64,000 nt of DNA from Candidatus Thiodiazotropha endoloripes (GTDB lineage Bacteria; Pseudomonadota; Gammaproteobacteria; Chromatiales; Chromatiaceae), in contig LVKA01000019.1 in the NCBI GenBank assembly GCA_001709035.1, positions 248,001 through 312,000 on the forward strand. Direction: 5' to 3'. Position numbers and translations under genes: made by a program. Of the stretch, positions 1 through 64,000 are shown in pieces. Under the pieces are notes generated by a model. That model saw nothing but the letters and a program-made list of their open reading frames with translations, did no database searches and was not told the DNA's origin. Numbering within the stretch: position 1 is the stretch's first letter; each line of letters opens with the position of its first letter.

Positions 1-1435
1 ATCCATATTTGAACTCATCCTGCAGGGCCACTTCGATGATGGTCGCCTCCACCATCACCTGAAGCTGGCGCACATCCAGTTTCTCCAGAGCATCCAGCAT
101 GTTGGCGTACTGGGAGGGGGTTGCAGTGATCACCAGGGAGTTATGCTTATCATCTGCGACAACCCGGATCTCGCTCTTGGCCTCACTGCCCCCGGCGCCA
201 AAAAAGGTCATACGAGCCACAGAAGTTGAGGACAGGCTCTTCGACTCACTGTCGGTTGAACTGCTGAGGGTCTTTTTCGTCTTGCCGGGGGCCACCTCGG
301 CGGATTTACTCTTTTTCTGGGTTGCCCCTGAAGCGGAGAAGAGCTGCTGCAGCATATCCGCAAGCTCCACGGCCTCCCCATTCTGTACTCGATAGACATA
401 GAGCTTCTGTCCACTGCCCGACTCCTGGCTGTCGACCCGGTCGAGCCTGGGTATCCACTCAGCAACCCTGTCCAGGTAGCGCTTCTGCGGAGTGACCACC
501 AGAATCCCGCCAGCCTCATCCACAGGCACCACCCGGAACATACCCTCCAGGGGGTTGGTATCGATGCTGCCGACAATCGCCTGCAGCTCCTTGGTCACAC
601 TGGAGACTTTGGCATATTTGAGGGGGAAAAAACCGACTGACAACCCTTCCATCCAATCCACGTCGAACAGCTGAATGGTCTCCAGCAGTCCGGCCAGCTC
701 ACCGCCGGTACCGCCCAACACCAGCAGATTGCGGGTGGCATCGACACGGATCACGCTGTTGACCGGTGCCAGGGGTTGGAGAATCTGCGCCATCTCCCGT
801 ACACCGATGTATTTCAACGGCACCACCTGCAGGGCATAACCCGCCGGTATCGGTGCGCTGTCATCTGCCAGCCTGGGAACCTGCTGACCCTGGATCGCTT
901 TGCTCAGGGGCAGAATCCGGTAGATCCCGTCCACCAGCACCATGGCTGCACCATTCATTCGCAGCAGGGTCTCCAAGGTGGGCAGCAGATCCGTTCGACG
1001 CAGGGACTTCCCGGTCTGGATGGTCACCTTACCCTTTACTGCCGGATCGAGAATATAGCTCTCGTCGAGTAACTCACCGAGTACGGTCTGCACCACTTCC
1101 CGCAGATCCGCCTGTTCGAAATTCAGGGTGATGTCACCGGCCGCTGACTCTGCAATACCCTTGCGGTCGCTGGCCCGGCCCTGTTTGACAAACCTGCCGG
1201 TGCCGTAATAGAGCTCCGGTTTCTCGGCTTTCGAGCTGGCCTGTGACGGCCGCTCCCGGCCAAACGTCTCAACACCGGCATCCTTGTCCTCCTTCGGCCG
1301 GCCCGGTATTAAATGGCCGGGAGGAACTTGGCTTTTTCCATGGCTCGGGCCTTCAGTGTCGGAACGACTGTTGAGGTTGGCACAACCGGTGACGAAGACC
1401 AGCAGGAGGAGAGGGAGGACGGTGTTAATTGACAT
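1..1435 (-). CDS. gspD: Type II secretion system secretin GspD, lipoprotein-type N-terminus (3' end outside window)
   Basis: The reading frame is open from the ATG at 1435 to the window edge, giving 478 visible residues. Residues 1-18 form a lipoprotein signal ending in VTGC, so the mature protein probably starts at Cys18. An N0-like region (about residues 95-170, with the phrase TLNFEQADLREVVQTVL) is followed by repeated secretin N-domains; the segment ending VEATIIEVALQDEFKYG is the classic N-domain to barrel transition. Secretins form the outer-membrane channel of type II secretion. The beta-barrel half is not visible. An in-frame stop lies just upstream of the ATG. A terminator-like hairpin ends about 35 nt upstream, so its promoter space is small. 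Confidence 0.9.
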   Translation of the reverse strand, partial: MSINTVLPLLLLVFVTGCANLNSRSDTEGPSHGKSQVPPGHLIPGRPKEDKDAGVETFGRERPSQASSKAEKPELYYGTGRFVKQGRASDRKGIAESAAGDITLNFEQADLREVVQTVLGELLDESYILDPAVKGKVTIQTGKSLRRTDLLPTLETLLRMNGAAMVLVDGIYRILPLSKAIQGQQVPRLADDSAPIPAGYALQVVPLKYIGVREMAQILQPLAPVNSVIRVDATRNLLVLGGTGGELAGLLETIQLFDVDWMEGLSVGFFPLKYAKVSSVTKELQAIVGSIDTNPLEGMFRVVPVDEAGGILVVTPQKRYLDRVAEWIPRLDRVDSQESGSGQKLYVYRVQNGEAVELADMLQQLFSASGATQKKSKSAEVAPGKTKKTLSSSTDSESKSLSSTSVARMTFFGAGGSEAKSEIRVVADDKHNSLVITATPSQYANMLDALEKLDVRQLQVMVEATIIEVALQDEFKYG

Positions 1436-1469
1436 CAGATGGTGTTTGTCTGCAAAAGATTACTCTTGG

Positions 1470-1505
1470 AAAAAAGTTTGCCCGGATAGGCTAGCTACCG
1501 GGCAA
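1470..1505 (-). terminator. Rho-independent terminator after the yibQ/DJ-1 genes
   Basis: Read on the minus strand, an 8-bp stem (TTGCCCGG / CCGGGCAA, 1478-1505) encloses a partly paired 12-nt loop and is followed within 3 nt by a run of six T (1475-1470). It lies downstream of the DJ-1 family gene and just before gspD. Confidence 0.7.
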
Positions 1506-1661
1506 TCGGGCATTTTAGCCTGAATGGGCCCGCCGGTCACTTGAGAGTTAAAATCAGGCTTGAGAGTTCCGCCCAAACCGAGGTTGGTGCGCAGCGTGGG
1601 CCTGCACCAGCTGCTATTACGCCTGGTGTTGTTGACAGTCATCGACAGAAACGATGCTGGC

Positions 1662-2210
1662 TTATCGGCAAAGCCCCTGTTCCACTTCGTTACGCATCTC
1701 TCTGCCCTGCAGTTTTTCAATCAATTCCAGGGCAAAATCCATGGCAGTTCCCGGACCTCGGGAGGTGATCACCTTCTCGTCACTGATCACCGCATCGGAC
1801 TTCACATCAACCTGCGGCAGGTTCATGCCGTCGAGCACACCCGGATAGCTGGTCGCCTGACGCCCATCCAGCAGACCAGCGCCAGCCAACACCTTCGGTG
1901 CCGCACAGATCGCAGCCGTGTACTTACCCTGCTGATGCAGCTGCTTGAGGATTGCATGAATCCTGGGATCCGCATCAAGGTAGTCTGCGCCAGGCAAGCC
2001 GCCAGGCAGCACCACCATATCGAATTCATCCGCATTGACATCATCAAGGGTGGTATCGGGTAGCAGTGTCACACCACGTGACGCCTTAACCGGATTCTCA
2101 TCGAGCCCGGCGGTGACCACCGTCACACCGGCCCGGGTCAGCAGGTCGGTGATGGTGACAGCTTCCAGCTCTTCACACCCTTGCGCTAGGGGGACGAGGA
2201 CGCGTGCCAT
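1662..2210 (-). CDS. DJ-1/PfpI family protein (YajL-like)
   Basis: This 182-residue protein matches the length of the DJ-1/YajL/ThiJ group. The nucleophile elbow AAICAAPKV carries the expected reactive Cys102, and Glu16 in GCEELEA is the partner that normally lowers its pKa. Family members are glyoxalase/deglycase-like or oxidative-stress chaperone proteins in the cytoplasm; the exact activity is disputed and cannot be read from sequence. The ATG has a CAGGAG ribosome site six bases upstream. It overlaps the end of the yibQ-like gene by 25 nt, so the two are probably translationally coupled. The terminator at 1470-1505 closes the unit. Confidence 0.88.
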   Translation of the reverse strand: MARVLVPLAQGCEELEAVTITDLLTRAGVTVVTAGLDENPVKASRGVTLLPDTTLDDVNADEFDMVVLPGGLPGADYLDADPRIHAILKQLHQQGKYTAAICAAPKVLAGAGLLDGRQATSYPGVLDGMNLPQVDVKSDAVISDEKVITSRGPGTAMDFALELIEKLQGREMRNEVEQGLCR

Positions 2211-2971
2211 TGTAGACTCCTGTGTTTGATGATTTCAGAAACCGGGATCAGTTCGATCCCCTGCTGTTTAAGTTTAGGCAATTCTTCCTGCAACACATCC
2301 AGTGTCGCACCGTATGGGTGGCCGATGCCGATCGCTTCACCCCGCTCCCGGGCGATCGCCACCAACTTCTGGAGCTGCAATCTGATGAGTGACTTTTCCG
2401 GCACATTGTCGAGAAACACATCCCGACGTCCATTACTGATCAGATGGCGCTGCGCCACCCGTTCGGCCACGGTCAGTTCGGTAGTGCGGCTGTCGATAAA
2501 ATAGAGCCCCTGGCGGCGTAACTCCGACATGATCCAGCGCATCGCCGTGGGATCCCGGGTGAGCAGGCTTCCCATATGGTTGTTGACACCGGCAACATAA
2601 GGCACCGAGGCGAGATTGCGCTTCAGGGTCGCGACAAAGTGGGATTTGGGCATCGCCAGGGTCAGCGCCCCATTCCCCAATGGATTACCCAGATCGGACT
2701 CCATGGGCAGATGCAGCATCACCTCTTTGTTGAGCTCGTGGGCGCGGATTGCCAACTGCCAGGTAAAGGGGGTTTGCGGCAAAAAGGCGTAGGTCACCGG
2801 ACCGGGCAGATTGATCGCTCTTTCACCGGCGGCTTTCTGATTGCCCAGATCATCGATGATCAGTCCGATCCTGACCGGGCGCTCCAATTGAGGATTCTGC
2901 TGAACCTCAGCCTTGAGGGCAGGGGAGAAGGCGATAACCATCCATAGCCCGATCAGAAGCAGTCTGTTCAT
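2186..2971 (-). CDS. yibQ: Divergent polysaccharide deacetylase family protein (YibQ-like)
   Basis: The 261-residue product has a cleavable signal (residues 1-21, ending ALKA), so the enzyme domain is periplasmic. The phrases IGLIIDDLGN, VMLHLPMES, GVNNHMGS and IGHPYGATL are the conserved Asp and His blocks of the divergent polysaccharide deacetylase family (Pfam DUF610). The substrate is not established; a cell-wall glycan is the usual guess. The gene sits downstream of ctpA and envC, an order common in gammaproteobacteria, and overlaps the DJ-1 gene by 25 nt. Confidence 0.85.
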   Translation of the reverse strand: MNRLLLIGLWMVIAFSPALKAEVQQNPQLERPVRIGLIIDDLGNQKAAGERAINLPGPVTYAFLPQTPFTWQLAIRAHELNKEVMLHLPMESDLGNPLGNGALTLAMPKSHFVATLKRNLASVPYVAGVNNHMGSLLTRDPTAMRWIMSELRRQGLYFIDSRTTELTVAERVAQRHLISNGRRDVFLDNVPEKSLIRLQLQKLVAIARERGEAIGIGHPYGATLDVLQEELPKLKQQGIELIPVSEIIKHRSLQWHASSSP

Positions 2972-3078
2972 CGGGTGTTTGGCAAAGGCCGACTGTTACA
3001 GCACACACTGCCCTGCTGGCAGTGCGAGCCTCTGATGTCACGCAATCGAATGGGATAGTGCACAAGTTGTCGGTATTT

Positions 3079-4404
3079 TTATCCCGCCCCTTTTCTGGCA
3101 TTCAAAATGGCAAGACCCTTCAGCAGATTCAACGCCTCACCCAGTTGATAATCTTTAGCGGCCACCGACTCAACCCCTTGATCCGAATCGGATGCCTGGT
3201 TGTCCTCACTCTCCTCGTTACCGTTCTCCAGGTGTCCGGTCAGATTCGACTCCTTGATCGGGCCAACCTGATCTTTCTCCACCTTGGAGAGGGTAAAGTC
3301 CTCCAACTCGATATCCGGTTTGATCCCTTCCGCCTGAATCGAACGACCGGATGGGGTGAAGTAGCGTGCGGTGGTCAGCTTCACCGCGGCGGTATCGGTG
3401 ATCGGAATGATGGTCTGGACAGAACCCTTGCCGAAGGTCTGGCTGCCCATGATGACGGCGCGCCCATGATCCTGCAGCGCTCCCGCCACGATCTCCGAAG
3501 CGGAGGCAGAGCCTTCATTCACCAGCACCACAATCGGCGCACCTTCGAGCACATCATCCGGTGCCGCTTCGAAACGCAGCTGGGAGTCGCTCTCACGTCC
3601 CTTGGTATAGACAATCAGGCCATCTTCGAGAAAGGCGTCACTGACCGAGACGGCCGCATTCAACACCCCGCCCGGATTGTTGCGCAGATCCAGCACCATG
3701 CCCTGCAGATCCCCCTCGGATTCACCTTTCAACTTGCGCAGCACTTTCAGCATGTCTCTGGCGGTATGGGTTTGAAACTGAGAGATCCGTAAGTAGGCAA
3801 AGCGATCATCCAACAGCCGGCTCTTGACACTGGCAACCCGGATCACGTCCCGCACCACGGTGATTTTGATTGGCTTCTCTTCCCCTTCACGGATGATGGT
3901 CAGCTCCAGGGGGGTGCCCGGCTTACCGCGCATCAGGGCAACCGCCTCATTCAGGCTCATGCCCTTCACCGGTGTCTCATCGAGACGTACGATCAAATCA
4001 CCACTGCGTACACCGGCCCTGGCCGCCGGCGTGTCATCGATCGGCGCGATCACTTTGACAAAGCCGTCTTCCATGCCCACCTCGATGCCCAGGCCACCGA
4101 ATTCCCCTTTGGTGCCGACCTGCAGATCCTTGTAGTCTTCCGCATCCAGATAGTTGGAGTGGGGATCTAACCCGGAAACCATACCCCGGATAGCGTTTTC
4201 CAGCAGCACCTCGTCATCCACAGGCTCCACATAGTTTGCCTTGATACGCCCGAAAATATCCGCAAAGGTTCTCAACTGCTGCAGTGGCAGGTTGTTCTTC
4301 GACTCCCCATCCTCTTCTGCAGGCAGTGCCAAAGGTATCAGCATGGCAGCCATCAGTATCAGGCTGAAACCCAGTCGGTTATTCCGCAAAACGGCTTTCA
4401 TCAT
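3079..4404 (-). CDS. ctpA: Carboxy-terminal processing protease (S41 family)
   Basis: The 441-residue precursor has a signal peptide (residues 1-29, ending ALPA), an S41 N-terminal helical segment, a PDZ domain (about 100-185, GLGIEVGMEDGF) and the S41 catalytic domain. Ser301 in GSASASE and Lys326 in FGKGS have the 25-residue spacing of the Ser-Lys dyad known from Prc/CtpA. Such proteases trim or degrade periplasmic proteins, including wall hydrolases. The low-complexity acidic stretch near 375-410 is probably a flexible linker. The start is an ATGATG pair (4404 or 4401). It follows envC, a division-hydrolase activator, in the same orientation. Confidence 0.92.
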   Translation of the reverse strand: MMKAVLRNNRLGFSLILMAAMLIPLALPAEEDGESKNNLPLQQLRTFADIFGRIKANYVEPVDDEVLLENAIRGMVSGLDPHSNYLDAEDYKDLQVGTKGEFGGLGIEVGMEDGFVKVIAPIDDTPAARAGVRSGDLIVRLDETPVKGMSLNEAVALMRGKPGTPLELTIIREGEEKPIKITVVRDVIRVASVKSRLLDDRFAYLRISQFQTHTARDMLKVLRKLKGESEGDLQGMVLDLRNNPGGVLNAAVSVSDAFLEDGLIVYTKGRESDSQLRFEAAPDDVLEGAPIVVLVNEGSASASEIVAGALQDHGRAVIMGSQTFGKGSVQTIIPITDTAAVKLTTARYFTPSGRSIQAEGIKPDIELEDFTLSKVEKDQVGPIKESNLTGHLENGNEESEDNQASDSDQGVESVAAKDYQLGEALNLLKGLAILNARKGAG

Positions 4405-4538
4405 CTGCTTTTCCTACATTTGTGCCGCTACACTGTAGCAGGCTCATGATTCGATGCGGCCGGATCATCTCCAGAGGGCCAGCCTATGCGCAACCCGCCG
4501 CTTGAAACTCACTGCTGACCGATCTCCATCCGAGATCC

Positions 4539-5789
4539 TCAGCGTAACGCCAATCTATTGCTCTGTGTGTTGTGAGTAACTGGATAAAAAGATAGTTCCT
4601 TCACAGCCTTACCCGCAATCACCCGCCCCCGGATCCGACGACACCACTGGGTTGGATTTTTTGGCTTACCATTGTGCCGAATACCAAAATAGACACCCGA
4701 TGAGGAGCGACCCCCGCTATTACCCACCTGAGCAACCACCTCACCTGGCTCCACCCACTCACCGGTCTCTTTGAAGAGGCTCTGATTATGCCCGTAAAGA
4801 CTCATAAAGCCTTCACCATGATCAATGATCAACAACAGACCAAAGCCGCGTAACCAGTCGGCAAACGCCACTCTGCCGTGGTGAATCGCCCGCACCTCCT
4901 GTCCTTCCGGTGCGGAGATCAGCACCCCGTCCCATTTCAGTTTACCCACCTCCCGAGTGGAACCGAAGCGGGCCGCCAGCTTACCGCTGGATGGCCAGGG
5001 CAGCTTGCCTTTGCGCTTTTGGAAGGAGACATGGGCGGTTGGATTGATCGGAATATCCACCAGCGCCTGTTGAATCTCCTCCAGCAGAGACTGCAGTTGT
5101 TTCTCGTCTGTTTTCAGACTCTGTAACTCCTGACCTTTGTTCTTCAATCGGCTGTTGAGGCTGGCAATGATCTTTTTACGCCCGGACTGGGCCGCTTCGA
5201 GCTGTTTTTTCTGTGTCAGGTTTTTCGATTGGAGCTGTTGCAGGCGCTGCTCCTCCCGAGCAATTTTCTGTTCAATCGTATTCAATTTCTGCAGATTCAC
5301 CCGAATCTGTTCCATCTGTTTCAGGCGGGCCGTACTAAAGTAATCGTAATACACCATCACCCGACTGACTACTGCTGGATCTTGTTGATTGAGCAGGATT
5401 TTCATTTTTTCCTGCCGCCCCATGGCGTAGGCGGCGCGAAGCTGTCGTTCAAGCGATGAACGATGTTGGTCCAGCCGTAGACGGGCATCGGCACGCTCAC
5501 CTTCCAGCTCCGACAGGCGACGCTGCTGACGTTTCAAACTCAGTCTGGTAACCCGAATCCGGCGCGCAAGGGTACCGATCTGCGTCTCCATCTCCTGCAG
5601 CGCCTGACTCTGCTCTTCCCGTTTGCCTTCGGTGCTGCGTAACTGCTGCTGCAGTGTCTGAATCTTGCGCTTGACCTGTTCGAGCTTTGTCTTTGCCTCC
5701 TCTTCAGAGGCCTCCGCTGCGACCTGCAGCGCCATCAAGGCGAGACAGCATCCAACACAGAGCGCCGCAAGGCGACTCAGACACAACAC
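4539..5789 (-). CDS. envC: Murein hydrolase activator EnvC (coiled coil plus degenerate LytM)
   Basis: The 416-residue protein has a signal peptide (residues 1-25), a long Gln/Arg/Glu-rich coiled coil (about 28-245), and a C-terminal LytM/M23 domain (about 270-375). The metal ligands are lost: the usual HLHFE is GVYFGIR, and the first His-x-G-x-x-x-D block is altered. This is the signature of EnvC, which activates the AmiA/AmiB amidases at the septum rather than cutting the wall itself. About 25 residues extend beyond the usual NPxxW ending. It starts 3 nt after the gpmI stop on the same strand, so the two are co-transcribed. Confidence 0.9.
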   Translation of the reverse strand: MLCLSRLAALCVGCCLALMALQVAAEASEEEAKTKLEQVKRKIQTLQQQLRSTEGKREEQSQALQEMETQIGTLARRIRVTRLSLKRQQRRLSELEGERADARLRLDQHRSSLERQLRAAYAMGRQEKMKILLNQQDPAVVSRVMVYYDYFSTARLKQMEQIRVNLQKLNTIEQKIAREEQRLQQLQSKNLTQKKQLEAAQSGRKKIIASLNSRLKNKGQELQSLKTDEKQLQSLLEEIQQALVDIPINPTAHVSFQKRKGKLPWPSSGKLAARFGSTREVGKLKWDGVLISAPEGQEVRAIHHGRVAFADWLRGFGLLLIIDHGEGFMSLYGHNQSLFKETGEWVEPGEVVAQVGNSGGRSSSGVYFGIRHNGKPKNPTQWCRRIRGRVIAGKAVKELSFYPVTHNTQSNRLALR

Positions 5790-5792
5790 AGA

Positions 5793-7346
5793 TTAGGCCT
5801 CATCAAACTCAATCAGAGACCGCCCCTTCATCTCATCCGGTTGTGACAACCCCATGATCTTCAGCAGGGTCGGGGAGATATCGCAGAGTGCACCGCCCTC
5901 AAGCAGCTGGGCGTTGTGCCGGCCGATATAGACCAGCGGCACCGGGTTGGTGGTATGGGCCGTATGAGGCTGATGGTTGATATGATCCTCCATCTGTTCC
6001 GCATTGCCGTGGTCGGCGGTGACCAGCATCTCGCCATCGACCCGATGCAGTGCCTTGAGCACCCGGCCCAGGCAGTGATCCAGGGTTTCGATGGCCAGCT
6101 TGGCCGCTTCGAATTTGCCGGTATGGCCCACCATGTCACTGTTGGCGAAGTTGCAGATGATGGCGTCGTATTTACCACTCTCGATGGCCTCGACAAGATG
6201 GTCTGTCACCTCTTCCGCGCTCATCTCCGGCTTCAGGTCGTAGGTCGCCACCTGGGGCGAGGGCACCAGAATCCGGTCTTCACCTTCAAACGGTTTCTCA
6301 CGTCCGCCATTGAAGAAGAAGGTCACATGGGCATACTTCTCCGTCTCTGCCAGACGCAGCTGCAGCAGACCCTGTTTGGCAATGTATTCACCGAATACAT
6401 TACGCAATTTCTCGGGAGGAAAGGCGACCGGGATATCAAACTGCTTATGATAACGGGTCAGGCTGACAAACTCCGCCAACGCCGGTACCCGCTCTCGTTT
6501 GAACGCTTCAAAGTCAGCCTCAACGAAGGATTTGGTCAGCTGTCGCGCTCGGTCCGCCCGGTAGTTGAGGAACAGCATCACATCCCCATCTTCCACTCTG
6601 GCTGGGGATGCACCGGCCGGGGTTACCGAGGTTGAAAGGACAAACTCATCGGTCTCACCCCGCTGGTAGGCGTCCTGCAGTCCGGAAACCGCATCTTCCA
6701 CCTGATAAGCCGCTTTACCATCCACCAGCAGATTGTAGGCCTGCTCCACCCGCTCCCAGCGGTTATCCCTGTCCATCGCGTAGTAGCGTCCGATCAGACT
6801 GGCGATCCGGCCCACACCCTGTGACTCAAACACCTCATTCAGGGCGACCAGGGATGCTTCGGCACTTTTCGGCGGAGTATCCCGTCCATCCAGGAAAGCA
6901 TGGAAATAGACCTGTTTGGCGCCACGCTCGACCGCCAGTTTGACCATTGCATGGATGTGCTCTTCATGACTGTGCACCCCGCCGGGAGAGAGCAGACCGA
7001 GCAGATGCACGGTCTTGCCGTTCTCGACAGCCTTATCGACGGCTGTGGTCAAAGTCTCATTGGTGAAGAATGAACCGGTGCGGATTGAGCGGGAGACCCG
7101 GGTAAACTCCTGGTAGACGACTCGGCCGGCCCCCAGGTTGAGATGCCCCACTTCGGAGTTGCCCATCTGGCCACCCGGCAGCCCCACGGCAGCCCCCGCC
7201 GTGGTAATCAGGGTATGTGGATGCTCACGCCACAATCGATCCCAAACCGGAGTACGGGCTTCTGTGATGGCATTTACTTCTGTGTCTTCACTATAACCCC
7301 AACCATCCAGAATGGTCAGGACGACCGGTTTAGGTCTGTCGCTCAT
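5793..7346 (-). CDS. gpmI: 2,3-bisphosphoglycerate-independent phosphoglycerate mutase
   Basis: The 517-residue enzyme converts 3-phosphoglycerate to 2-phosphoglycerate using two Mn ions. The metal-binding start VLTILDGWG, the nucleophile block [11 protein letters not shown] (Ser64) and the C-terminal [11 protein letters not shown] block are all present, and the length is normal. A TTG codon at 7361 is in frame, but the ATG at 7346 is preferred: it gives the family N-terminus and has a GAGA ribosome site about 9 nt upstream. It leads the gpmI-envC pair. Confidence 0.95.
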
Positions 7347-7683
7347 GTTGATTCTCTTCAATAAAGACTTTTTAGCGCGGTAAGCGGTGATAAAGGGTGG
7401 TTAAAAAAACTGTCTGACATTAAGTCGCCAATTAAATCACCAAATACCTGACCAGACCAGAAAACCCGTACCATTTCATCAATCTGAAATAAAGATTGAT
7501 GGTTTTTCTTTCAAACTGCGTGATAAATGGATATTCCCTTTAAACTGTAAGGCTTGAGATGGTAATGAAACGCCCTTGAAAGCAAAAAATGGATAAAAAG
7601 TAACCAGATTAAATAAAGGGGTTCTCATTGCCACGAAAAACAGCGTATTATTGTATTAGTTACTAATAAAAGGCTGGACGTAT
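7347..7683. other. Divergent intergenic region, gpmI / arsR-type gene
   Basis: This 337-bp AT-rich gap holds the promoters of both divergent units. Visible structures are a hairpin (CATCAATCT 7477-7485 with AGATTGATG 7493-7501) followed on the plus strand by GTTTTTCTTTC, which resembles a terminator or leader hairpin, and a small dyad at 7655-7667. No coding sequence is seen. Confidence 0.5.
7655..7667 (+). promoter_or_regulatory. Dyad ATTAGT-t-ACTAAT, candidate operator of the ArsR-type regulator
   Basis: A perfect 6-bp inverted repeat with one central base lies 17 nt upstream of the regulator's ATG, embedded in AT-rich DNA. ArsR/BigR/SqrR-type repressors usually bind AT-rich dyads overlapping their own promoter. 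Assignment rests on position and symmetry alone. Confidence 0.35.
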
Positions 7684-8046
7684 ATGGAACACAAGTACAG
7701 TAAAAGCGCCCAACCCCTGGAGTTGGATGAACCTGACGGCATGAGTAATCTGTTTGCCACAGATGACGATGTTGACCGCGCCTCCCGCTCGCTGAAGGCC
7801 ATGTCACATCCTCTGAGGTTGAAGATTCTATGCACCCTTGGCGGTCAGGAAGTCAGCGTCCAGGAGATTGTCGAGCAGGTGGGCACCTCTCAGAGCAATA
7901 TCTCGCAGCATCTTGCGATTCTGCGGGACAAGGGCATTCTCGCTTCGCGCAAGGATGCCAACCGGGTCTACTATCGGGTCAGCGATTTCCGCACCCTGAA
8001 GTTGATCGGCATGATGCGGGAAGTCTTCTGTACCCACACACCCTGA
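7684..8046 (+). CDS. ArsR-family regulator with BigR/SqrR/YgaV-type cysteine pair
   Basis: The 120-residue protein has a winged helix (about residues 30-112), with MSHPLRLKIL and the recognition helix TSQSNISQHLAILR. It lacks the metal-binding ELCVCDL motif of arsenic or cadmium sensors. Instead it has Cys50 (KILC) and Cys116 (EVFC), 66 residues apart. This equals the spacing of the two cysteines that form a polysulfide bridge in SqrR (41/107) and BigR (42/108). A persulfide or redox sensor is therefore likely. A membrane rhodanese follows 176 nt downstream. An alternative start is Met20 (7741), which would match the shorter homologues. Confidence 0.8.
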   Translation: MEHKYSKSAQPLELDEPDGMSNLFATDDDVDRASRSLKAMSHPLRLKILCTLGGQEVSVQEIVEQVGTSQSNISQHLAILRDKGILASRKDANRVYYRVSDFRTLKLIGMMREVFCTHTP

Positions 8047-8106
8047 GCACTCAGCAGCCAAACCACCTCCTGCCGCTGCCCCGTACAATCAGTTAAAGTA
8101 CCCCAT

Positions 8107-8132
8107 GGCTGTGCACTGCACAGCCAATTTTA
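8107..8132 (+). terminator. Hairpin with T-rich tail after the arsR-type gene
   Basis: A dyad of GGCTGTGCA and TGCACAGCC around a single C (8107-8125) is followed by AATTTTAT. It can fold as a 7-bp stem with a 5-nt loop, as a terminator should. An operator role upstream of the rhodanese gene cannot be excluded. Confidence 0.5.
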
Positions 8133-8171
8133 TCCGCTCTGGCCACACACCCCTTAACCATTGCTGCTGGC

Positions 8172-8180
8172 TGGTATAAA
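8172..8180 (+). promoter_or_regulatory. Extended -10 promoter element for the rhodanese gene
   Basis: TGGTATAAA fits the extended -10 pattern TGnTATAAT with one mismatch and lies about 43 nt upstream of the chosen start codon. No clear -35 hexamer is seen, as is common for extended -10 promoters. Confidence 0.4.
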
Positions 8181-8222
8181 CTCCGCTCCCTGTAGAACAA
8201 TCAGCTGCACATGAGGCGCCGA

Positions 8223-8642
8223 ATGGAACAACTCATCGAATTTGCGATGAATCACTGGGTACTCGTCACGTCCTTTTCACTGGTCGCGGGCCTTTTGATC
8301 TTCAATCTCTCTCACAGCGACAAGAACGCTGTCGGGCCCTCTGCCGCCACAGAGTTGATCAACAGCCGAGAAGCGGTGGTGGTCGACGTGAGGCCGGCAG
8401 CGGACTTCAATAAAGGCCATATCATCAATGCCATCAATATTCCCAGCAATGGCTTCGCCAGCCAGATCGGGGCGTTGAACAAGTATAAGGACAAACCGAT
8501 CATCGTCAGCTGTCGGTCCGGCGCCCAGTCATCCGCCGCCTGCCAACATTTGAAGAAAGCCGGGTTTGAGGTGTTCAACCTAAAAGGCGGTATACTCGCC
8601 TGGCAGAGTGACAACCTGCCTGTCACACGCAAGAAAAAGTAG
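8223..8642 (+). CDS. Membrane-anchored rhodanese-like protein (YibN type)
   Basis: The 139-residue protein has one N-terminal membrane segment (about residues 10-28) and a single rhodanese domain. The active-site loop is CRSGAQS, with the persulfide-carrying Cys, and VVDVRPAADFNKGHI is the CH2A-like block. Such proteins transfer sulfane sulfur. I prefer the ATG at 8223 over the one at 8211 because GAGGCG lies upstream of it and the N-terminus then matches YibN. In many gammaproteobacteria the order yibN-(grxC)-secB-gpsA-trmL is conserved; the same order without grxC is seen here. The upstream persulfide-sensor-like regulator makes sulfur-responsive control attractive. Confidence 0.88.
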   Translation: MEQLIEFAMNHWVLVTSFSLVAGLLIFNLSHSDKNAVGPSAATELINSREAVVVDVRPAADFNKGHIINAINIPSNGFASQIGALNKYKDKPIIVSCRSGAQSSAACQHLKKAGFEVFNLKGGILAWQSDNLPVTRKKK

Positions 8643-8663
8643 TCTCACCACCAGGAAACCAAC

Positions 8664-9149
8664 ATGACCGAAGAAGCCAAGCAAGACGCGCCGAACCGAG
8701 AATTTGCCGTTCAACGCATCTATACCAAGGATATCTCTTTTGAAACCCCCAACTCTCCGGCTGTTTTCCAGCAGGAGTGGAAACCGGAAACCGCGGTCAA
8801 TCTGAATACCGAAGTCAACAAACTCAACGATGATGTTTTTGAGGTCACCCTGACGGTCACGGTCACCACCAAGCTGGGTGAGCAGACCGCCTATCTGGCG
8901 GAAGTCAAACAGGCCGGAATCTTCACCGCCAAGGGTTTCCCGGAACAGGAGATGGGGCCCCTGCTCGGCGCCTTCTGTCCCAACCAGCTGTTTCCCTATG
9001 TGAGGGAAGTGGTCTCTGACCTGATCACCAAGGGCAGTTTTCCGCAGATGGTATTGCAGCCGGTCAATTTCGACATGATCTACGCTCAACATCAGCAGGA
9101 ACGGGCAAAACGCGCAGAGACAGAGGCTGAAGGCCAAAGTCAGCATTAA
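8664..9149 (+). CDS. secB: Protein-export chaperone SecB
   Basis: The 161-residue protein matches SecB in length and sequence: the strand block FAVQRIYTKDISFETPNSP, the phrase LGAFCPNQLFPYVREVVSDLITKGSFPQMVLQPVNFD, and the acidic C-terminal tail. SecB binds unfolded precursors as a tetramer and hands them to SecA. It ends in TAATG, sharing one base with the gpsA start, so the two are translationally coupled. Confidence 0.97.
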   Translation: MTEEAKQDAPNREFAVQRIYTKDISFETPNSPAVFQQEWKPETAVNLNTEVNKLNDDVFEVTLTVTVTTKLGEQTAYLAEVKQAGIFTAKGFPEQEMGPLLGAFCPNQLFPYVREVVSDLITKGSFPQMVLQPVNFDMIYAQHQQERAKRAETEAEGQSQH

Positions 9150-10159
9150 TGAGCGGTGCCAGGGAACAAGCCGTAGCGGTTCTGGGTGCCGGTTCCTGGG
9201 GGACCGCACTCGCCATACTGCTGAGTAGCGAGGGACAGCCAGTACGACTCTGGGGGCATCTCAAAGCCGAAGTCGATGCGCTGCTCGAGGACCGGGAGAA
9301 TCGACACTTTCTTCCAGGCTACCCGCTGCCACCCTCCCTCACCCCGGAAGCTGACCTGCAGCAAACCCTGGCACAGGCCTCGGAGGTGATCATCGCGGTA
9401 CCCAGCCACGCCTTCAGCGCCGTTATCAAAGCCATTGAACCACTGATCGATGGCAATCCAGGAATAGCCTGGGCCACCAAGGGATTTGAACCGGGCAGTC
9501 AGCGGCTGCTCAGCGAAGTGGCCGCCAGTCATCTGCCTGGCAGGGATCTGGCTGTCATCTCAGGTCCCACCTTTGCCGGTGAAGTGGCCAAAGGACTGCC
9601 GACAGCGATTACGGTTGCCTCAACCAATCCGACACATGCCGATCGCCTGGCCAACAGGCTGCATACCTCATGGTTTCGCGCCTATACCAGCAGCGATATG
9701 ATCGGTGTGCAGGTAGGTGGTGCAAGTAAAAACGTGCTGGCGATCGCTGCCGGTATCGCCGATGGGCTTGGATTCGGCGCCAATACCCGTTCCGCACTGA
9801 TCACCCGTGGCCTCACCGAAATCATGCGCCTGGGGCTGAGACTCGGTGGAAAATCCGAAACCTTCATGGGGCTGGCCGGATTGGGCGACCTGCTGCTGAC
9901 CTGTACCGACAACCAATCCCGCAATCGCCGTATGGGGCTTGCCCTGGCCGAGGGCCAGACGCTCGAGACCGCGAGGGCGAAAATCGGTCAGGAGGTTGAG
10001 GGTGTGCATACCGCCAAAGAGGTTTACGCCCTGGCTCAGCGGTTGCAGGTCGAGATGCCGATTTCAGAACAAGTCTATCGTGTACTCTATGAGGGTCTGA
10101 GCCCGAAGACCGCGGTCCACAACCTGCTGGACAGAAGCCAGAAGGCAGAGGGTCTCTGA
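9149..10159 (+). CDS. gpsA: NAD(P)+-dependent glycerol-3-phosphate dehydrogenase
   Basis: The 336-residue enzyme reduces dihydroxyacetone phosphate to sn-glycerol-3-phosphate for phospholipid synthesis. The Rossmann motif GAGSWG (residues 13-18), the substrate block GGASKNVLAIAAGIADGL with its catalytic Lys, and GLAGLGDLLLTCTDNQSRNRRMG are intact. It follows secB with a one-base overlap. A 25-bp perfect inverted repeat begins 55 nt after its stop. Confidence 0.96.
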   Translation: MSGAREQAVAVLGAGSWGTALAILLSSEGQPVRLWGHLKAEVDALLEDRENRHFLPGYPLPPSLTPEADLQQTLAQASEVIIAVPSHAFSAVIKAIEPLIDGNPGIAWATKGFEPGSQRLLSEVAASHLPGRDLAVISGPTFAGEVAKGLPTAITVASTNPTHADRLANRLHTSWFRAYTSSDMIGVQVGGASKNVLAIAAGIADGLGFGANTRSALITRGLTEIMRLGLRLGGKSETFMGLAGLGDLLLTCTDNQSRNRRMGLALAEGQTLETARAKIGQEVEGVHTAKEVYALAQRLQVEMPISEQVYRVLYEGLSPKTAVHNLLDRSQKAEGL

Positions 10160-10214
10160 GCTACCGCCTCAACCGGGGCATGCTGAGACCGAATGGTGCT
10201 GACTAAACCAGTCA

Positions 10215-10279
10215 TTGGTGGGGCATGGCCCCACCCTACACTCTGAATTCAACAGTAGGGTGGGGCCATGCCCCACCAA
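10215..10279. repeat. 25-bp perfect inverted repeat made of smaller palindromes
   Basis: The arms (10215-10239 and 10255-10279) are perfectly complementary around a 15-nt loop. Each arm contains its own near-palindrome, GGTGGGGC-ATG-GCCCCACC, so the element can fold as one long hairpin or as two side-by-side hairpins. It lies in the gap between gpsA (plus) and trmL (minus), where it would act on transcripts from both sides. It resembles REP/BIME-type or small non-autonomous elements; no flanking target duplication is evident. Confidence 0.75.
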
Positions 10280-10354
10280 AAAACCTTTGATACGCTCGAT
10301 GCAATGTGTGTCTTGGCGCTTAAGTAAGTGCCAATCGTGCTGAGACCCAATTAA

Positions 10355-10819
10355 TCATTTACCACCGAGATAGTCACACTGCCGCCAGGCTTCATACAGG
10401 ATCAATGCCACCGCATTTGAGAGATTGAGACTGCGACTGTGAGGCTTCATCGGAATGCGGATGCGCTGCTCGGGATCCAGCGCCTGTAGGACTTCTGCCG
10501 GCAGACCCCGGCTCTCAGGGCCGAACAGCAGGGCATCGCCAGGAGTGTAGTCAACGGCAGCATAGCTACGCTGCCCCTTGGTTGTGCAGGCAAACAGTCG
10601 CTTCGGCCTCACCTCGGCAAGGAACTCATCGAGCGAAGTATATTCCCCAATATCGGCCCATTCATGATAGTCGAGACCTGCCCGCCTTAAACGTTTATCA
10701 TCCAGCTTGAAACCCAGGGGGTGAATCAAATGCAATTTGCTGCCACTATTGGCACACAGGCGTATGATGTTACCTGTATTCGGTGGGATCTCCGGCTCAA
10801 AGAGTACGATATGAAACAC
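10355..10819 (-). CDS. trmL: tRNA (cytidine/uridine(34)-2'-O)-methyltransferase TrmL
   Basis: The 154-residue SPOUT methyltransferase has the knot motifs: the N-terminal [19 protein letters not shown], the GPESRGLP loop and the C-terminal [26 protein letters not shown]. It methylates the wobble base of tRNA-Leu isoacceptors. Translation starts at GTG (10819), supported by a strong GGAGGGTGGG stretch directly upstream; no ATG fits. It diverges from pyrD with only 34 bp between the start codons. Confidence 0.95.
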
Positions 10820-10853
10820 CCCACCCTCCTAACTGAAGATTATATAAAGGTTC

Positions 10854-11822
10854 ATGAGCAGCAATAGCCAGCCAACATTGAATACCGATTTTTGTGGTAT
10901 GACGTTCAACAGCCCCATTGTTCTCCTCTCCGGGTGCGTCGGATTTGGTGAAGAGTACACAAGGGTAAACGGGTTTAGCAATCGGGATGTGGGGGCTGTC
11001 TGCCTCAAAGGAACAACCCAGGATGCCCGTCTGGGCAATCAACCCCACCGGGTCTACGAGACACCTCAGGGCATGCTCAACGCCATCGGACTGCAAAACC
11101 CCGGGGTTGACCATGTGGTCAACCAGATACTGCCCAACCTGGACTTTACCGAAACCCGCTTCATCGCCAATGTCTCAGGATCGAGTGTGGAGGAGTACTA
11201 CGAGGTAACCCGCCGCTTCGATGACTCACCCATCGATGCCATTGAGATCAACATCTCCTGTCCGAATGTAAAAGAGGGGGGAGTGGCCTTCGGTAACGAT
11301 CCTGTGATGTCCGCCAGGGTGGTTGAGACCTGTCGCAAAGCGACAGATAAACCGCTGATCACCAAACTCTCCCCCAATCAAACCGATATAGCATCCAATG
11401 CAAAGGGGTGCATCGAAGCCGGGAGTGATGCCTTTTCAGTGATCAACACCCTGATGGGCATGGCAATCGACATCGAGAGCAGAATGCCCATCATCGGCAA
11501 TAACCAGGGAGGATTGTCAGGTCCTGCGATCAAACCTGTGGCACTGCTCAAAGTTCATCAGGTTTATCAGGTCTGTAAAACCCATCAGATCCCGATCATC
11601 GGCCAAGGTGGCATCACCACGGCTGAGGATGCCCTGGAATTCATCATTGCGGGCGCCAGTGCTGTCGGTATCGGTACTGCACTGTTCTACGATCCACTGG
11701 TGTGCAAATCGATCAATACAGGTATTACTGATTACCTTAAATCCCATCAGCTCTCCTCAGTGGATCAGCTGGTGGGTACACTCCAGATGAATCAATCACA
11801 ACCCAGCAAGTGTGGCTGTTGA
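10854..11822 (+). CDS. pyrD: Dihydroorotate dehydrogenase, class 1B-like
   Basis: The 322-residue protein has the TIM-barrel FMN enzyme fold that oxidises dihydroorotate to orotate. The catalytic base is a cysteine (Cys136 in EINISCPNVKEGG), as in class 1, not the serine of membrane-bound class 2 enzymes usual in gammaproteobacteria. FMN-binding phrases ITKLSPN, GGLSGPAIKP and IIGQGGI are present. The N-terminus SPIVLLSGCVGFGEEY is class 1B-like. No pyrK electron-transfer partner is adjacent. The C-terminal CGC could hold metal or be redox active. The electron acceptor is therefore unknown; a dihydropyrimidine dehydrogenase-like role is less likely but possible. Confidence 0.8.
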   Translation: MSSNSQPTLNTDFCGMTFNSPIVLLSGCVGFGEEYTRVNGFSNRDVGAVCLKGTTQDARLGNQPHRVYETPQGMLNAIGLQNPGVDHVVNQILPNLDFTETRFIANVSGSSVEEYYEVTRRFDDSPIDAIEINISCPNVKEGGVAFGNDPVMSARVVETCRKATDKPLITKLSPNQTDIASNAKGCIEAGSDAFSVINTLMGMAIDIESRMPIIGNNQGGLSGPAIKPVALLKVHQVYQVCKTHQIPIIGQGGITTAEDALEFIIAGASAVGIGTALFYDPLVCKSINTGITDYLKSHQLSSVDQLVGTLQMNQSQPSKCGC

Positions 11823-11851
11823 TCATCACGAAAGGACCAAAGAGTGAGAAT

Positions 11852-13099
11852 ATGAGCCATCCATCCCCAGAAATCCTCAAACAATTAAATCCACTGCATC
11901 ATCTGACGGATGACCAGCTTGAACTCCTGAGTCGCTCCCTCAAGATCTATTCAGCCGGTAAAGGTCTGATGATTGTGCAACTGGGTGACACAACAGAATT
12001 CAGCCTCTATCTGCTTAAAGGCAAGGTAGAGCTCCATTCCGAGGATGGACGATTCAGTGAAATCAGCGCTGACACACCTAAAGCGCAAAATCCCATCGCC
12101 AGTCTGATACCCCGTCGCTACAGTGTCGAGGCGATCTCTCCCGTTGAATACCTGATGGTGGACAATGCCCTGATCAAGGGGTTAACCAATGATGAGGTGG
12201 AGGGGATAACCGCCACCGAAATCGATGGGGATGACAAACCCTACGACAAAGACAGCGCGGAGAACAGTCTAACCGAGGCACTGCTGGCGGATCTCAATGA
12301 AGATAAATTGGTACTGCCCAGCCTGCCGGATGTTGCGGTGCGTGTTGGCCGGGCAATGCGTGACGAAAACACCAACGCCCGTAAACTGGCGGAAATCGTG
12401 CAGACCGATCCCGCCATCACCACCAAACTGATCCGTGCGGCAAACAGCCCGCTGTATGCCGGAGTCACACCGGTTGACTCCTGTGCTGCCGCGATTGTCC
12501 GGCTAGGCGCTGACACAACACATAAACTGGTGCTCACCTTTGCGCTGCGCGATCTGTTCAATACCCGCTCCAGTATCTTGAGGGATCACATGCGAGATCT
12601 ATGGACACACAGTGTCAAGGTCAGCGCCGTCTGCTACATCCTCTCCAAGGTCACCAATCGTTTCAACCCGGAGCATGCCATGCTGGCCGGACTGCTACAC
12701 GACATTGGCAACATAGCGATTCTCAGTTATGCCGAACGCTTTCCCGAAGTTGCCAACGATGCTGAAAAGCTCGATCAGGTTATAGCGGATATGCGTGGCA
12801 GAATCGGCAGTGTCATCCTGCAGAATTGGGGTTTTATCGAAGACTTGATTGAGGTCACCATACATGCGGAAAACTGGCTTCGTGACATTGAAGGTGAAGC
12901 AGATTATGCCGACCTTGTGATCGTTGCACAGCTGCATACATTCATCGGCAGCTCCACCATGAACAGCCTGCCGAGTCTCGATCAGGTGCCGGCCTTTGAA
13001 CGGCTCAATCTGGGTGAATTAACACCCAAACTCAGCTTGAAGATTCTTGATAAAGCCGACGAAAAAATCGCCCATGCCGAAGCGATGCTGATGGGTTGA
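11852..13099 (+). CDS. Cyclic-nucleotide-binding-like plus HDOD domain protein
   Basis: The chosen ATG (11852) has AAAGAGTGAG upstream and gives a 415-residue protein; an in-frame upstream TTG is rejected. Residues about 10-115 look like a cNMP-binding beta-roll (LNPLHHLTDDQLELLSRSLKIYSAGKGLMIVQLGD, then LLKGKVELHSEDG). Residues about 155-350 form an HDOD domain (LPSLPDVAVRVGRAM, ITTKLIRAANSPLYAG, and HAMLAGLLHDIGNIAIL with an HD motif). HDOD proteins are regulatory and often lack phosphohydrolase activity. It sits 29 nt after pyrD on the same strand. A role in c-di-GMP, stress or taxis signalling is only inference. Confidence 0.8.
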   Translation: MSHPSPEILKQLNPLHHLTDDQLELLSRSLKIYSAGKGLMIVQLGDTTEFSLYLLKGKVELHSEDGRFSEISADTPKAQNPIASLIPRRYSVEAISPVEYLMVDNALIKGLTNDEVEGITATEIDGDDKPYDKDSAENSLTEALLADLNEDKLVLPSLPDVAVRVGRAMRDENTNARKLAEIVQTDPAITTKLIRAANSPLYAGVTPVDSCAAAIVRLGADTTHKLVLTFALRDLFNTRSSILRDHMRDLWTHSVKVSAVCYILSKVTNRFNPEHAMLAGLLHDIGNIAILSYAERFPEVANDAEKLDQVIADMRGRIGSVILQNWGFIEDLIEVTIHAENWLRDIEGEADYADLVIVAQLHTFIGSSTMNSLPSLDQVPAFERLNLGELTPKLSLKILDKADEKIAHAEAMLMG

Positions 13100-13413
13100 T
13101 TGCACCCAGGAAACCCATTTAGACCGGCTCTACAAAATCCCGGATAGTCGCTGAACTTCAAACACCAGCGAGTTTGGGGATTCGTTGTCACTCAAATGGA
13201 TCTACCCACTACCCGTGATGACTGATTCAAGCTAGCTTGAGAGAGGGCCTCGCCCTAAGGGGTGCCTGTCAATGCAACATTCCGGCGTTGCAGCGACGGA
13301 CCAGGGTGATGTCATTCCGGCGCACTGCACCAAGTCTTGAGGCATGGACGGGCCTCTGATTGGTGCCGTTTATAGGTGACACCACACTAGGGACTGTTAA
13401 CACGAATCCCAGA
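13100..13413. other. Convergent intergenic region with palindromes
   Basis: The 314-bp gap between convergent genes contains a perfect 14-bp palindrome TCAAGCTAGCTTGA (13227-13240), immediately followed by a small hairpin AGGGC-ctc-GCCCT (13244-13256). It also holds a copy of the short dispersed repeat around TAGGGaCTGTTAACA (13387-13409) just beyond the glmS stop. No coding sequence is supported. Confidence 0.55.
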
Positions 13414-15240
13414 TCACTCCACGGTGACCGATTTGGCCAGATTCCTTGGCTGATCCACATCCGTACCTTTCAAAATCGCAACGTGATAGGCAAGCAGTTG
13501 CAGTGGAATACTGTAGACAATCGGTGATGTGGATGGATAGATATCAGAAAGCGTCAGGTTTTGATAACGATCCAATCCGATCTTCACGCTGTGGTCACTG
13601 AAAAGAAAAAGCTCGCCGCCGCGGGCACGGACCTCCTGTAAATTTGAGATGACCTTCTCCAGTAACGGATCGTCCGGCAGGGCGCAGATCACCGGCATTT
13701 CTGCATCAACCAGCGCAAGCGGACCATGTTTCAGTTCACCGGCCGGGTAGGCTTCGGCGTGGATATAGGATATCTCCTTAAGCTTCAGTGCACCTTCCAT
13801 CGCAACTGGATAGAAACAGCCCCGACCAAGAAACAGCGCATGATTGCGCTCCGCAAAGGCATTCGCCATCTGCTTGATCTCGTCATTCAGTTTAAGGATC
13901 ACCTCAACCTGACGGGGTAGGGCATGCAGTTCGTTGACCAGTTCTTGTTCTCTCTCCTCTGGCATACCACGACGTTTGGCCAATGCCAGGGTGAACAGTC
14001 GCAAAGCAACCAGCTGGGTGGTAAAGGCCTTGGTCGAGGCTACCCCGATCTCCGGCCCGGCACGGGTCATCAGGGCAACATTCGATTCACGCACCAGTGA
14101 GCTTTCCGGTACATTACAGATCACCATACTACCCAGATAACCTTTCGACTCCGAACCTCTCAGCGCCGCCAGGGTATCGGCCGTTTCGCCGGACTGGGAG
14201 ATGGTGACAAACAGGGTGTCGTCCGGAACAACAACCTCCCGGTAGCGGAATTCGCTGGCCACTTCGACACTGCAGTGGACGCCGATCTCTTCAAGCCAGT
14301 ATCTCGCCACCAGACCGGCATGAAAGCTGGTCCCACAGGCTACGATATGAACGTTGCGGGTTTTATCGAGCAACGCTTTCGCCTCATGCCCGAAAGACTC
14401 TTCCAGCAGACGACCTTTGTGTATCCGCCCCTCGAGCGTCTCGGCTATGACAGCTGGTTGCTCAAAAATCTCCTTCAGCATGTAGTGGCGATAGGGGCCT
14501 TTTTCCGCTTTCGCTGCGGATACCTGTGAGGTACGGATTTCGCGCTCGACCGGTTGCCCATGGATATCGGCAATCGTCACTTTTTCGCGGGTGATGTGGG
14601 CCAAATCACCCTCTTCCAGAAAGATAAACTGCTGGGTAACCGGTAGCAGGGCAAACACATCCGAAGCGATGAAATTTTCGTCATCGCCCAATCCAATCAC
14701 CAACGGACTTCCGGCACGGATCACTACCATCTGGTCAGGATCTTCCGGGCTGACCACAGCCAGGGCATAGGCACCAATCAGTTTGTTCGAAGCCTGACGT
14801 ATCGCCTCGACAATATCTGTGTGGCTTTGCATGATATCGGCCAGCAGGTGTGCGATCACTTCAGTATCAGTTTCCGAAGTGAAGACAAAGCCTTTTTCAG
14901 AAAGCTCTTCTCTGAGGTCGGCGTAGTTTTCAATGATGCCATTGTGCACTATGGCAACCTGCTCACCACTCATATGCGGGTGAGCGTTCCGCTCAGATGG
15001 CATACCATGGGTAGCCCAACGGGTATGGGCTATGCCCAGTTTACTACTCAAATCAGCCTGATCGATCAACCCTTTAAGACTGGATACCTTGCCTACAGAG
15101 CGGATCCTTTGCAGATGCTGCTTCTCATCGAGCACCGCCACACCTGCTGAATCATAGCCGCGATATTCCAAGCGCTTCAGTCCTTCCATGAGGACCGGTA
15201 CAACATCCCTGTGTGCGATACCGCCTACAATGCCACACAT
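13414..15240 (-). CDS. glmS: Glutamine--fructose-6-phosphate aminotransferase (isomerising)
   Basis: The 608-residue enzyme makes glucosamine-6-phosphate, the first committed step to UDP-GlcNAc. The N-terminal glutamine amidotransferase domain starts MCGIVGG with nucleophile Cys2. Two SIS isomerase domains follow (about 285-425 and 455-600), with CGTSFHAGL, TISQSGETADT, and the C-terminal LAKSVTVE ending. The ATG has GGGAGA upstream. It lies 22 nt after glmU in the usual glmU-glmS order. No glmS riboswitch is expected or seen. Confidence 0.97.
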   Translation of the reverse strand: MCGIVGGIAHRDVVPVLMEGLKRLEYRGYDSAGVAVLDEKQHLQRIRSVGKVSSLKGLIDQADLSSKLGIAHTRWATHGMPSERNAHPHMSGEQVAIVHNGIIENYADLREELSEKGFVFTSETDTEVIAHLLADIMQSHTDIVEAIRQASNKLIGAYALAVVSPEDPDQMVVIRAGSPLVIGLGDDENFIASDVFALLPVTQQFIFLEEGDLAHITREKVTIADIHGQPVEREIRTSQVSAAKAEKGPYRHYMLKEIFEQPAVIAETLEGRIHKGRLLEESFGHEAKALLDKTRNVHIVACGTSFHAGLVARYWLEEIGVHCSVEVASEFRYREVVVPDDTLFVTISQSGETADTLAALRGSESKGYLGSMVICNVPESSLVRESNVALMTRAGPEIGVASTKAFTTQLVALRLFTLALAKRRGMPEEREQELVNELHALPRQVEVILKLNDEIKQMANAFAERNHALFLGRGCFYPVAMEGALKLKEISYIHAEAYPAGELKHGPLALVDAEMPVICALPDDPLLEKVISNLQEVRARGGELFLFSDHSVKIGLDRYQNLTLSDIYPSTSPIVYSIPLQLLAYHVAILKGTDVDQPRNLAKSVTVE

Positions 15241-15262
15241 ATTGAAATCTCCCGTTCCTTGC

Positions 15263-16633
15263 TTAATCTTTCGCTTTCTTGACTGGTCGCAGCCAATTGT
15301 CGATGCTTAACTGCTTGGCACGACTCAGGGTCAGTTGTTCCGCCGGAGCATCCTTGGTAATCGTTGAACCCGCTCCAATGGTTGCACCTTCACCAACGGT
15401 CACCGGTGCAACCAGTTGGGTATCGGAACCGATAAAGGCCCGATCACCGATCACCGTTCGAAACTTGTTAGCACCATCATAGTTGCAGGTGATTGTCCCT
15501 GCACCAATGTTGACCTTGGCGCCAATCTCCGAGTCACCGATATAACTGAGATGGTTAATTTTACTACCATCTGCGACCTGACTCTTTTTGATTTCAACAA
15601 AGTTACCAACATGAACGTGATCGGCAAGCCGTGCTTCCGGTCTTAAACGGGCAAAAGGACCAATCCGACACCCACTACCGACCACGCAATCCTCCAGCAC
15701 ACTGTTTGCGAGAATCTCCGTCCCTGCACCAATGACACAGTTTTTCAGCACCACGTTAGGCCCGATAGAGACCCCTTCTGCCAGGCTGACGCTACCTTCG
15801 GTAATGACGTTACAGTCGATGAACACATCTTGTCCTGTCTTCAATTCACCACGTATATCGATTCTGCCGGGGTCGGCGAGGGTAACACCCGACTGCATCA
15901 ACTCATCGGCCCGGTTCCTGTGATAAAAGCGTTCAAGGTAGGCGAGCTGCTTGCGGTCGTTGACTCCCATCACCTCCTCTTCATTGTGAGGATGGACTGC
16001 CTGAATGTTTACCCCGTCAGCAACAGCCAGGGCGATGATGTCGGTCAGATAGTACTCTTTTTGTGCATTGTTATTGTCGATCCGCGATAACCAGGCCTCC
16101 AGTTTGACCCGGTTCACCGCCATGATACCGGTGTTGATTTCACTGATCTCGAGCTCCCGTGCAGAGGCGTCTTTCTGCTCAACAATCCGGGTAATACGAT
16201 CGTCACGGTCTCTGACGATCCGCCCATAACCTGTGGGGTCTTGCAGATCCACCGTCAGCAGTGCCAGGTCACTGCTATGCAGGCAACTCAAAAGGCTCAC
16301 CAACGTGGGGCCACTGATCAGGGGTACATCTCCATAGAGAATCAATACCTGATCCACCTGCTGAAGATGGGGCAGGGCCTGAATCACGGCATGGCCGGTT
16401 CCCAGCCTCTCCTTCTGTTCGATCCAGGTCAGATCGTCGGCTGCCAGACGGTTTTTAACCTCTTCTCCCCCATGACCATAGATCACCGAGATTTCATCCG
16501 GGTTGATCGTACGCGAGGTCTCGATTACATGGGAAAGTAGTGGCTTTCCAGCCAATGAATGCAGTACTTTCGGAAGCTTGGAGCGCATACGCGTTCCTTC
16601 CCCGGCAGCAAGTATCAGTGCACCAAGATGCAT
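15263..16633 (-). CDS. glmU: Bifunctional N-acetylglucosamine-1-P uridyltransferase / GlcN-1-P acetyltransferase
   Basis: The 456-residue protein has an N-terminal pyrophosphorylase domain (LILAAGEGTRMRSKLPKVLH, YGDVPLI) and a C-terminal left-handed beta-helix of hexapeptide repeats (about 250-440) that carries acetyltransferase activity (VEIKKS, NHLSYIGDSEIG, NIGAGTITCNYDG). It completes UDP-GlcNAc synthesis in the cytoplasm and is probably transcribed with glmS. The ribosome site AGAGAGGG lies very close to the ATG. Confidence 0.97.
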   Translation of the reverse strand: MHLGALILAAGEGTRMRSKLPKVLHSLAGKPLLSHVIETSRTINPDEISVIYGHGGEEVKNRLAADDLTWIEQKERLGTGHAVIQALPHLQQVDQVLILYGDVPLISGPTLVSLLSCLHSSDLALLTVDLQDPTGYGRIVRDRDDRITRIVEQKDASARELEISEINTGIMAVNRVKLEAWLSRIDNNNAQKEYYLTDIIALAVADGVNIQAVHPHNEEEVMGVNDRKQLAYLERFYHRNRADELMQSGVTLADPGRIDIRGELKTGQDVFIDCNVITEGSVSLAEGVSIGPNVVLKNCVIGAGTEILANSVLEDCVVGSGCRIGPFARLRPEARLADHVHVGNFVEIKKSQVADGSKINHLSYIGDSEIGAKVNIGAGTITCNYDGANKFRTVIGDRAFIGSDTQLVAPVTVGEGATIGAGSTITKDAPAEQLTLSRAKQLSIDNWLRPVKKAKD

Positions 16634-16818
16634 CCCTCTCTCCCCTTAATGATAAAAGTATTTACAGTTTTTCAGGCCCGGATGGTCGTTACACAAACCG
16701 CATTACAGCTCACGACGACGCCTAGGCTGATTAATTGTCCAGCCTACAACAGTCTTACCAAACTTAAAACTTCGAAAAAGAGATTTTCTCTGGAATCTTC
16801 CTTGATAACTCTTGCAAA

Positions 16819-17307
16819 TTAATTGACGGTTTGGGACTGCCCCGGAATACCCATTTGCATCAGATCTTCCTGGGTGGCATCCCTGACTTCAAGAATTTTA
16901 ACTTTCACCTGCAACGACTTGCCAGCCAGTGGATGATTACCATCAACCGTCAGCATACCGCCTTCGATTTTGGTCACATAAAAACTTTTTACGTCCCCGG
17001 CATCATTCTGCATCTGAACTTCGGTACCAAGCTGGCGAAGTTCGGAAGGAACATTTTCAATACGATCGGTAATGATTAAATCGGGGTCGTAATCACCAAA
17101 GCCGCTTTCCGGTGGGACGGTCATGGTCACCTCTTCACCCTGGGTTTTGCCGAGTACTGCCTGGTCCATACCACCAATCAACTCGGTCTCTCCACCATGG
17201 ATGTAGCTAACCGGTAGGTCACTCTGCTCAAGCACATTGCCATCCATATCCTGGATCGTGTAGGCAAGCGATACAAATTTACCGGACTTGATCGTCTCTT
17301 TTGACAT
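16819..17307 (-). CDS. FKBP-type peptidyl-prolyl isomerase, SlyD/SlpA-like
   Basis: The 162-residue protein has the FKBP domain with an insert-in-flap arrangement: VSLAYTIQDMDGNVLEQS, then IHGGETELIGGMDQAVLGKTQGEEVTMTVPPESGFGDYDPDLI, then the flap strand and DGNHPLAGKSLQVKVKILEVRDATQEDL. It lacks the His/Cys-rich metal tail of E. coli SlyD. Prolyl isomerase and chaperone activity in the cytoplasm is expected. It lies between atpC and glmU, which are adjacent in many relatives, so it may be an insertion into the ancestral order. Its ribosome site is poor. Confidence 0.88.
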   Translation of the reverse strand: MSKETIKSGKFVSLAYTIQDMDGNVLEQSDLPVSYIHGGETELIGGMDQAVLGKTQGEEVTMTVPPESGFGDYDPDLIITDRIENVPSELRQLGTEVQMQNDAGDVKSFYVTKIEGGMLTVDGNHPLAGKSLQVKVKILEVRDATQEDLMQMGIPGQSQTVN

Positions 17308-17319
17308 GATGAATAGGGT

Positions 17320-17345
17320 AGTGGGTCTGTCTCTACAGACCCACT
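17320..17345 (-). terminator. 11-bp perfect hairpin closing the atp operon
   Basis: AGTGGGTCTGT (17320-17330) and ACAGACCCACT (17335-17345) form a perfect stem with a 4-nt loop, located between the atpC stop and the isomerase gene. No T-run follows on the minus strand, so it may be a processing or attenuation structure rather than a simple intrinsic terminator. Confidence 0.55.
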
Positions 17346-17359
17346 AAAAGTAGGAGGGA

Positions 17360-17788
17360 TTAACCGCGCTTGCCTTTGCGAATGCGTTCTATAGCGCGTA
17401 ACTGGGCGACTGCCTCGGCAAGTTCCGACTGGGCTTTTGCATATTCAAACTCGGCACTGCGATCAGCCATTGCCTCTTCGGCGCGTCGCTTGGCTTCCTG
17501 GGCTGCAGCTTCATCAAGATCGGCAGCACGAATCGCGGTATCGGCAAGCACAGTTACCACATGAGGCTGAATTTCCAGAATGCCACCTGAGACATAGAAG
17601 TGCTGTATATCCTTACCGCTGCCGGTATCGACCCGGACTTCACCCGGCTTCAGCTGAGTGACCAGGGGGGTATGACGGGGTGCAATACCCACCTCACCCA
17701 TGACAGCCGGAGCATAGACCATTTCAGCTACACCGCTGAAGATCTCACCTTCCGCACTGACGATGTCCACATGAATGGTCATGGCCAT
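17360..17788 (-). CDS. atpC: F1 ATP synthase epsilon subunit
   Basis: The 142-residue protein has the N-terminal beta-sandwich ([45 protein letters not shown]) and a C-terminal helical hairpin rich in Ala and Glu. It is the rotor and inhibitory subunit. GGGAGA precedes the ATG at 17788. It is the last gene of the operon, 18 nt after atpD. Confidence 0.96.
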
Positions 17789-17806
17789 CTTTAATCTCCC
17801 GGGCTA

Positions 17807-19240
<1,434 letters not shown>

Positions 19241-19255
19241 TTACTGATCCTGCCA

Positions 19256-20116
19256 TCAAACGGCGGCTGCACCACCCACGATCTCGGAGATCTCCTGGGT
19301 AATCGCTGCCTGACGGGCCTTGTTGTAGATCAGTTGCAATTCATCAATCAGGTTCTTCGCATTGTCGGATGCGGATTTCATCGCAACCATTCGTGCCGAC
19401 TGCTCACAGGCGCCATTCTCAACCACGGCCTGATAAACCAGAGACTCGACATATCTACCCAGTAGGTTGTCGAGAACTTCTTTCGAATCAGGCTCGTAAA
19501 TATAGTCCCAGTGATGCTTCAGTTCCTCTTCCATCGTGGATGGAATGGGTACCAGCTGCTCAAAGGTGGGACTCTGCGTCATGGTATTGACGAAGCTGTT
19601 GTAGGCGATGTAAATACGGTCGATCTTACCTTCCGCATAGGCATCCAGCATGACCTTCACGGTACCGATCAGATCCTCGATGTGCGGCATGTCACCCAGA
19701 TGTGTTGCCTGACTGACGATGTTGCCACCAAAACGCCCGAAGAAACCCAATGCCTTATTACCGATGGTGCAAAATTCAACCTCGGTGCCGGCATCCCGGT
19801 GTTCCTTCAACTCTTTGACCAGCTTGCGGAACAGGTTGTTGTTCAGACCGCCGCACAGACCCCGGTCTGAAGAGACGATGATGTAGCCAACCCGTTTCAC
19901 TTCACGTTCAATCATGAACGTGTGCTTGTACTCCGGATGAGCATGAAAAAGGTGACCGATTACTTTACGCATCTTTTCAGCATAGGGGCGTGTCGCCGCC
20001 ATGCGGTTCTGCGCCTTCCGCATCTTGGAAGCGGCCACCATCTCCATAGCCTTGGTGATCTTGCTCGTATTCTTGATACTGCCGATCTGTGTCCGGATCT
20101 CTTTTGCACCCGCCAT
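19256..20116 (-). CDS. atpG: F1 ATP synthase gamma subunit
   Basis: The 286-residue central stalk protein begins [36 protein letters not shown] and ends with the matching long C-terminal helix ([43 protein letters not shown]). It is 32 nt after atpA. Confidence 0.97.
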
Positions 20117-20148
20117 AGCTTAAACCCTATTTCGTGATTGCCCGACGT

Positions 20149-21690
20149 CTACCAAGTGTGGTTGGCTTTGAAGTCTTTCAGAGCATCGTGGAGAGCTTGC
20201 TCGATCTCGGCATTGTAGTCGCCGGCTTCATCGATCTTGTCCATCAGCTCTTTCTGATTACTCTTCATATAGCCCTGAAGCGATGATTCGAAGTCCACAA
20301 CTTTGTTCGCATCAACGTCATCCAGGTAGCCTTCGTTGGCGGCAAACAGTGAGACACCCATGCCAGATACGGAGAGTGGTGAATATTGCGCCTGCTTCAT
20401 CAACTCAGTGACACGCTCACCACGTTCCAGCTGCTTACGCGTCGCTTCGTCAAGATCGGAAGCAAACTGAGAGAAAGCCGCCAGCTCACGATATTGGGCC
20501 AGGGCCAGACGAACACCGCCACCCAGCTTCTTGATGATCTTGGTTTGAGCAGAGCCACCCACACGGGATACGGAGAGACCGGCGTTGATCGCAGGTCGAA
20601 TACCCGCATTGAACAGATCCGCCTCAAGGAAGATCTGGCCGTCGGTAATCGAGATTACGTTGGTGGGTACGAATGCGGATACGTCGCCAGCCTGTGTCTC
20701 GATGATCGGCAATGCGGTCAGAGAACCGGTTTGACCCTTCACCTTACCACCCGTGTTCTTCTCCACATAAGTGGCATTGACTCGAGCTGCGCGCTCCAGC
20801 AGACGGGAGTGCAGATAGAAAACATCACCCGGATAGGCCTCACGACCTGGTGGACGACGCAGCAGCAAGGATACCTGGCGATAAGCCCAGGCCTGCTTGG
20901 TCAGATCATCGTAGATGATCAGCGCATCTTCGCCCTTGTCGCGGAAGTATTCACCCATGGTACAGCCGGAGTAGGGGGCGATGAACTGCATCGCTGCAGA
21001 GACCGCCGCCGGGGCTGCCACAATGATGGTGTGGTCCATGGCGTCATGCTCTTCGAGCTTGCGCACCACCTGGGCGATGGTTGAGTTCTTCTGGCCAACC
21101 GCCACGTAGATACATTTTACGCCGGTGCCCTTCTGATTGATGATCGCATCGATGGCTACCGCAGACTTACCGGTCTGACGGTCACCGATGATCAACTCAC
21201 GCTGACCACGACCGATCGGCACCATGGCGTCGATCGCCTTGATACCGGTCTGTACCGGCTGGTCAACCGACTTACGCTCGATTACGCCTGGAGCAACTTT
21301 CTCGATGGGTGAGGTCTCGTCGGCCTTGATGTCGCCTTTGCCGTCCATGGGGTTACCCAGGGAGTCGACAACACGACCCAGCAAACCCTCACCAACCGGG
21401 ACTTCCAGAACGCGACCGGTACATTTTACTGCATCGCCTTCACTCAAGTGCTTGTAATCACCCAGCACCACGGCACCGACTGAGTCGCGCTCCAGGTTAA
21501 GCGCCAGACCGTAAGTGTTACCCGGGAACTCCAGCATCTCGTAAGACATGACATCTTCGAGACCATGGATGCGGGCAATACCATCAGTCAAGCTGATGAT
21601 CGTACCCTCGTTACGGGCTTCGGTTTTAAGATCGAATTTTTCGATCTTGCTTTTGATCAGTTCGCTGATCTCGGATGGATTGAGTTGCAT
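20149..21690 (-). CDS. atpA: F1 ATP synthase alpha subunit
   Basis: The 513-residue non-catalytic nucleotide-binding subunit starts [16 protein letters not shown]; an in-frame start 54 nt further upstream is rejected because it lies inside atpH and would add unrelated residues. Walker A is GDRQTGKS, and the signature [17 protein letters not shown] and catalytic-arginine region are intact. It is 13 nt after atpH. Confidence 0.97.
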
Positions 21691-21703
21691 GATGGCTTCT
21701 CGC

Positions 21704-22243
21704 TTAGATTCCCAATTCGTTAGCCAGTTGCTGAAGTTGACCACGGACGGAGCCGTCGATCACCATATCCCCGGCGCGGATGTGAACACCACCGATCAGG
21801 TCGGTGTCCTTGTCGCTGGTGATGGTGATATCGCGTCCCAACTTGGCCTTCAAGGCATCGGCAATAAGTTTTTCCTGCGCGGGCTTGAGTGCATAAGCAG
21901 TGGTGACGTGGACATTCATCACCTTCTCCTTTTCCGCTTTGAGCTCAGCAAAGAGTGCATTGATCTCCGGTAACACCTGAAGACGGCGGTTCTGAACCAG
22001 AACACGGATCAGATTACTGCCTTCATCGGTTACCCGGCCGCCGGCAATTTCCAGCAGCAGCTCGGTCAGTGCCGGCTGATCGATCAGTGGGTTGCCGACA
22101 ACTTTGGCAACCGCTTCATCCTCTACGACAGAGGATAGAAAGGTCAGCATCTCATGCCACAGCTCGAGCTTGCTCTGCTCATCGGCATGAGCAAACACGG
22201 CTTCCGCGTAGGGACGGGCGATTGTGGTAGCTTCACCGGCCAT
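21704..22243 (-). CDS. atpH: F1 ATP synthase delta subunit
   Basis: The 179-residue stator protein has the N-terminal helical bundle ([14 protein letters not shown]) and the conserved C-terminal block [32 protein letters not shown]. It links the b dimer to the top of F1. Confidence 0.96.
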
Positions 22244-22252
22244 AGTTCTGCC

Positions 22253-22723
22253 CTAAATCTCTTCGGCCAAAGCCGCGACTATGTCCTGATGTGCGTCGGC
22301 GCTGATCTCTTTCTTGAGAATCTTTTCAGCACCGGCCACAGCAAGCATTCCGACCTTTTCACGCAGCTGTTCGCGTGCGCGATTGGCTTCCTGCTCGATT
22401 TCAGACTGTGCAGCGGTGAGGATACGGTCGCCTTCTACGCGAGCTGTATCCTTGGACTCATCGACGATTTCGGCTGCGCGCTTTTGAGCCTGGGCTACGA
22501 TCTCCGCAGCCTGTGCCTTGGCTTCATGCAGCACATCCTTGGCCCGCTCCTTGGCAAGCTCCTGTTCGTGCTGGCCTCGCTCGGCTGCGGCCAGTCCGTC
22601 GGCGATCTCCTTTTTACGGGTTTCCAGCGCTCCCATGATCGGGGTCCAGACATACTTCATGGTGAACCACACGAACACCGCGAAAGAGAGCAGCTGACCT
22701 ATAAGAGTCAGATTGATGTTCAT
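22253..22723 (-). CDS. atpF: Fo ATP synthase b subunit
   Basis: The 156-residue protein has one N-terminal membrane helix ([22 protein letters not shown]) followed by a long charged Ala/Glu-rich coiled coil, with the length of the standard proteobacterial b subunit. One b gene is present, so a homodimer is expected. Confidence 0.96.
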
Positions 22724-22775
22724 CCCGGAATTACCTCTCGTTGGACGAGATGAGAGAGAGTTCGCTCAAAACTGC

Positions 22776-23036
<261 letters not shown>

Positions 23037-23049
23037 TTAAGAAAAAAGA

Positions 23050-24302
<1,253 letters not shown>

Positions 24303-24443
24303 GCCGGTTTCCCGGTACCCCTATACGAGCCTATCCAGCAAGGAGGGAGGAGTATAAGGGGTCTGGAATATAAGGTCAAAGGATAGATGCATAAATTTTT
24401 TAATAGACAATATCTATAAATGGCTATTTTTTTGCTTTTGAAC

Positions 24444-24469
24444 GCTGCTTTTTGGTTTAAAACAGCAGC
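24444..24469 (-). terminator. Hairpin upstream of the atp operon, downstream of bufD
   Basis: GCTGCT and AGCAGC (24444-24449 and 24464-24469) can pair around a 14-nt T/A-rich loop; downstream on the minus strand is an A-rich rather than T-rich stretch. A second dyad (24487-24500 with 24520-24532, core ACCACCTCG / CGAGGTGGT) lies closer to the bufD stop. Together they probably separate bufD from the atp operon; the atp promoter should lie between 24303 and 24443. Confidence 0.45.
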
Positions 24470-24552
24470 TTAGGGTTATTGCAAACGATCAACCACCTCG
24501 CGAGCGGGGTGAGCGTCTCCGAGGTGGTGATCGATTATCAGTCAGACAATTC

Positions 24553-24993
24553 CTAGCGGCGCAAGAATAACTGGTCGAGTGACGCCTGGCCAGCACCGTG
24601 ACGGATCAGATAGAGCAGAGCGATAGCCCACCACATATGCACATTCCAGGCATCCGGATAGACAAACAGTTGAATCACTACTGTCATGCCCAGCAGGGAG
24701 AGGGCGGCGAAGCGGGTGAACAGACCGAATACCAACAGGATGGGAAACAGATGCTCCGCATAGGTTGCCAGGTGGGCGGCCAGCTCATGGGGGATCAGCG
24801 GCACCTTGTACTCATGCTCAAACAGGAAGTAGGTTGATTGGGAGATATCGAGAAATCCCGACACCTTGGTGCGGCCAGAGCTCCAGAACGTATAGGCGAC
24901 AGCTCCCCGGGCAAGCAGGGCGATCAGCCAGTCAGGAACCAGCTTTGCAATGAAGTCGAAAAGAGAGATCAGGCCGTTAACTATTGTATTCAT
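24553..24993 (-). CDS. bufD: DoxX-family membrane protein of the bufferin locus (BufD-like)
   Basis: The 146-residue protein has four hydrophobic segments. GLISLFDFIAKLVPDWLIALLARGAVAYTFWSSGRTKV, the HLATYAEHLFPILLVFGL segment and VHMWWAIALLYLIRHGAG with a basic pair are DoxX-like. DoxX-type proteins accompany many bufferin operons, where they are proposed to act in the membrane, perhaps with quinol oxidation. It follows bufC by 141 nt and may have its own promoter. The function is inferred from context. Confidence 0.78.
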   Translation of the reverse strand: MNTIVNGLISLFDFIAKLVPDWLIALLARGAVAYTFWSSGRTKVSGFLDISQSTYFLFEHEYKVPLIPHELAAHLATYAEHLFPILLVFGLFTRFAALSLLGMTVVIQLFVYPDAWNVHMWWAIALLYLIRHGAGQASLDQLFLRR

Positions 24994-25134
24994 GATGTCA
25001 CTACTTAGTATCGTTATTGGTTAGGGAACCTCTGAAAAAACCACCAGGTGCAGAAGGCGGTCGTCCATCGGTTCTACACACCCGTCATCGCGGGATGGTG
25101 ATCGTCGAATCGATCTGAGCTTGCTGAGTTGTGC

Positions 25135-25899
25135 TCACATGGCACAAAACGTCCCATCAAACAGATGACGGGAGAAAAATTGCCCCAAATCGAATTGCGG
25201 ATCCGTTTGATTCGTTGCTTCGAAGGCCTCACCGATGGTCGCCGAGGCCATGAGCTGTCTGACAAACTCGAACTCACCCTCCGAGACAACCCTGACCTGG
25301 ACCTCATTGTCCGGTCTTACGACAATCAACCGGCAGGCTCCCTCATCCAGCGAGATCAGCTCATCCTGATCGTCGGACTGGTTGACTGACCAGATCCGAT
25401 GGATGGGAAAATCGGAGGCCAGAAGCTGCAATGAAGGGTGGACACGAAGCTGAAGTTTGGCGAAGGCCTCTTCAGACAGATTCTGTAGTTGATCCGGCTG
25501 CAGAGGGAACGCATCCGCCGCGTGATAGGCCGCTGTCCAGGTAAACTCCAGACGGGCCACATCAGTCAGGTAGGGCAATCCCGACAGCTCGGGTATCGTC
25601 TGCAGAAAGTCGGCAAACAGGTCGCCATATAACAACAGCGTTCGATCCCTGGGGGGATGTTGTCGTACATAGGCGGTGGCCAGCATACGAAAAGCCTCAT
25701 CTCCCACCAGGCGCTTCACCACCGGGAACATATCCGCCAATGCATCACCATTGAGGACAATGAAGTTATTACGGTAGACCTGGAATCTCTGCCGTGCCAA
25801 ATCGTCGTCCTGCAACATTTCCAACAGGGCACCGTCCGGCGCATCGGCGGTTCTCAGTCCATCACAAAAGCTTCTTTGCAGCTCAGCCAGTAACGACAT
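25135..25899 (-). CDS. bufC: DUF2063 family partner of an MNIO enzyme (BufC/HvfC-like)
   Basis: The 254-residue protein starts MSLLAELQRSFCDGL at 25899, where GGAGG lies 6 nt upstream; a longer in-frame start is rejected. Residues about 5-95 match the DUF2063 domain (QRFQVYRNNFIVLNGDALADMFPVVKRLVGDEAFRMLATAYVRQHPP). The rest is a second, less conserved domain. In characterised MNIO systems such proteins bring the precursor peptide to the enzyme. It overlaps bufB by 17 nt, so the two are probably made in equal amounts. A DNA-binding label sometimes given to this family is not supported by the context. Confidence 0.85.
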   Translation of the reverse strand: MSLLAELQRSFCDGLRTADAPDGALLEMLQDDDLARQRFQVYRNNFIVLNGDALADMFPVVKRLVGDEAFRMLATAYVRQHPPRDRTLLLYGDLFADFLQTIPELSGLPYLTDVARLEFTWTAAYHAADAFPLQPDQLQNLSEEAFAKLQLRVHPSLQLLASDFPIHRIWSVNQSDDQDELISLDEGACRLIVVRPDNEVQVRVVSEGEFEFVRQLMASATIGEAFEATNQTDPQFDLGQFFSRHLFDGTFCAM

Positions 25900-26773
25900 T
25901 TCGGACCTCCGTTTCAGCAACAGCATCGATCAGACTCTGCGCGGAAGAGACCTCCTCCAGCAGCTGAGGAAACTCGGGAATGTTGCTGTCCCACTCGATC
26001 AGGGTTGGCGCCAAACCGAACTGGGATATGAACGCCTGATAGAGACTCCATACCTCGGAACAGACCGGTGATCCGTGATCGTCGATTCTCAAGGTGCGGC
26101 CCTCGACCTGTTGTACCGAATGTCCTGAGAGGTGGATCTCCCCGATCAGCTCGATCGGTATCTCTGATAAATAGTCATCGATGTTCCAGCCATGATTCGT
26201 GCAGGAAACAAAAACATTGTTTACATCTACCAGCAGACCGGCGCCGCTACGTTTTGCAGCTTCCACATAGAATACCTGCTCTGGCATTTCACTGGCCTTG
26301 AACTGCAAATAGCTGGAGGGATTCTCGATCAGTATCTGCCTCTGCAGATACTCCTGAACCTGCTCGATGTGTTCAACCATGACCTGCAGACTCTCTTCCG
26401 TATAGACCAGAGGCATCAGATCGTGGGTATACCATTCGTAGCCATGGCTCCAGGAGAGATGCTCTGAAACCAAGCCGGGTTCGAACCTGTCCACCAGACT
26501 CTTCAACTGCTGCAGATGCTCCCTATCCAATGGCAGATGACTGCCAAGGGAGGTACCGACACTGTGCAGCGAGATGGGATAGTCCTGGCGAATCTTTTCA
26601 AGGTAGCGCAAGGGTGGTCCACCCTTACCCATATAATTTTCGGGATGGATCTCAAACCAGCCGATGTCTGGCTGATCCTCGATCACGGATTGATAGTGTT
26701 GCGGCTTCAAACCCGCCCCGGCCCTTATCGGTACCGGCGCGGGTGCTCTGCCAGACGCTTGCATTGTTTCCAT
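25883..26773 (-). CDS. bufB: DUF692 multinuclear non-haem iron oxidative enzyme (BufB-like)
   Basis: The 296-residue protein is a TIM-barrel DUF692/MNIO enzyme. Candidate metal ligands are visible in conserved phrases: FEIHPENYMG, SLHSVGTSLGS, VSEHLSWS, LIENPSSYL, LVDVNNVFVSCTNHG, GEIHLSGH and DDHGSPV. MNIO enzymes oxidise cysteines of small precursor peptides; in bufferins the product is reported to be thiooxazole rings. The neighbouring gene encodes a secreted peptide with four Cys, the expected substrate. It follows bufA1 by 20 nt. Confidence 0.92.
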   Translation of the reverse strand: METMQASGRAPAPVPIRAGAGLKPQHYQSVIEDQPDIGWFEIHPENYMGKGGPPLRYLEKIRQDYPISLHSVGTSLGSHLPLDREHLQQLKSLVDRFEPGLVSEHLSWSHGYEWYTHDLMPLVYTEESLQVMVEHIEQVQEYLQRQILIENPSSYLQFKASEMPEQVFYVEAAKRSGAGLLVDVNNVFVSCTNHGWNIDDYLSEIPIELIGEIHLSGHSVQQVEGRTLRIDDHGSPVCSEVWSLYQAFISQFGLAPTLIEWDSNIPEFPQLLEEVSSAQSLIDAVAETEVRNVVTG

Positions 26774-26793
26774 GTCAGGTCCAGCAGATCAGC

Positions 26794-27051
26794 TTATTTT
26801 TCAGCCAGGCTGCCACCGACGATCTTTTCGCAGGTACCTTTGAGTACCAGCATCCAGGCATTGCCCTGTGCGTCAGTGGTAGAGGTGCCGGCACAGCTGG
26901 TGCCCGGACCAGCGGCGCAATCGTTCTTACCGGCTTTGGCTACGCCGAAACACTTTTCAGTATCAGCTGCGTTAGCCACACCAACAGGAGAGAGCGCCAA
27001 AGCAGTGGTAATTGCGCCGGCGACGAGTGCAGAAGTGGACGTTTTTTTCAT
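26794..27051 (-). CDS. bufA1: Bufferin-type RiPP precursor (DUF2282, BufA1-like)
   Basis: The 85-residue precursor has a clear Sec signal (residues 1-28, cleavage after VANA) and a mature part of about 57 residues with four Cys: 34, 45, 53 and 74. The spacing ([22 protein letters not shown]) is that of DUF2282/BufA1 proteins, whose signal sequence also serves as RiPP leader. Modified bufferins bind copper in the periplasm. The strong ribosome site GGAGGAG lies 6 nt upstream of the ATG. It is the first gene of the bufA1-bufB-bufC(-bufD) cluster. Confidence 0.92.
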
Positions 27052-27788
27052 GATTAACTCCTCCGAGAGAGTGTTGTTTTAAAGAATCGATAGTGATGCG
27101 ATTACCGCATTTCGTTCATTCGAGCATGGAGAAAGAACCCCTTGTGTGTGTAATTACGTCTTCAACACTTTTTCGGATTCACTTTTCCATCTCTTTTTTA
27201 CAAATCCCTTCGTTTAATTCATCAGTGAAATTGTGGTTAAACATGAAACCTCAATCCGACCTTTCAAATAAACGGCGGTAACACAACAGAGATCAGATAT
27301 CTGCTTGTGTTGTTTACAACATAGCATCTGTCGCTGGGATAGATATTAACGAAAGTATCACAGTGTATAGGGGCTTTATGTGGCGTAATCCCTTTCAATC
27401 AGACAACTCAATGACCGGTTTCGGAGATCAGAGAATGGACTAACACATTGATAAAATGACAACTCATCCACAAGCTGCTGTTAAGACCAACAACCCATGG
27501 TGTGTCAATTCATGTGATTTGCAATTCGCCGTTTCCTAACTTTTCTATCACACGACAGATGAAACGGCAGCTATTCCACTCTTAAGTACAAAGAAGATGA
27601 TGAATATGGCTGAGCGCCATGGGTGTTTTGACATCCAGTAGGTCGGTTCAATCGGCCGACAAATTAGCTGGGTAAGCTTATCATCCACAATAGTGAAGCC
27701 CGGCCAGCAGGAGCTGCTGACGTAATGGTTAAGTGCCGAAGATTGGTTTTGGTTTAAGGCCTGCTAACAGGCCCTAGGCATTCGACCA
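27052..27788. other. 737-bp non-coding region between bufA1 and parB
   Basis: No convincing gene is seen on either strand; short frames here lack ribosome sites and family resemblance. The part next to 27051 must hold the buf promoter. A stem-loop (AACACAA 27280-27286 with TTGTGTT 27305-27311, plus inner CAGA/TCTG pairing) lies in the middle. The parB-proximal end carries a hairpin copy of the dispersed repeat (27756-27778). A small RNA or leader is possible but unproven. Confidence 0.5.
27756..27778 (-). repeat. Dispersed repeat with hairpin, after parB
   Basis: On the minus strand it reads CCTAGGGCCTGTTAGCAGGCC, containing a 6-bp stem GGCCTG / CAGGCC with a 4-nt loop. It begins 10 nt beyond the parB stop. 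It shares the core TAGGGCCTGTTA with copies near 13387, 32485 and 38273. It could act as a weak terminator, though no T-run follows. Confidence 0.6.
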
Positions 27789-28685
27789 CTATTTTATATG
27801 GTCCAGGATTCCTTCCAACTCATCCAGACTGTTGTAACCGATCACCAGTTTGCCTTTACCCTTGGAACCCTGTTGCAGATCCACGTTGGCACCCAGCTTT
27901 TCCGACAGATCGGTGACCAGGCGTTTGATGTCCGGATCGACCTGCTGGGCGGCACGTTTGGGTTTCGGGTTTTCAGACTCATTCTGCATCCGTCGCACCA
28001 GGCGTTCGGTCTCCCGCACCGACAACCCTTGGCTCACCACCAGATTGGCCGCTCTGGTCTGATCTTCACCCTTCAATCCGAGCAGGGTGCGGGCATGGCC
28101 CATTTCGATTCGGCCCGATTCGACCAGCCCTTTGACCTCTTCATTGAGCTCCAGCAGACGCAGAAGGTTGGTCACCGTGGTACGCGATTTACCCACCGCT
28201 TTGGCCACTTCCTGATGGGTCAGTCCGAACTCATGCAGCAGTCGGCTCAGGGCATTCGCCTCTTCCAATGGATTGAGATCCTCCCGCTGGATATTCTCAA
28301 TCAGCCCCATCGCCATGGCGGCCTCTTCGGTGACCTCTTTGATCACCACGGGGATCTCATCCAATCCCGCCTGCTGGGCGGCCCGCCAGCGTCGTTCACC
28401 GGCAATCAGTTCGTAGCGATCATTCTCCACGGCACGAACGACCACCGGCTGAATCACCCCTTGAGCGGCAATCGAGTCGGCCAGCTCGCGCAGACTGTCC
28501 GGATCGAACTCACGCCGCGGTTGATAACGACCACGTTGAATCAGATCCACAGGCAGCCGAGACAGGTTGTCCCGCTTGCTCTCTTTACCGCTCTCGGTTG
28601 TTGCAACTTCCTCTTCCTTGTCAGCCTGCATGCCACCTAACAGGGCATCCAGTCCACGTCCTAATCCTCTTTTCTTTGCCGCCAT
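27789..28685 (-). CDS. parB: Chromosome partitioning protein ParB (CTPase clamp)
   Basis: The 298-residue protein has a basic N-terminus for ParA stimulation (AKKRGLGRGLDALLG), the CTP-binding domain with boxes I-III (QPVVVR, GERRWRAAQ, ENIQREDLNPLEEA), a helix-turn-helix (THQEVAKAVGKSRTTVTNLLRL) and a C-terminal dimerisation domain. ParB loads at parS and spreads. Two consensus parS sites are found about 16 kb away inside recF. The ATG is preceded by AAAAGAGAC. Confidence 0.97.
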   Translation of the reverse strand: MAAKKRGLGRGLDALLGGMQADKEEEVATTESGKESKRDNLSRLPVDLIQRGRYQPRREFDPDSLRELADSIAAQGVIQPVVVRAVENDRYELIAGERRWRAAQQAGLDEIPVVIKEVTEEAAMAMGLIENIQREDLNPLEEANALSRLLHEFGLTHQEVAKAVGKSRTTVTNLLRLLELNEEVKGLVESGRIEMGHARTLLGLKGEDQTRAANLVVSQGLSVRETERLVRRMQNESENPKPKRAAQQVDPDIKRLVTDLSEKLGANVDLQQGSKGKGKLVIGYNSLDELEGILDHIK

Positions 28686-28718
28686 GTCTCTTTTCCGTTA
28701 ATAACTATTTAGAACAGC

Positions 28719-28777
28719 CCTAAAAAGTGCGATTTTTAGGACTGACCAAAGGGGAGAGTAAGGCTTCTCCCCTTTGG
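28719..28777 (-). repeat. Two perfect inverted repeats between parA and parB
   Basis: The first dyad is CCTAAAAA (28719-28726) with TTTTTAGG (28733-28740). The second is CCAAAGGGGAGA (28746-28757) with TCTCCCCTTTGG (28766-28777). Both are perfect and lie in the 164-nt parA-parB gap. They could attenuate or process the shared transcript, or the GC-rich one could terminate it so that parB has its own promoter. Confidence 0.6.
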
Positions 28778-28849
28778 AAACCCCAAAAGCTGGGGTGTAA
28801 CCATTCAGATGGCCCTAAGAAACAGGGACCTCCTGAACAGTTACTTCTG

Positions 28850-29641
28850 CTATACCATTTGGGCTTCGCTTTGACGCATGCGATGCCGACGTATCAACTC
28901 ACTGGCCAGAGCCAGATAGGAGGTTGCGCCTCGGGATTGTTTATCATAGATCAACACCGGCAAACCGTGACTTGGCGCCTCGGCCACCCTGACATTGCGT
29001 GGAATGATGGTGTTGAACACGGCGTCTTTGAAATGGGCCAGCAGTTGACCGGACACATCAATGGCAAGATTGTTTCGAGGGTCGTGCATGGTGCGCAGGA
29101 ATCCTTCGATCTGCAGATTGCGATTGAGGTGGGAGCGTATCTGCTCAACGGTATTCATCAGTGCCGACAACCCTTCCAGTGCGTAGTACTCCGTCTGAAT
29201 GGGGATCAACACCCCATTGGCTGCCACCAGGGCGTTGAGGGTCAGCATATTCAGTGAAGGTGGACAGTCGACCAGAATATAGTCGTAGTCCTGCTTGGCC
29301 GGCGCCAGGGCGATATCAAGACGCTTTTCCCGCATCGATGTGTTCATCAATCCCACTTCGGCCGCGGTCAGATCCGCATTCGAGGGTATGACGTCGAACC
29401 CCCCTTCAGGGGAGGTCATCAGGGTTTCTCGCAGGGTGGCATCCCCGAGCAACAGCTCGCAGCTGGTGTTGTCCAGATTGTGTTTGTCGATACCACTACC
29501 CATACTGGCGTTGCCCTGGGGATCCAGGTCTACCAGCAGGACACGCTTTTTCATGGCGGCCAGGGAGGCGGCCAGATTAACCGTAGTGGTCGTCTTGCCG
29601 ACGCCGCCCTTCTGGTTGGCAATGGAGATGATGTAACCCAT
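28850..29641 (-). CDS. parA: Chromosome partitioning ATPase ParA (Soj type)
   Basis: The 263-residue protein has the deviant Walker A motif KGGVGKTTT (residues 11-19), the DLDPQGNAS switch block and [15 protein letters not shown]. It is the short chromosomal type without an N-terminal regulatory domain. It is transcribed after rsmG and before parB, an order conserved near origins. Confidence 0.97.
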
Positions 29642-29741
29642 GTTGGTCTACTTGATTCCACAGTTGCAGGAAGGGCCTATCATAACGGCACAGCCGCCGA
29701 AGGTGGTAACTTTCTTGGCAAAGTGCCCCTTGAAAGCTCGG

Positions 29742-30401
29742 TCAAAGGGGATTTTCCAGCTTCTCAGGCTCTCTGACGGAGACCAGACAGCGCTCCCCGT
29801 CGGTATAGGGCACACTCAGGGGCATTACATGGCACACATAATCGGCTGAAAGCTCACCGAGCTCCTGCTGCGGATTACGCCCTTTCATCGCCAGCAGCAG
29901 ACTCTCGCGATTGCGCAGGTGCCGACTCACATCAAGCAACTCGGAAAGGGTGGTGACCGCACGGGCCGTCAACACTTGATACGGGGCTTGCGGCCGATAG
30001 GCCTCGAGTCGACTGTGCAGCGGCAGACAGTGGTCCAGCCCCAGCTCCATCACTACCTGGCGCAGAAAGCGGACCTTTTTACTGTTGCTGTCGAGCAGGG
30101 TGAACTGCATATCCGGGCGCATGATTCCGAGAGGAATGCCCGGCAGACCTGGGCCTGTACCCATATCGAGACAGCGCTCTCCCTGCAGGTAGGGCAATAC
30201 AACCAGGCTGTCGAGCAGATGTCTGGAGACCATCTCCAGTGGATCGCGCACTGCGGTCAGATTGAAGGCCTTGTTCCATTTATGCATCAACGCCAGATAG
30301 TCGAGCAGTTGTTGCTGTTTGTCATCCTCCAACACCAGGCCCATCAATGCGGCACCTTCCGCAAGACGCCTACCACAAGCGATTCTGTCGAATCCGGCCA
30401 T
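29742..30401 (-). CDS. rsmG: 16S rRNA (guanine(527)-N7)-methyltransferase
   Basis: The 219-residue class I methyltransferase has the SAM motif DMGTGPGLPGIPLGI and the substrate phrases KWNKAFNLTAVRDP and VLTARAVTTLSELL. It methylates G527 of 16S rRNA. It starts only 2 nt after the mnmG stop, so coupling is likely. Confidence 0.96.
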   Translation of the reverse strand: MAGFDRIACGRRLAEGAALMGLVLEDDKQQQLLDYLALMHKWNKAFNLTAVRDPLEMVSRHLLDSLVVLPYLQGERCLDMGTGPGLPGIPLGIMRPDMQFTLLDSNSKKVRFLRQVVMELGLDHCLPLHSRLEAYRPQAPYQVLTARAVTTLSELLDVSRHLRNRESLLLAMKGRNPQQELGELSADYVCHVMPLSVPYTDGERCLVSVREPEKLENPL

Positions 30402-30403
30402 GG

Positions 30404-32284
30404 TCAGGCGGAACGCTTTTTCAGATGGATCAGCAGCAGTGAGATGGCCGCAGGGGTGACACCGGGTATCCGGCCCGCCTGTCCCAAGGTCTCGGGCCGG
30501 TGCCGCTGGAACTTCTCCCGCACTTCGGAGGAGAGACCCCGGACATTGCTATAGTCCAGATCCTCAGGCAGCAGCACCGATTCGTTGGCGCGCTGCTTTT
30601 CGATCTCACCCTGCTGACGGGCGATATAGCCGGCATACTTTGCCTGCACCTCCAGCTGCTCCACCACTTGCGGCGCCTGCAGGCCCGGGCCGAGCCTGGG
30701 AATGGTCATCAGCTGCCGGTAGCTGACATTCGGTCTTGCCAGCAGATTGTGGGCGCTGGCCTCTTTCGACAGGTTGCCTCCGAGGATGCTCTCCGCCTGC
30801 TGCGAATCAAGATCGGTGGGTCGTAGCCAGATATCCTTCAACCGCTGCTGCTCCCGCTCGATATTCTCCCGTTTACGGCAGAAGACCTCCCAACGCTGGT
30901 CGTCGACAACCCCCAACTGGCGTCCGCTTTCGGTCAGCCGCAGGTCCGCATTGTCTTCTCTCAGCAGCAGCCGATACTCAGCCCGGCTGGTAAACATCCG
31001 GTAGGGCTCCTGAGTTCCCTGAGTGATCAGATCATCGACCAGAACGCCCAGATAGGCCTCATCCCTTCTCGGTGACCAGGGCTCCAGCTGCTTGCTGAAG
31101 CGCACCGCATTGATGCCGGCCAGCAGTCCCTGAGCTGCTGCCTCTTCATAGCCGGTGGTGCCGTTGATCTGTCCGGCAAAAAAGAGCCCCTCGATGTATT
31201 TGGTCTGCAGCGAGGATGTCAAATCTCTCGGATCGAAAAAGTCATATTCGATGGCGTAGCCGGGACGGGTGATATGGGCGTTTTCAAAACCCTTCATCGA
31301 GCGCACCAGCTGATACTGGATATCGAACGGCAGGCTGGTGGAGATCCCGTTGGGGTAGATTTCGTGGGTATCGAGACCTTCAGGTTCGATAAAGATCTGG
31401 TGCGAATCCTTGTCGGCGAAGCGCACGATCTTGTCCTCGATGGAGGGGCAATATCTGGGTCCGACCCCCTCGATCACACCGGCATACATGGGCGAGCGGG
31501 CGAGCCCGCCGCGAATGATTTCATGGGTCTGCTGATTGGTATGGGTGATATGACAGCTGACCTGCGGGGGATGCTGATCACGCTCGCCAAGAAAGGAGAA
31601 GACCGGTGTCGGAGTATCGCCGGGCTGGGCCTGCAGTTGTGCATAGTCAATGGTGCGGCCGTCAATTCTCGGCGGGGTTCCGGTCTTCAGCCGTTCCACC
31701 CGAAAGGGTAGATCCCTAAGACGCTGCGATAGTGCATTCGAGGGAGGATCACCGGCCCGACCACCCTCATAGTTGGAAAGCCCGATATGGATCCGGCCAC
31801 CGAGAAAGGTACCGACGGTCAGTACCACCGCATCGGCACGGAACTTCAGACCCATCTGGGTCACCACCCCGGTGACTCTATCCTGCTCGACCAGCAGATC
31901 GTCCACCGCCTGTTGGAACAGTTGAAGATTGGCCTGATTCTCCAGCCGATGACGAATCGCGGCTTTATATCGCACCCGGTCCGCCTGAGCTCTGGTGGCT
32001 CTCACCGCGGCCCCTTTGCGGGAGTTGAGAATACGGAACTGAATACCACCGAGATCGGCTGCCTGGGCCATGGCGCCGCCCAGCGCATCCACCTCTTTCA
32101 CCAGGTGTCCTTTACCGATCCCGCCAATCGCCGGGTTGCAGCTCATCTGACCCAGGGTTTCGATATTGTGGGTCAGCAGCAGCGTCCGGGCACCCATCCG
32201 CGCCGCCGCAAGGGCCGCTTCGGTACCGGCATGGCCACCACCCACCACAATCACATCAAACTTATCGGTAAACAACATTGTCAT
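30404..32284 (-). CDS. mnmG: tRNA U34 carboxymethylaminomethyl modification enzyme MnmG (GidA)
   Basis: The 626-residue FAD protein has the Rossmann motif [41 protein letters not shown], and the C-terminal MnmE-binding helical domain. It works with MnmE (encoded at 36916-38262) on wobble uridines. Two ATGs are possible (32284 and 32278); the second gives the usual N-terminus [14 protein letters not shown]. No strong ribosome site is seen for either. Confidence 0.97.
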
Positions 32285-32627
32285 AACTATTCGCGGATTC
32301 GCTGCTGCCTGTGTAGCCGGTCATCGAACTACTGCAGCGGCAAGCGAGCTGAAACTAATCGATCGAACCCGGCATTTTAACTGATTCATCCCGCTAATGA
32401 GACGATTATCAAACGCCATCGGCTTCACTATAGCCATTTATCGCTCAGGAATCGCAAATTCCTCCCGATTTGTACAGACATCTTTAGGGCCTGTTAACAC
32501 TAATCCAATGAGCCATAAACTGACAAATGTGCGATCGTTTCTAAACCTGAAGCGGCCGCCTGCCGATCAAGTAGGCTGATACTGTTTCAAACTTTACAAT
32601 CAGCCCGATACAACAAGAGGAACAACC
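32285..32627. other. Divergent intergenic region mnmG / moxR
   Basis: The 343-bp gap should contain both promoters. A copy of the dispersed repeat lies at 32485-32506 (tagggcctgttaacac then taatcc). No gene is supported. Confidence 0.5.
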
Positions 32628-33545
32628 ATGGGTCCTGAATTAGCTGAGGCAATCAAAGCGGCGGGTAATATCCTGCTGGGCAAACAGGAGGTGGTGAAAC
32701 TCTCTCTGACCTGTCTGCTCGCCAGAGGGCACCTGTTGATCGAGGATGTCCCCGGTGTGGGTAAAACCACTTTGGCCCATACCCTGGCACATCTGTTGGG
32801 ACTCAACTATCAGCGGATTCAGTTCACCAGTGATCTGCTGCCTTCGGACATCATCGGGGTTTCGGTGTTCGATACCAATCAACAGAACTTTCAGTTTCAC
32901 CGCGGACCGATCTTCGCTCAGGTGGTGCTCGCCGATGAGATCAATCGGGCCACACCCAAGGCTCAGAGCGCCCTGCTCGAAGCCATGGAAGAGCGACAGG
33001 TCACCACCGACGGAGCAACCTACAACCTGCCGGAACCCTTCTTTGTCATCGCCACACAGAATCCGAGCCATCAGGTCGGTACCTTTCCGCTACCCGAATC
33101 CCAGCTCGATCGCTTTTTGATGCGCATCAGCATCGGCTACCCCGGCCGAAGTGCGGAGCGTGATCTGTTGGCTGGAGGGGACCGCCGAGCGGCATTGGAG
33201 GATCACCCGGTGGTGCTCGATGGTCAGCGACTCTCCGAATATCAGCAACAGGTGACCAAGGTACATGTGGCCGATGCCCTGATCGAATATTGTCAGGACA
33301 TCCTGGCACACACCAGAAACATGCCCGACTACCGACTCGGCCTCTCACCCCGAGCCGGGTTGGCGATGCTACAGGCCGCACGGGCCTGGGCCTTCCTCGA
33401 GGATCGTGATCTGGTGTTGCCCGAGGATCTGCAGGCGATACTGCCGGCAACCATCGGGCACCGATTGCAGACCTCCGGGGAGAAGATGTCGGTTTCCGGG
33501 GATGGTCTGGTCAAGGATCTGCTGAACAGAATACCACTACCCTGA
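32628..33545 (+). CDS. MoxR-type AAA+ ATPase
   Basis: The 305-residue protein has Walker A VPGVGKTT (about residues 41-48), Walker B VVLADEINRA, sensor 1 FFVIATQNPSHQVGTFPLPESQLDRFLMRI and a C-terminal lid, all typical of MoxR. MoxR ATPases act as chaperones that load or activate partner proteins. GAGGAAC precedes the ATG. It heads a three-gene unit with DUF58 and transglutaminase genes, a widespread arrangement of unknown physiological role. Confidence 0.93.
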   Translation: MGPELAEAIKAAGNILLGKQEVVKLSLTCLLARGHLLIEDVPGVGKTTLAHTLAHLLGLNYQRIQFTSDLLPSDIIGVSVFDTNQQNFQFHRGPIFAQVVLADEINRATPKAQSALLEAMEERQVTTDGATYNLPEPFFVIATQNPSHQVGTFPLPESQLDRFLMRISIGYPGRSAERDLLAGGDRRAALEDHPVVLDGQRLSEYQQQVTKVHVADALIEYCQDILAHTRNMPDYRLGLSPRAGLAMLQAARAWAFLEDRDLVLPEDLQAILPATIGHRLQTSGEKMSVSGDGLVKDLLNRIPLP

Positions 33546-33553
33546 TCGTATCA

Positions 33554-34522
33554 ATGACCCGCTCCTCACTCTATCGTTGGTTTAGGCAGTTCCGCCGTCA
33601 GGCCCAGCCCGATACCCAGGGCGGTGTTACCGTCAAGGCGAGGAGTATCTATATCCTGCCAACAAAACAGGGCCTGCTGCTGGCAGTGGTACTGTTGGCA
33701 ATGCTGGTCGGCTCGATCAACTACGGCAGTAATCTTGGCTACCTGGCGACCTTTCTTCTTGGTGGCATCTGGATCACCAGCATTCTGCATACCTGGCGTA
33801 ATCTGTTGGGCCTGAGACTTCAGCCGCAACATGTGGATTCGGTGTTTGCCGGGGAGTCGGCGGATTTCTGCCTCTCACTGATCAATCCTTCGAACCTCGA
33901 CCGTTTTGCGATCACCCTGAAACAGAAAAAAAATTTTGGTGACAGTCTCGATATTCCAAACAATGAGCAGCTACCGATCCATCTCCCTCTGGTAAGTAAA
34001 AAGCGCGGTCTTTTCAAACTGCCGCAGATCACGCTGCACACCACCTATCCGCTGGGTCTGTTTCATGCCTGGACCTATGCCGAAATCGATCTCAACTGTC
34101 TGGTCTATCCAAAACCGGCGGAACGGGGTAAACCGCCTGTCACCGAGAGCTATACCAAAAGCAACAGCGGTGATCGGGGGGTTGGCAGCGATGACTTTGT
34201 CGGACTGCGAACCTTTCGAACCGGTGACTCACCGAAACAGATCGATTGGAAGGCCTATGCCCGACAACAGGGTCTGTTGAGCAAACAGTTTGGTGGTGAC
34301 CGTCACGTGGAGATCACCCTGGACTGGGACTTGATAGCGGAGCAGGAACCGGAAAGACGGCTCAGTCTGTTGTGCCGTTTCATACTTCAGCAGGAGGAGT
34401 TAAGACACGCCTATGCGATGAAAATACCTGGTCTCTCCATAGCCTGTGGTCTGGGAAGCGCTCATATGCAAAAGTGCCTCAGCGCTTTGGCGCGATACGG
34501 AATAGCCGATGCAGATCGCTGA
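33554..34522 (+). CDS. DUF58 domain protein (MoxR partner)
   Basis: The 322-residue protein has two N-terminal membrane segments (about residues 35-75, GLLLAVVLLAMLVGSINYGSNLGYLATFLLGGIW) and a cytoplasmic or periplasmic region ending in the DUF58 signature GSDDFVGLRTFRTGDSPKQIDWKAYARQQGLLSKQF. DUF58 proteins nearly always occur with MoxR and resemble von Willebrand A domains. It is 8 nt after moxR and overlaps the next gene by 14 nt. Confidence 0.88.
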   Translation: MTRSSLYRWFRQFRRQAQPDTQGGVTVKARSIYILPTKQGLLLAVVLLAMLVGSINYGSNLGYLATFLLGGIWITSILHTWRNLLGLRLQPQHVDSVFAGESADFCLSLINPSNLDRFAITLKQKKNFGDSLDIPNNEQLPIHLPLVSKKRGLFKLPQITLHTTYPLGLFHAWTYAEIDLNCLVYPKPAERGKPPVTESYTKSNSGDRGVGSDDFVGLRTFRTGDSPKQIDWKAYARQQGLLSKQFGGDRHVEITLDWDLIAEQEPERRLSLLCRFILQQEELRHAYAMKIPGLSIACGLGSAHMQKCLSALARYGIADADR

Positions 34523-36491
34523 TCACAGTCTGACTGCAAGACAGCATCTGCTGGTCAGCCTCTGTGCCGGGCTGGCGATTGTGCCTCATGCCCTGCACGT
34601 TCCGCTTCCAATCTCTCTGTTTCTGATCTTACTGTTCGTCTGGCGTCTCGCAGCGCTTCGCTATCCACAATTTCAACCGGGTCGATGGTTGCTGGTACTG
34701 ACAACCCTAGGTGGTGTGATCCTCACTTTCAGCCAATACCATACTCTGATCGGCCGGGATGCCGGTGTGGGACTGCTGACGGTCATGATGATGCTTAAAA
34801 TACTGGAGGTGCGAAAACGTCAGGATCTCTATGTCGCCGTCTTCATCTCCTACTTTGTGATCATTACCCATTTTCTGTTTGATCAATCGATGGTGATGGC
34901 CCTCTATCTGTTTTCAGTGATGGTCTGTTTGACCGCTCTGTTGATTGAGATCAATCGCATCAAGCCATCCGCCACCACGCTGGAACCCTTCGTCAGAACG
35001 GCGATAATCACACTTCAGGCGATTCCGATAGCCATCGTGCTGTTTGTAATTTTTCCCCGTTTGAACCAACCCCTTTGGAATCTGGGCATCGGCAGCAGTG
35101 GAACCACCGGTCTCAGTGACCGGGTAACACCAGGGCAGATAGCCGAGCTGATCGAATCACCGGAGGTTGCCTTCCGGGTCAGCTTTGACAGAGAGGTACC
35201 ACCGGTAGAACAACGTTATTGGCGTGGCCTGGTGATCTGGGATACGGACGGCCTCAGCTGGTTCAACCGAAAGGAGCAGGTGGTTGAACGACACATTCAA
35301 CTGAAAGCCCATGGCGAACACAGTTACGAGGTATTTCTCGAAGCACATCAGAAGCGCTGGTTGTATGCCCTCGATCTGCCGGTCAGTAGCAAACAGAATT
35401 TCAGGCTTTCACAGGATATTATCCTGCAGAGAAGAGAGCCGGTGAGGCAATCATTGACCTATCAGGTTCGTTCCAGCACCGAGCAGCAGAACAGGGTCGT
35501 TCTACCCGGTATGCTGCAACGGGCATTGGAGCTGCCGGACAATGTCACCCAACGGCAATTCGAGTTGGTTGAAGGGTGGCGCAGTAGTGCCACGACATCC
35601 AGAGAAATTGTCGATCTTGCATTGGCACACTTCAATAGCCAGCCATTTGTCTACACCCTCACACCTCCCCGTTATCTGGACAACCCCATTGATCAGTTTC
35701 TTTTCGATACTCAAGAGGGGTTTTGCGAACACTATGCAACCAGCTTTGCTCAACTGATGCGCATCGCCGGCATACCCACCCGTCTGGTGTTGGGTTATCA
35801 GGGGGGGGAATTCAATGAGTTGGGAGACTACTACATCATCCGGCAATACGATGCCCACGCCTGGACGGAAGTCTGGTTGGAAGAGAGCGGATGGTTGCGA
35901 GTCGACCCAACAGCAGCCGTTGCGCCGGAACGCATACGCTTTCAACTGAGAAACGATTTTGGCGCAGAGGGTTCGCCGGCAATGTTTCAGCTCGATGAAC
36001 TGGGGCTGGTCGGTTCAAGCCTGCGGCGTTTCGCCCATATGCTGGATAATGCCAATATTCAGTGGCGACGCTGGATCATTGGTTACAGCCGGGAGCACCA
36101 GTTTTCACTGATGCGTAATTTCGGCTTCGATACGCTGACGCCACTCCAGTGGAGTCTGATTACCATTGGACTGATCTCAATACCGCTACTGCTGATTGCT
36201 CTGCGACTGGTGCTGTCGGGAAAAAAACAACCGCTTCCGGAGATCGTTGCCTACAACCAATATTGTAAAAAACTCGCCCGTCTGGGTATCAGCAGGAAAA
36301 CCTATGAAGGTCCGATGGACTACGCGAAAAGGGCGATTGCCGAACGGCCCGATCTGACTGCATCCATCAGCAGAATTACGGCACTCTACATCAGACTGCG
36401 TTATGGACCCAAAGCCGACAAAAGCCAGACCAAAAAGCTACTTCAACAGGTCAAACAATTTCGTCCTGGCCGGCAGAAGCCTGGCACCTGA
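34509..36491 (+). CDS. Membrane transglutaminase-like protein (DUF3488 / TgpA type)
   Basis: The 660-residue protein has about six N-terminal membrane helices (DUF3488, residues 15-200), a periplasmic transglutaminase-like domain, a further membrane helix (about 550-575) and a DUF4129-like C-terminus. The catalytic triad is visible: Cys406 in EGFCEHYA, His450 in DAHAWTEVW and Asp466 in RVDPT. P. aeruginosa TgpA, of this type, is essential. The substrate is unknown; cell-envelope cross-linking or proteolysis are both possible. Confidence 0.9.
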   Translation: MQIADHSLTARQHLLVSLCAGLAIVPHALHVPLPISLFLILLFVWRLAALRYPQFQPGRWLLVLTTLGGVILTFSQYHTLIGRDAGVGLLTVMMMLKILEVRKRQDLYVAVFISYFVIITHFLFDQSMVMALYLFSVMVCLTALLIEINRIKPSATTLEPFVRTAIITLQAIPIAIVLFVIFPRLNQPLWNLGIGSSGTTGLSDRVTPGQIAELIESPEVAFRVSFDREVPPVEQRYWRGLVIWDTDGLSWFNRKEQVVERHIQLKAHGEHSYEVFLEAHQKRWLYALDLPVSSKQNFRLSQDIILQRREPVRQSLTYQVRSSTEQQNRVVLPGMLQRALELPDNVTQRQFELVEGWRSSATTSREIVDLALAHFNSQPFVYTLTPPRYLDNPIDQFLFDTQEGFCEHYATSFAQLMRIAGIPTRLVLGYQGGEFNELGDYYIIRQYDAHAWTEVWLEESGWLRVDPTAAVAPERIRFQLRNDFGAEGSPAMFQLDELGLVGSSLRRFAHMLDNANIQWRRWIIGYSREHQFSLMRNFGFDTLTPLQWSLITIGLISIPLLLIALRLVLSGKKQPLPEIVAYNQYCKKLARLGISRKTYEGPMDYAKRAIAERPDLTASISRITALYIRLRYGPKADKSQTKKLLQQVKQFRPGRQKPGT

Positions 36492-36513
36492 CCGAATATT
36501 TAAACCCGACGAC

Positions 36514-36753
36514 TCAATCGTGGAGTATGGCGTACAACTTGTCTTTCAGTAACAGACGCCTTTTTTTCATCTCTTCCATATGAAAATCGGAGACCGGTGT
36601 ACTCAACTCCTCCAGATTACGAATATGGGCATCCAGCCAATCGTACTCATCCATCAAATTGTGAAACACCTCATTACTCTTACGCAGATCCGCAATTTTT
36701 TCTGCGTACTCGGGAAATTCATGCAACAGATCGTGTGATTCACCCAGCATCAT
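36514..36753 (-). CDS. DUF465 (YdcH-like) small protein
   Basis: The 79-residue protein is almost wholly helical and charged: HEFPEYAEKIADLRKSNEVFHNLMDEYDWLDAHIRNLE, then MEEMKKRRLLLKDKLYAIL. This matches the DUF465 family, whose function is unknown. The ATG pair at 36753/36750 follows GGAGAG; the second ATG has the better spacing. It converges on the transglutaminase gene. Confidence 0.85.
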   Translation of the reverse strand: MMLGESHDLLHEFPEYAEKIADLRKSNEVFHNLMDEYDWLDAHIRNLEELSTPVSDFHMEEMKKRRLLLKDKLYAILHD

Positions 36754-36915
36754 TCTCTCCTCTTATTCGGAATCTCTATTTCAACACCTTAATGCGACTC
36801 TGGCTATGGCAACAATGTACTGAATCAAAAAAAGTTAAGATTTTTTTGCCCCCTCAACCGGTTGTCTGTGAACTGGAACAATCGGCCCGCCAAACTCCAG
36901 CGAATATCGAAAACC

Positions 36916-38262
36916 CTATTTGCCAATACAGAAACTGGAGAATATCCGGCCCAATAGATCGTCTGCCGTAAACTCCCCGGTGATCTCCGAGAGGGCAAGC
37001 TGGGCAACTCTGAGATCTTCAGCAAGCAGTTCACCCGCCTGGTCCCGTAACAGACTCTGTTGACCATGCTCGAGATATTGCATGCCCCGCTGCAGCGCAT
37101 CGAGATGACGACGCCGGGCGATGAACTCCCCTTCATGCTGGTCATGATAACCGGCACACTGCTTTAAATGGTCATTCAACAGAGACAGTCCCACGCCCTG
37201 TTTGGCAGACAGACAAATCTCCACCCCATCCTCAATCTGATGCAGTCCCGCTGATTTTCCGGTCAGGTCGATCTTGTTGCGTATCAGGGTTACCGGCACC
37301 CCTTCGGGCAGGGTGCTTCTGTCCAGCGCCGTTGAATCCGGATCGCTTCGATCATCAAACACCCAGAGCACTCTGTCAGCATCGGCCATCTGCTCTCTTG
37401 CCCGGCGCACACCCTCCGCTTCGATCGGATCATCACTCTCGCGCAGACCCGCCGTATCGATGATGTGCAGGGGAATGCCATCAATGGTGATACGCTCCTT
37501 GAGCAGATCCCTGGTGGTGCCCGGGATCTCGGTGACAATCGCCGATTCGTTGCCTGCCAAGGCATTGAGGAGACTCGATTTCCCCGCATTGGGTCTACCG
37601 GCGATCACCAAAGTCAGCCCATCACGCAATACTCTGCCACTTTGCGCAGATTGAAATGTCTTTTCAACCTGGGACATTATCGCGAGTAAACGCTCACTCA
37701 CATGGCCATCATTGAGAAAATCGATCTCCTCTTCCGGGAAGTCGATTGCCGCCTCTACATAGAGCCGCAACTCAATCAGCTGCTCAACCAGTGTGTGGAT
37801 ACGTTGGGAAAAGTGCCCCTGCAGGGTACGGCTGGCCAGACGGGCGGCAGCATGACTCTGGGCATCGATTAGATCGGCTATGGCCTCCGCCTGTACCAGA
37901 TCGAGTTTGTCGTTCAAAAAGGCCCGCTCACTGAACTCACCCGCATGGGCAATTCTGGCTCCGGCCTGTACAACCGCCTGGAGCAACAGATCCATCACCA
38001 CCGGACCACCATGACCCTGGAATTCCAGCACATCCTCACCGGTGAATGAGTGGGGCGCTGGAAAGTAGAGTGCGATTCCCTGGTCGATGAGCTGCTGTTG
38101 CTGATCGGTAAAGTCGACCAGTTTGGCCACTCTCGGGGGTGGCAGGCTGCCAATCAGGGATTTCGCAATTTTCGGACAATGGACGCCACTGATCCGCACA
38201 ATCCCAACCCCACCGCGACCAGGTGGGGTTGCGACTGCGGCAATGGTGTCCCGCGCTGCCAT
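36916..38262 (-). CDS. mnmE: tRNA modification GTPase MnmE (TrmE)
   Basis: The 448-residue protein has the N-terminal tetrahydrofolate-binding domain ([20 protein letters not shown]), a helical domain interrupted by the G domain ([26 protein letters not shown]) and the C-terminal CIGK motif with the essential Cys. It partners with MnmG on wobble uridine modification. It follows yidC by 25 nt, and that gap is mostly a palindromic repeat. Confidence 0.97.
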
Positions 38263-38272
38263 GAGTGTCAGT

Positions 38273-38290
38273 GCCTGTTAACAGGCCCTA
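38273..38290 (-). repeat. Palindromic copy of the dispersed repeat between yidC and mnmE
   Basis: GCCTGTTAACAGGC is a perfect 14-bp palindrome (38273-38286). On the minus strand it directly follows the yidC stop codon, which itself forms the TAG of the shared core TAGGGCCTGTTAACA. The element therefore fills the yidC-mnmE junction. Confidence 0.65.
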
Positions 38291-39961
38291 GGTTGCAGCG
38301 TTCTCAATCTTGCGGGTGATGTACCACTGCTGGGCAATGGAGATCAGATTGTTGACCACCCAGTAGAGTACCAACCCGGCCGGGAAGAAGGCGAAGAAGA
38401 TGGTAAACACAAACGGCAGACTCATCATGATCTTCGCCTGCATCGGATCAGGTGGTGCCGGATTGAGTTTCTGCTGGACGAACATGGAGACACCCATGAT
38501 CAGCGGCAGAATGAAATAGGGATCCTTCTCCGACAAACTCTCGATCCACAGAATCCAGGGTGCATGACGCAACTCCACACTCTCCAACAGTACCCAGTAG
38601 AGGGCGATGAATACCGGAATCTGAACCAGAATCGGCAGACAACCACCGAGTGGATTGATCTTCTCTGTCTTATACAGCTCCATCATGGCCTGCTGGAAAC
38701 GCTGCTTGTCATCCCCATAGCGATCTTTCAGCGCCTGCACCCGGGGCGTGAACTTACGCATGTTGGCCATCGATTTATAACTGGTCTCGGAAAGCTTATA
38801 GAACACCGCTTTGATCAGAAGCGTCAGCAGGATGATCGCCCAACCCCAGTTGCCCACCATATTGTGGATGCTCTTCAACAACCAGAAGATCGGTTTGGCG
38901 ATTACGGTAAGCCAACCGTAGTCGACGGTCAGTTCCAAACCTTCCGCAATCTGTTCCAGTTGATCCTGGAGTTTTGGACCGATATAGAGCTGACGACTGA
39001 TCTTTTGGGTCTCTCCATTTTCAACCGTAATGGATGGGGAGTAGCTGCCAAGCAGATATTTACCACCAGTCAGTGCATTGGTGTAGTAGTGCTCAACCTG
39101 ATCCTTGGGCGGAATCCAGGCACTCAGAAAGTAGTGCTGAATCATCGCCAGCCAGCCCCGATCCGTATCGATATCGAGCTTTTTACTCGCCATATCGTCG
39201 AAGTCGACCTTCTCGTATTTGTCCTTCGGGTTGTAGTAGACACCACCGGTATAGGTATAGGTTGTGAAACCACTACCATCACCATCCGGCTCTACCCGCT
39301 GTAACTGGCCATAGTCGCGAGCGGCCCAGCTCTCGCCAGACTGGTTTTCGATCAGGTAGTCCACATCGATCAGATAACTGCCGCGATTCAGGGTGAACTG
39401 TTTGGTGACCGTCACACCATTATCGCTCTTCCACACCATGGGAATAATCAGCTGATCCTGATTCTCACCCATTTCATAGTTTGTCTGTTCACTCTGATAG
39501 ATGGCTTCATGGTTCGGAGCTTTGCCTTTCTCTGATCCGATCAGACCCGATTGGGCGATATAGAGGTCGGATCCGGAAGGGGACAACAGTTCCACCTTCA
39601 GATCAGGGGTATCCAGTGCCTCGAAATATTCAAGCAGGTCAGCCAGCTGGACCGTACCGCCTTGAGTGGAGATCTCCAGCTTCAGCAGATCGGTCACCAC
39701 ATGGATCACCTGACCATTGAGGCCACTCTGCAGTTCACCGGGAACCGCACTGCCCGCCGCCTGGGGCAGATCCGCTATAACCGCTGCAGTCGGTACTCCG
39801 GAATCCTCGCCACCCTGAGGTGCGGCTGGCGTACTGCTCTGCCTGGCCGCCTGCTCAGCTTCCCGTTGCGCGGGTACTCCATAATCCTGTTGCCAGGCTT
39901 GATAGATCAACAGCCCCAGAAAGGCCAGTGTAAAGAAGAGAATCAGTCTTAGATTATCCAT
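38288..39961 (-). CDS. yidC: Membrane protein insertase YidC
   Basis: The 557-residue protein starts MDNLRLILFFTLAFLGLLIYQAWQ at 39961; a start 48 nt upstream lies within yidD and is rejected. It has the N-terminal membrane helix, a large periplasmic beta-domain (about 60-330) and five C-terminal helices with YKSMANMRKFTPRVQALKDRYGDDKQ and NPLGGCLPILVQIPVFIALYWVLLES. It inserts inner-membrane proteins with or without SecYEG. It overlaps yidD by 8 nt. Confidence 0.97.
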   Translation of the reverse strand: MDNLRLILFFTLAFLGLLIYQAWQQDYGVPAQREAEQAARQSSTPAAPQGGEDSGVPTAAVIADLPQAAGSAVPGELQSGLNGQVIHVVTDLLKLEISTQGGTVQLADLLEYFEALDTPDLKVELLSPSGSDLYIAQSGLIGSEKGKAPNHEAIYQSEQTNYEMGENQDQLIIPMVWKSDNGVTVTKQFTLNRGSYLIDVDYLIENQSGESWAARDYGQLQRVEPDGDGSGFTTYTYTGGVYYNPKDKYEKVDFDDMASKKLDIDTDRGWLAMIQHYFLSAWIPPKDQVEHYYTNALTGGKYLLGSYSPSITVENGETQKISRQLYIGPKLQDQLEQIAEGLELTVDYGWLTVIAKPIFWLLKSIHNMVGNWGWAIILLTLLIKAVFYKLSETSYKSMANMRKFTPRVQALKDRYGDDKQRFQQAMMELYKTEKINPLGGCLPILVQIPVFIALYWVLLESVELRHAPWILWIESLSEKDPYFILPLIMGVSMFVQQKLNPAPPDPMQAKIMMSLPFVFTIFFAFFPAGLVLYWVVNNLISIAQQWYITRKIENAAT

Positions 39962-40190
39962 GGAACTGCTTTTTTTGAGGTTCGGGAACCGGGTCAACCC
40001 CACCTTCATGCCAGGGGTGACAACGTGAAATTCGTTTCAGAGCAAGCCATAAACCGCGCAATCCACCATGTTTCTCAATCGCTTCGAGAGAATAGGCTGA
40101 GCAGCTGGGATAGAAACGGCAGTGCTGGCCGACAAAGGGGCTAAGTATAGTTTGGTAGAGCCTGATCAGAAAGATCATTATTTGGCGCAT
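39954..40190 (-). CDS. yidD: Membrane protein insertion efficiency factor YidD
   Basis: The 78-residue protein has an amphipathic N-terminus (IFLIRLYQTILSPF) and the conserved Cys block HCRFYPSCSAYSLEAIEKHGGLRGLWLALKRISRCHPW. It overlaps rnpA by 13 nt and yidC by 8 nt, forming a tightly coupled chain. Confidence 0.95.
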   Translation of the reverse strand: MRQIMIFLIRLYQTILSPFVGQHCRFYPSCSAYSLEAIEKHGGLRGLWLALKRISRCHPWHEGGVDPVPEPQKKQFHG

Positions 40191-40540
40191 TGCTCTGCAA
40201 TCCTATGCCAATGGTGCTGTAGTGAATTGAGACAAACTCGATTATCCGCGAGTGCTGCGCCCTGTCTGGCGACAACCACCAGGTCCAAACCAGCCAATGG
40301 TGCCTGGTTGAGCCGGAAACTCTCGCGAATGATACGCTTGATACGATTTCTGTCCACTGCTTTTCGGCAGTGTTTTTTTGCTACCGCCAGGCCTAAGCGA
40401 GCATGAGCACTTTGGTTCGGATAGGCCAGTACCAGAAAGAAGCGATCACTGGAACGCCGACCTTCACTAAAAACCCGACGAAATTCGTCGGGTTTAAGTA
40501 ATCTTCGGCTTCGAGGGAAAGCCCCTTCAGATATTGGCAA
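40178..40540 (-). CDS. rnpA: Ribonuclease P protein component
   Basis: The 120-residue basic protein has the RNR motif region RLGLAVAKKHCRKAVDRNRIKRIIRESFR and the N-terminal FPRSRRLLKPDEFRRVF. It binds RNase P RNA for tRNA 5' maturation. The start is TTG at 40540, with CAGGG about five bases upstream; no ATG or GTG fits. It begins 11 nt after the rpmH stop. Confidence 0.95.
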   Translation of the reverse strand: MPISEGAFPRSRRLLKPDEFRRVFSEGRRSSDRFFLVLAYPNQSAHARLGLAVAKKHCRKAVDRNRIKRIIRESFRLNQAPLAGLDLVVVARQGAALADNRVCLNSLQHHWHRIAEQCAK

Positions 40541-40551
40541 TGAACCCTGGC

Positions 40552-40686
40552 TCAGAGAGCGATACGGGCACGACCTTTGGCGCGACGCGCCTTCAACACT
40601 TTACGGCCATTGCGAGTTGCCATGCGCGCACGAAAACCATGGGTGCGGGCTCGTTTTAAATTACTGGGCTGAAATGTTCTTTTCAT
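40552..40686 (-). CDS. rpmH: 50S ribosomal protein L34
   Basis: The 44-residue protein reads [20 protein letters not shown] and continues with [19 protein letters not shown] to RIAL, matching bacterial L34 along its whole length. It is the first gene of the rpmH-rnpA-yidD-yidC-mnmE unit and diverges from dnaA. A good promoter lies at 40739-40768. Confidence 0.98.
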
Positions 40687-40738
40687 AGCTGCTTACCGGT
40701 AAATCCGCCAATGAAGTATGGACGAAAAAAAGACGCGT

Positions 40739-40768
40739 AGCCTAGACCTAAACACCATTGCTTGTCAA
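40739..40768 (-). promoter_or_regulatory. Sigma-70-type promoter of rpmH
   Basis: On the minus strand a perfect -35 TTGACA (40763-40768) is followed after 18 nt by TAGGCT (40739-40744) as -10. The -10 is weak, but its place 53 nt before the rpmH ATG suits a strongly expressed ribosomal gene. Confidence 0.6.
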
Positions 40769-40810
40769 TAGAAAACAGCTGTAAAACGGCAAAACAAATT
40801 CGTTTTTAAC

Positions 40811-40819
40811 TGTGGATAA
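40811..40819 (-). promoter_or_regulatory. Perfect DnaA box between rpmH and dnaA
   Basis: TGTGGATAA is the exact reverse complement of the high-affinity box TTATCCACA. It follows an A/T-rich stretch and may serve dnaA autoregulation, origin function, or both. Confidence 0.75.
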
Positions 40820-40945
40820 CTCTGGCCACCCAGAGTAGACTTGCATGTTCCAGCCACTACCGACATTTCCACGTGGCCTTGTCAGTGGAAGCTGGAAATT
40901 CTTCTGTTTCTAAATACCAAGCTGATATTAGACCCTCGCTGGAGA

Positions 40946-42289
40946 GTGAAATTGGACCTTTGGCACCGCTGCACCGAGCACCTGGAGCAAGTACTCTCAC
41001 CACAGCAATACAACACCTGGATCCGGCCACTACAAATCATTGAAGACGCCAAACTGCTGCGACTACTCGCGCCGAACCGCTTTGTACTCGACTGGGTCCG
41101 CAATCACTACCTGGATATGATCCAGAACCATCTGAATGTGGTGTGTAATGGGCAGGCGCCCAAGGTCCTAATCGAGATCGGTTCAAAAAGCCGGCCACAG
41201 AAGAAACAGCAGATCACACCACCTCAACCAATAACCGTCACCTCGGGTGGTGAGAATACAACACCGATCCAGAGTAATCTCAACCAGAGCTTTGTATTCG
41301 ATACCTTTGTCGAAGGTAAATCCAATCAGATTGCCCGTGCCGCCTCCATGCAGATAGGCGAAAATCCAGGTAAAGCGTACAACCCCCTATTTATATATGG
41401 TGGCGTGGGTCTCGGTAAAACCCACCTGATGCACGCCGTTGGCAACATGATGCTGAAAAAGAATCCACAGGCCCGTGTTGTCTATCTGCATTCCGAGCGA
41501 TTCGTAGCGGAGATGGTCAAGGCACTTCAGCACAACACCATTGACCAGTTCAAAAAGAAGTACCGTTCCGTGAATGCTCTGCTGATCGATGATATTCAGT
41601 TTTTCGCGGGCAAGGAGCGCTCACAGGAAGAATTCTTTCACACCTTCAATGCACTGTTCGAATCCCAGCAGCAGATCATTCTATCCAGCGACCGTTTCCC
41701 TAAAGAGGTAACCGGCCTTGAAGAGCGGCTCAAATCAAGATTTGGCTGGGGGCTGACCGTTGCCATTGAACCGCCGGATCTTGAGACCAGAGTCGCCATC
41801 CTGCAGAGTAAGGCACTACAACTGAATGCTGAGTTACCCACCGAAGTTGCTTTCTTTATGGGCAAGCGCATCCGATCCAACATTCGTGAACTGGAGGGTG
41901 CGTTAAGACGGGTGATTGCCAACGCTACCTTCACCGGTCGGGACATCAATTTGGATTTCGCCAAGAACGCACTCCGGGATATGCTGGCTGCACATGACAA
42001 ACAGATTACCATTGAAAATATTCAAAAGACGGTAGCGGAATATTTTCAGATCAGAACATCCGATCTGGTCTCTTCAAAACGAAGTCGATCGATCGCAAGA
42101 CCGAGACAGATTGCCATGACTCTGGCAAAAGAGCTGACCAATCACAGTCTCCCGGAAATAGGCAGTGCCTTTGGTGGCAGAGATCACACGACAGTGATCC
42201 ATGCCAACCGAAAGGTTAAAGAGTTAAGAGAGAGTGACCCGAGAATATCGGAAGATTATTCCAATCTGTTAAGAACACTGAGTAGTTAG
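40946..42289 (+). CDS. dnaA: Chromosomal replication initiator DnaA
   Basis: The 447-residue protein has domain I ([26 protein letters not shown]), the AAA+ domain (Walker [10 protein letters not shown], Walker [14 protein letters not shown]) and the C-terminal DNA-binding domain with the signature [11 protein letters not shown]. No ATG fits the N-terminus. GTG at 40946 gives a family-like start, but GGAG at 40941 is nearly adjacent; TTG at 40952 would have better spacing. Either way domain I is complete. DnaA boxes flank the gene. Confidence 0.95.
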
Positions 42290-42298
42290 TGTGGATAA
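42290..42298 (-). promoter_or_regulatory. Perfect DnaA box at the start of the predicted oriC
   Basis: TGTGGATAA begins immediately after the dnaA stop codon and is an exact high-affinity box in reverse orientation. Confidence 0.8.
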
Positions 42299-42334
42299 AA
42301 TGTTTAAAAAAAGCGAAAAATTTATACAGCTTAG

Positions 42335-42343
42335 TTATCCACA
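42335..42343 (+). promoter_or_regulatory. Perfect DnaA box in predicted oriC
   Basis: TTATCCACA is the exact consensus in forward orientation, 36 bp from the inverse box at 42290. Confidence 0.8.
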
Positions 42344-42516
42344 ATCCGTTAACACTTATTCAGCAGGATTAGAGGCGTTCAACACAGAGGGAAAAAACAA
42401 GAATTTCTCTTAAAAAACAAATAGATATACAAGATAGACTTAGATATCTACAGGCCTAATAATAATAACAGGTCTATATATCTAAAAATATACTATTAAG
42501 ATACTGAGTGGATAAC

Positions 42517-43617
42517 ATGAAAATCAGCACCGAACGAGAAAACCTGCTTGGACCACTACAGAAGATTGCAGGTGTTGTCGAACGTAGGCAGACACTGCCC
42601 ATACTGGCAAACATTCTGGTCAATGCTAACCATGGCCAATTAAACCTCACAGCAACAGATCTGGAAGTTGAATTGAAAACAGAGACTGAAGCGGAATGTG
42701 ATGGAGATGCTGACTTCACGATACCGGCAAGAAAGCTACTCGACATCTGCAAGGCTCTTCCGGAATCAGCAAAAGTGTCACTGGATATCAGTGAAGACAA
42801 AGTCAAATTGCAATCGGGTAGAAGCCGTTTCTCACTCAGTGTTCTACCGGCTCGTGACTACCCGGTGATCGAACCGACACCCAGTAGCACAGTATTCACA
42901 ATCAAAGAGTCCATACTCAATACGCTGATCGAGAATACCCAATTTGCCATGGCGCAACAGGACGTTCGTTACTATCTCAATGGCATGTTACTGGAACTCA
43001 CCGGGGGTGACATAAGAACGGTTGCAACGGATGGTCACCGACTAGCCATGAGTCAGTCATTGAACACCATCGATGATAAAACCAACCTCCAGGTTATCCT
43101 GCCAAGAAAGGCTGTCATCGAACTCAGTCGACTGCTTGGTGACAACGACAATGACATCAAAGTTGAACTCAGCAACAGTTACATCAAGGTTCTTTTTGAG
43201 AAGACGGTTTTTACCTCAAAACTGATCGATGGAAGATTTCCTGAGTATCAGCGTGTCATGCCAACAGGATCAGACAAAGAAGTCGAAGCCGAAAAGAGTT
43301 CAATCAAGCAATCCCTCACAAGAGCATCCATACTTTCAAATGAAAAGTACCGTGGCATAAGATTTCATCTTTCAAACAATCTACTTGAACTACAAGCGCA
43401 TAACCCAGAGCAAGAGGAATCCGAGGAAGAGCTGGAAGTAAACTATCAGGGAGATGAACTCAAAATTGGTTTCAATGTGGGCTACATCCTCGACGCTATA
43501 TCCGCGATAAAAGAGGATACGATTATCATTGAATTGAAAGACACCAACAGCAGTGCCCTGATCTATGGCAAGGACAACAAAGACAGTAAATACGTTGTCA
43601 TGCCTATGAGAATCTAG
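42517..43617 (+). CDS. dnaN: DNA polymerase III beta sliding clamp
   Basis: The 366-residue protein starts MKISTERENLLGPLQKIAGVVERRQTLPILANIL; an in-frame GTG 9 nt upstream is rejected. The three-fold clamp repeats are complete, and the C-terminus ends with the family phrase KYVVMPMRI. The clamp encircles DNA and tethers polymerase III. The one-mismatch DnaA box overlaps its ribosome-binding region. Confidence 0.97.
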   Translation: MKISTERENLLGPLQKIAGVVERRQTLPILANILVNANHGQLNLTATDLEVELKTETEAECDGDADFTIPARKLLDICKALPESAKVSLDISEDKVKLQSGRSRFSLSVLPARDYPVIEPTPSSTVFTIKESILNTLIENTQFAMAQQDVRYYLNGMLLELTGGDIRTVATDGHRLAMSQSLNTIDDKTNLQVILPRKAVIELSRLLGDNDNDIKVELSNSYIKVLFEKTVFTSKLIDGRFPEYQRVMPTGSDKEVEAEKSSIKQSLTRASILSNEKYRGIRFHLSNNLLELQAHNPEQEESEEELEVNYQGDELKIGFNVGYILDAISAIKEDTIIIELKDTNSSALIYGKDNKDSKYVVMPMRI

Positions 43618-43646
43618 AAACGGCAAAACGTACAACTCTAAACACA

Positions 43647-44717
43647 TTGCATCTGCAAAGACTCAAGATACAAAATCTCCGCAATATCTCAAACGCGGAG
43701 ATTTTTCCATCAGACAACCTGAACATCATTACCGGTGCAAACGGCGCCGGTAAAACCACACTTCTAGAATCAATTTATCTATTGGCTCGGACCAGGTCAT
43801 TCAGACAGAGTCAAAATAGAACACTCATTAAGTCAGGTGAAGAGGCACTGACAATATTTTCAGAGATACAGAGTGAAGCAGGAACTAAGTACAGGATAGG
43901 TCTCAGTAAGAAAAAAGAGGGCACCACAGTACACAAAGACAGAAAAAAAATAACAAAACTCTCTGAATTGGCAAAATCTCTCCCTCTTACCATTATCACT
44001 CCCAACATCCAGCGAATCGTAGAAGAGGGGCCAGTACACAGAAGAAAACTTCTGAATTGGGGAATGTTCCACGTGGAACCTTTTTATGCTCAGCTGGCTC
44101 AGCGATATAATCAGACTATCTCGCAGAGAAACCGTGCACTCTCTGGAAACCGGGACGATTTGAAAGTTTGGACAAGACAGTTGGTCGAATTGGGTGATCA
44201 GTTAAACCAACTTCAAAAAAACTATCTCGAAGATTGGAATCAGGCGCTCACGGAGTTATCGGCTACCCAGGATAGTGGATACCGATGCAGACTCGAACTC
44301 TACAGTGGGTGGAGAAAAGGAACCAGTTTTGAAGAAGCTTTGGATGAACTGACCCGGACAGACCGTGAGAGGGGATTCACTTCAGCAGGACCCCACCGAC
44401 TGGACGTTAAGATTTACGTGGATCAAAGGGGTGTAAAAAACTACTTCTCCAGGGGGCAGAACAAACTGCTGGCCTTAAATCTCATGCTTGCTCAGACAAT
44501 GTTGTTACAGATAAAAAAGGAAGAGAAACCGATCTTGCTGGTAGACGATTTACAATCAGAACTTGATCAAGACCGGTGCTTACAGATTCTGCAAACCATC
44601 TCAGACTTAAAGATTCAAACCTTCATAACAGATCTGACAAAAAGTATTGGTGACTCCATCGAAGAGGATAAATATAAAATGTTCCACGTGGAACATGGCC
44701 AGTTTGCAGAGATTTAA
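43647..44717 (+). CDS. recF: DNA replication and repair protein RecF
   Basis: The 356-residue SMC-like ATPase has Walker A GANGAGKTT (residues 30-38), the signature segment FTSAGPHRLDVKIY and Walker B ILLVDDLQSELD. It loads RecA at gaps. The start appears to be TTG at 43647 (MHLQRLKIQNLRNIS); no ATG fits and no good ribosome site is seen. Two parS sites lie inside the gene, each read in the same frame as Met-Phe-His-Val-Glu; the second covers the extreme C-terminus. Confidence 0.94.
   Translation: MHLQRLKIQNLRNISNAEIFPSDNLNIITGANGAGKTTLLESIYLLARTRSFRQSQNRTLIKSGEEALTIFSEIQSEAGTKYRIGLSKKKEGTTVHKDRKKITKLSELAKSLPLTIITPNIQRIVEEGPVHRRKLLNWGMFHVEPFYAQLAQRYNQTISQRNRALSGNRDDLKVWTRQLVELGDQLNQLQKNYLEDWNQALTELSATQDSGYRCRLELYSGWRKGTSFEEALDELTRTDRERGFTSAGPHRLDVKIYVDQRGVKNYFSRGQNKLLALNLMLAQTMLLQIKKEEKPILLVDDLQSELDQDRCLQILQTISDLKIQTFITDLTKSIGDSIEEDKYKMFHVEHGQFAEI
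44065..44080. promoter_or_regulatory. parS: parS site 1, inside recF
   Basis: TGTTCCACGTGGAACC matches the 16-bp parS consensus of Pseudomonas-type chromosomes in 15 of 16 palindromic positions. ParB, encoded about 16 kb away, is the expected ligand. Confidence 0.88.
44680..44695. promoter_or_regulatory. parS: parS site 2, at the 3' end of recF
   Basis: TGTTCCACGTGGAACA is a perfect 16-bp palindrome and an exact match to the parS consensus. It lies 600 bp from site 1 and about 2.3 kb from the predicted oriC. Confidence 0.92.
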
Positions 44718-44746
44718 ATCGGTCGTATATCGGGTGAAAGTGTAGG

Positions 44747-44752
44747 TATAAT
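44747..44752 (+). promoter_or_regulatory. Possible -10 element upstream of gyrB
   Basis: A perfect TATAAT lies 43 nt upstream of the gyrB ATG in the 77-bp recF-gyrB gap. No good -35 is seen, so the assignment is tentative. Confidence 0.4.
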
Positions 44753-44773
44753 AGGCCCTTTTAACCAATATAG

Positions 44774-47200
<2,427 letters not shown>

Positions 47201-47212
47201 TCCTAATATTAG

Positions 47213-47240
47213 CAGCGTAAGTGAGTATTCACTTACGCTG
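47213..47240. terminator. 12-bp perfect hairpin between convergent gyrB and plsC
   Basis: CAGCGTAAGTGA (47213-47224) and TCACTTACGCTG (47229-47240) pair perfectly around a 4-nt loop. Placed 13 nt after gyrB and 23 nt before the plsC stop, it is well placed as a two-way terminator, although T-runs are short. Confidence 0.65.
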
Positions 47241-47262
47241 TAATGATAGGTTTTAAAGAAAA

Positions 47263-47985
47263 TTAAGTTCTTTCTTTAGGTAAACCGTCGACAGTGGATT
47301 CGATCCACTCTTCAGCCTCCTTGTTGATTTCGGAGGATGACTTACCCGCTGTCTCAATGAGTGGACCGATCACGACATCGATCACCCCTGGGTATTTGCG
47401 CAGATCCCGTCGGCGCCAGAAAACCCCGGCATTGTGTGCTACCGGAAGAACCGGATAACCTGATTTCTCAGCCAGAATTGCACCGCCGATTCCGTAGCGT
47501 TTGCGGGTGCCTGGAGCAACCCGGGTGCCCTCAGGAAAGACGAATACGTGGTTGCCTGATTTGAGTCGTTCAATACCCTGTTCAATAATCTGTTCCACGG
47601 CTTTGCGACCAGACTTGCGGTCGATGGCGATGGGGCGGAAGTAGATCATGATCCAGCCAAAGAATGGTACGAACAGTAACTCCCTCTTCAAAACCCAGGA
47701 TTTGGCGCCGGGTATGACACTGATCAGGGCAATGGTCTCCCAGGCCGATTGATGCTTGGCGAAGATGATGCAGTTGTTTTCCGGCAGATGTTCCATACCT
47801 GTGACCCGATAGGTCAAGCCACAAAAGAATTTCAGAGCCCAGAGATTGAGACGGCTCCAACTGGTATCGAAAAAATGAACATATTTTCGTGGTAGCGCCC
47901 AGGCGACCAGACTGCCAACGGTGGCAATGACGATGGTGGTCATCACCAGAAATGTGAAATAGAGAATCGATCTAAGCAGGATCAT
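47263..47985 (-). CDS. plsC: 1-acyl-sn-glycerol-3-phosphate acyltransferase
   Basis: The 240-residue membrane-associated enzyme makes phosphatidic acid. Acyltransferase motifs are visible: KHQSAWET (with Glu in place of Asp in the HX4D box, as in many proteobacterial members), FRPIAIDR, FPEGTRVAPG and a Pro-Val block PVLPVAHN. One N-terminal membrane helix is present. It overlaps the gmhB stop by 4 nt (ATGA type). Confidence 0.92.
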   Translation of the reverse strand: MILLRSILYFTFLVMTTIVIATVGSLVAWALPRKYVHFFDTSWSRLNLWALKFFCGLTYRVTGMEHLPENNCIIFAKHQSAWETIALISVIPGAKSWVLKRELLFVPFFGWIMIYFRPIAIDRKSGRKAVEQIIEQGIERLKSGNHVFVFPEGTRVAPGTRKRYGIGGAILAEKSGYPVLPVAHNAGVFWRRRDLRKYPGVIDVVIGPLIETAGKSSSEINKEAEEWIESTVDGLPKERT

Positions 47986-48533
47986 TGGGGGTCCATCTCA
48001 TTGATGAGTTGTTGGGCGTAGCTGTTTAGGTTTTCGTAGACAGGTGTTTGTGCCAGCTTACCTGAAAGTTGTTTGATGGTTTTCTCGCCATTGCCACTGC
48101 GTACCAGAATGGGTTGGGCACCGATTTTGGCTGCGGCCTGCAGATCCCTCAGAGAATCACCGACGATCGGTACATCGTTCAAAGTGGTTTGGCTGCGCTT
48201 CGCGATCGTCTCATAGAGGCCGGTGCCTGGTTTGCGGCAGTTACACCCCTCATCCGGTCCGTGGGGGCAGAAAACGATAGCCTCGATATGTCCACCAACC
48301 TGTTGCACCGCATCGACCATTTTCTCGTGAATCCGATTCAATGTCTCTATATCGAACAGACCTCGGGCCAGACCTGACTGATTGGTTGCGACAAACACCC
48401 GGTATCCGGCGCGGCTGAGTCTGGCGATGGCATCGAGGCTGCCGTCGATCGGCTGCCATTCGTCCGGATGTTTGATGTATGCGTCGGAATCGTGATTGAT
48501 CACCCCATCCCTGTCGAGAATTATTAGTTTCAT
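47982..48533 (-). CDS. gmhB: D-glycero-beta-D-manno-heptose-1,7-bisphosphate 7-phosphatase
   Basis: The 183-residue HAD phosphatase has the nucleophile motif ILDRDGVINHDSD, the motif ATNQSGLARG, and the zinc loop CPHGPDEGCNCRKPGTGL with its four ligands. It acts in LPS heptose synthesis. The 17-nt gap before it contains the dyad AGTAAG-tg-CTTACT (48536-48549). Confidence 0.93.
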   Translation of the reverse strand: MKLIILDRDGVINHDSDAYIKHPDEWQPIDGSLDAIARLSRAGYRVFVATNQSGLARGLFDIETLNRIHEKMVDAVQQVGGHIEAIVFCPHGPDEGCNCRKPGTGLYETIAKRSQTTLNDVPIVGDSLRDLQAAAKIGAQPILVRSGNGEKTIKQLSGKLAQTPVYENLNSYAQQLINEMDPQ

Positions 48534-48550
48534 GAAGTAAGTGCTTACTA

Positions 48551-48886
48551 TCAGTCTACATCTTTAAATTCCGAGACACGTACTCGTCCATTGATCATTC
48601 GGGAATTCCTTTTGTCGAGCTTCGCCATCTTCTCCCAGAATGCCTTGTTGAGGTCAAAATTCTGGGCAATGGCAGTTCCCATCACCAAGATCAACAGATC
48701 AGCTACCTCTTCTGCCAGGTCGCTTTTTGCTTTCCCCTTGGTGACACAGGCGGAGATCTCCCCCAGCTCTTCAGCCATCAGCGCTACCCGGTAGTTCATC
48801 TCTTCACCACCGGTTTCACGAAATCGATGTTTGTCGTGAAATGCCTGTACCGCTGCCAGCATCTGCTGGTAGGAGTCCTCATTCAT
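48551..48886 (-). CDS. MazG-like nucleotide pyrophosphohydrolase
   Basis: The 111-residue all-helical protein has the MazG metal motif EELGEISACVTKGKAKSDLAEEVADLLIL, that is ExxE followed by ExxD. The substrate is unknown; NTP or dNTP clean-up is the family theme. Its ATG overlaps the glyS stop by 4 nt, an unusual partner for glyS. Confidence 0.85.
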   Translation of the reverse strand: MNEDSYQQMLAAVQAFHDKHRFRETGGEEMNYRVALMAEELGEISACVTKGKAKSDLAEEVADLLILVMGTAIAQNFDLNKAFWEKMAKLDKRNSRMINGRVRVSEFKDVD

Positions 48887-50973
48887 GACTGGTTTTCCTG
48901 TACCTGCAGACGGGTGATGTCTGCCACAGAGAGAAAAAGTCTTTCCAGTTGGGAGAGTAGCGATAAACGGTTGGTTCGGATCTTCTGGTCATCGGTCATG
49001 ACCATCACCTGATCGAAGAAGCTGTCCACCGGTTCTCTCAACCCCGCCAGAATCTGCAGACCTTTGGCATATTCACCTTTATCGAAAAGTGGTTGGGCCA
49101 AGGGTGCCAGCTCGTCCATCTTTTGAGCGAGTTGATGCTCGGCCTGATCCTCATAGAGGGCCGGATCCGCTTTTTCCGCCAGTGGGTCGCTGCTCTTTTT
49201 CAGAATGTTGCGAATCCGCTTGTTTGCCGCTGACAGACTTTCCGCCTCCGGCAATTTGCTGAAGGCTTCGATGGCCCACACCCGTTGATCGAAATCAGCC
49301 AGGGTTTTGGGTGCCACATCGGCAACGGATTGAAACAGATCCACGCTGATACCCAGCTCACTGTAGATGCCCTTGAGACGCTCCAGCATAAACTGATAAA
49401 CGGACGCGGCTACCTTCTCCTCGGTTAGTTTGTTGCCTAATGAATCTACGATTGACTCGAGTAACGCTGGAAGGTCCAAGGTAAGTGAGTGCTCACGTAT
49501 GATACGCAATGCGCCGAGTGCGGCACGCCGCAGGGCAAATGGATCCTTGTCACCGGTAGGCTTCTGGCCGATGCCAAAGATACCCACCAGGGTATCCAGT
49601 TTTTCGGCTAATGAGACGGCGATGCCGGTTGCTGTCTGCGGTAGTTGATCACCGGAAAATCTCGGCATATAGAACTCGTCCAGCGCCTGAGCCAACTCAT
49701 CCGGTTCCCCATCACGCTGAGCCTGATATCGACCCATGATGCCCTGCATCTCGGGGAATTCGTAGACCATGTTGGTCATCAGATCGCAGCGGCTCAGCAG
49801 TCCGGCACGATAGGCCAGCTCGCTGTTTCCACCACTCTCCTCAGCAATACGTTGTGCCAGTTCGGCAACCCGCTGGGATTTATCGTACATGCTGCCCAGC
49901 TGATTCTGAAAGACCACATGTTTGAGAGATTCCTGATGTTCTGCAAGCGGTTTTTTACCATCCTGCTCCCAGAAAAACATGGCATCCGCCAGGCGCGGTC
50001 TGATTACCCTTTCATTACCCTCTCGGATCAGTTCCGGTTGTGGGCTGTCGATATTGGCGATGGTGATGAAATGGTTCATCAGCTGGCCATCAGCGGTAAA
50101 CAGTGGAAAGTATTTCTGGTTACCTTTCATGGTCGCAACCAGGGCTTCCTGAGGTACCGCTAGAAACCGCTCTTCGAAGCTGGCGGTAATCGGCAGTGGC
50201 CACTCATTGAGTGACGTGACCTCATCCAGAAGACCGGAATCCAGATCGGCCACACCACCAAGCTCGGAGGCACTCTGTTGAACAGATTCCGAGATTTTTT
50301 GTTTACGTTTTTCGAAATCCGCAATCACATAGCCCAGGTCTTCCAGAACTGAGGCGTAGTCCTGAGGGTTGTAGATGGTGATCGCATTGGGATGATGAAA
50401 GCGATGACCATAGGTCAAACGGTCAGCGTCCGCATCGAGCAGTGTACAGGGTACCACCTGATCGCCGAGTAGAAACAGCAGCCAATGAACCGGTCGTACA
50501 AACTGGGCATCTGAATCACCCCAGCGCATGCGCTTAGGGATAGGCAGTTTGTTGAGTGCCTGGCTTGCGATCTCCGGAAGCAGTTCTTCTGCAGGCTTGC
50601 CTTTTGAATGAACACGGTAGCTCAGCCACTCCCCTTTGTCGGTCTTCTGTCGTTGCAACTGATCGACGGTGGTCTGACAGGAGCGGGCGAAACCCTCAGC
50701 TGCTTTGGTGGGGTTGCCCGAATCGTCAAATGCAGCTTGAACAGCGGGTCCGCGACGTTCCATCTCACTGTCGGGTTGCCGAACATCGCAATCCCTGACC
50801 AGCAGTGCCAGACGACGGGGTGTGGCGAACGGTACAACCTCACCGTGGTTCAGATTGGCCTGTTTGAGTCCGGCGACGAACGATTCGGTTAAAGATTGAC
50901 TGAGTCGATTAAGGGCCTTGGGTGGTAGCTCCTCGGTACCCAGTTCAAACAACAGATCTGCTTGATCAGCCAT
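48883..50973 (-). CDS. glyS: Glycyl-tRNA synthetase beta subunit
   Basis: The 696-residue protein starts [21 protein letters not shown] at 50973; an upstream in-frame start inside glyQ is rejected. The conserved blocks [61 protein letters not shown] and the C-terminal anticodon-binding domain are intact. It forms the alpha2beta2 enzyme with GlyQ and overlaps glyQ by 8 nt. Confidence 0.97.
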
Positions 50974-51904
50974 TGGCAGCCTCCTTTGATGACTCAAGCA
51001 TGGGAAATCCGAGTCGCTCTCTGGCGTCGTAGTAAGCTTGTGCCACATCGCGCGCCAGACCTCTTACTCGAAGGATATAGCGCTGTCTTTCTGTGACTGA
51101 AATAGCATGGCGGGCATCGAGCAGGTTAAATGTGTGTGATGCCTGAAGTACCTGTTCATAGGCTGGCAGGGGCAGACCCAGTTCTATCAGTTTACGCGAC
51201 TCTTTTTCGCACTGATCGAACTGACCGAATAGGTAATCCACATCCGCATGTTCAAAATTGTAGGCAGACTGCTCAACCTCATTCTGGTGGAACACATCGC
51301 CATAGGTCACGATACCTTGAGGTCCCTCGGTCCAGACCAGGTCATAGATGCTCTCCACACCCTGCAGATACATGGCGATCCGTTCCAGGCCATAGGTGAT
51401 CTCACCGGTCACCGGGCGGCAGTCGAGGCCGCCCACCTGTTGGAAGTAGGTAAACTGGGTTACTTCCATACCGTTGAGCCATACCTCCCAGCCCAGTCCC
51501 CAGGCACCCAATGTGGGGGATTCCCAATTGTCCTCGACAAAACGTATGTCATGAAGACTCAGATCCAGACCGAGCATCTGCAGTGAACCCAGATAGAGCT
51601 CCTGAATATTCTTGGGAGATGGTTTCATCACCACCTGGTACTGGTAGTAGTGCTGTAACCGGTTGGGATTGTCCCCGTAACGTCCATCTGTGGGTCTGCG
51701 GGAAGGCTGAACATAGGCTGCATTCCAGGGTTCCGGTCCGATGGAACGGAGAAAGGTTGCGGTATGGAAGGTACCGGCGCCCATCTCCATATCATAGGGT
51801 TGAAGCACGATGCATCCCTGGTCTGCCCAATAGTCTTGTAGTGCGAAAATCAGGTCCTGAAAAGTCTGAATGTTTCGCTGTTTCGGTTCTGCCGCTTGAT
51901 TCAC
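50966..51904 (-). CDS. glyQ: Glycyl-tRNA synthetase alpha subunit
   Basis: The 312-residue catalytic subunit has the class II motifs [39 protein letters not shown] and [28 protein letters not shown]. The start is GTG at 51904 with GAGGCC upstream; no ATG fits the N-terminus. Confidence 0.97.
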
Positions 51905-52065
51905 AACGAGGCCCCGTTGATGTGGATGAAAACCGCGTAAGTATAACGATGCCGCCTGCCGATGGCTAACTTGGCAGCTGCCCGCGTGCGTCAGAATGGA
52001 GATTTGGGGAAAATTGATTGAATCAGTCGTCGAGTGGCGCGGTTCGGGGGTTCGGAATTGACCCG

Positions 52066-52092
52066 GATTCCGCCAGGAAAACCGGCGGAATC
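52066..52092 (-). terminator. Stem-loop after the DUF2780 gene
   Basis: GATTCCGCC (52066-52074) and GGCGGAATC (52084-52092) pair perfectly around a 9-nt loop, extendable by CC/GG past a one-base bulge. It lies 22 nt beyond the stop of the minus-strand DUF2780 gene. No T-run is seen. Confidence 0.45.
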
Positions 52093-52114
52093 GGAATTAT
52101 TGATGCGTTTACGC

Positions 52115-52564
52115 CTACAGGGAGAGCGCCCCTTTCATCATTGACATGATGTTTTCACCTCCCGCGGATTGAAGGTATTGGAGAACGATCGGCACAAACT
52201 GACCAACCATGTTCGAATCCATGCCCAGGTTTCCGAAAGCGGAGGCCAGGCTGGCCAGGTTTCCGGCCGAGCTGTCACCGCCCAGCATCGAGGCGACGGC
52301 TGTGGCAGCGCCGGATTCCTTACTTGAGCTTTGAGCGCTGGCCATCATCTTGTCGATGCCGGGCACCACGGAGGCGATCTGTGAAAAATCCTCTGCGGAG
52401 AGGTTGTTTTGCGCCATCTGAAACAGAGATCCAGCGCCGCCTGATGCCTGCTCACTGCTGACACCAAGCTGACTGGTCAGTGCATCGAGCAATCCATTGG
52501 CAAAAACCGAAGCGGTGGAAAACAGCAGGGTGAGGGCTAATAGCGTATGGGTAAGAGTCTTCAT
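52115..52564 (-). CDS. DUF2780 secreted protein
   Basis: The 149-residue protein starts MKTLTHTLLALTLLFSTASVFANG at 52564, giving a clean signal peptide (about 22 residues). The mature part has LLDALTSQLGVSSEQASGGAGSLFQMAQNNLSAEDFSQIASVVPGIDKMM and a Gly/Ser-rich region, as in the DUF2780 family. The function is unknown. A longer upstream frame is rejected because it hides the signal peptide. Confidence 0.8.
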   Translation of the reverse strand: MKTLTHTLLALTLLFSTASVFANGLLDALTSQLGVSSEQASGGAGSLFQMAQNNLSAEDFSQIASVVPGIDKMMASAQSSSKESGAATAVASMLGGDSSAGNLASLASAFGNLGMDSNMVGQFVPIVLQYLQSAGGENIMSMMKGALSL

Positions 52565-52770
52565 AGATCCATCCTTATTAGGTATCGATTTGGTCGTGCC
52601 ATTATATTCCCATCCTACTGGGTATAGATCCCATGTTTTGTAAAAGGATGTTGCAAAGTTCTTAATATCTAGCAATTACAATCAATGATTTGACTCCCAA
52701 CGCTTGTTCATTAAGCCTAAACAACCAGGTTTCGGGTATAATTCACCCTTTTTAGAATCGACAAGTTCTC

Positions 52771-53814
52771 ATGAGCGGACAAAGAAAGGCAGTTGCACTG
52801 ATCTCCGGTGGTCTCGACTCGCTGCTGGCGGCCCGGGTGATCCAGGACCAGGGCATTCATGTGGAAGGCATCAACTTCTTCACCGGTTTCTGTGTCGAAG
52901 GGCATACCCATGCCATTCGCAAACGGGACCAGAAAAAAGAGAAACGAAACAATGCCCTCTGGGTGGCGGAACAACTCGGCATGAAGCTGCACATCGAGGA
53001 TATCGTCGATGAGTACAAGCAGGTCCTGACAAACCCGAAGCATGGCTATGGTGCGAATCTGAACCCCTGTCTCGATTGCAAGGTGTTCATGGTGCGCAAG
53101 GCACACGAATGGATCGAGCGGAAAGGCTTCGACTTCATCATCACCGGTGAGGTGATCGGTCAGCGCCCGATGTCTCAACGCAAGGAGACGATGCCGATCG
53201 TTGCCGATGAATCGGGTGCCAGTGATCTGCTGCTGCGGCCCCTGTGTGCGAAGAATCTGCCGGAGACGCTGCCGGAGAGAGAGGGCTGGGTGGATCGGCA
53301 ACAGCTGTTCGATTTCTCCGGCCGCAGTCGCAAGCCGCAAATGGCCCTGGCGGCCAGTCTGGGCATCGAGGATTATGCCCAGCCGGCCGGTGGTTGCTGT
53401 TTTCTGACCGATGAGCAGTATGCGGTGAAGTTGAAGGATCTGTGGCAGGCCCGGGGCAGCCGTGATTATGAGATGGACGATATCATGCTGCTCAAGGTGG
53501 GTCGCCACCTGAGACCCAGTAAGGCCTATAAGGTGATCATTGCCCGTGAAGAGGGTGAGTCGAATTTTCTGCAGGGGTATCGAAAGGGCTTTCCGCATAT
53601 CAAGACGGTCAGTCATGGAGGACCGCTGGCATTGATCGATGGCGAAGTGACCGATCAGGATGTTCAACTGATCGGCAGACTGGTGGCCCGTTACAGCCAG
53701 GGCCGTAATGCGGATGAGGTGCTGCTGGCCTATACCGACCTCGCCGGGGAGACTCGTGAGTTACGGGTCGATCCCATGAAGCCCCATGAGATCCCGAAAG
53801 ATTGGCTGATATGA
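52771..53814 (+). CDS. PP-loop [21 protein letters not shown] protein with NFACT-R_2-like C-terminus
   Basis: The 347-residue protein begins with an ATP pyrophosphatase loop ISGGLDSLLAARVI. It has a CxxC in NLNPCLDCKVFMVRKA, ITGEVIGQRPMSQRK, and a Cys pair in QPAGGCCFLTD, resembling the catalytic and persulfide cysteines of MnmA/ThiI-type enzymes. The C-terminal third (LLKVGRHLRPSKAYKVIIAREEGESNFL) resembles an NFACT-R_2 domain, not a tRNA-binding THUMP. A sulfur transferase acting on tRNA or another acceptor is likely. Its stop overlaps the tusA-like start. Confidence 0.75.
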   Translation: MSGQRKAVALISGGLDSLLAARVIQDQGIHVEGINFFTGFCVEGHTHAIRKRDQKKEKRNNALWVAEQLGMKLHIEDIVDEYKQVLTNPKHGYGANLNPCLDCKVFMVRKAHEWIERKGFDFIITGEVIGQRPMSQRKETMPIVADESGASDLLLRPLCAKNLPETLPEREGWVDRQQLFDFSGRSRKPQMALAASLGIEDYAQPAGGCCFLTDEQYAVKLKDLWQARGSRDYEMDDIMLLKVGRHLRPSKAYKVIIAREEGESNFLQGYRKGFPHIKTVSHGGPLALIDGEVTDQDVQLIGRLVARYSQGRNADEVLLAYTDLAGETRELRVDPMKPHEIPKDWLI

Positions 53815-54041
53815 AGCGACACCGGATCGACTGTCGCCGGCTGCTCTGTCCAATGCCGGTGATCAAAGTGCAGAATGCCATCGAGGATCTGCCGGCGGGT
53901 ACCCTGGTGGAAGCGATCTGCACCGATCCGGGAGCGTTGAATGATATTCCTGCCTGGAGCAGGATTAATGGCCATCGACTGGTGGAAACCAGAACCGATG
54001 ACGGGGAGTATATCGTGGTTGTGGAAGTCGTGAGCGAGTAG
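53811..54041 (+). CDS. TusA-like sulfur carrier protein
   Basis: The 76-residue protein has the TusA signature CRRLLCPMPVIKVQNAIEDLPAGTLVEAICTDPGALNDIPAW, with the sulfur-carrying Cys in CPMP. The ATG (53811) overlaps the preceding stop as ATGA; an upstream TTG is rejected. TusA-like proteins relay persulfide sulfur, here probably to or from the PP-loop enzyme. Confidence 0.88.
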   Translation: MKRHRIDCRRLLCPMPVIKVQNAIEDLPAGTLVEAICTDPGALNDIPAWSRINGHRLVETRTDDGEYIVVVEVVSE

Positions 54042-54044
54042 AGC

Positions 54045-55181
54045 ATGAATCGGGATCATCGCTATGAAGTCAGCCGAAAAGCGGCAATCGTAGGTGCGAT
54101 CACCAACAGTGTGCTGGCGGTATTGAAGATCGTATTCGGCTGGTTGGGACACTCCCAGTCGCTGATCGCTGATGGCATCCACTCCCTCTCGGATCTGCTC
54201 ACCGACGCATTGGTGATTTTTGCTGCCCGTCACGCCAATGAGGCGCCGGATGAGGAGCATCCCTACGGACACGGGCGATTCGAAACCGTTGGCACACTGG
54301 TGCTTGGGGGGTTTCTAATCACGGTTGGTGCCGGCATCATCTGGGATGCGGTTGAACGGCTCTTCTCGCCGGAAGATCTGTTGCAGCCGGAGCTGTTGAC
54401 CCTCTTTGTGGCGGCCTTCTCCATCCTTGCCAATGAGGCGCTGTTTTTCTATACCCGCCATCTGGCCAACCTGATCAACTCCGATCTGTTGAAGGCCAAT
54501 GCCTGGCACCATCGCAGTGACTCCGTCTCATCGATTGTGGTGCTGGTCGGTATTGGCGGCACCATTCTCGGGCTTCCCTACCTGGATGCCATCGCCGCGG
54601 TTCTGGTCGGCCTGATGGTGGTGAAGATCGGTTGGGAACTGGGTTGGCAGGCGATCCACGAATTGGCGGATGCGGGGCTTGAACAGGAGTCTCTGGCTGA
54701 GATCCGTGAGGTGATTGCCAGTGTTTCCGGGGTCAACAACGTACATATGCTGAGAACCCGAAAACTGGGAGGTCATGCCTTGGCCGATGTTCATGTGCAG
54801 GTCGACCCCTGGTTGAGTGTATCCGAGGGACACAGAATTGCCGAGGTGGTTCAGTTTGGTCTGATCGATCGGGTCGATCTGTTGGAGGATGTCACGGTGC
54901 ACATCGATCCTGAAGATGATGAGGCTGGGCCATCCTGCGCCAACCTGCCACTGCGGGAAGAGGCGGACAAACTGCTGCAGGATCACTGGTCGGGTATGGA
55001 TTGCTTCGATCAGCGCAAGCGTCTGGTGCTGCATTACCTGTCGGGCCGGATCGATATCGACCTCTATCTGCCACCCCACTGCTTCGAGTCGAGCGAAAAA
55101 GCCGACCAGCTGACCCAGCGCTATCAGCAGGCTCTATCCGGTTCAGAGGTGTTTAGAACTGTGCAGGTCTGGTTTGGTTAG
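54045..55181 (+). CDS. Cation diffusion facilitator family transporter
   Basis: The 378-residue protein has about six membrane helices (residues 15-205) with the CDF metal sites SLIADGIHSLSDLLTDALV and NAWHHRSDSVSSIVVL, and a cytoplasmic C-terminal domain (about 210-295, VHMLRTRKLGGHALADVHVQVD). An extra C-terminal stretch of about 80 residues is longer than in FieF. It exports divalent metals such as Zn or Fe, probably by proton antiport. It starts 3 nt after the tusA-like gene. Confidence 0.88.
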   Translation: MNRDHRYEVSRKAAIVGAITNSVLAVLKIVFGWLGHSQSLIADGIHSLSDLLTDALVIFAARHANEAPDEEHPYGHGRFETVGTLVLGGFLITVGAGIIWDAVERLFSPEDLLQPELLTLFVAAFSILANEALFFYTRHLANLINSDLLKANAWHHRSDSVSSIVVLVGIGGTILGLPYLDAIAAVLVGLMVVKIGWELGWQAIHELADAGLEQESLAEIREVIASVSGVNNVHMLRTRKLGGHALADVHVQVDPWLSVSEGHRIAEVVQFGLIDRVDLLEDVTVHIDPEDDEAGPSCANLPLREEADKLLQDHWSGMDCFDQRKRLVLHYLSGRIDIDLYLPPHCFESSEKADQLTQRYQQALSGSEVFRTVQVWFG

Positions 55182-55209
55182 CACTATAACGGGGCGAAAC
55201 CGGCCGTGT

Positions 55210-55228
55210 GCGCACCAAAATTGTGCGC
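55210..55228. promoter_or_regulatory. NtrC-type dyad upstream of glnA
   Basis: GCGCAC and GTGCGC flank a 7-nt spacer, so the core fits GCAC-N7-GTGC, the NtrC enhancer pattern. It is 180 nt upstream of glnA. A matching -24/-12 sigma-54 promoter was not found with confidence. Confidence 0.5.
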
Positions 55229-55407
55229 CATGGGGCGTATGACAGGAGCCGAAGGGAGACCGTGCATGGATATTTGCTCTGTAATCGGCGCTTGAATATC
55301 ACGGCATGATGCGTATCGCGGTGCTTCTGGTATAGTTGCCAGGCCGCCAAAATAAAGATTTGCCGACACGGATCGGCATTGCATAAACCTAAACCCTGGA
55401 GAATAAG

Positions 55408-56814
55408 ATGGCCTCAAAAGCCTTTAAGATGATCAAAGACAATGATGTGAAATTTGTTGATCTTCGGTTTACCGATACCCGCGGTAAGGAGCAGCACGTC
55501 ACCTTGCCCACAAGTGAGATTAACGACGAGTTTTTCACTGATGGCAAGATGTTCGACGGTTCCTCCATCGCCGGCTGGAAAGGCATCAATGAGTCAGACA
55601 TGATTCTGATGCCGGAAGATGCCACATGTGTGATGGATCCGTTCGCCGACGAAAACACCATGAATGTGCGCTGCGATATCCTTGAGCCATCCACCATGCA
55701 GGGTTACGAGCGTGATCCCCGCTCTGTCGCCAAACGTGCAGAGGCCTATCTCTCTTCAACGGGTATTGCCGATACCGCTTACTTTGGTCCGGAGCCTGAG
55801 TTCTTCATACTCGACGATGTTCGCTGGAGGGTCGATATGAGCGGTGCCATGGTGAAGATTGATTCCGAAGAGGCGGAGTGGAACTCGGAGCGGGTCTACG
55901 AAGACGGTAACATCGGTCACCGTCCCGGGGTTAAAGGCGGTTACTTTCCGGTACCTCCGGTGGATTCCCTGCATGATCTGCGTGGCGCTATGTGTCTTGC
56001 GATGGAGGAGATGGGCGTGCCTGTCGAAGTTCATCATCACGAGGTTGCAACTGCCGGTCAGTGTGAAATTGGCACCCGCTTCAGCACCCTGGTAGAGCGT
56101 GCCGACTGGGTTCAGATCCAGAAATACTGTACCTGGAATGTTGCCCACGCCTACGGCAAAACAGCCACCTTCATGCCCAAGCCGATCGTTGGCGACAACG
56201 GGTCCGGTATGCACGTGCATCAGTCCCTGGCCAAGGGTGGAGAGAACGTTTTCGCCGGTGATCAGTACGGTGGTCTGTCTGAAACCGCACTCTATTATAT
56301 TGGCGGTATCATCAAACATGCCCGTGCACTGAACGCCTTCACCAACGCTTCCACCAACTCCTACAAGCGTCTGGTACCGGGCTTTGAAGCTCCGGTTATG
56401 CTCGCCTACTCCGCGCGCAACCGTTCCGCTTCGATCCGTATTCCATGGGTATCCAGTCCCAAGGGGCGTCGTGTCGAAGTTCGCTTCCCTGATCCCACCG
56501 CCAACCCCTATCTGGCCTTCTCCGCCATGATGATGGCCGGACTTGACGGAATTCAGAACAAAATCCACCCAGGCGATGCCATGGACAAGGATCTCTATGA
56601 TCTGCCGGCTGAAGAGGCGGCCAGCATTCCAACCGTTTGCCACAGTCTGGATATGGCGCTGGAAGCATTGGATGAGGATCGTGACTTCCTGACAGCTGGT
56701 GGTGTTTTCACAGACGATCTGATCGATGGTTATATCGAGCTGAAGATGGAAGATGTCACCGCCATGCGGATGACTACCCATCCGGTTGAGTTCGATCTTT
56801 ACTACAGCCTCTGA
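55408..56814 (+). CDS. glnA: Glutamine synthetase type I
   Basis: The 468-residue enzyme makes glutamine from glutamate and ammonia. It has [18 protein letters not shown], the metal and substrate blocks [16 protein letters not shown] and NRSASIRIP, and the adenylylation site Tyr397 in [10 protein letters not shown], so GlnE control is expected. GGAGAA precedes the ATG. A strong terminator follows. Confidence 0.98.
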
Positions 56815-56854
56815 TCAAGTCATCTGACTGAATTCTTCAGTCAGCGGATTAGAA

Positions 56855-56886
56855 ACACCTTCCAAATAGCTGGAAGGTGTTTTTTT
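56855..56886 (+). terminator. Strong rho-independent terminator of glnA
   Basis: ACACCTTCCA and TGGAAGGTGT form a perfect 10-bp stem with a 6-nt loop, followed by seven or more T residues. Confidence 0.92.
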
Positions 56887-56939
56887 ATTTGCGAACTTCG
56901 TCGCTTGTTAGTTATCTGTGGAGTGACTATGCTTGGCAC

Positions 56940-57443
56940 ATGCGTATTCTGATCCTGCTTCTTCTGCTATTCGTTGTTCTGCCACTGCACGCCAGGGACG
57001 TCTATAAATGGATTACCCCGGAAGGTGAGGTTGTCTACTCTGAAAACTATCAGCCGGGCGCGGATACAATCCGCGTACAGGATGCGAAGAGAAAGACTTC
57101 CTTGAAAGTCGATGAACTCGACAAGCAAGCGGATGCCGCTGCCACAGGTGAGTATCTGCAGTTCGAAATCGTGCAGCCATCCAACGATGAGACGATTCGC
57201 AGCAATGAGAATTCCGTCTCTGTCGGTCTCTCCATCTCTCCGCCACTTTTTGACGGCCATGCCATCCATCTCTATGTGGATGGTAATAAGCTCGACTCGG
57301 AGATCAAAACCACCCAATTGGTCCTGCAGCAACTCAGTCGCGGTACCCATACCATCAAGGCTGAGATCGTCGATGCTGAGGGCGAGATGGTAAAACAGAG
57401 TGGTTCAACCACCTTCCATCTGCGCCAGGACGCCGTCAATTGA
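56940..57443 (+). CDS. DUF4124 domain periplasmic protein
   Basis: The 167-residue protein starts at ATG 56940, giving a signal peptide of about 19 residues (MRILILLLLLFVVLPLHA). A DUF4124 segment follows (RDVYKWITPEGEVVYSENYQPGADTIRV), then a beta-rich domain (about 65-160). The function is unknown. Such genes are often found between glnA and glnL in gammaproteobacteria. Confidence 0.83.
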   Translation: MRILILLLLLFVVLPLHARDVYKWITPEGEVVYSENYQPGADTIRVQDAKRKTSLKVDELDKQADAAATGEYLQFEIVQPSNDETIRSNENSVSVGLSISPPLFDGHAIHLYVDGNKLDSEIKTTQLVLQQLSRGTHTIKAEIVDAEGEMVKQSGSTTFHLRQDAVN

Positions 57444-57744
57444 TAGCCGCTTCAGATACCCTCTGAATCCCTGGATTTCCCCCGGCATGCTAAAAAACAG
57501 CCGGTTTACTGCCCGTAAGCTCTCTATCCGAAATGATCCATGCACTATAATGGTGCATATTGGTTTGCATTTTTCTTAACCTGTCTCGACGACCAGGTCG
57601 CAGCAAATCGAATTCGCTGGCTGCAGTTTCGTACGGACCCCGGTTGCCCTGGATTCTGCCATGACTTGCCCGCAGCAGCGGCAGATGAAAGTGGATTTGG
57701 TCGTTGTTGCATTCGTTGGTGTAGTTTTTGCTAGTTGAATAGCC
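57444..57744 (+). other. Upstream region of glnL
   Basis: The 301-bp gap holds an NtrC box overlapping a TATAAT (57541-57557) and no supported gene. The short frame inside it has no ribosome site. Confidence 0.5.
57541..57557 (+). promoter_or_regulatory. NtrC box overlapping a -10 hexamer upstream of glnL
   Basis: TGCACTATAATGGTGCA matches the NtrC consensus GCAC-N7-GTGC with full symmetry of both arms. The spacer contains a perfect TATAAT (57546-57551). Binding would block that promoter, as NtrC does at E. coli glnLp. Confidence 0.7.
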
Positions 57745-58821
57745 ATGAATCCTCAACCCTTTAAACCCCCCATGGAACGGCGCGTGCTCGAAAACCTGAG
57801 TACCGCCATTCTGCTGTTTGATCGTGAGTTCAATCTGCTGTTCATCAATTCAGCTGCGGAAATGCTGTTTGGTGTGAGTGCGCGGAAGATGGTTGGCCAC
57901 CATGCGGCTGAGTTGATCTACTGCTCCAGTGGCATTGTTAGAAATAATCTGAACCGCTCTCTGGAAACCGGGCAACCCTTCACCGAGAGAGAGCATCAGC
58001 TGGCGTTACAGGAGGGTCGCGAGATCACGGTGGACTGCACGGTGATCCCGCTACGATCCGGTCAGTACGTGAGTGAGTTTCTGGTGGAGATTCAGCAGGT
58101 GGATCGGCAACTGCGTATCACCCGGGAAGAGCAGATCCTATCGCGCAATCAGGCCAGTCGCGCGCTGGTTAAGGGGTTGGCCCATGAGATCAAAAATCCA
58201 TTAGGTGGCCTACGTGGCGCAGCGCAACTGCTGGAGCGTGAACTGCCCGATCAATCCCTGACCGAATACACCCAGATCATCATCGAAGAGGCGGATCGAC
58301 TGCAGAATCTGGTCGATACCATGCTGGGACCAAACCGGATCCCGGAGTTGAAAGCAGTCAATATTCACCAGGTCATGGAGCGGGTTTGCAGTCTGGTGCA
58401 GGCTGAGACCGGACCAAATCTGAATGTGATTAAGAATTATGATCCGAGTATTCCCGATCTCACTGGAGATATGGATCAGCTGATTCAGGCATTTCTCAAT
58501 ATCGTCCGCAATGGGGTCAGAGCGGCCGGCTCTCATGGCGTGGTGGGGATCACCAGTCGGGTATTGCGCCAGTTCACCATTGGCAACATCCGCCACCGCC
58601 TGGTGATCTCGATCGAGATTTGTGACAACGGACCGGGGATTCCACCAGAGCTGCAGGAGCGGGTCTTTTTCCCGCTGGTCTCCGGCAGCAACGGCATGGG
58701 ACTCGGTCTTTCCATATCCCAGACCCTGATCAATCGACATCAGGGTTTGATCGAATTTACCAGTAAGCCTGGTGAAACCGTATTTAGAGTATTACTTCCT
58801 TTGGAGCAGGTAGATGGATAG
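57745..58821 (+). CDS. glnL: Nitrogen regulation sensor kinase/phosphatase NtrB
   Basis: The 358-residue protein has a PAS domain (about 12-120, TAILLFDREFNLLFINSAAEMLFG), the dimerisation helix with phospho-accepting His147 in HEIKNPLGGLRGAAQLLE, and the ATPase domain (DNGPGIP, GMGLGLSISQTLI). It has no membrane helix. With PII it controls NtrC phosphorylation. It overlaps glnG by 8 nt. Confidence 0.95.
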   Translation: MNPQPFKPPMERRVLENLSTAILLFDREFNLLFINSAAEMLFGVSARKMVGHHAAELIYCSSGIVRNNLNRSLETGQPFTEREHQLALQEGREITVDCTVIPLRSGQYVSEFLVEIQQVDRQLRITREEQILSRNQASRALVKGLAHEIKNPLGGLRGAAQLLERELPDQSLTEYTQIIIEEADRLQNLVDTMLGPNRIPELKAVNIHQVMERVCSLVQAETGPNLNVIKNYDPSIPDLTGDMDQLIQAFLNIVRNGVRAAGSHGVVGITSRVLRQFTIGNIRHRLVISIEICDNGPGIPPELQERVFFPLVSGSNGMGLGLSISQTLINRHQGLIEFTSKPGETVFRVLLPLEQVDG

Positions 58822-60220
58822 AGCATGCCGCGTATGGGTGATAGATGATGATCGCTCGATTCGCTGGGTTTTGGAAAAAACCCTGGAAAAGGCGGAGATG
58901 GAGGTTACCAGTTTTGAGAGCGCCGACAGCGTGCTCAGTTCACTGGATAAAGGCCAGCCCGATGTGGTTGTGTCGGATATCCGTATGCCGGGCATGGATG
59001 GTCTGGAGCTGCTGGAGTTGCTGCATGCCCGCTATCCCGCCCTGCCGGTGATCATCATGACCGCCCATTCGGATCTGGATAGTGCGGTCTCCGCCTATCA
59101 TGGCGGGGCCTTTGAATATCTGCCTAAGCCCTTCGATGTGGATGAGGCCGTGCAGCAGATACGTCGAGCCTGCCGTCATCAGTTAACGGTGGAAGAGCAG
59201 CCGAAAATCGATACCAGCGACGGGGGTAAAGAGATCATCGGTGAAGCGCCTGCGATGCAGGAGGTGTTTCGGGCGATCGGCCGTCTGGCCCGTTCCAACA
59301 TCACGGTTTTGATCAATGGTGAATCGGGTACCGGTAAAGAGCTGGTTGCCCACGCGTTGCATCGGCACAGCAGCCGTGCCGAAGGACCGTTTATCGCGCT
59401 CAACATGGCGGCAATTCCGAAGGATCTGATGGAGTCGGAGCTGTTTGGACATGAACGCGGTGCCTTTACCGGTGCCCAGACCCGACGGGTCGGACGGTTT
59501 GAACAGGCGGATACCGGCACCCTGTTTCTGGATGAGATCGGCGACATGCCGGCTGAGTTACAGACCAGACTGCTACGGGTACTGGCCGACGGTGAGTTCT
59601 ACCGGGTAGGTGGACATGAACCGGTCAAGGTCGATGTAAGGATCATTGCGGCAACCCACCAGCATCTGGAGGGACTGGTCAAGGAGGGGGCGTTTCGCGA
59701 AGATCTGTTCCATCGGCTGAATGTAATCCGAATCCATCTGCCCTCGTTGCGTCAGCGCCGTGAGGACATACCGTTGCTACTGAACTATTTTCTCAAGACC
59801 GCCGCAGAAGAGTTGGCGGTGGATTACAAGGTCCTGCTGCCGGAGGCGGAAAGCTATCTCAGTCAGCTTGAGTGGCCTGGTAACGTAAGACAGCTGGAAA
59901 ATACCGCCCGCTGGTTGACCGTTATGGCGTCCGGGCAAGAGATCCATATCGAAGATCTGCCGACTGAGTTGAAAGAGTCCGTTACCAGCACATCACCTCA
60001 GGATGATTGGCGTCAGCTGCTGAGAGGCTGGGTGAAACGGCGTCTTCAGGAAGGGTGTGAAGGTATCCTGAATGAAGCGGAACCCGATTTTGAAACCGTG
60101 CTGATCGAGACCGCCCTTGAGCATACCGCCGGTAAACGACAGGATGCGGCGAGACTGCTGGGGTGGGGGCGCAACACCCTGACCCGAAAAATCAAAGAGC
60201 TTGGTATGGAAGAGAGCTGA
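58814..60220 (+). CDS. glnG: Nitrogen regulation response regulator NtrC
   Basis: The 468-residue protein has a receiver domain with Asp55 (VVVSDIRMPGMDG), a sigma-54 activating AAA+ domain (Walker A GESGTGKE, the loop GAFTGA, TLFLDEIGDM) and a Fis-type helix-turn-helix at the end (TAGKRQDAARLLGWGRNTLTRKIKEL). GGAGCAGG precedes the ATG. Confidence 0.97.
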   Translation: MDRACRVWVIDDDRSIRWVLEKTLEKAEMEVTSFESADSVLSSLDKGQPDVVVSDIRMPGMDGLELLELLHARYPALPVIIMTAHSDLDSAVSAYHGGAFEYLPKPFDVDEAVQQIRRACRHQLTVEEQPKIDTSDGGKEIIGEAPAMQEVFRAIGRLARSNITVLINGESGTGKELVAHALHRHSSRAEGPFIALNMAAIPKDLMESELFGHERGAFTGAQTRRVGRFEQADTGTLFLDEIGDMPAELQTRLLRVLADGEFYRVGGHEPVKVDVRIIAATHQHLEGLVKEGAFREDLFHRLNVIRIHLPSLRQRREDIPLLLNYFLKTAAEELAVDYKVLLPEAESYLSQLEWPGNVRQLENTARWLTVMASGQEIHIEDLPTELKESVTSTSPQDDWRQLLRGWVKRRLQEGCEGILNEAEPDFETVLIETALEHTAGKRQDAARLLGWGRNTLTRKIKELGMEES

Positions 60221-60390
60221 GCTTGTTTTTGAGTTGTGATCCTCTACCTTACCGGGCTGGGGTGACAGATCCATCCCCAGAAAATTCCGGGTATCAGACT
60301 TTTGTCCGTAGCGTGTACTGGGGTTAAGATGCTGCATCCGAAGCAGCCCACTTGGGTTCTGCTCTCAAGTTTCAAAAGCGTAGGTGTAGC

Positions 60391-60789
60391 ATGGATTCCA
60401 GTACAATCAATTTGCCGAACAGCGAAATCGAGTCCGTTAAAATCGAAGACGGCAGACTGACCATCTCTTTTTCGCGGGTGATCATCATCAAGACCATGAG
60501 CGGTTCATCGGAACGCACCCGCTGGTATCAGGCCGGTGAGCTCATCTTTGAGGAAGCGGAGCTTGACTCGGCGTTACCCGAATGCCCCTGTATCTGCGAA
60601 GGGGGGGACGTGGGCGAGAATATCTACACCTACCGGGATATGATTCCGTTGCCTTTGGAGAGCCAGGGTAGAGCAAGATGTGATCTGAAAATCAAAGATC
60701 AGGAACCTCTGCAGGCCTGGGCGGGTGGGGTCAAGCTGGTGATGAAGGACAGACCCCGTTATATCGAACATCTGCGGGATTCCGACTAA
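60391..60789 (+). CDS. Unrecognised conserved-looking protein, 132 residues
   Basis: I do not recognise this family. The ATG at 60391 has AGGTG upstream. The protein is soluble and mostly beta: [71 protein letters not shown] and RCDLKIKD. The CPCIC trio and a fourth Cys could bind metal. Codon use and a ribosome site support a real gene. Its stop overlaps the convergent nfi stop by 4 nt. Confidence 0.65.
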
Positions 60790-61475
60790 CCACTACGGGA
60801 TCTACCTGTAACGGCAGACTTGTCCACCGAAGCAAGATGGTGGGCCGCCCGAGTGGTTTCAGGCAGTTTGTAGCGAGTGGTGGCGGCCTGCACATAGCGC
60901 AAGGCACTCTGCAGAGAAATCCGATGACCGATTGAGACATAGATCGGTTTCACCCCTGAACGGCTGCGCAACACCGCACCGATCACCTCATCCCGATCGA
61001 TCAAAGGGACCCAGCTACCCTTCTCTTCCGGCAATTCGACATGGCGTCCGATGAGGCGGGTCTTTGCAATCCCGATCGAAGGGATATCGGTCAGCAGTCC
61101 CAGATGACAAGCCAGGCCAAAGCGTCTCGGATGGGCCAACCCCTGGCCGTCACAAAGCAGTAGATCTGGTGGGCAACTGAGCTTTTCAATGGCCTGCATG
61201 ATCGCCGGTACTTCACGAAATGAGAGTAGACCCGGTATGTAAGGAAATTGGGTTGGAATCCGTACAATAGCCTGTTCGACGAGTTGCAGGGAGGGAAAAT
61301 TGAGAATCGCAATGGCTGCACGGGTCACTTTACCGGCCGCCTCGAAGCCCACATCCACTCCCGCGACCCGTTGCGGTTCTGTCAACTGATCAACTCGGAT
61401 TATCTGGCTTCTGAGCTGATTCTGCAGGGCTATGGCATCCTTTGGAACCAGGTTCCATGGGTGGCTGAGGGCCAT
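60786..61475 (-). CDS. nfi: Endonuclease V (deoxyinosine 3'-endonuclease)
   Basis: The 229-residue enzyme has the catalytic blocks [30 protein letters not shown] and GIAKTRLIG. It nicks DNA near deaminated bases. The ATG at 61475 is preferred to an in-frame TTG directly before it. The C-terminus is Arg/Ser-rich. Confidence 0.92.
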
Positions 61476-61717
61476 CAATTGATAATTTCCGCTTACAAAA
61501 TATGAAAAATAGCTTAATCTTGAAGTTCAGAGAGCAAGAAAACAACTAATATTGTTTCTATTTACCCGACAACTGAACCTAACCTAACTGGTTGCCGGGT
61601 TAATAAATTACTGTATTATGTTTAAGCTTTCTTGAAACTGGACGATACACCAGTATCGATTTCAAGGATGGATCTGCTTCAAGCGGTACAGTTTTAACAG
61701 AAAAACTAAAGAATATT

Positions 61718-62476
61718 ATGTCAGTTGAGCTATTCAATAACGGAAGCCACATCTGCGTGGCATTCAGAGACCTGGTTTCTGGTGAAGCCGTACAAGCCAA
61801 TCAGTTTCTAATCTACGATCATCAACATGCTGCACTCATCGATCCAGGTGGTGAACTGACCTATTCCAGGCTGTTCATGGCGATCAGTGACTACATGAAT
61901 GTGAAGAAGCTGGATTATGTGGTGGCCTCGCACCAGGATCCCGATATCGTTGCTTCCGTCAACAAATGGCTGGTCGGTACAGACTGTAAGGTCGTGGTGC
62001 CTGCCCTGTGGGAGCGCTTCATCCCCCATTTCACCCGCCCTGGTCGTTTGGTTGACCGGGTCGTGGCGATTCCTGATGAGGGTACCAATCTGCAGTTGGG
62101 GAATATCCGCCTGATGGCGTTACCGGCCCACTTCCTTCATGCGGAAGGCAATTTCCAGTTTTATGATCCCCTCAGCCGGATCCTCTTCTCCGGGGATTTG
62201 GGCGCCAATCTGCCACCGGGCGATCTCAATGCACCGGTGAAAAAGCTCTCTGAGATCATGCCCTATATGGAAGGCTTTCACCGTCGCTATATGAACGCCA
62301 ACAAGGTCTGCAGACTCTGGGCCAACATGGTCCGTCAACTCGATATCGAGATGATCGTACCCCAGCATGGTCGGGCGTTTGTCGGTAAGAAAGTGGTCAA
62401 CGAGTTCATCTCCTGGGTCGAGAATCTGGAGTGTGGTGTGGATCTGGTGACTCAGGCGAACTATCAGCTGCCCTGA
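61718..62476 (+). CDS. MBL-fold protein of the flavodiiron ODP type
   Basis: The 252-residue protein resembles the di-iron oxygen-reducing domain of flavodiiron proteins without a flavodoxin domain: QANQFLIYDHQHAALIDPGG, VVASHQDPDIVASVNKWL, ALPAHFLHAEGNFQFYDP, RILFSGDLGA and MIVPQHGRAF. The HxExD motif reads HQDPD, so one ligand differs from HxExDH. Functions range from redox sensing to O2 or NO handling; a partner reductase is not adjacent. Confidence 0.75.
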   Translation: MSVELFNNGSHICVAFRDLVSGEAVQANQFLIYDHQHAALIDPGGELTYSRLFMAISDYMNVKKLDYVVASHQDPDIVASVNKWLVGTDCKVVVPALWERFIPHFTRPGRLVDRVVAIPDEGTNLQLGNIRLMALPAHFLHAEGNFQFYDPLSRILFSGDLGANLPPGDLNAPVKKLSEIMPYMEGFHRRYMNANKVCRLWANMVRQLDIEMIVPQHGRAFVGKKVVNEFISWVENLECGVDLVTQANYQLP

Positions 62477-62509
62477 TTATCAAGCCGTAGTCGATCTGTT
62501 TGTCGGCGC

Positions 62510-63512
62510 TGTGCCATAGCTTGTTTCGCTTCCAACCGTAAGCAATCTGTTTTCAGAAAACGGCGTGTCTGCCATTTTCTTTCGATGGCAGAATATCCGG
62601 AACCTGGTTAATGGGAATGGGTTTGCTGAATTAGTACTACGGCAGATATTCGCACGCCAGTTGGAGCAGAACCTTCGATTACTCTTCCGTATCCACACCT
62701 TCGGCAATCATCTCCAGTTGCAATGCTTTGACCCAGAGAAGAATGGCGTAGACCAGTGAGTAATGGCTGCCGGGTTTTTGTGAGTCCTGCTCATCCGACC
62801 AGTGCAGTTGATTGAAGAAATTGTGATCGATTTTGAGTTGACCGATAGGTGACGTATCGATCGTCGCCAGTGATGAGTAGTCGGCGCCATAACCATCAAC
62901 GGAAAAGGTGATGTTCAGTTCCGATAATTGATTGAGTGTGTCAGTGGCGACGTTGCTGTCCAGCAACCTGGATAAATTGATCCGGGATTACAATGTCACG
63001 ATAGGGGTGTTGCCATCTCAACAGGGCCTCCAGTATCATGCGCTGATTGGCCATCACCGGCATGTTGGCCTGAAAAAAGCGGGCGATTGCCCCGCCCTCT
63101 TTTTTGGCCTGGTACACAGCGGTATCCGCTTGACTTATCACCTCGTTGAGATTGTATTTAATCTGAAAACTGTGGACACCCGAATCAACGATTCATTCAG
63201 TTCTTCGCGATATGTTCGGCAAACCGCTGGGCTATCACGGCTATGATGTTTGTGTCGTAATGTTGTTCATCGGGCGGGAAGACAATCCACCCCCACCCAT
63301 GCGAAACAACATTTTTGTGGTCGAGTCCTGAACATAGGATTCAAGCAGTTTACTGAGAACCTGTTTTTTTTCAGATTCTCATAGTTTTGATGTTCATCGG
63401 TGTTTGCCTGAAGAAACGGCTCCCAGTTGCCATCGATATGGTTATCTGCATCCAATTCGTAGATGGTTGAGCCATTGCTGGACATGAATCCCGACAACTG
63501 TCTGTTCAACAC
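62510..63512 (-). pseudogene. Degraded GGDEF-EAL diguanylate cyclase/phosphodiesterase
   Basis: Pieces of one c-di-GMP protein lie in order but in different frames. Around 63300 the GGDEF loop reads LFRMGGGGL, then shifts frame to VFPPDEQHYDT. At 63141-63020 the GGDEF end is ISQADTAVYQAKKEGG. It is joined to ALLRWQHPYRD (the EAL start) by a deletion. After a second deletion and shift come SVDGYGADYSSLATIDT, LKIDHNFF and IAEGVDTEE (62966-62680). The last block (FSKPIPINQV, near 62600) is interrupted by three stop codons. The upstream part to 63512 is less certain. Confidence 0.85.
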
Positions 63513-63613
63513 GGTAAATCATGCTGAGGTAAACTCGCCCGGATAGAAACTTAGGAGCGAAGTCAGGAAATAATAAGCGGCACACCGAAAAACAATCGCT
63601 AAAGATCGAGAGT

Positions 63614-64000
63614 TTAAATATCGTTGGTACCCAACCAGAAACTCAGATTCTTAGCGAGAAACTCCTCCACCGGCATATAGTGCGAACCGTCACAGGAGAA
63701 GGTCAGACCGAGCATGCCGTTCATGATATTCACCGATGCACTGCGCAGATAGATGGTCTCATCGACGAAGCGCAGTGCCTTGAATTCCTGCAACACGTCA
63801 CGTAACTGTTCAGGGCTCACCTTGGCTCGATCAGGGTAGGGATGCAGCGGATAGGCCAACACGATATCCGGGTCGATGATCTCCTCGACACCATGAATAT
63901 GGTAGCTGTAGGGATCATCCATATCCCAGAATGAGCAGCGCCCGCTGGAGAAGTGGATCTTGCAGTGAAAGATGCCGTGTTCGGTCATCAGATCGTAGAC
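63614..64000 (-). CDS. Unrecognised protein, 5' end outside window
   Basis: The frame is open to the window edge beyond the ATG at 63988, so the true start is probably outside. The visible part is soluble, with CKIHFSSGRCSFWDMDDPYSYHIHGVEEIIDPDIVLAYPLHPYPDRAKVS and ETIYLRSASVNIMNGMLGLTFSCDGSHYMPVEEFLAKNLSFWLG. I do not recognise the family. It lies upstream of the pseudogene on the same strand. Confidence 0.6.
   Translation of the reverse strand, partial: VYDLMTEHGIFHCKIHFSSGRCSFWDMDDPYSYHIHGVEEIIDPDIVLAYPLHPYPDRAKVSPEQLRDVLQEFKALRFVDETIYLRSASVNIMNGMLGLTFSCDGSHYMPVEEFLAKNLSFWLGTNDI

Follow-up and report, generated by a model that had tools for sequence, protein, structure and literature searches.

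Sequence comparison points to a standard Buf1-type bufferin operon beside the ATP synthase genes of a Candidatus Thiodiazotropha-like symbiont

Bufferins of the Buf1 type are described as DUF2282 peptides with a Sec signal and four Cys, encoded together with an MNIO enzyme, a DUF2063 partner protein and DoxX in the core of the cluster (PMC12452194). According to the same source, the modification falls on the two central Cys, the outer two are joined in a disulphide, and the thiooxazole-containing product has periplasmic copper sequestration as its role. DoxX is frequent in Buf1 clusters, not obligatory, and some clusters carry a gene for a sigma factor or for NrsF (PMC12452194). The formation of 5-thiooxazoles was assigned to the BufB enzyme group, whose characterised products generally bind copper (PMC13097082). 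The GIG operon consists of the same families (DUF2282, DUF692, DUF2063, and DoxX); both copper and gold induce its promoter at 37 °C, and the copper response was decreased at 26 °C in the Legionella study (PMC5413113).

Here, we analysed a 64,000-nucleotide stretch of DNA, referred to as the window. The ORF list contains four co-directional frames on the minus strand, bufA, bufB, bufC, and doxX (Table 1). Their coordinates, strand and lengths match those of the first-pass annotation, and the position beside the ATP synthase operon given there was confirmed by Pfam, which placed atpI directly downstream of the buf genes and parB upstream. The remainder of the ATP synthase operon appears past atpI, as judged by eye. 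The genes had also been described as partly overlapping. This is true only of bufB and bufC, which share 44 bases, because bufA and bufB are 20 bases apart and bufC and doxX are separated by 141 bases.

Table 1. Coordinates of the buf genes and associated features in the window.
Feature	Position	Strand	Basis
bufA1 precursor, 85 aa	26794..27051	-	DUF2282 89.6 bits, cut-off 22.4
bufB1, MNIO (DUF692) enzyme, 296 aa	25883..26773	-	NF050167, PF05114
bufC1, DUF2063 partner protein, 263 aa	25135..25926	-	PF09836 81.5 bits
doxX (bufD), membrane protein, 146 aa	24553..24993	-	PF07681 DoxX 66.8 bits
bufC-doxX gap, 141 bases	24994..25134	-	
Terminator-like hairpin within the final bufC codons, 8 pairs, 4 G-C	25152..25173	-	
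Imperfect inverted repeat past doxX, possible end-of-operon hairpin	24486..24533	unassigned	fold + alignment
bufA-parB intergenic region, 737 bases	27052..27788	-	ggaggag ahead of bufA ATG

The closest match among the described systems is Buf1 (bufferin 1 of Caulobacter vibrioides), where these four families occur in this order as well and the precursor has four Cys and an apparent signal peptide; the window operon differs in the lack of an adjacent sigma-factor or NrsF gene and in the gap before doxX. The GIG operon, described in Cupriavidus metallidurans and Legionella pneumophila, is likewise collinear with the window operon. It belongs to other hosts, in which the promoter response to copper and gold was measured. 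An MNIO enzyme with a DUF2063 partner also makes the 5-thiooxazoles of oxazolin/fontiphorin (the captophorin EGKCG group), but the EGKCG repeats of the oxazolin/HvfA-type precursor are absent from BufA. In the case of Buf2, the MNIO enzyme, the DUF2063 partner and, apparently, the signal peptide are shared with the window set; its precursor has six Cys and is not a DUF2282 protein, whereas the window BufA has four Cys and gives no match to the BufA2 model.

The BufA precursor combines the DUF2282 (PF10048) feature of Buf1 with four conserved Cys at positions 34, 45, 53, and 74, and this numbering agrees with the earlier description of an 85-residue peptide. Residues 1-28 (KK, a hydrophobic run, and ANA before ADTEK) have the look of a Sec-type signal, as judged by eye. 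BufA gave no match to NCBIfam at E 0.001, and the search of solved structures found none for it. The pattern C-x10-C-x6-8-C-x20-21-C fits 116 of 120 BufA-like frames, a set that includes window copies and duplicate loci. The four misses were L019 (Tyr at the first Cys), L046 (Gly at the first Cys), L073 (internal repeat), and L010 (truncated remnant). For the 84 same-strand BufA frames in the best 80 of 100 related loci, spacing was recorded as the last three gaps between Cys. The commonest value was 10/7/20 (53 frames), which is that of the window BufA, followed by 10/6/20 in 20 frames and 10/8/20 in 5; the remaining 6 were different. The Cys pattern, proposed earlier as a sign of a variant, is therefore the usual one. 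The four Cys and N43 were invariant in an alignment of 54 rows (53 of 88 references and the window sequence), the rows having been chosen for carrying the Cys pattern.

The first-pass annotation proposed that the peptide is modified at its Cys. Since the reported Buf1 targets are the two central Cys and the outer two form the disulphide (PMC12452194), we narrow this proposal from all four to Cys45 and Cys53 as the expected targets. Loss of the Cys in close relatives had been named as an argument against modification. The four-Cys spacing is largely retained in the frames compared, but the genus-group locus L019 has lost the first outer Cys and kept the central two. The DUF2282 precursors without this Cys (L019, 4687-4950; L046, 4533-4892) belong to clusters that also contain B, C, and DoxX; its absence would prevent the reported disulphide, and a sequencing error is possible in both. 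On an uncultured Vibrio contig, four tandem bufA-like precursors precede a single bufB (L056, 3442-4938).

The BufB protein scored 373.7 bits against the NF050167 MNIO_BufB equivalog model (cut-off 310) and 339.4 bits against the Pfam family MbnB_TglH_ChrH (PF05114), also above the cut-off. The HvfB, ApyH, ChrH, and MbnB models scored it under their cut-offs, with 219 bits against 360 for HvfB. In MbnB, iron is bound by eight residues: His, His, Glu, Asp, Asn, His, Asp, and Glu (PMC8888699). The residues H70, H105, E150, D183, N186, H214, D231, E260, and D262 of BufB were each found in 79 of 79 rows of a set limited to frames with matches over 230 residues. All eight positions from H70 to E260 face the same residue type in the alignment with 8hci, and so do seven of the eight in the alignment with MbnB (7tcr), where the printed stretch stops before the eighth. 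From these alignments we infer that BufB would hold iron through the same ligands as MbnB. Asp249 of FonB was named as the base (PMC13097082), and D262 is its likely counterpart in BufB; this residue faces the Asp of an 'ERDF' stretch in 3bww, but Gln in 8hci. With BufB as query, 100 relatives were obtained from named genomes, and the analysis kept the best 80. The closest four, 94-95% identical, are Candidatus Thiodiazotropha taylori, Thiodiazotropha sp., a Stewartia floridana symbiont, and a 'Chromatiales bacterium'. This similarity suggests that the host belongs to Candidatus Thiodiazotropha or lies very close to it.

The other two proteins exceeded the Pfam cut-offs for DUF2063 and DoxX, but stayed below those of the oxazolin-system (Hvf) models: BufC reached 49 bits with HvfC (cut-off 142) and DoxX 58.3 bits with HvfX (cut-off 80). 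A phmmer search of solved structures with BufC gave no credible match. Profiles of A, B, C, and DoxX were then built from the window proteins and run on the best 80 of the 100 related loci. Same-strand A, B, and C were found in 79 of the 80. A BufC-like match was present in every locus, with BufC and BufB in one frame in L076, and a DoxX-like match was present in 66. All four occurred together in 65 loci; because the DoxX-like match of L062 lies upstream, the window order A-B-C-doxX holds in 64/80. Among the loci without DoxX, several are cyanobacterial, and two (L042 and L044) end shortly past bufC. The recurrence of A, B, and C and of the full order indicates that the association of the four genes is not due to chance.

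Based on these results, we conclude that the locus is very probably a bufferin operon of the standard Buf1 type, carried by a Candidatus Thiodiazotropha-like symbiont. The Pfam families, NF050167, gene order, and Cys conservation agree with the bufA1-bufB-bufC plus DoxX locus proposed in the first-pass annotation, and on sequence grounds the Buf1 identity is well supported. Copper and thiooxazoles enter the reading by analogy with relatives (PMC12452194, PMC13097082), and induction of the operon by copper would be expected on the same basis. Several points weigh against the standard reading: no regulator gene and no recognised operator adjoins the operon, L019 and L046 lack the first Cys, and some genus genomes lack BufB. 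The induction of GIG by gold and the weaker copper response of the Legionella GIG operon at 26 °C (PMC5413113) were also weighed on this side.

In the proposed working of the system, BufC would present the precursor in the cytoplasm, and BufB, with iron and O2, would convert Cys45 and Cys53 into 5-thiooxazoles. Each thiooxazole corresponds to a mass loss of about 4 Da. For comparison, a loss of ~30 Da was described for seven thiooxazoles (PMC13097082). The product would then be exported by Sec with removal of the signal, the Cys34-Cys74 disulphide would form, and the mature peptide would bind surplus copper in the periplasm. DoxX probably serves as an accessory protein in the membrane, although its role is uncertain. 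The operon is an ordinary, complete Buf1 set, and there is nothing really new in its mechanism.

The region 24300-27800 was scanned for regulatory signals. It gave two promoter-like sites against a shuffle mean of 3.4, and neither of them was on the bufA strand in the bufA-parB intergenic region. No recognised operator was found upstream of bufA, and no regulator gene was found among the ORFs beside this copy of the operon. A conserved operator was rejected after alignment of 17 upstream regions (15 from the genus group and two from Sedimenticola), because only the ribosome-binding site is shared throughout; relatives with the parB site have more upstream sequence in common, as expected of close kin. 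Upstream of atpI, the segment 24303-24470 hardly differs between the window and four near relatives. The scan placed its best promoter-like match here (TTGACC-17-TATACT, 10 of 12), probably the ATP synthase promoter.

The first-pass annotation also took the 'late, separate bufD' as the mark of a variant. DoxX is last in the usual gene order, and the gap before it proved to be a trait of the genus group. In the 13 Thiodiazotropha-like loci (L011-L022 and L035, grouped by titles and BufB identity of at least 72%), the gap was 44-143 bases in every case with the longest-frame start. Among 52 loci outside this group, a gap of at least 40 bases was found only in L045 (135 bases), or in five loci when the nearest-Met start was used. 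This rarity, together with the terminator-like hairpin in the final bufC codons, is what could be said for a variant bufferin, in which odd Cys spacing or separately controlled doxX leads to a different product or control. The chance of this is very slim. The Cys spacing is the commonest one, the gap varies in size within the group, and its sequence aligns among the nearest relatives and poorly beyond. The scan revealed no promoter-like site in the gap, on which ground a separate doxX promoter was rejected, and terminator-like sites occur in the region at the chance rate (three found, 3.0 expected). The inverted repeat past doxX is absent from the results of both the terminator scan and the repeat scan. 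It is also very unlikely that the gap uncouples doxX from bufABC in Candidatus Thiodiazotropha with the help of the bufC-end hairpin, with DoxX being produced in response to something else, such as sulphur or oxidative stress in the clam, and the bufferin answering to copper. We read the gap as lineage spacing.

The host of the operon is probably a sulphur-oxidising clam symbiont, and the main target of the bufferin could be gold, mercury, sulphur or oxidative stress rather than copper. Gold induces the GIG operons as well (PMC5413113), MerC-bufferin fusions occur, and a DoxX homologue elsewhere counters oxidative or sulphur stress (PMC12452194). We nevertheless consider such a target unlikely, given the copper binding that is general for products of the BufB enzyme group (PMC13097082) and the copper role described for bufferins (PMC12452194); moreover, no pointer to another metal was seen in the window locus. 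A decaying or silent operon could be suspected from genome G012, where bufB is broken by stops and atpI adjoins, and from a truncated bufA remnant elsewhere in the own genome. All four window genes are open, and five near relatives have a BufB with 93-95% identity to that of the window, which makes decay extremely unlikely.

The distribution of the set was examined in 22 genomes of the genus. A BufB match with an identity of 72% or more along most of the protein was found in 16, the own genome included, any MNIO match in 18, only a distant one in G007, and a DUF2282 match in 17. Four genomes without a BufB match and the one with the broken bufB indicate that the set is dispensable in the genus. 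The flanks also vary. L011, L012, and L013 each carry parB, the buf genes, and atpI on a single stretch; the distance from parB to bufA is ~3.1 kb in L014 and ~1.4 kb in L022; in L015, atpI is downstream and the contig starts just ahead of bufA; L109 (genome G012) holds bufA, bufB pieces, and atpI. In the available flanks of seven genus-group loci (L016-L021 and L035, the flank of L018 being short), par and atp genes were not found. The position beside the ATP synthase genes is therefore common to part of the genus, and no sign of a functional link between the two operons was seen. The viral-contig scan found no relative, the 351 matches in plasmid records were all less than 60% identical, and the repeat scan of the locus gave only short two-copy pairs. 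No paper naming the genus was among the matches listed in a literature search for Thiodiazotropha bufferins or copper resistance. The present data document bufferins in this genus of lucinid-clam symbionts.

The window operon is accompanied elsewhere in the genome by another Buf1 set, a Buf2 set, and the bufA remnant. The second Buf1 set (L006, contig C7, 6362-9337) consists of a DUF2282 precursor, BufB (320.7 bits, cut-off 310), and bufC; after these come genes for an ECF-type sigma factor and for a 194-aa protein that matches no Pfam family and may be the anti-sigma factor. In the Buf2 set (L005, contig C14, 7240-9143), a BufA2 precursor (NF050166, 98.2 bits, cut-off 60) is accompanied by BufB and a DUF2063 partner. 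No DoxX match was found in the 16 kb of sequence covered for either set. The remnant (L010/L120, contig C10:1121443-1121550) is a 38-residue end piece that matches the window BufA at 30 of 38 positions and lacks the signal peptide and the first two Cys. Three bufferin sets in one genome are of possible note for metal handling in chemosynthetic symbionts.

A divergent MNIO-like protein of ~490 aa with a C-terminal extension is encoded on contig C10 (L007, 7224-8684). No BufC-like match was found in the 15 kb covered, and its neighbours are genes that we take to be lexA, imuA, imuB, and dnaE2. Homologues were compared in five genus genomes, chosen for a prior MNIO match. In three of them, lexA/imuA/imuB-like genes were not found in the 8-9 kb covered, and in the other two (L121 and L124) they adjoin the homologue. 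An MNIO protein in a possible SOS neighbourhood may merit separate study.
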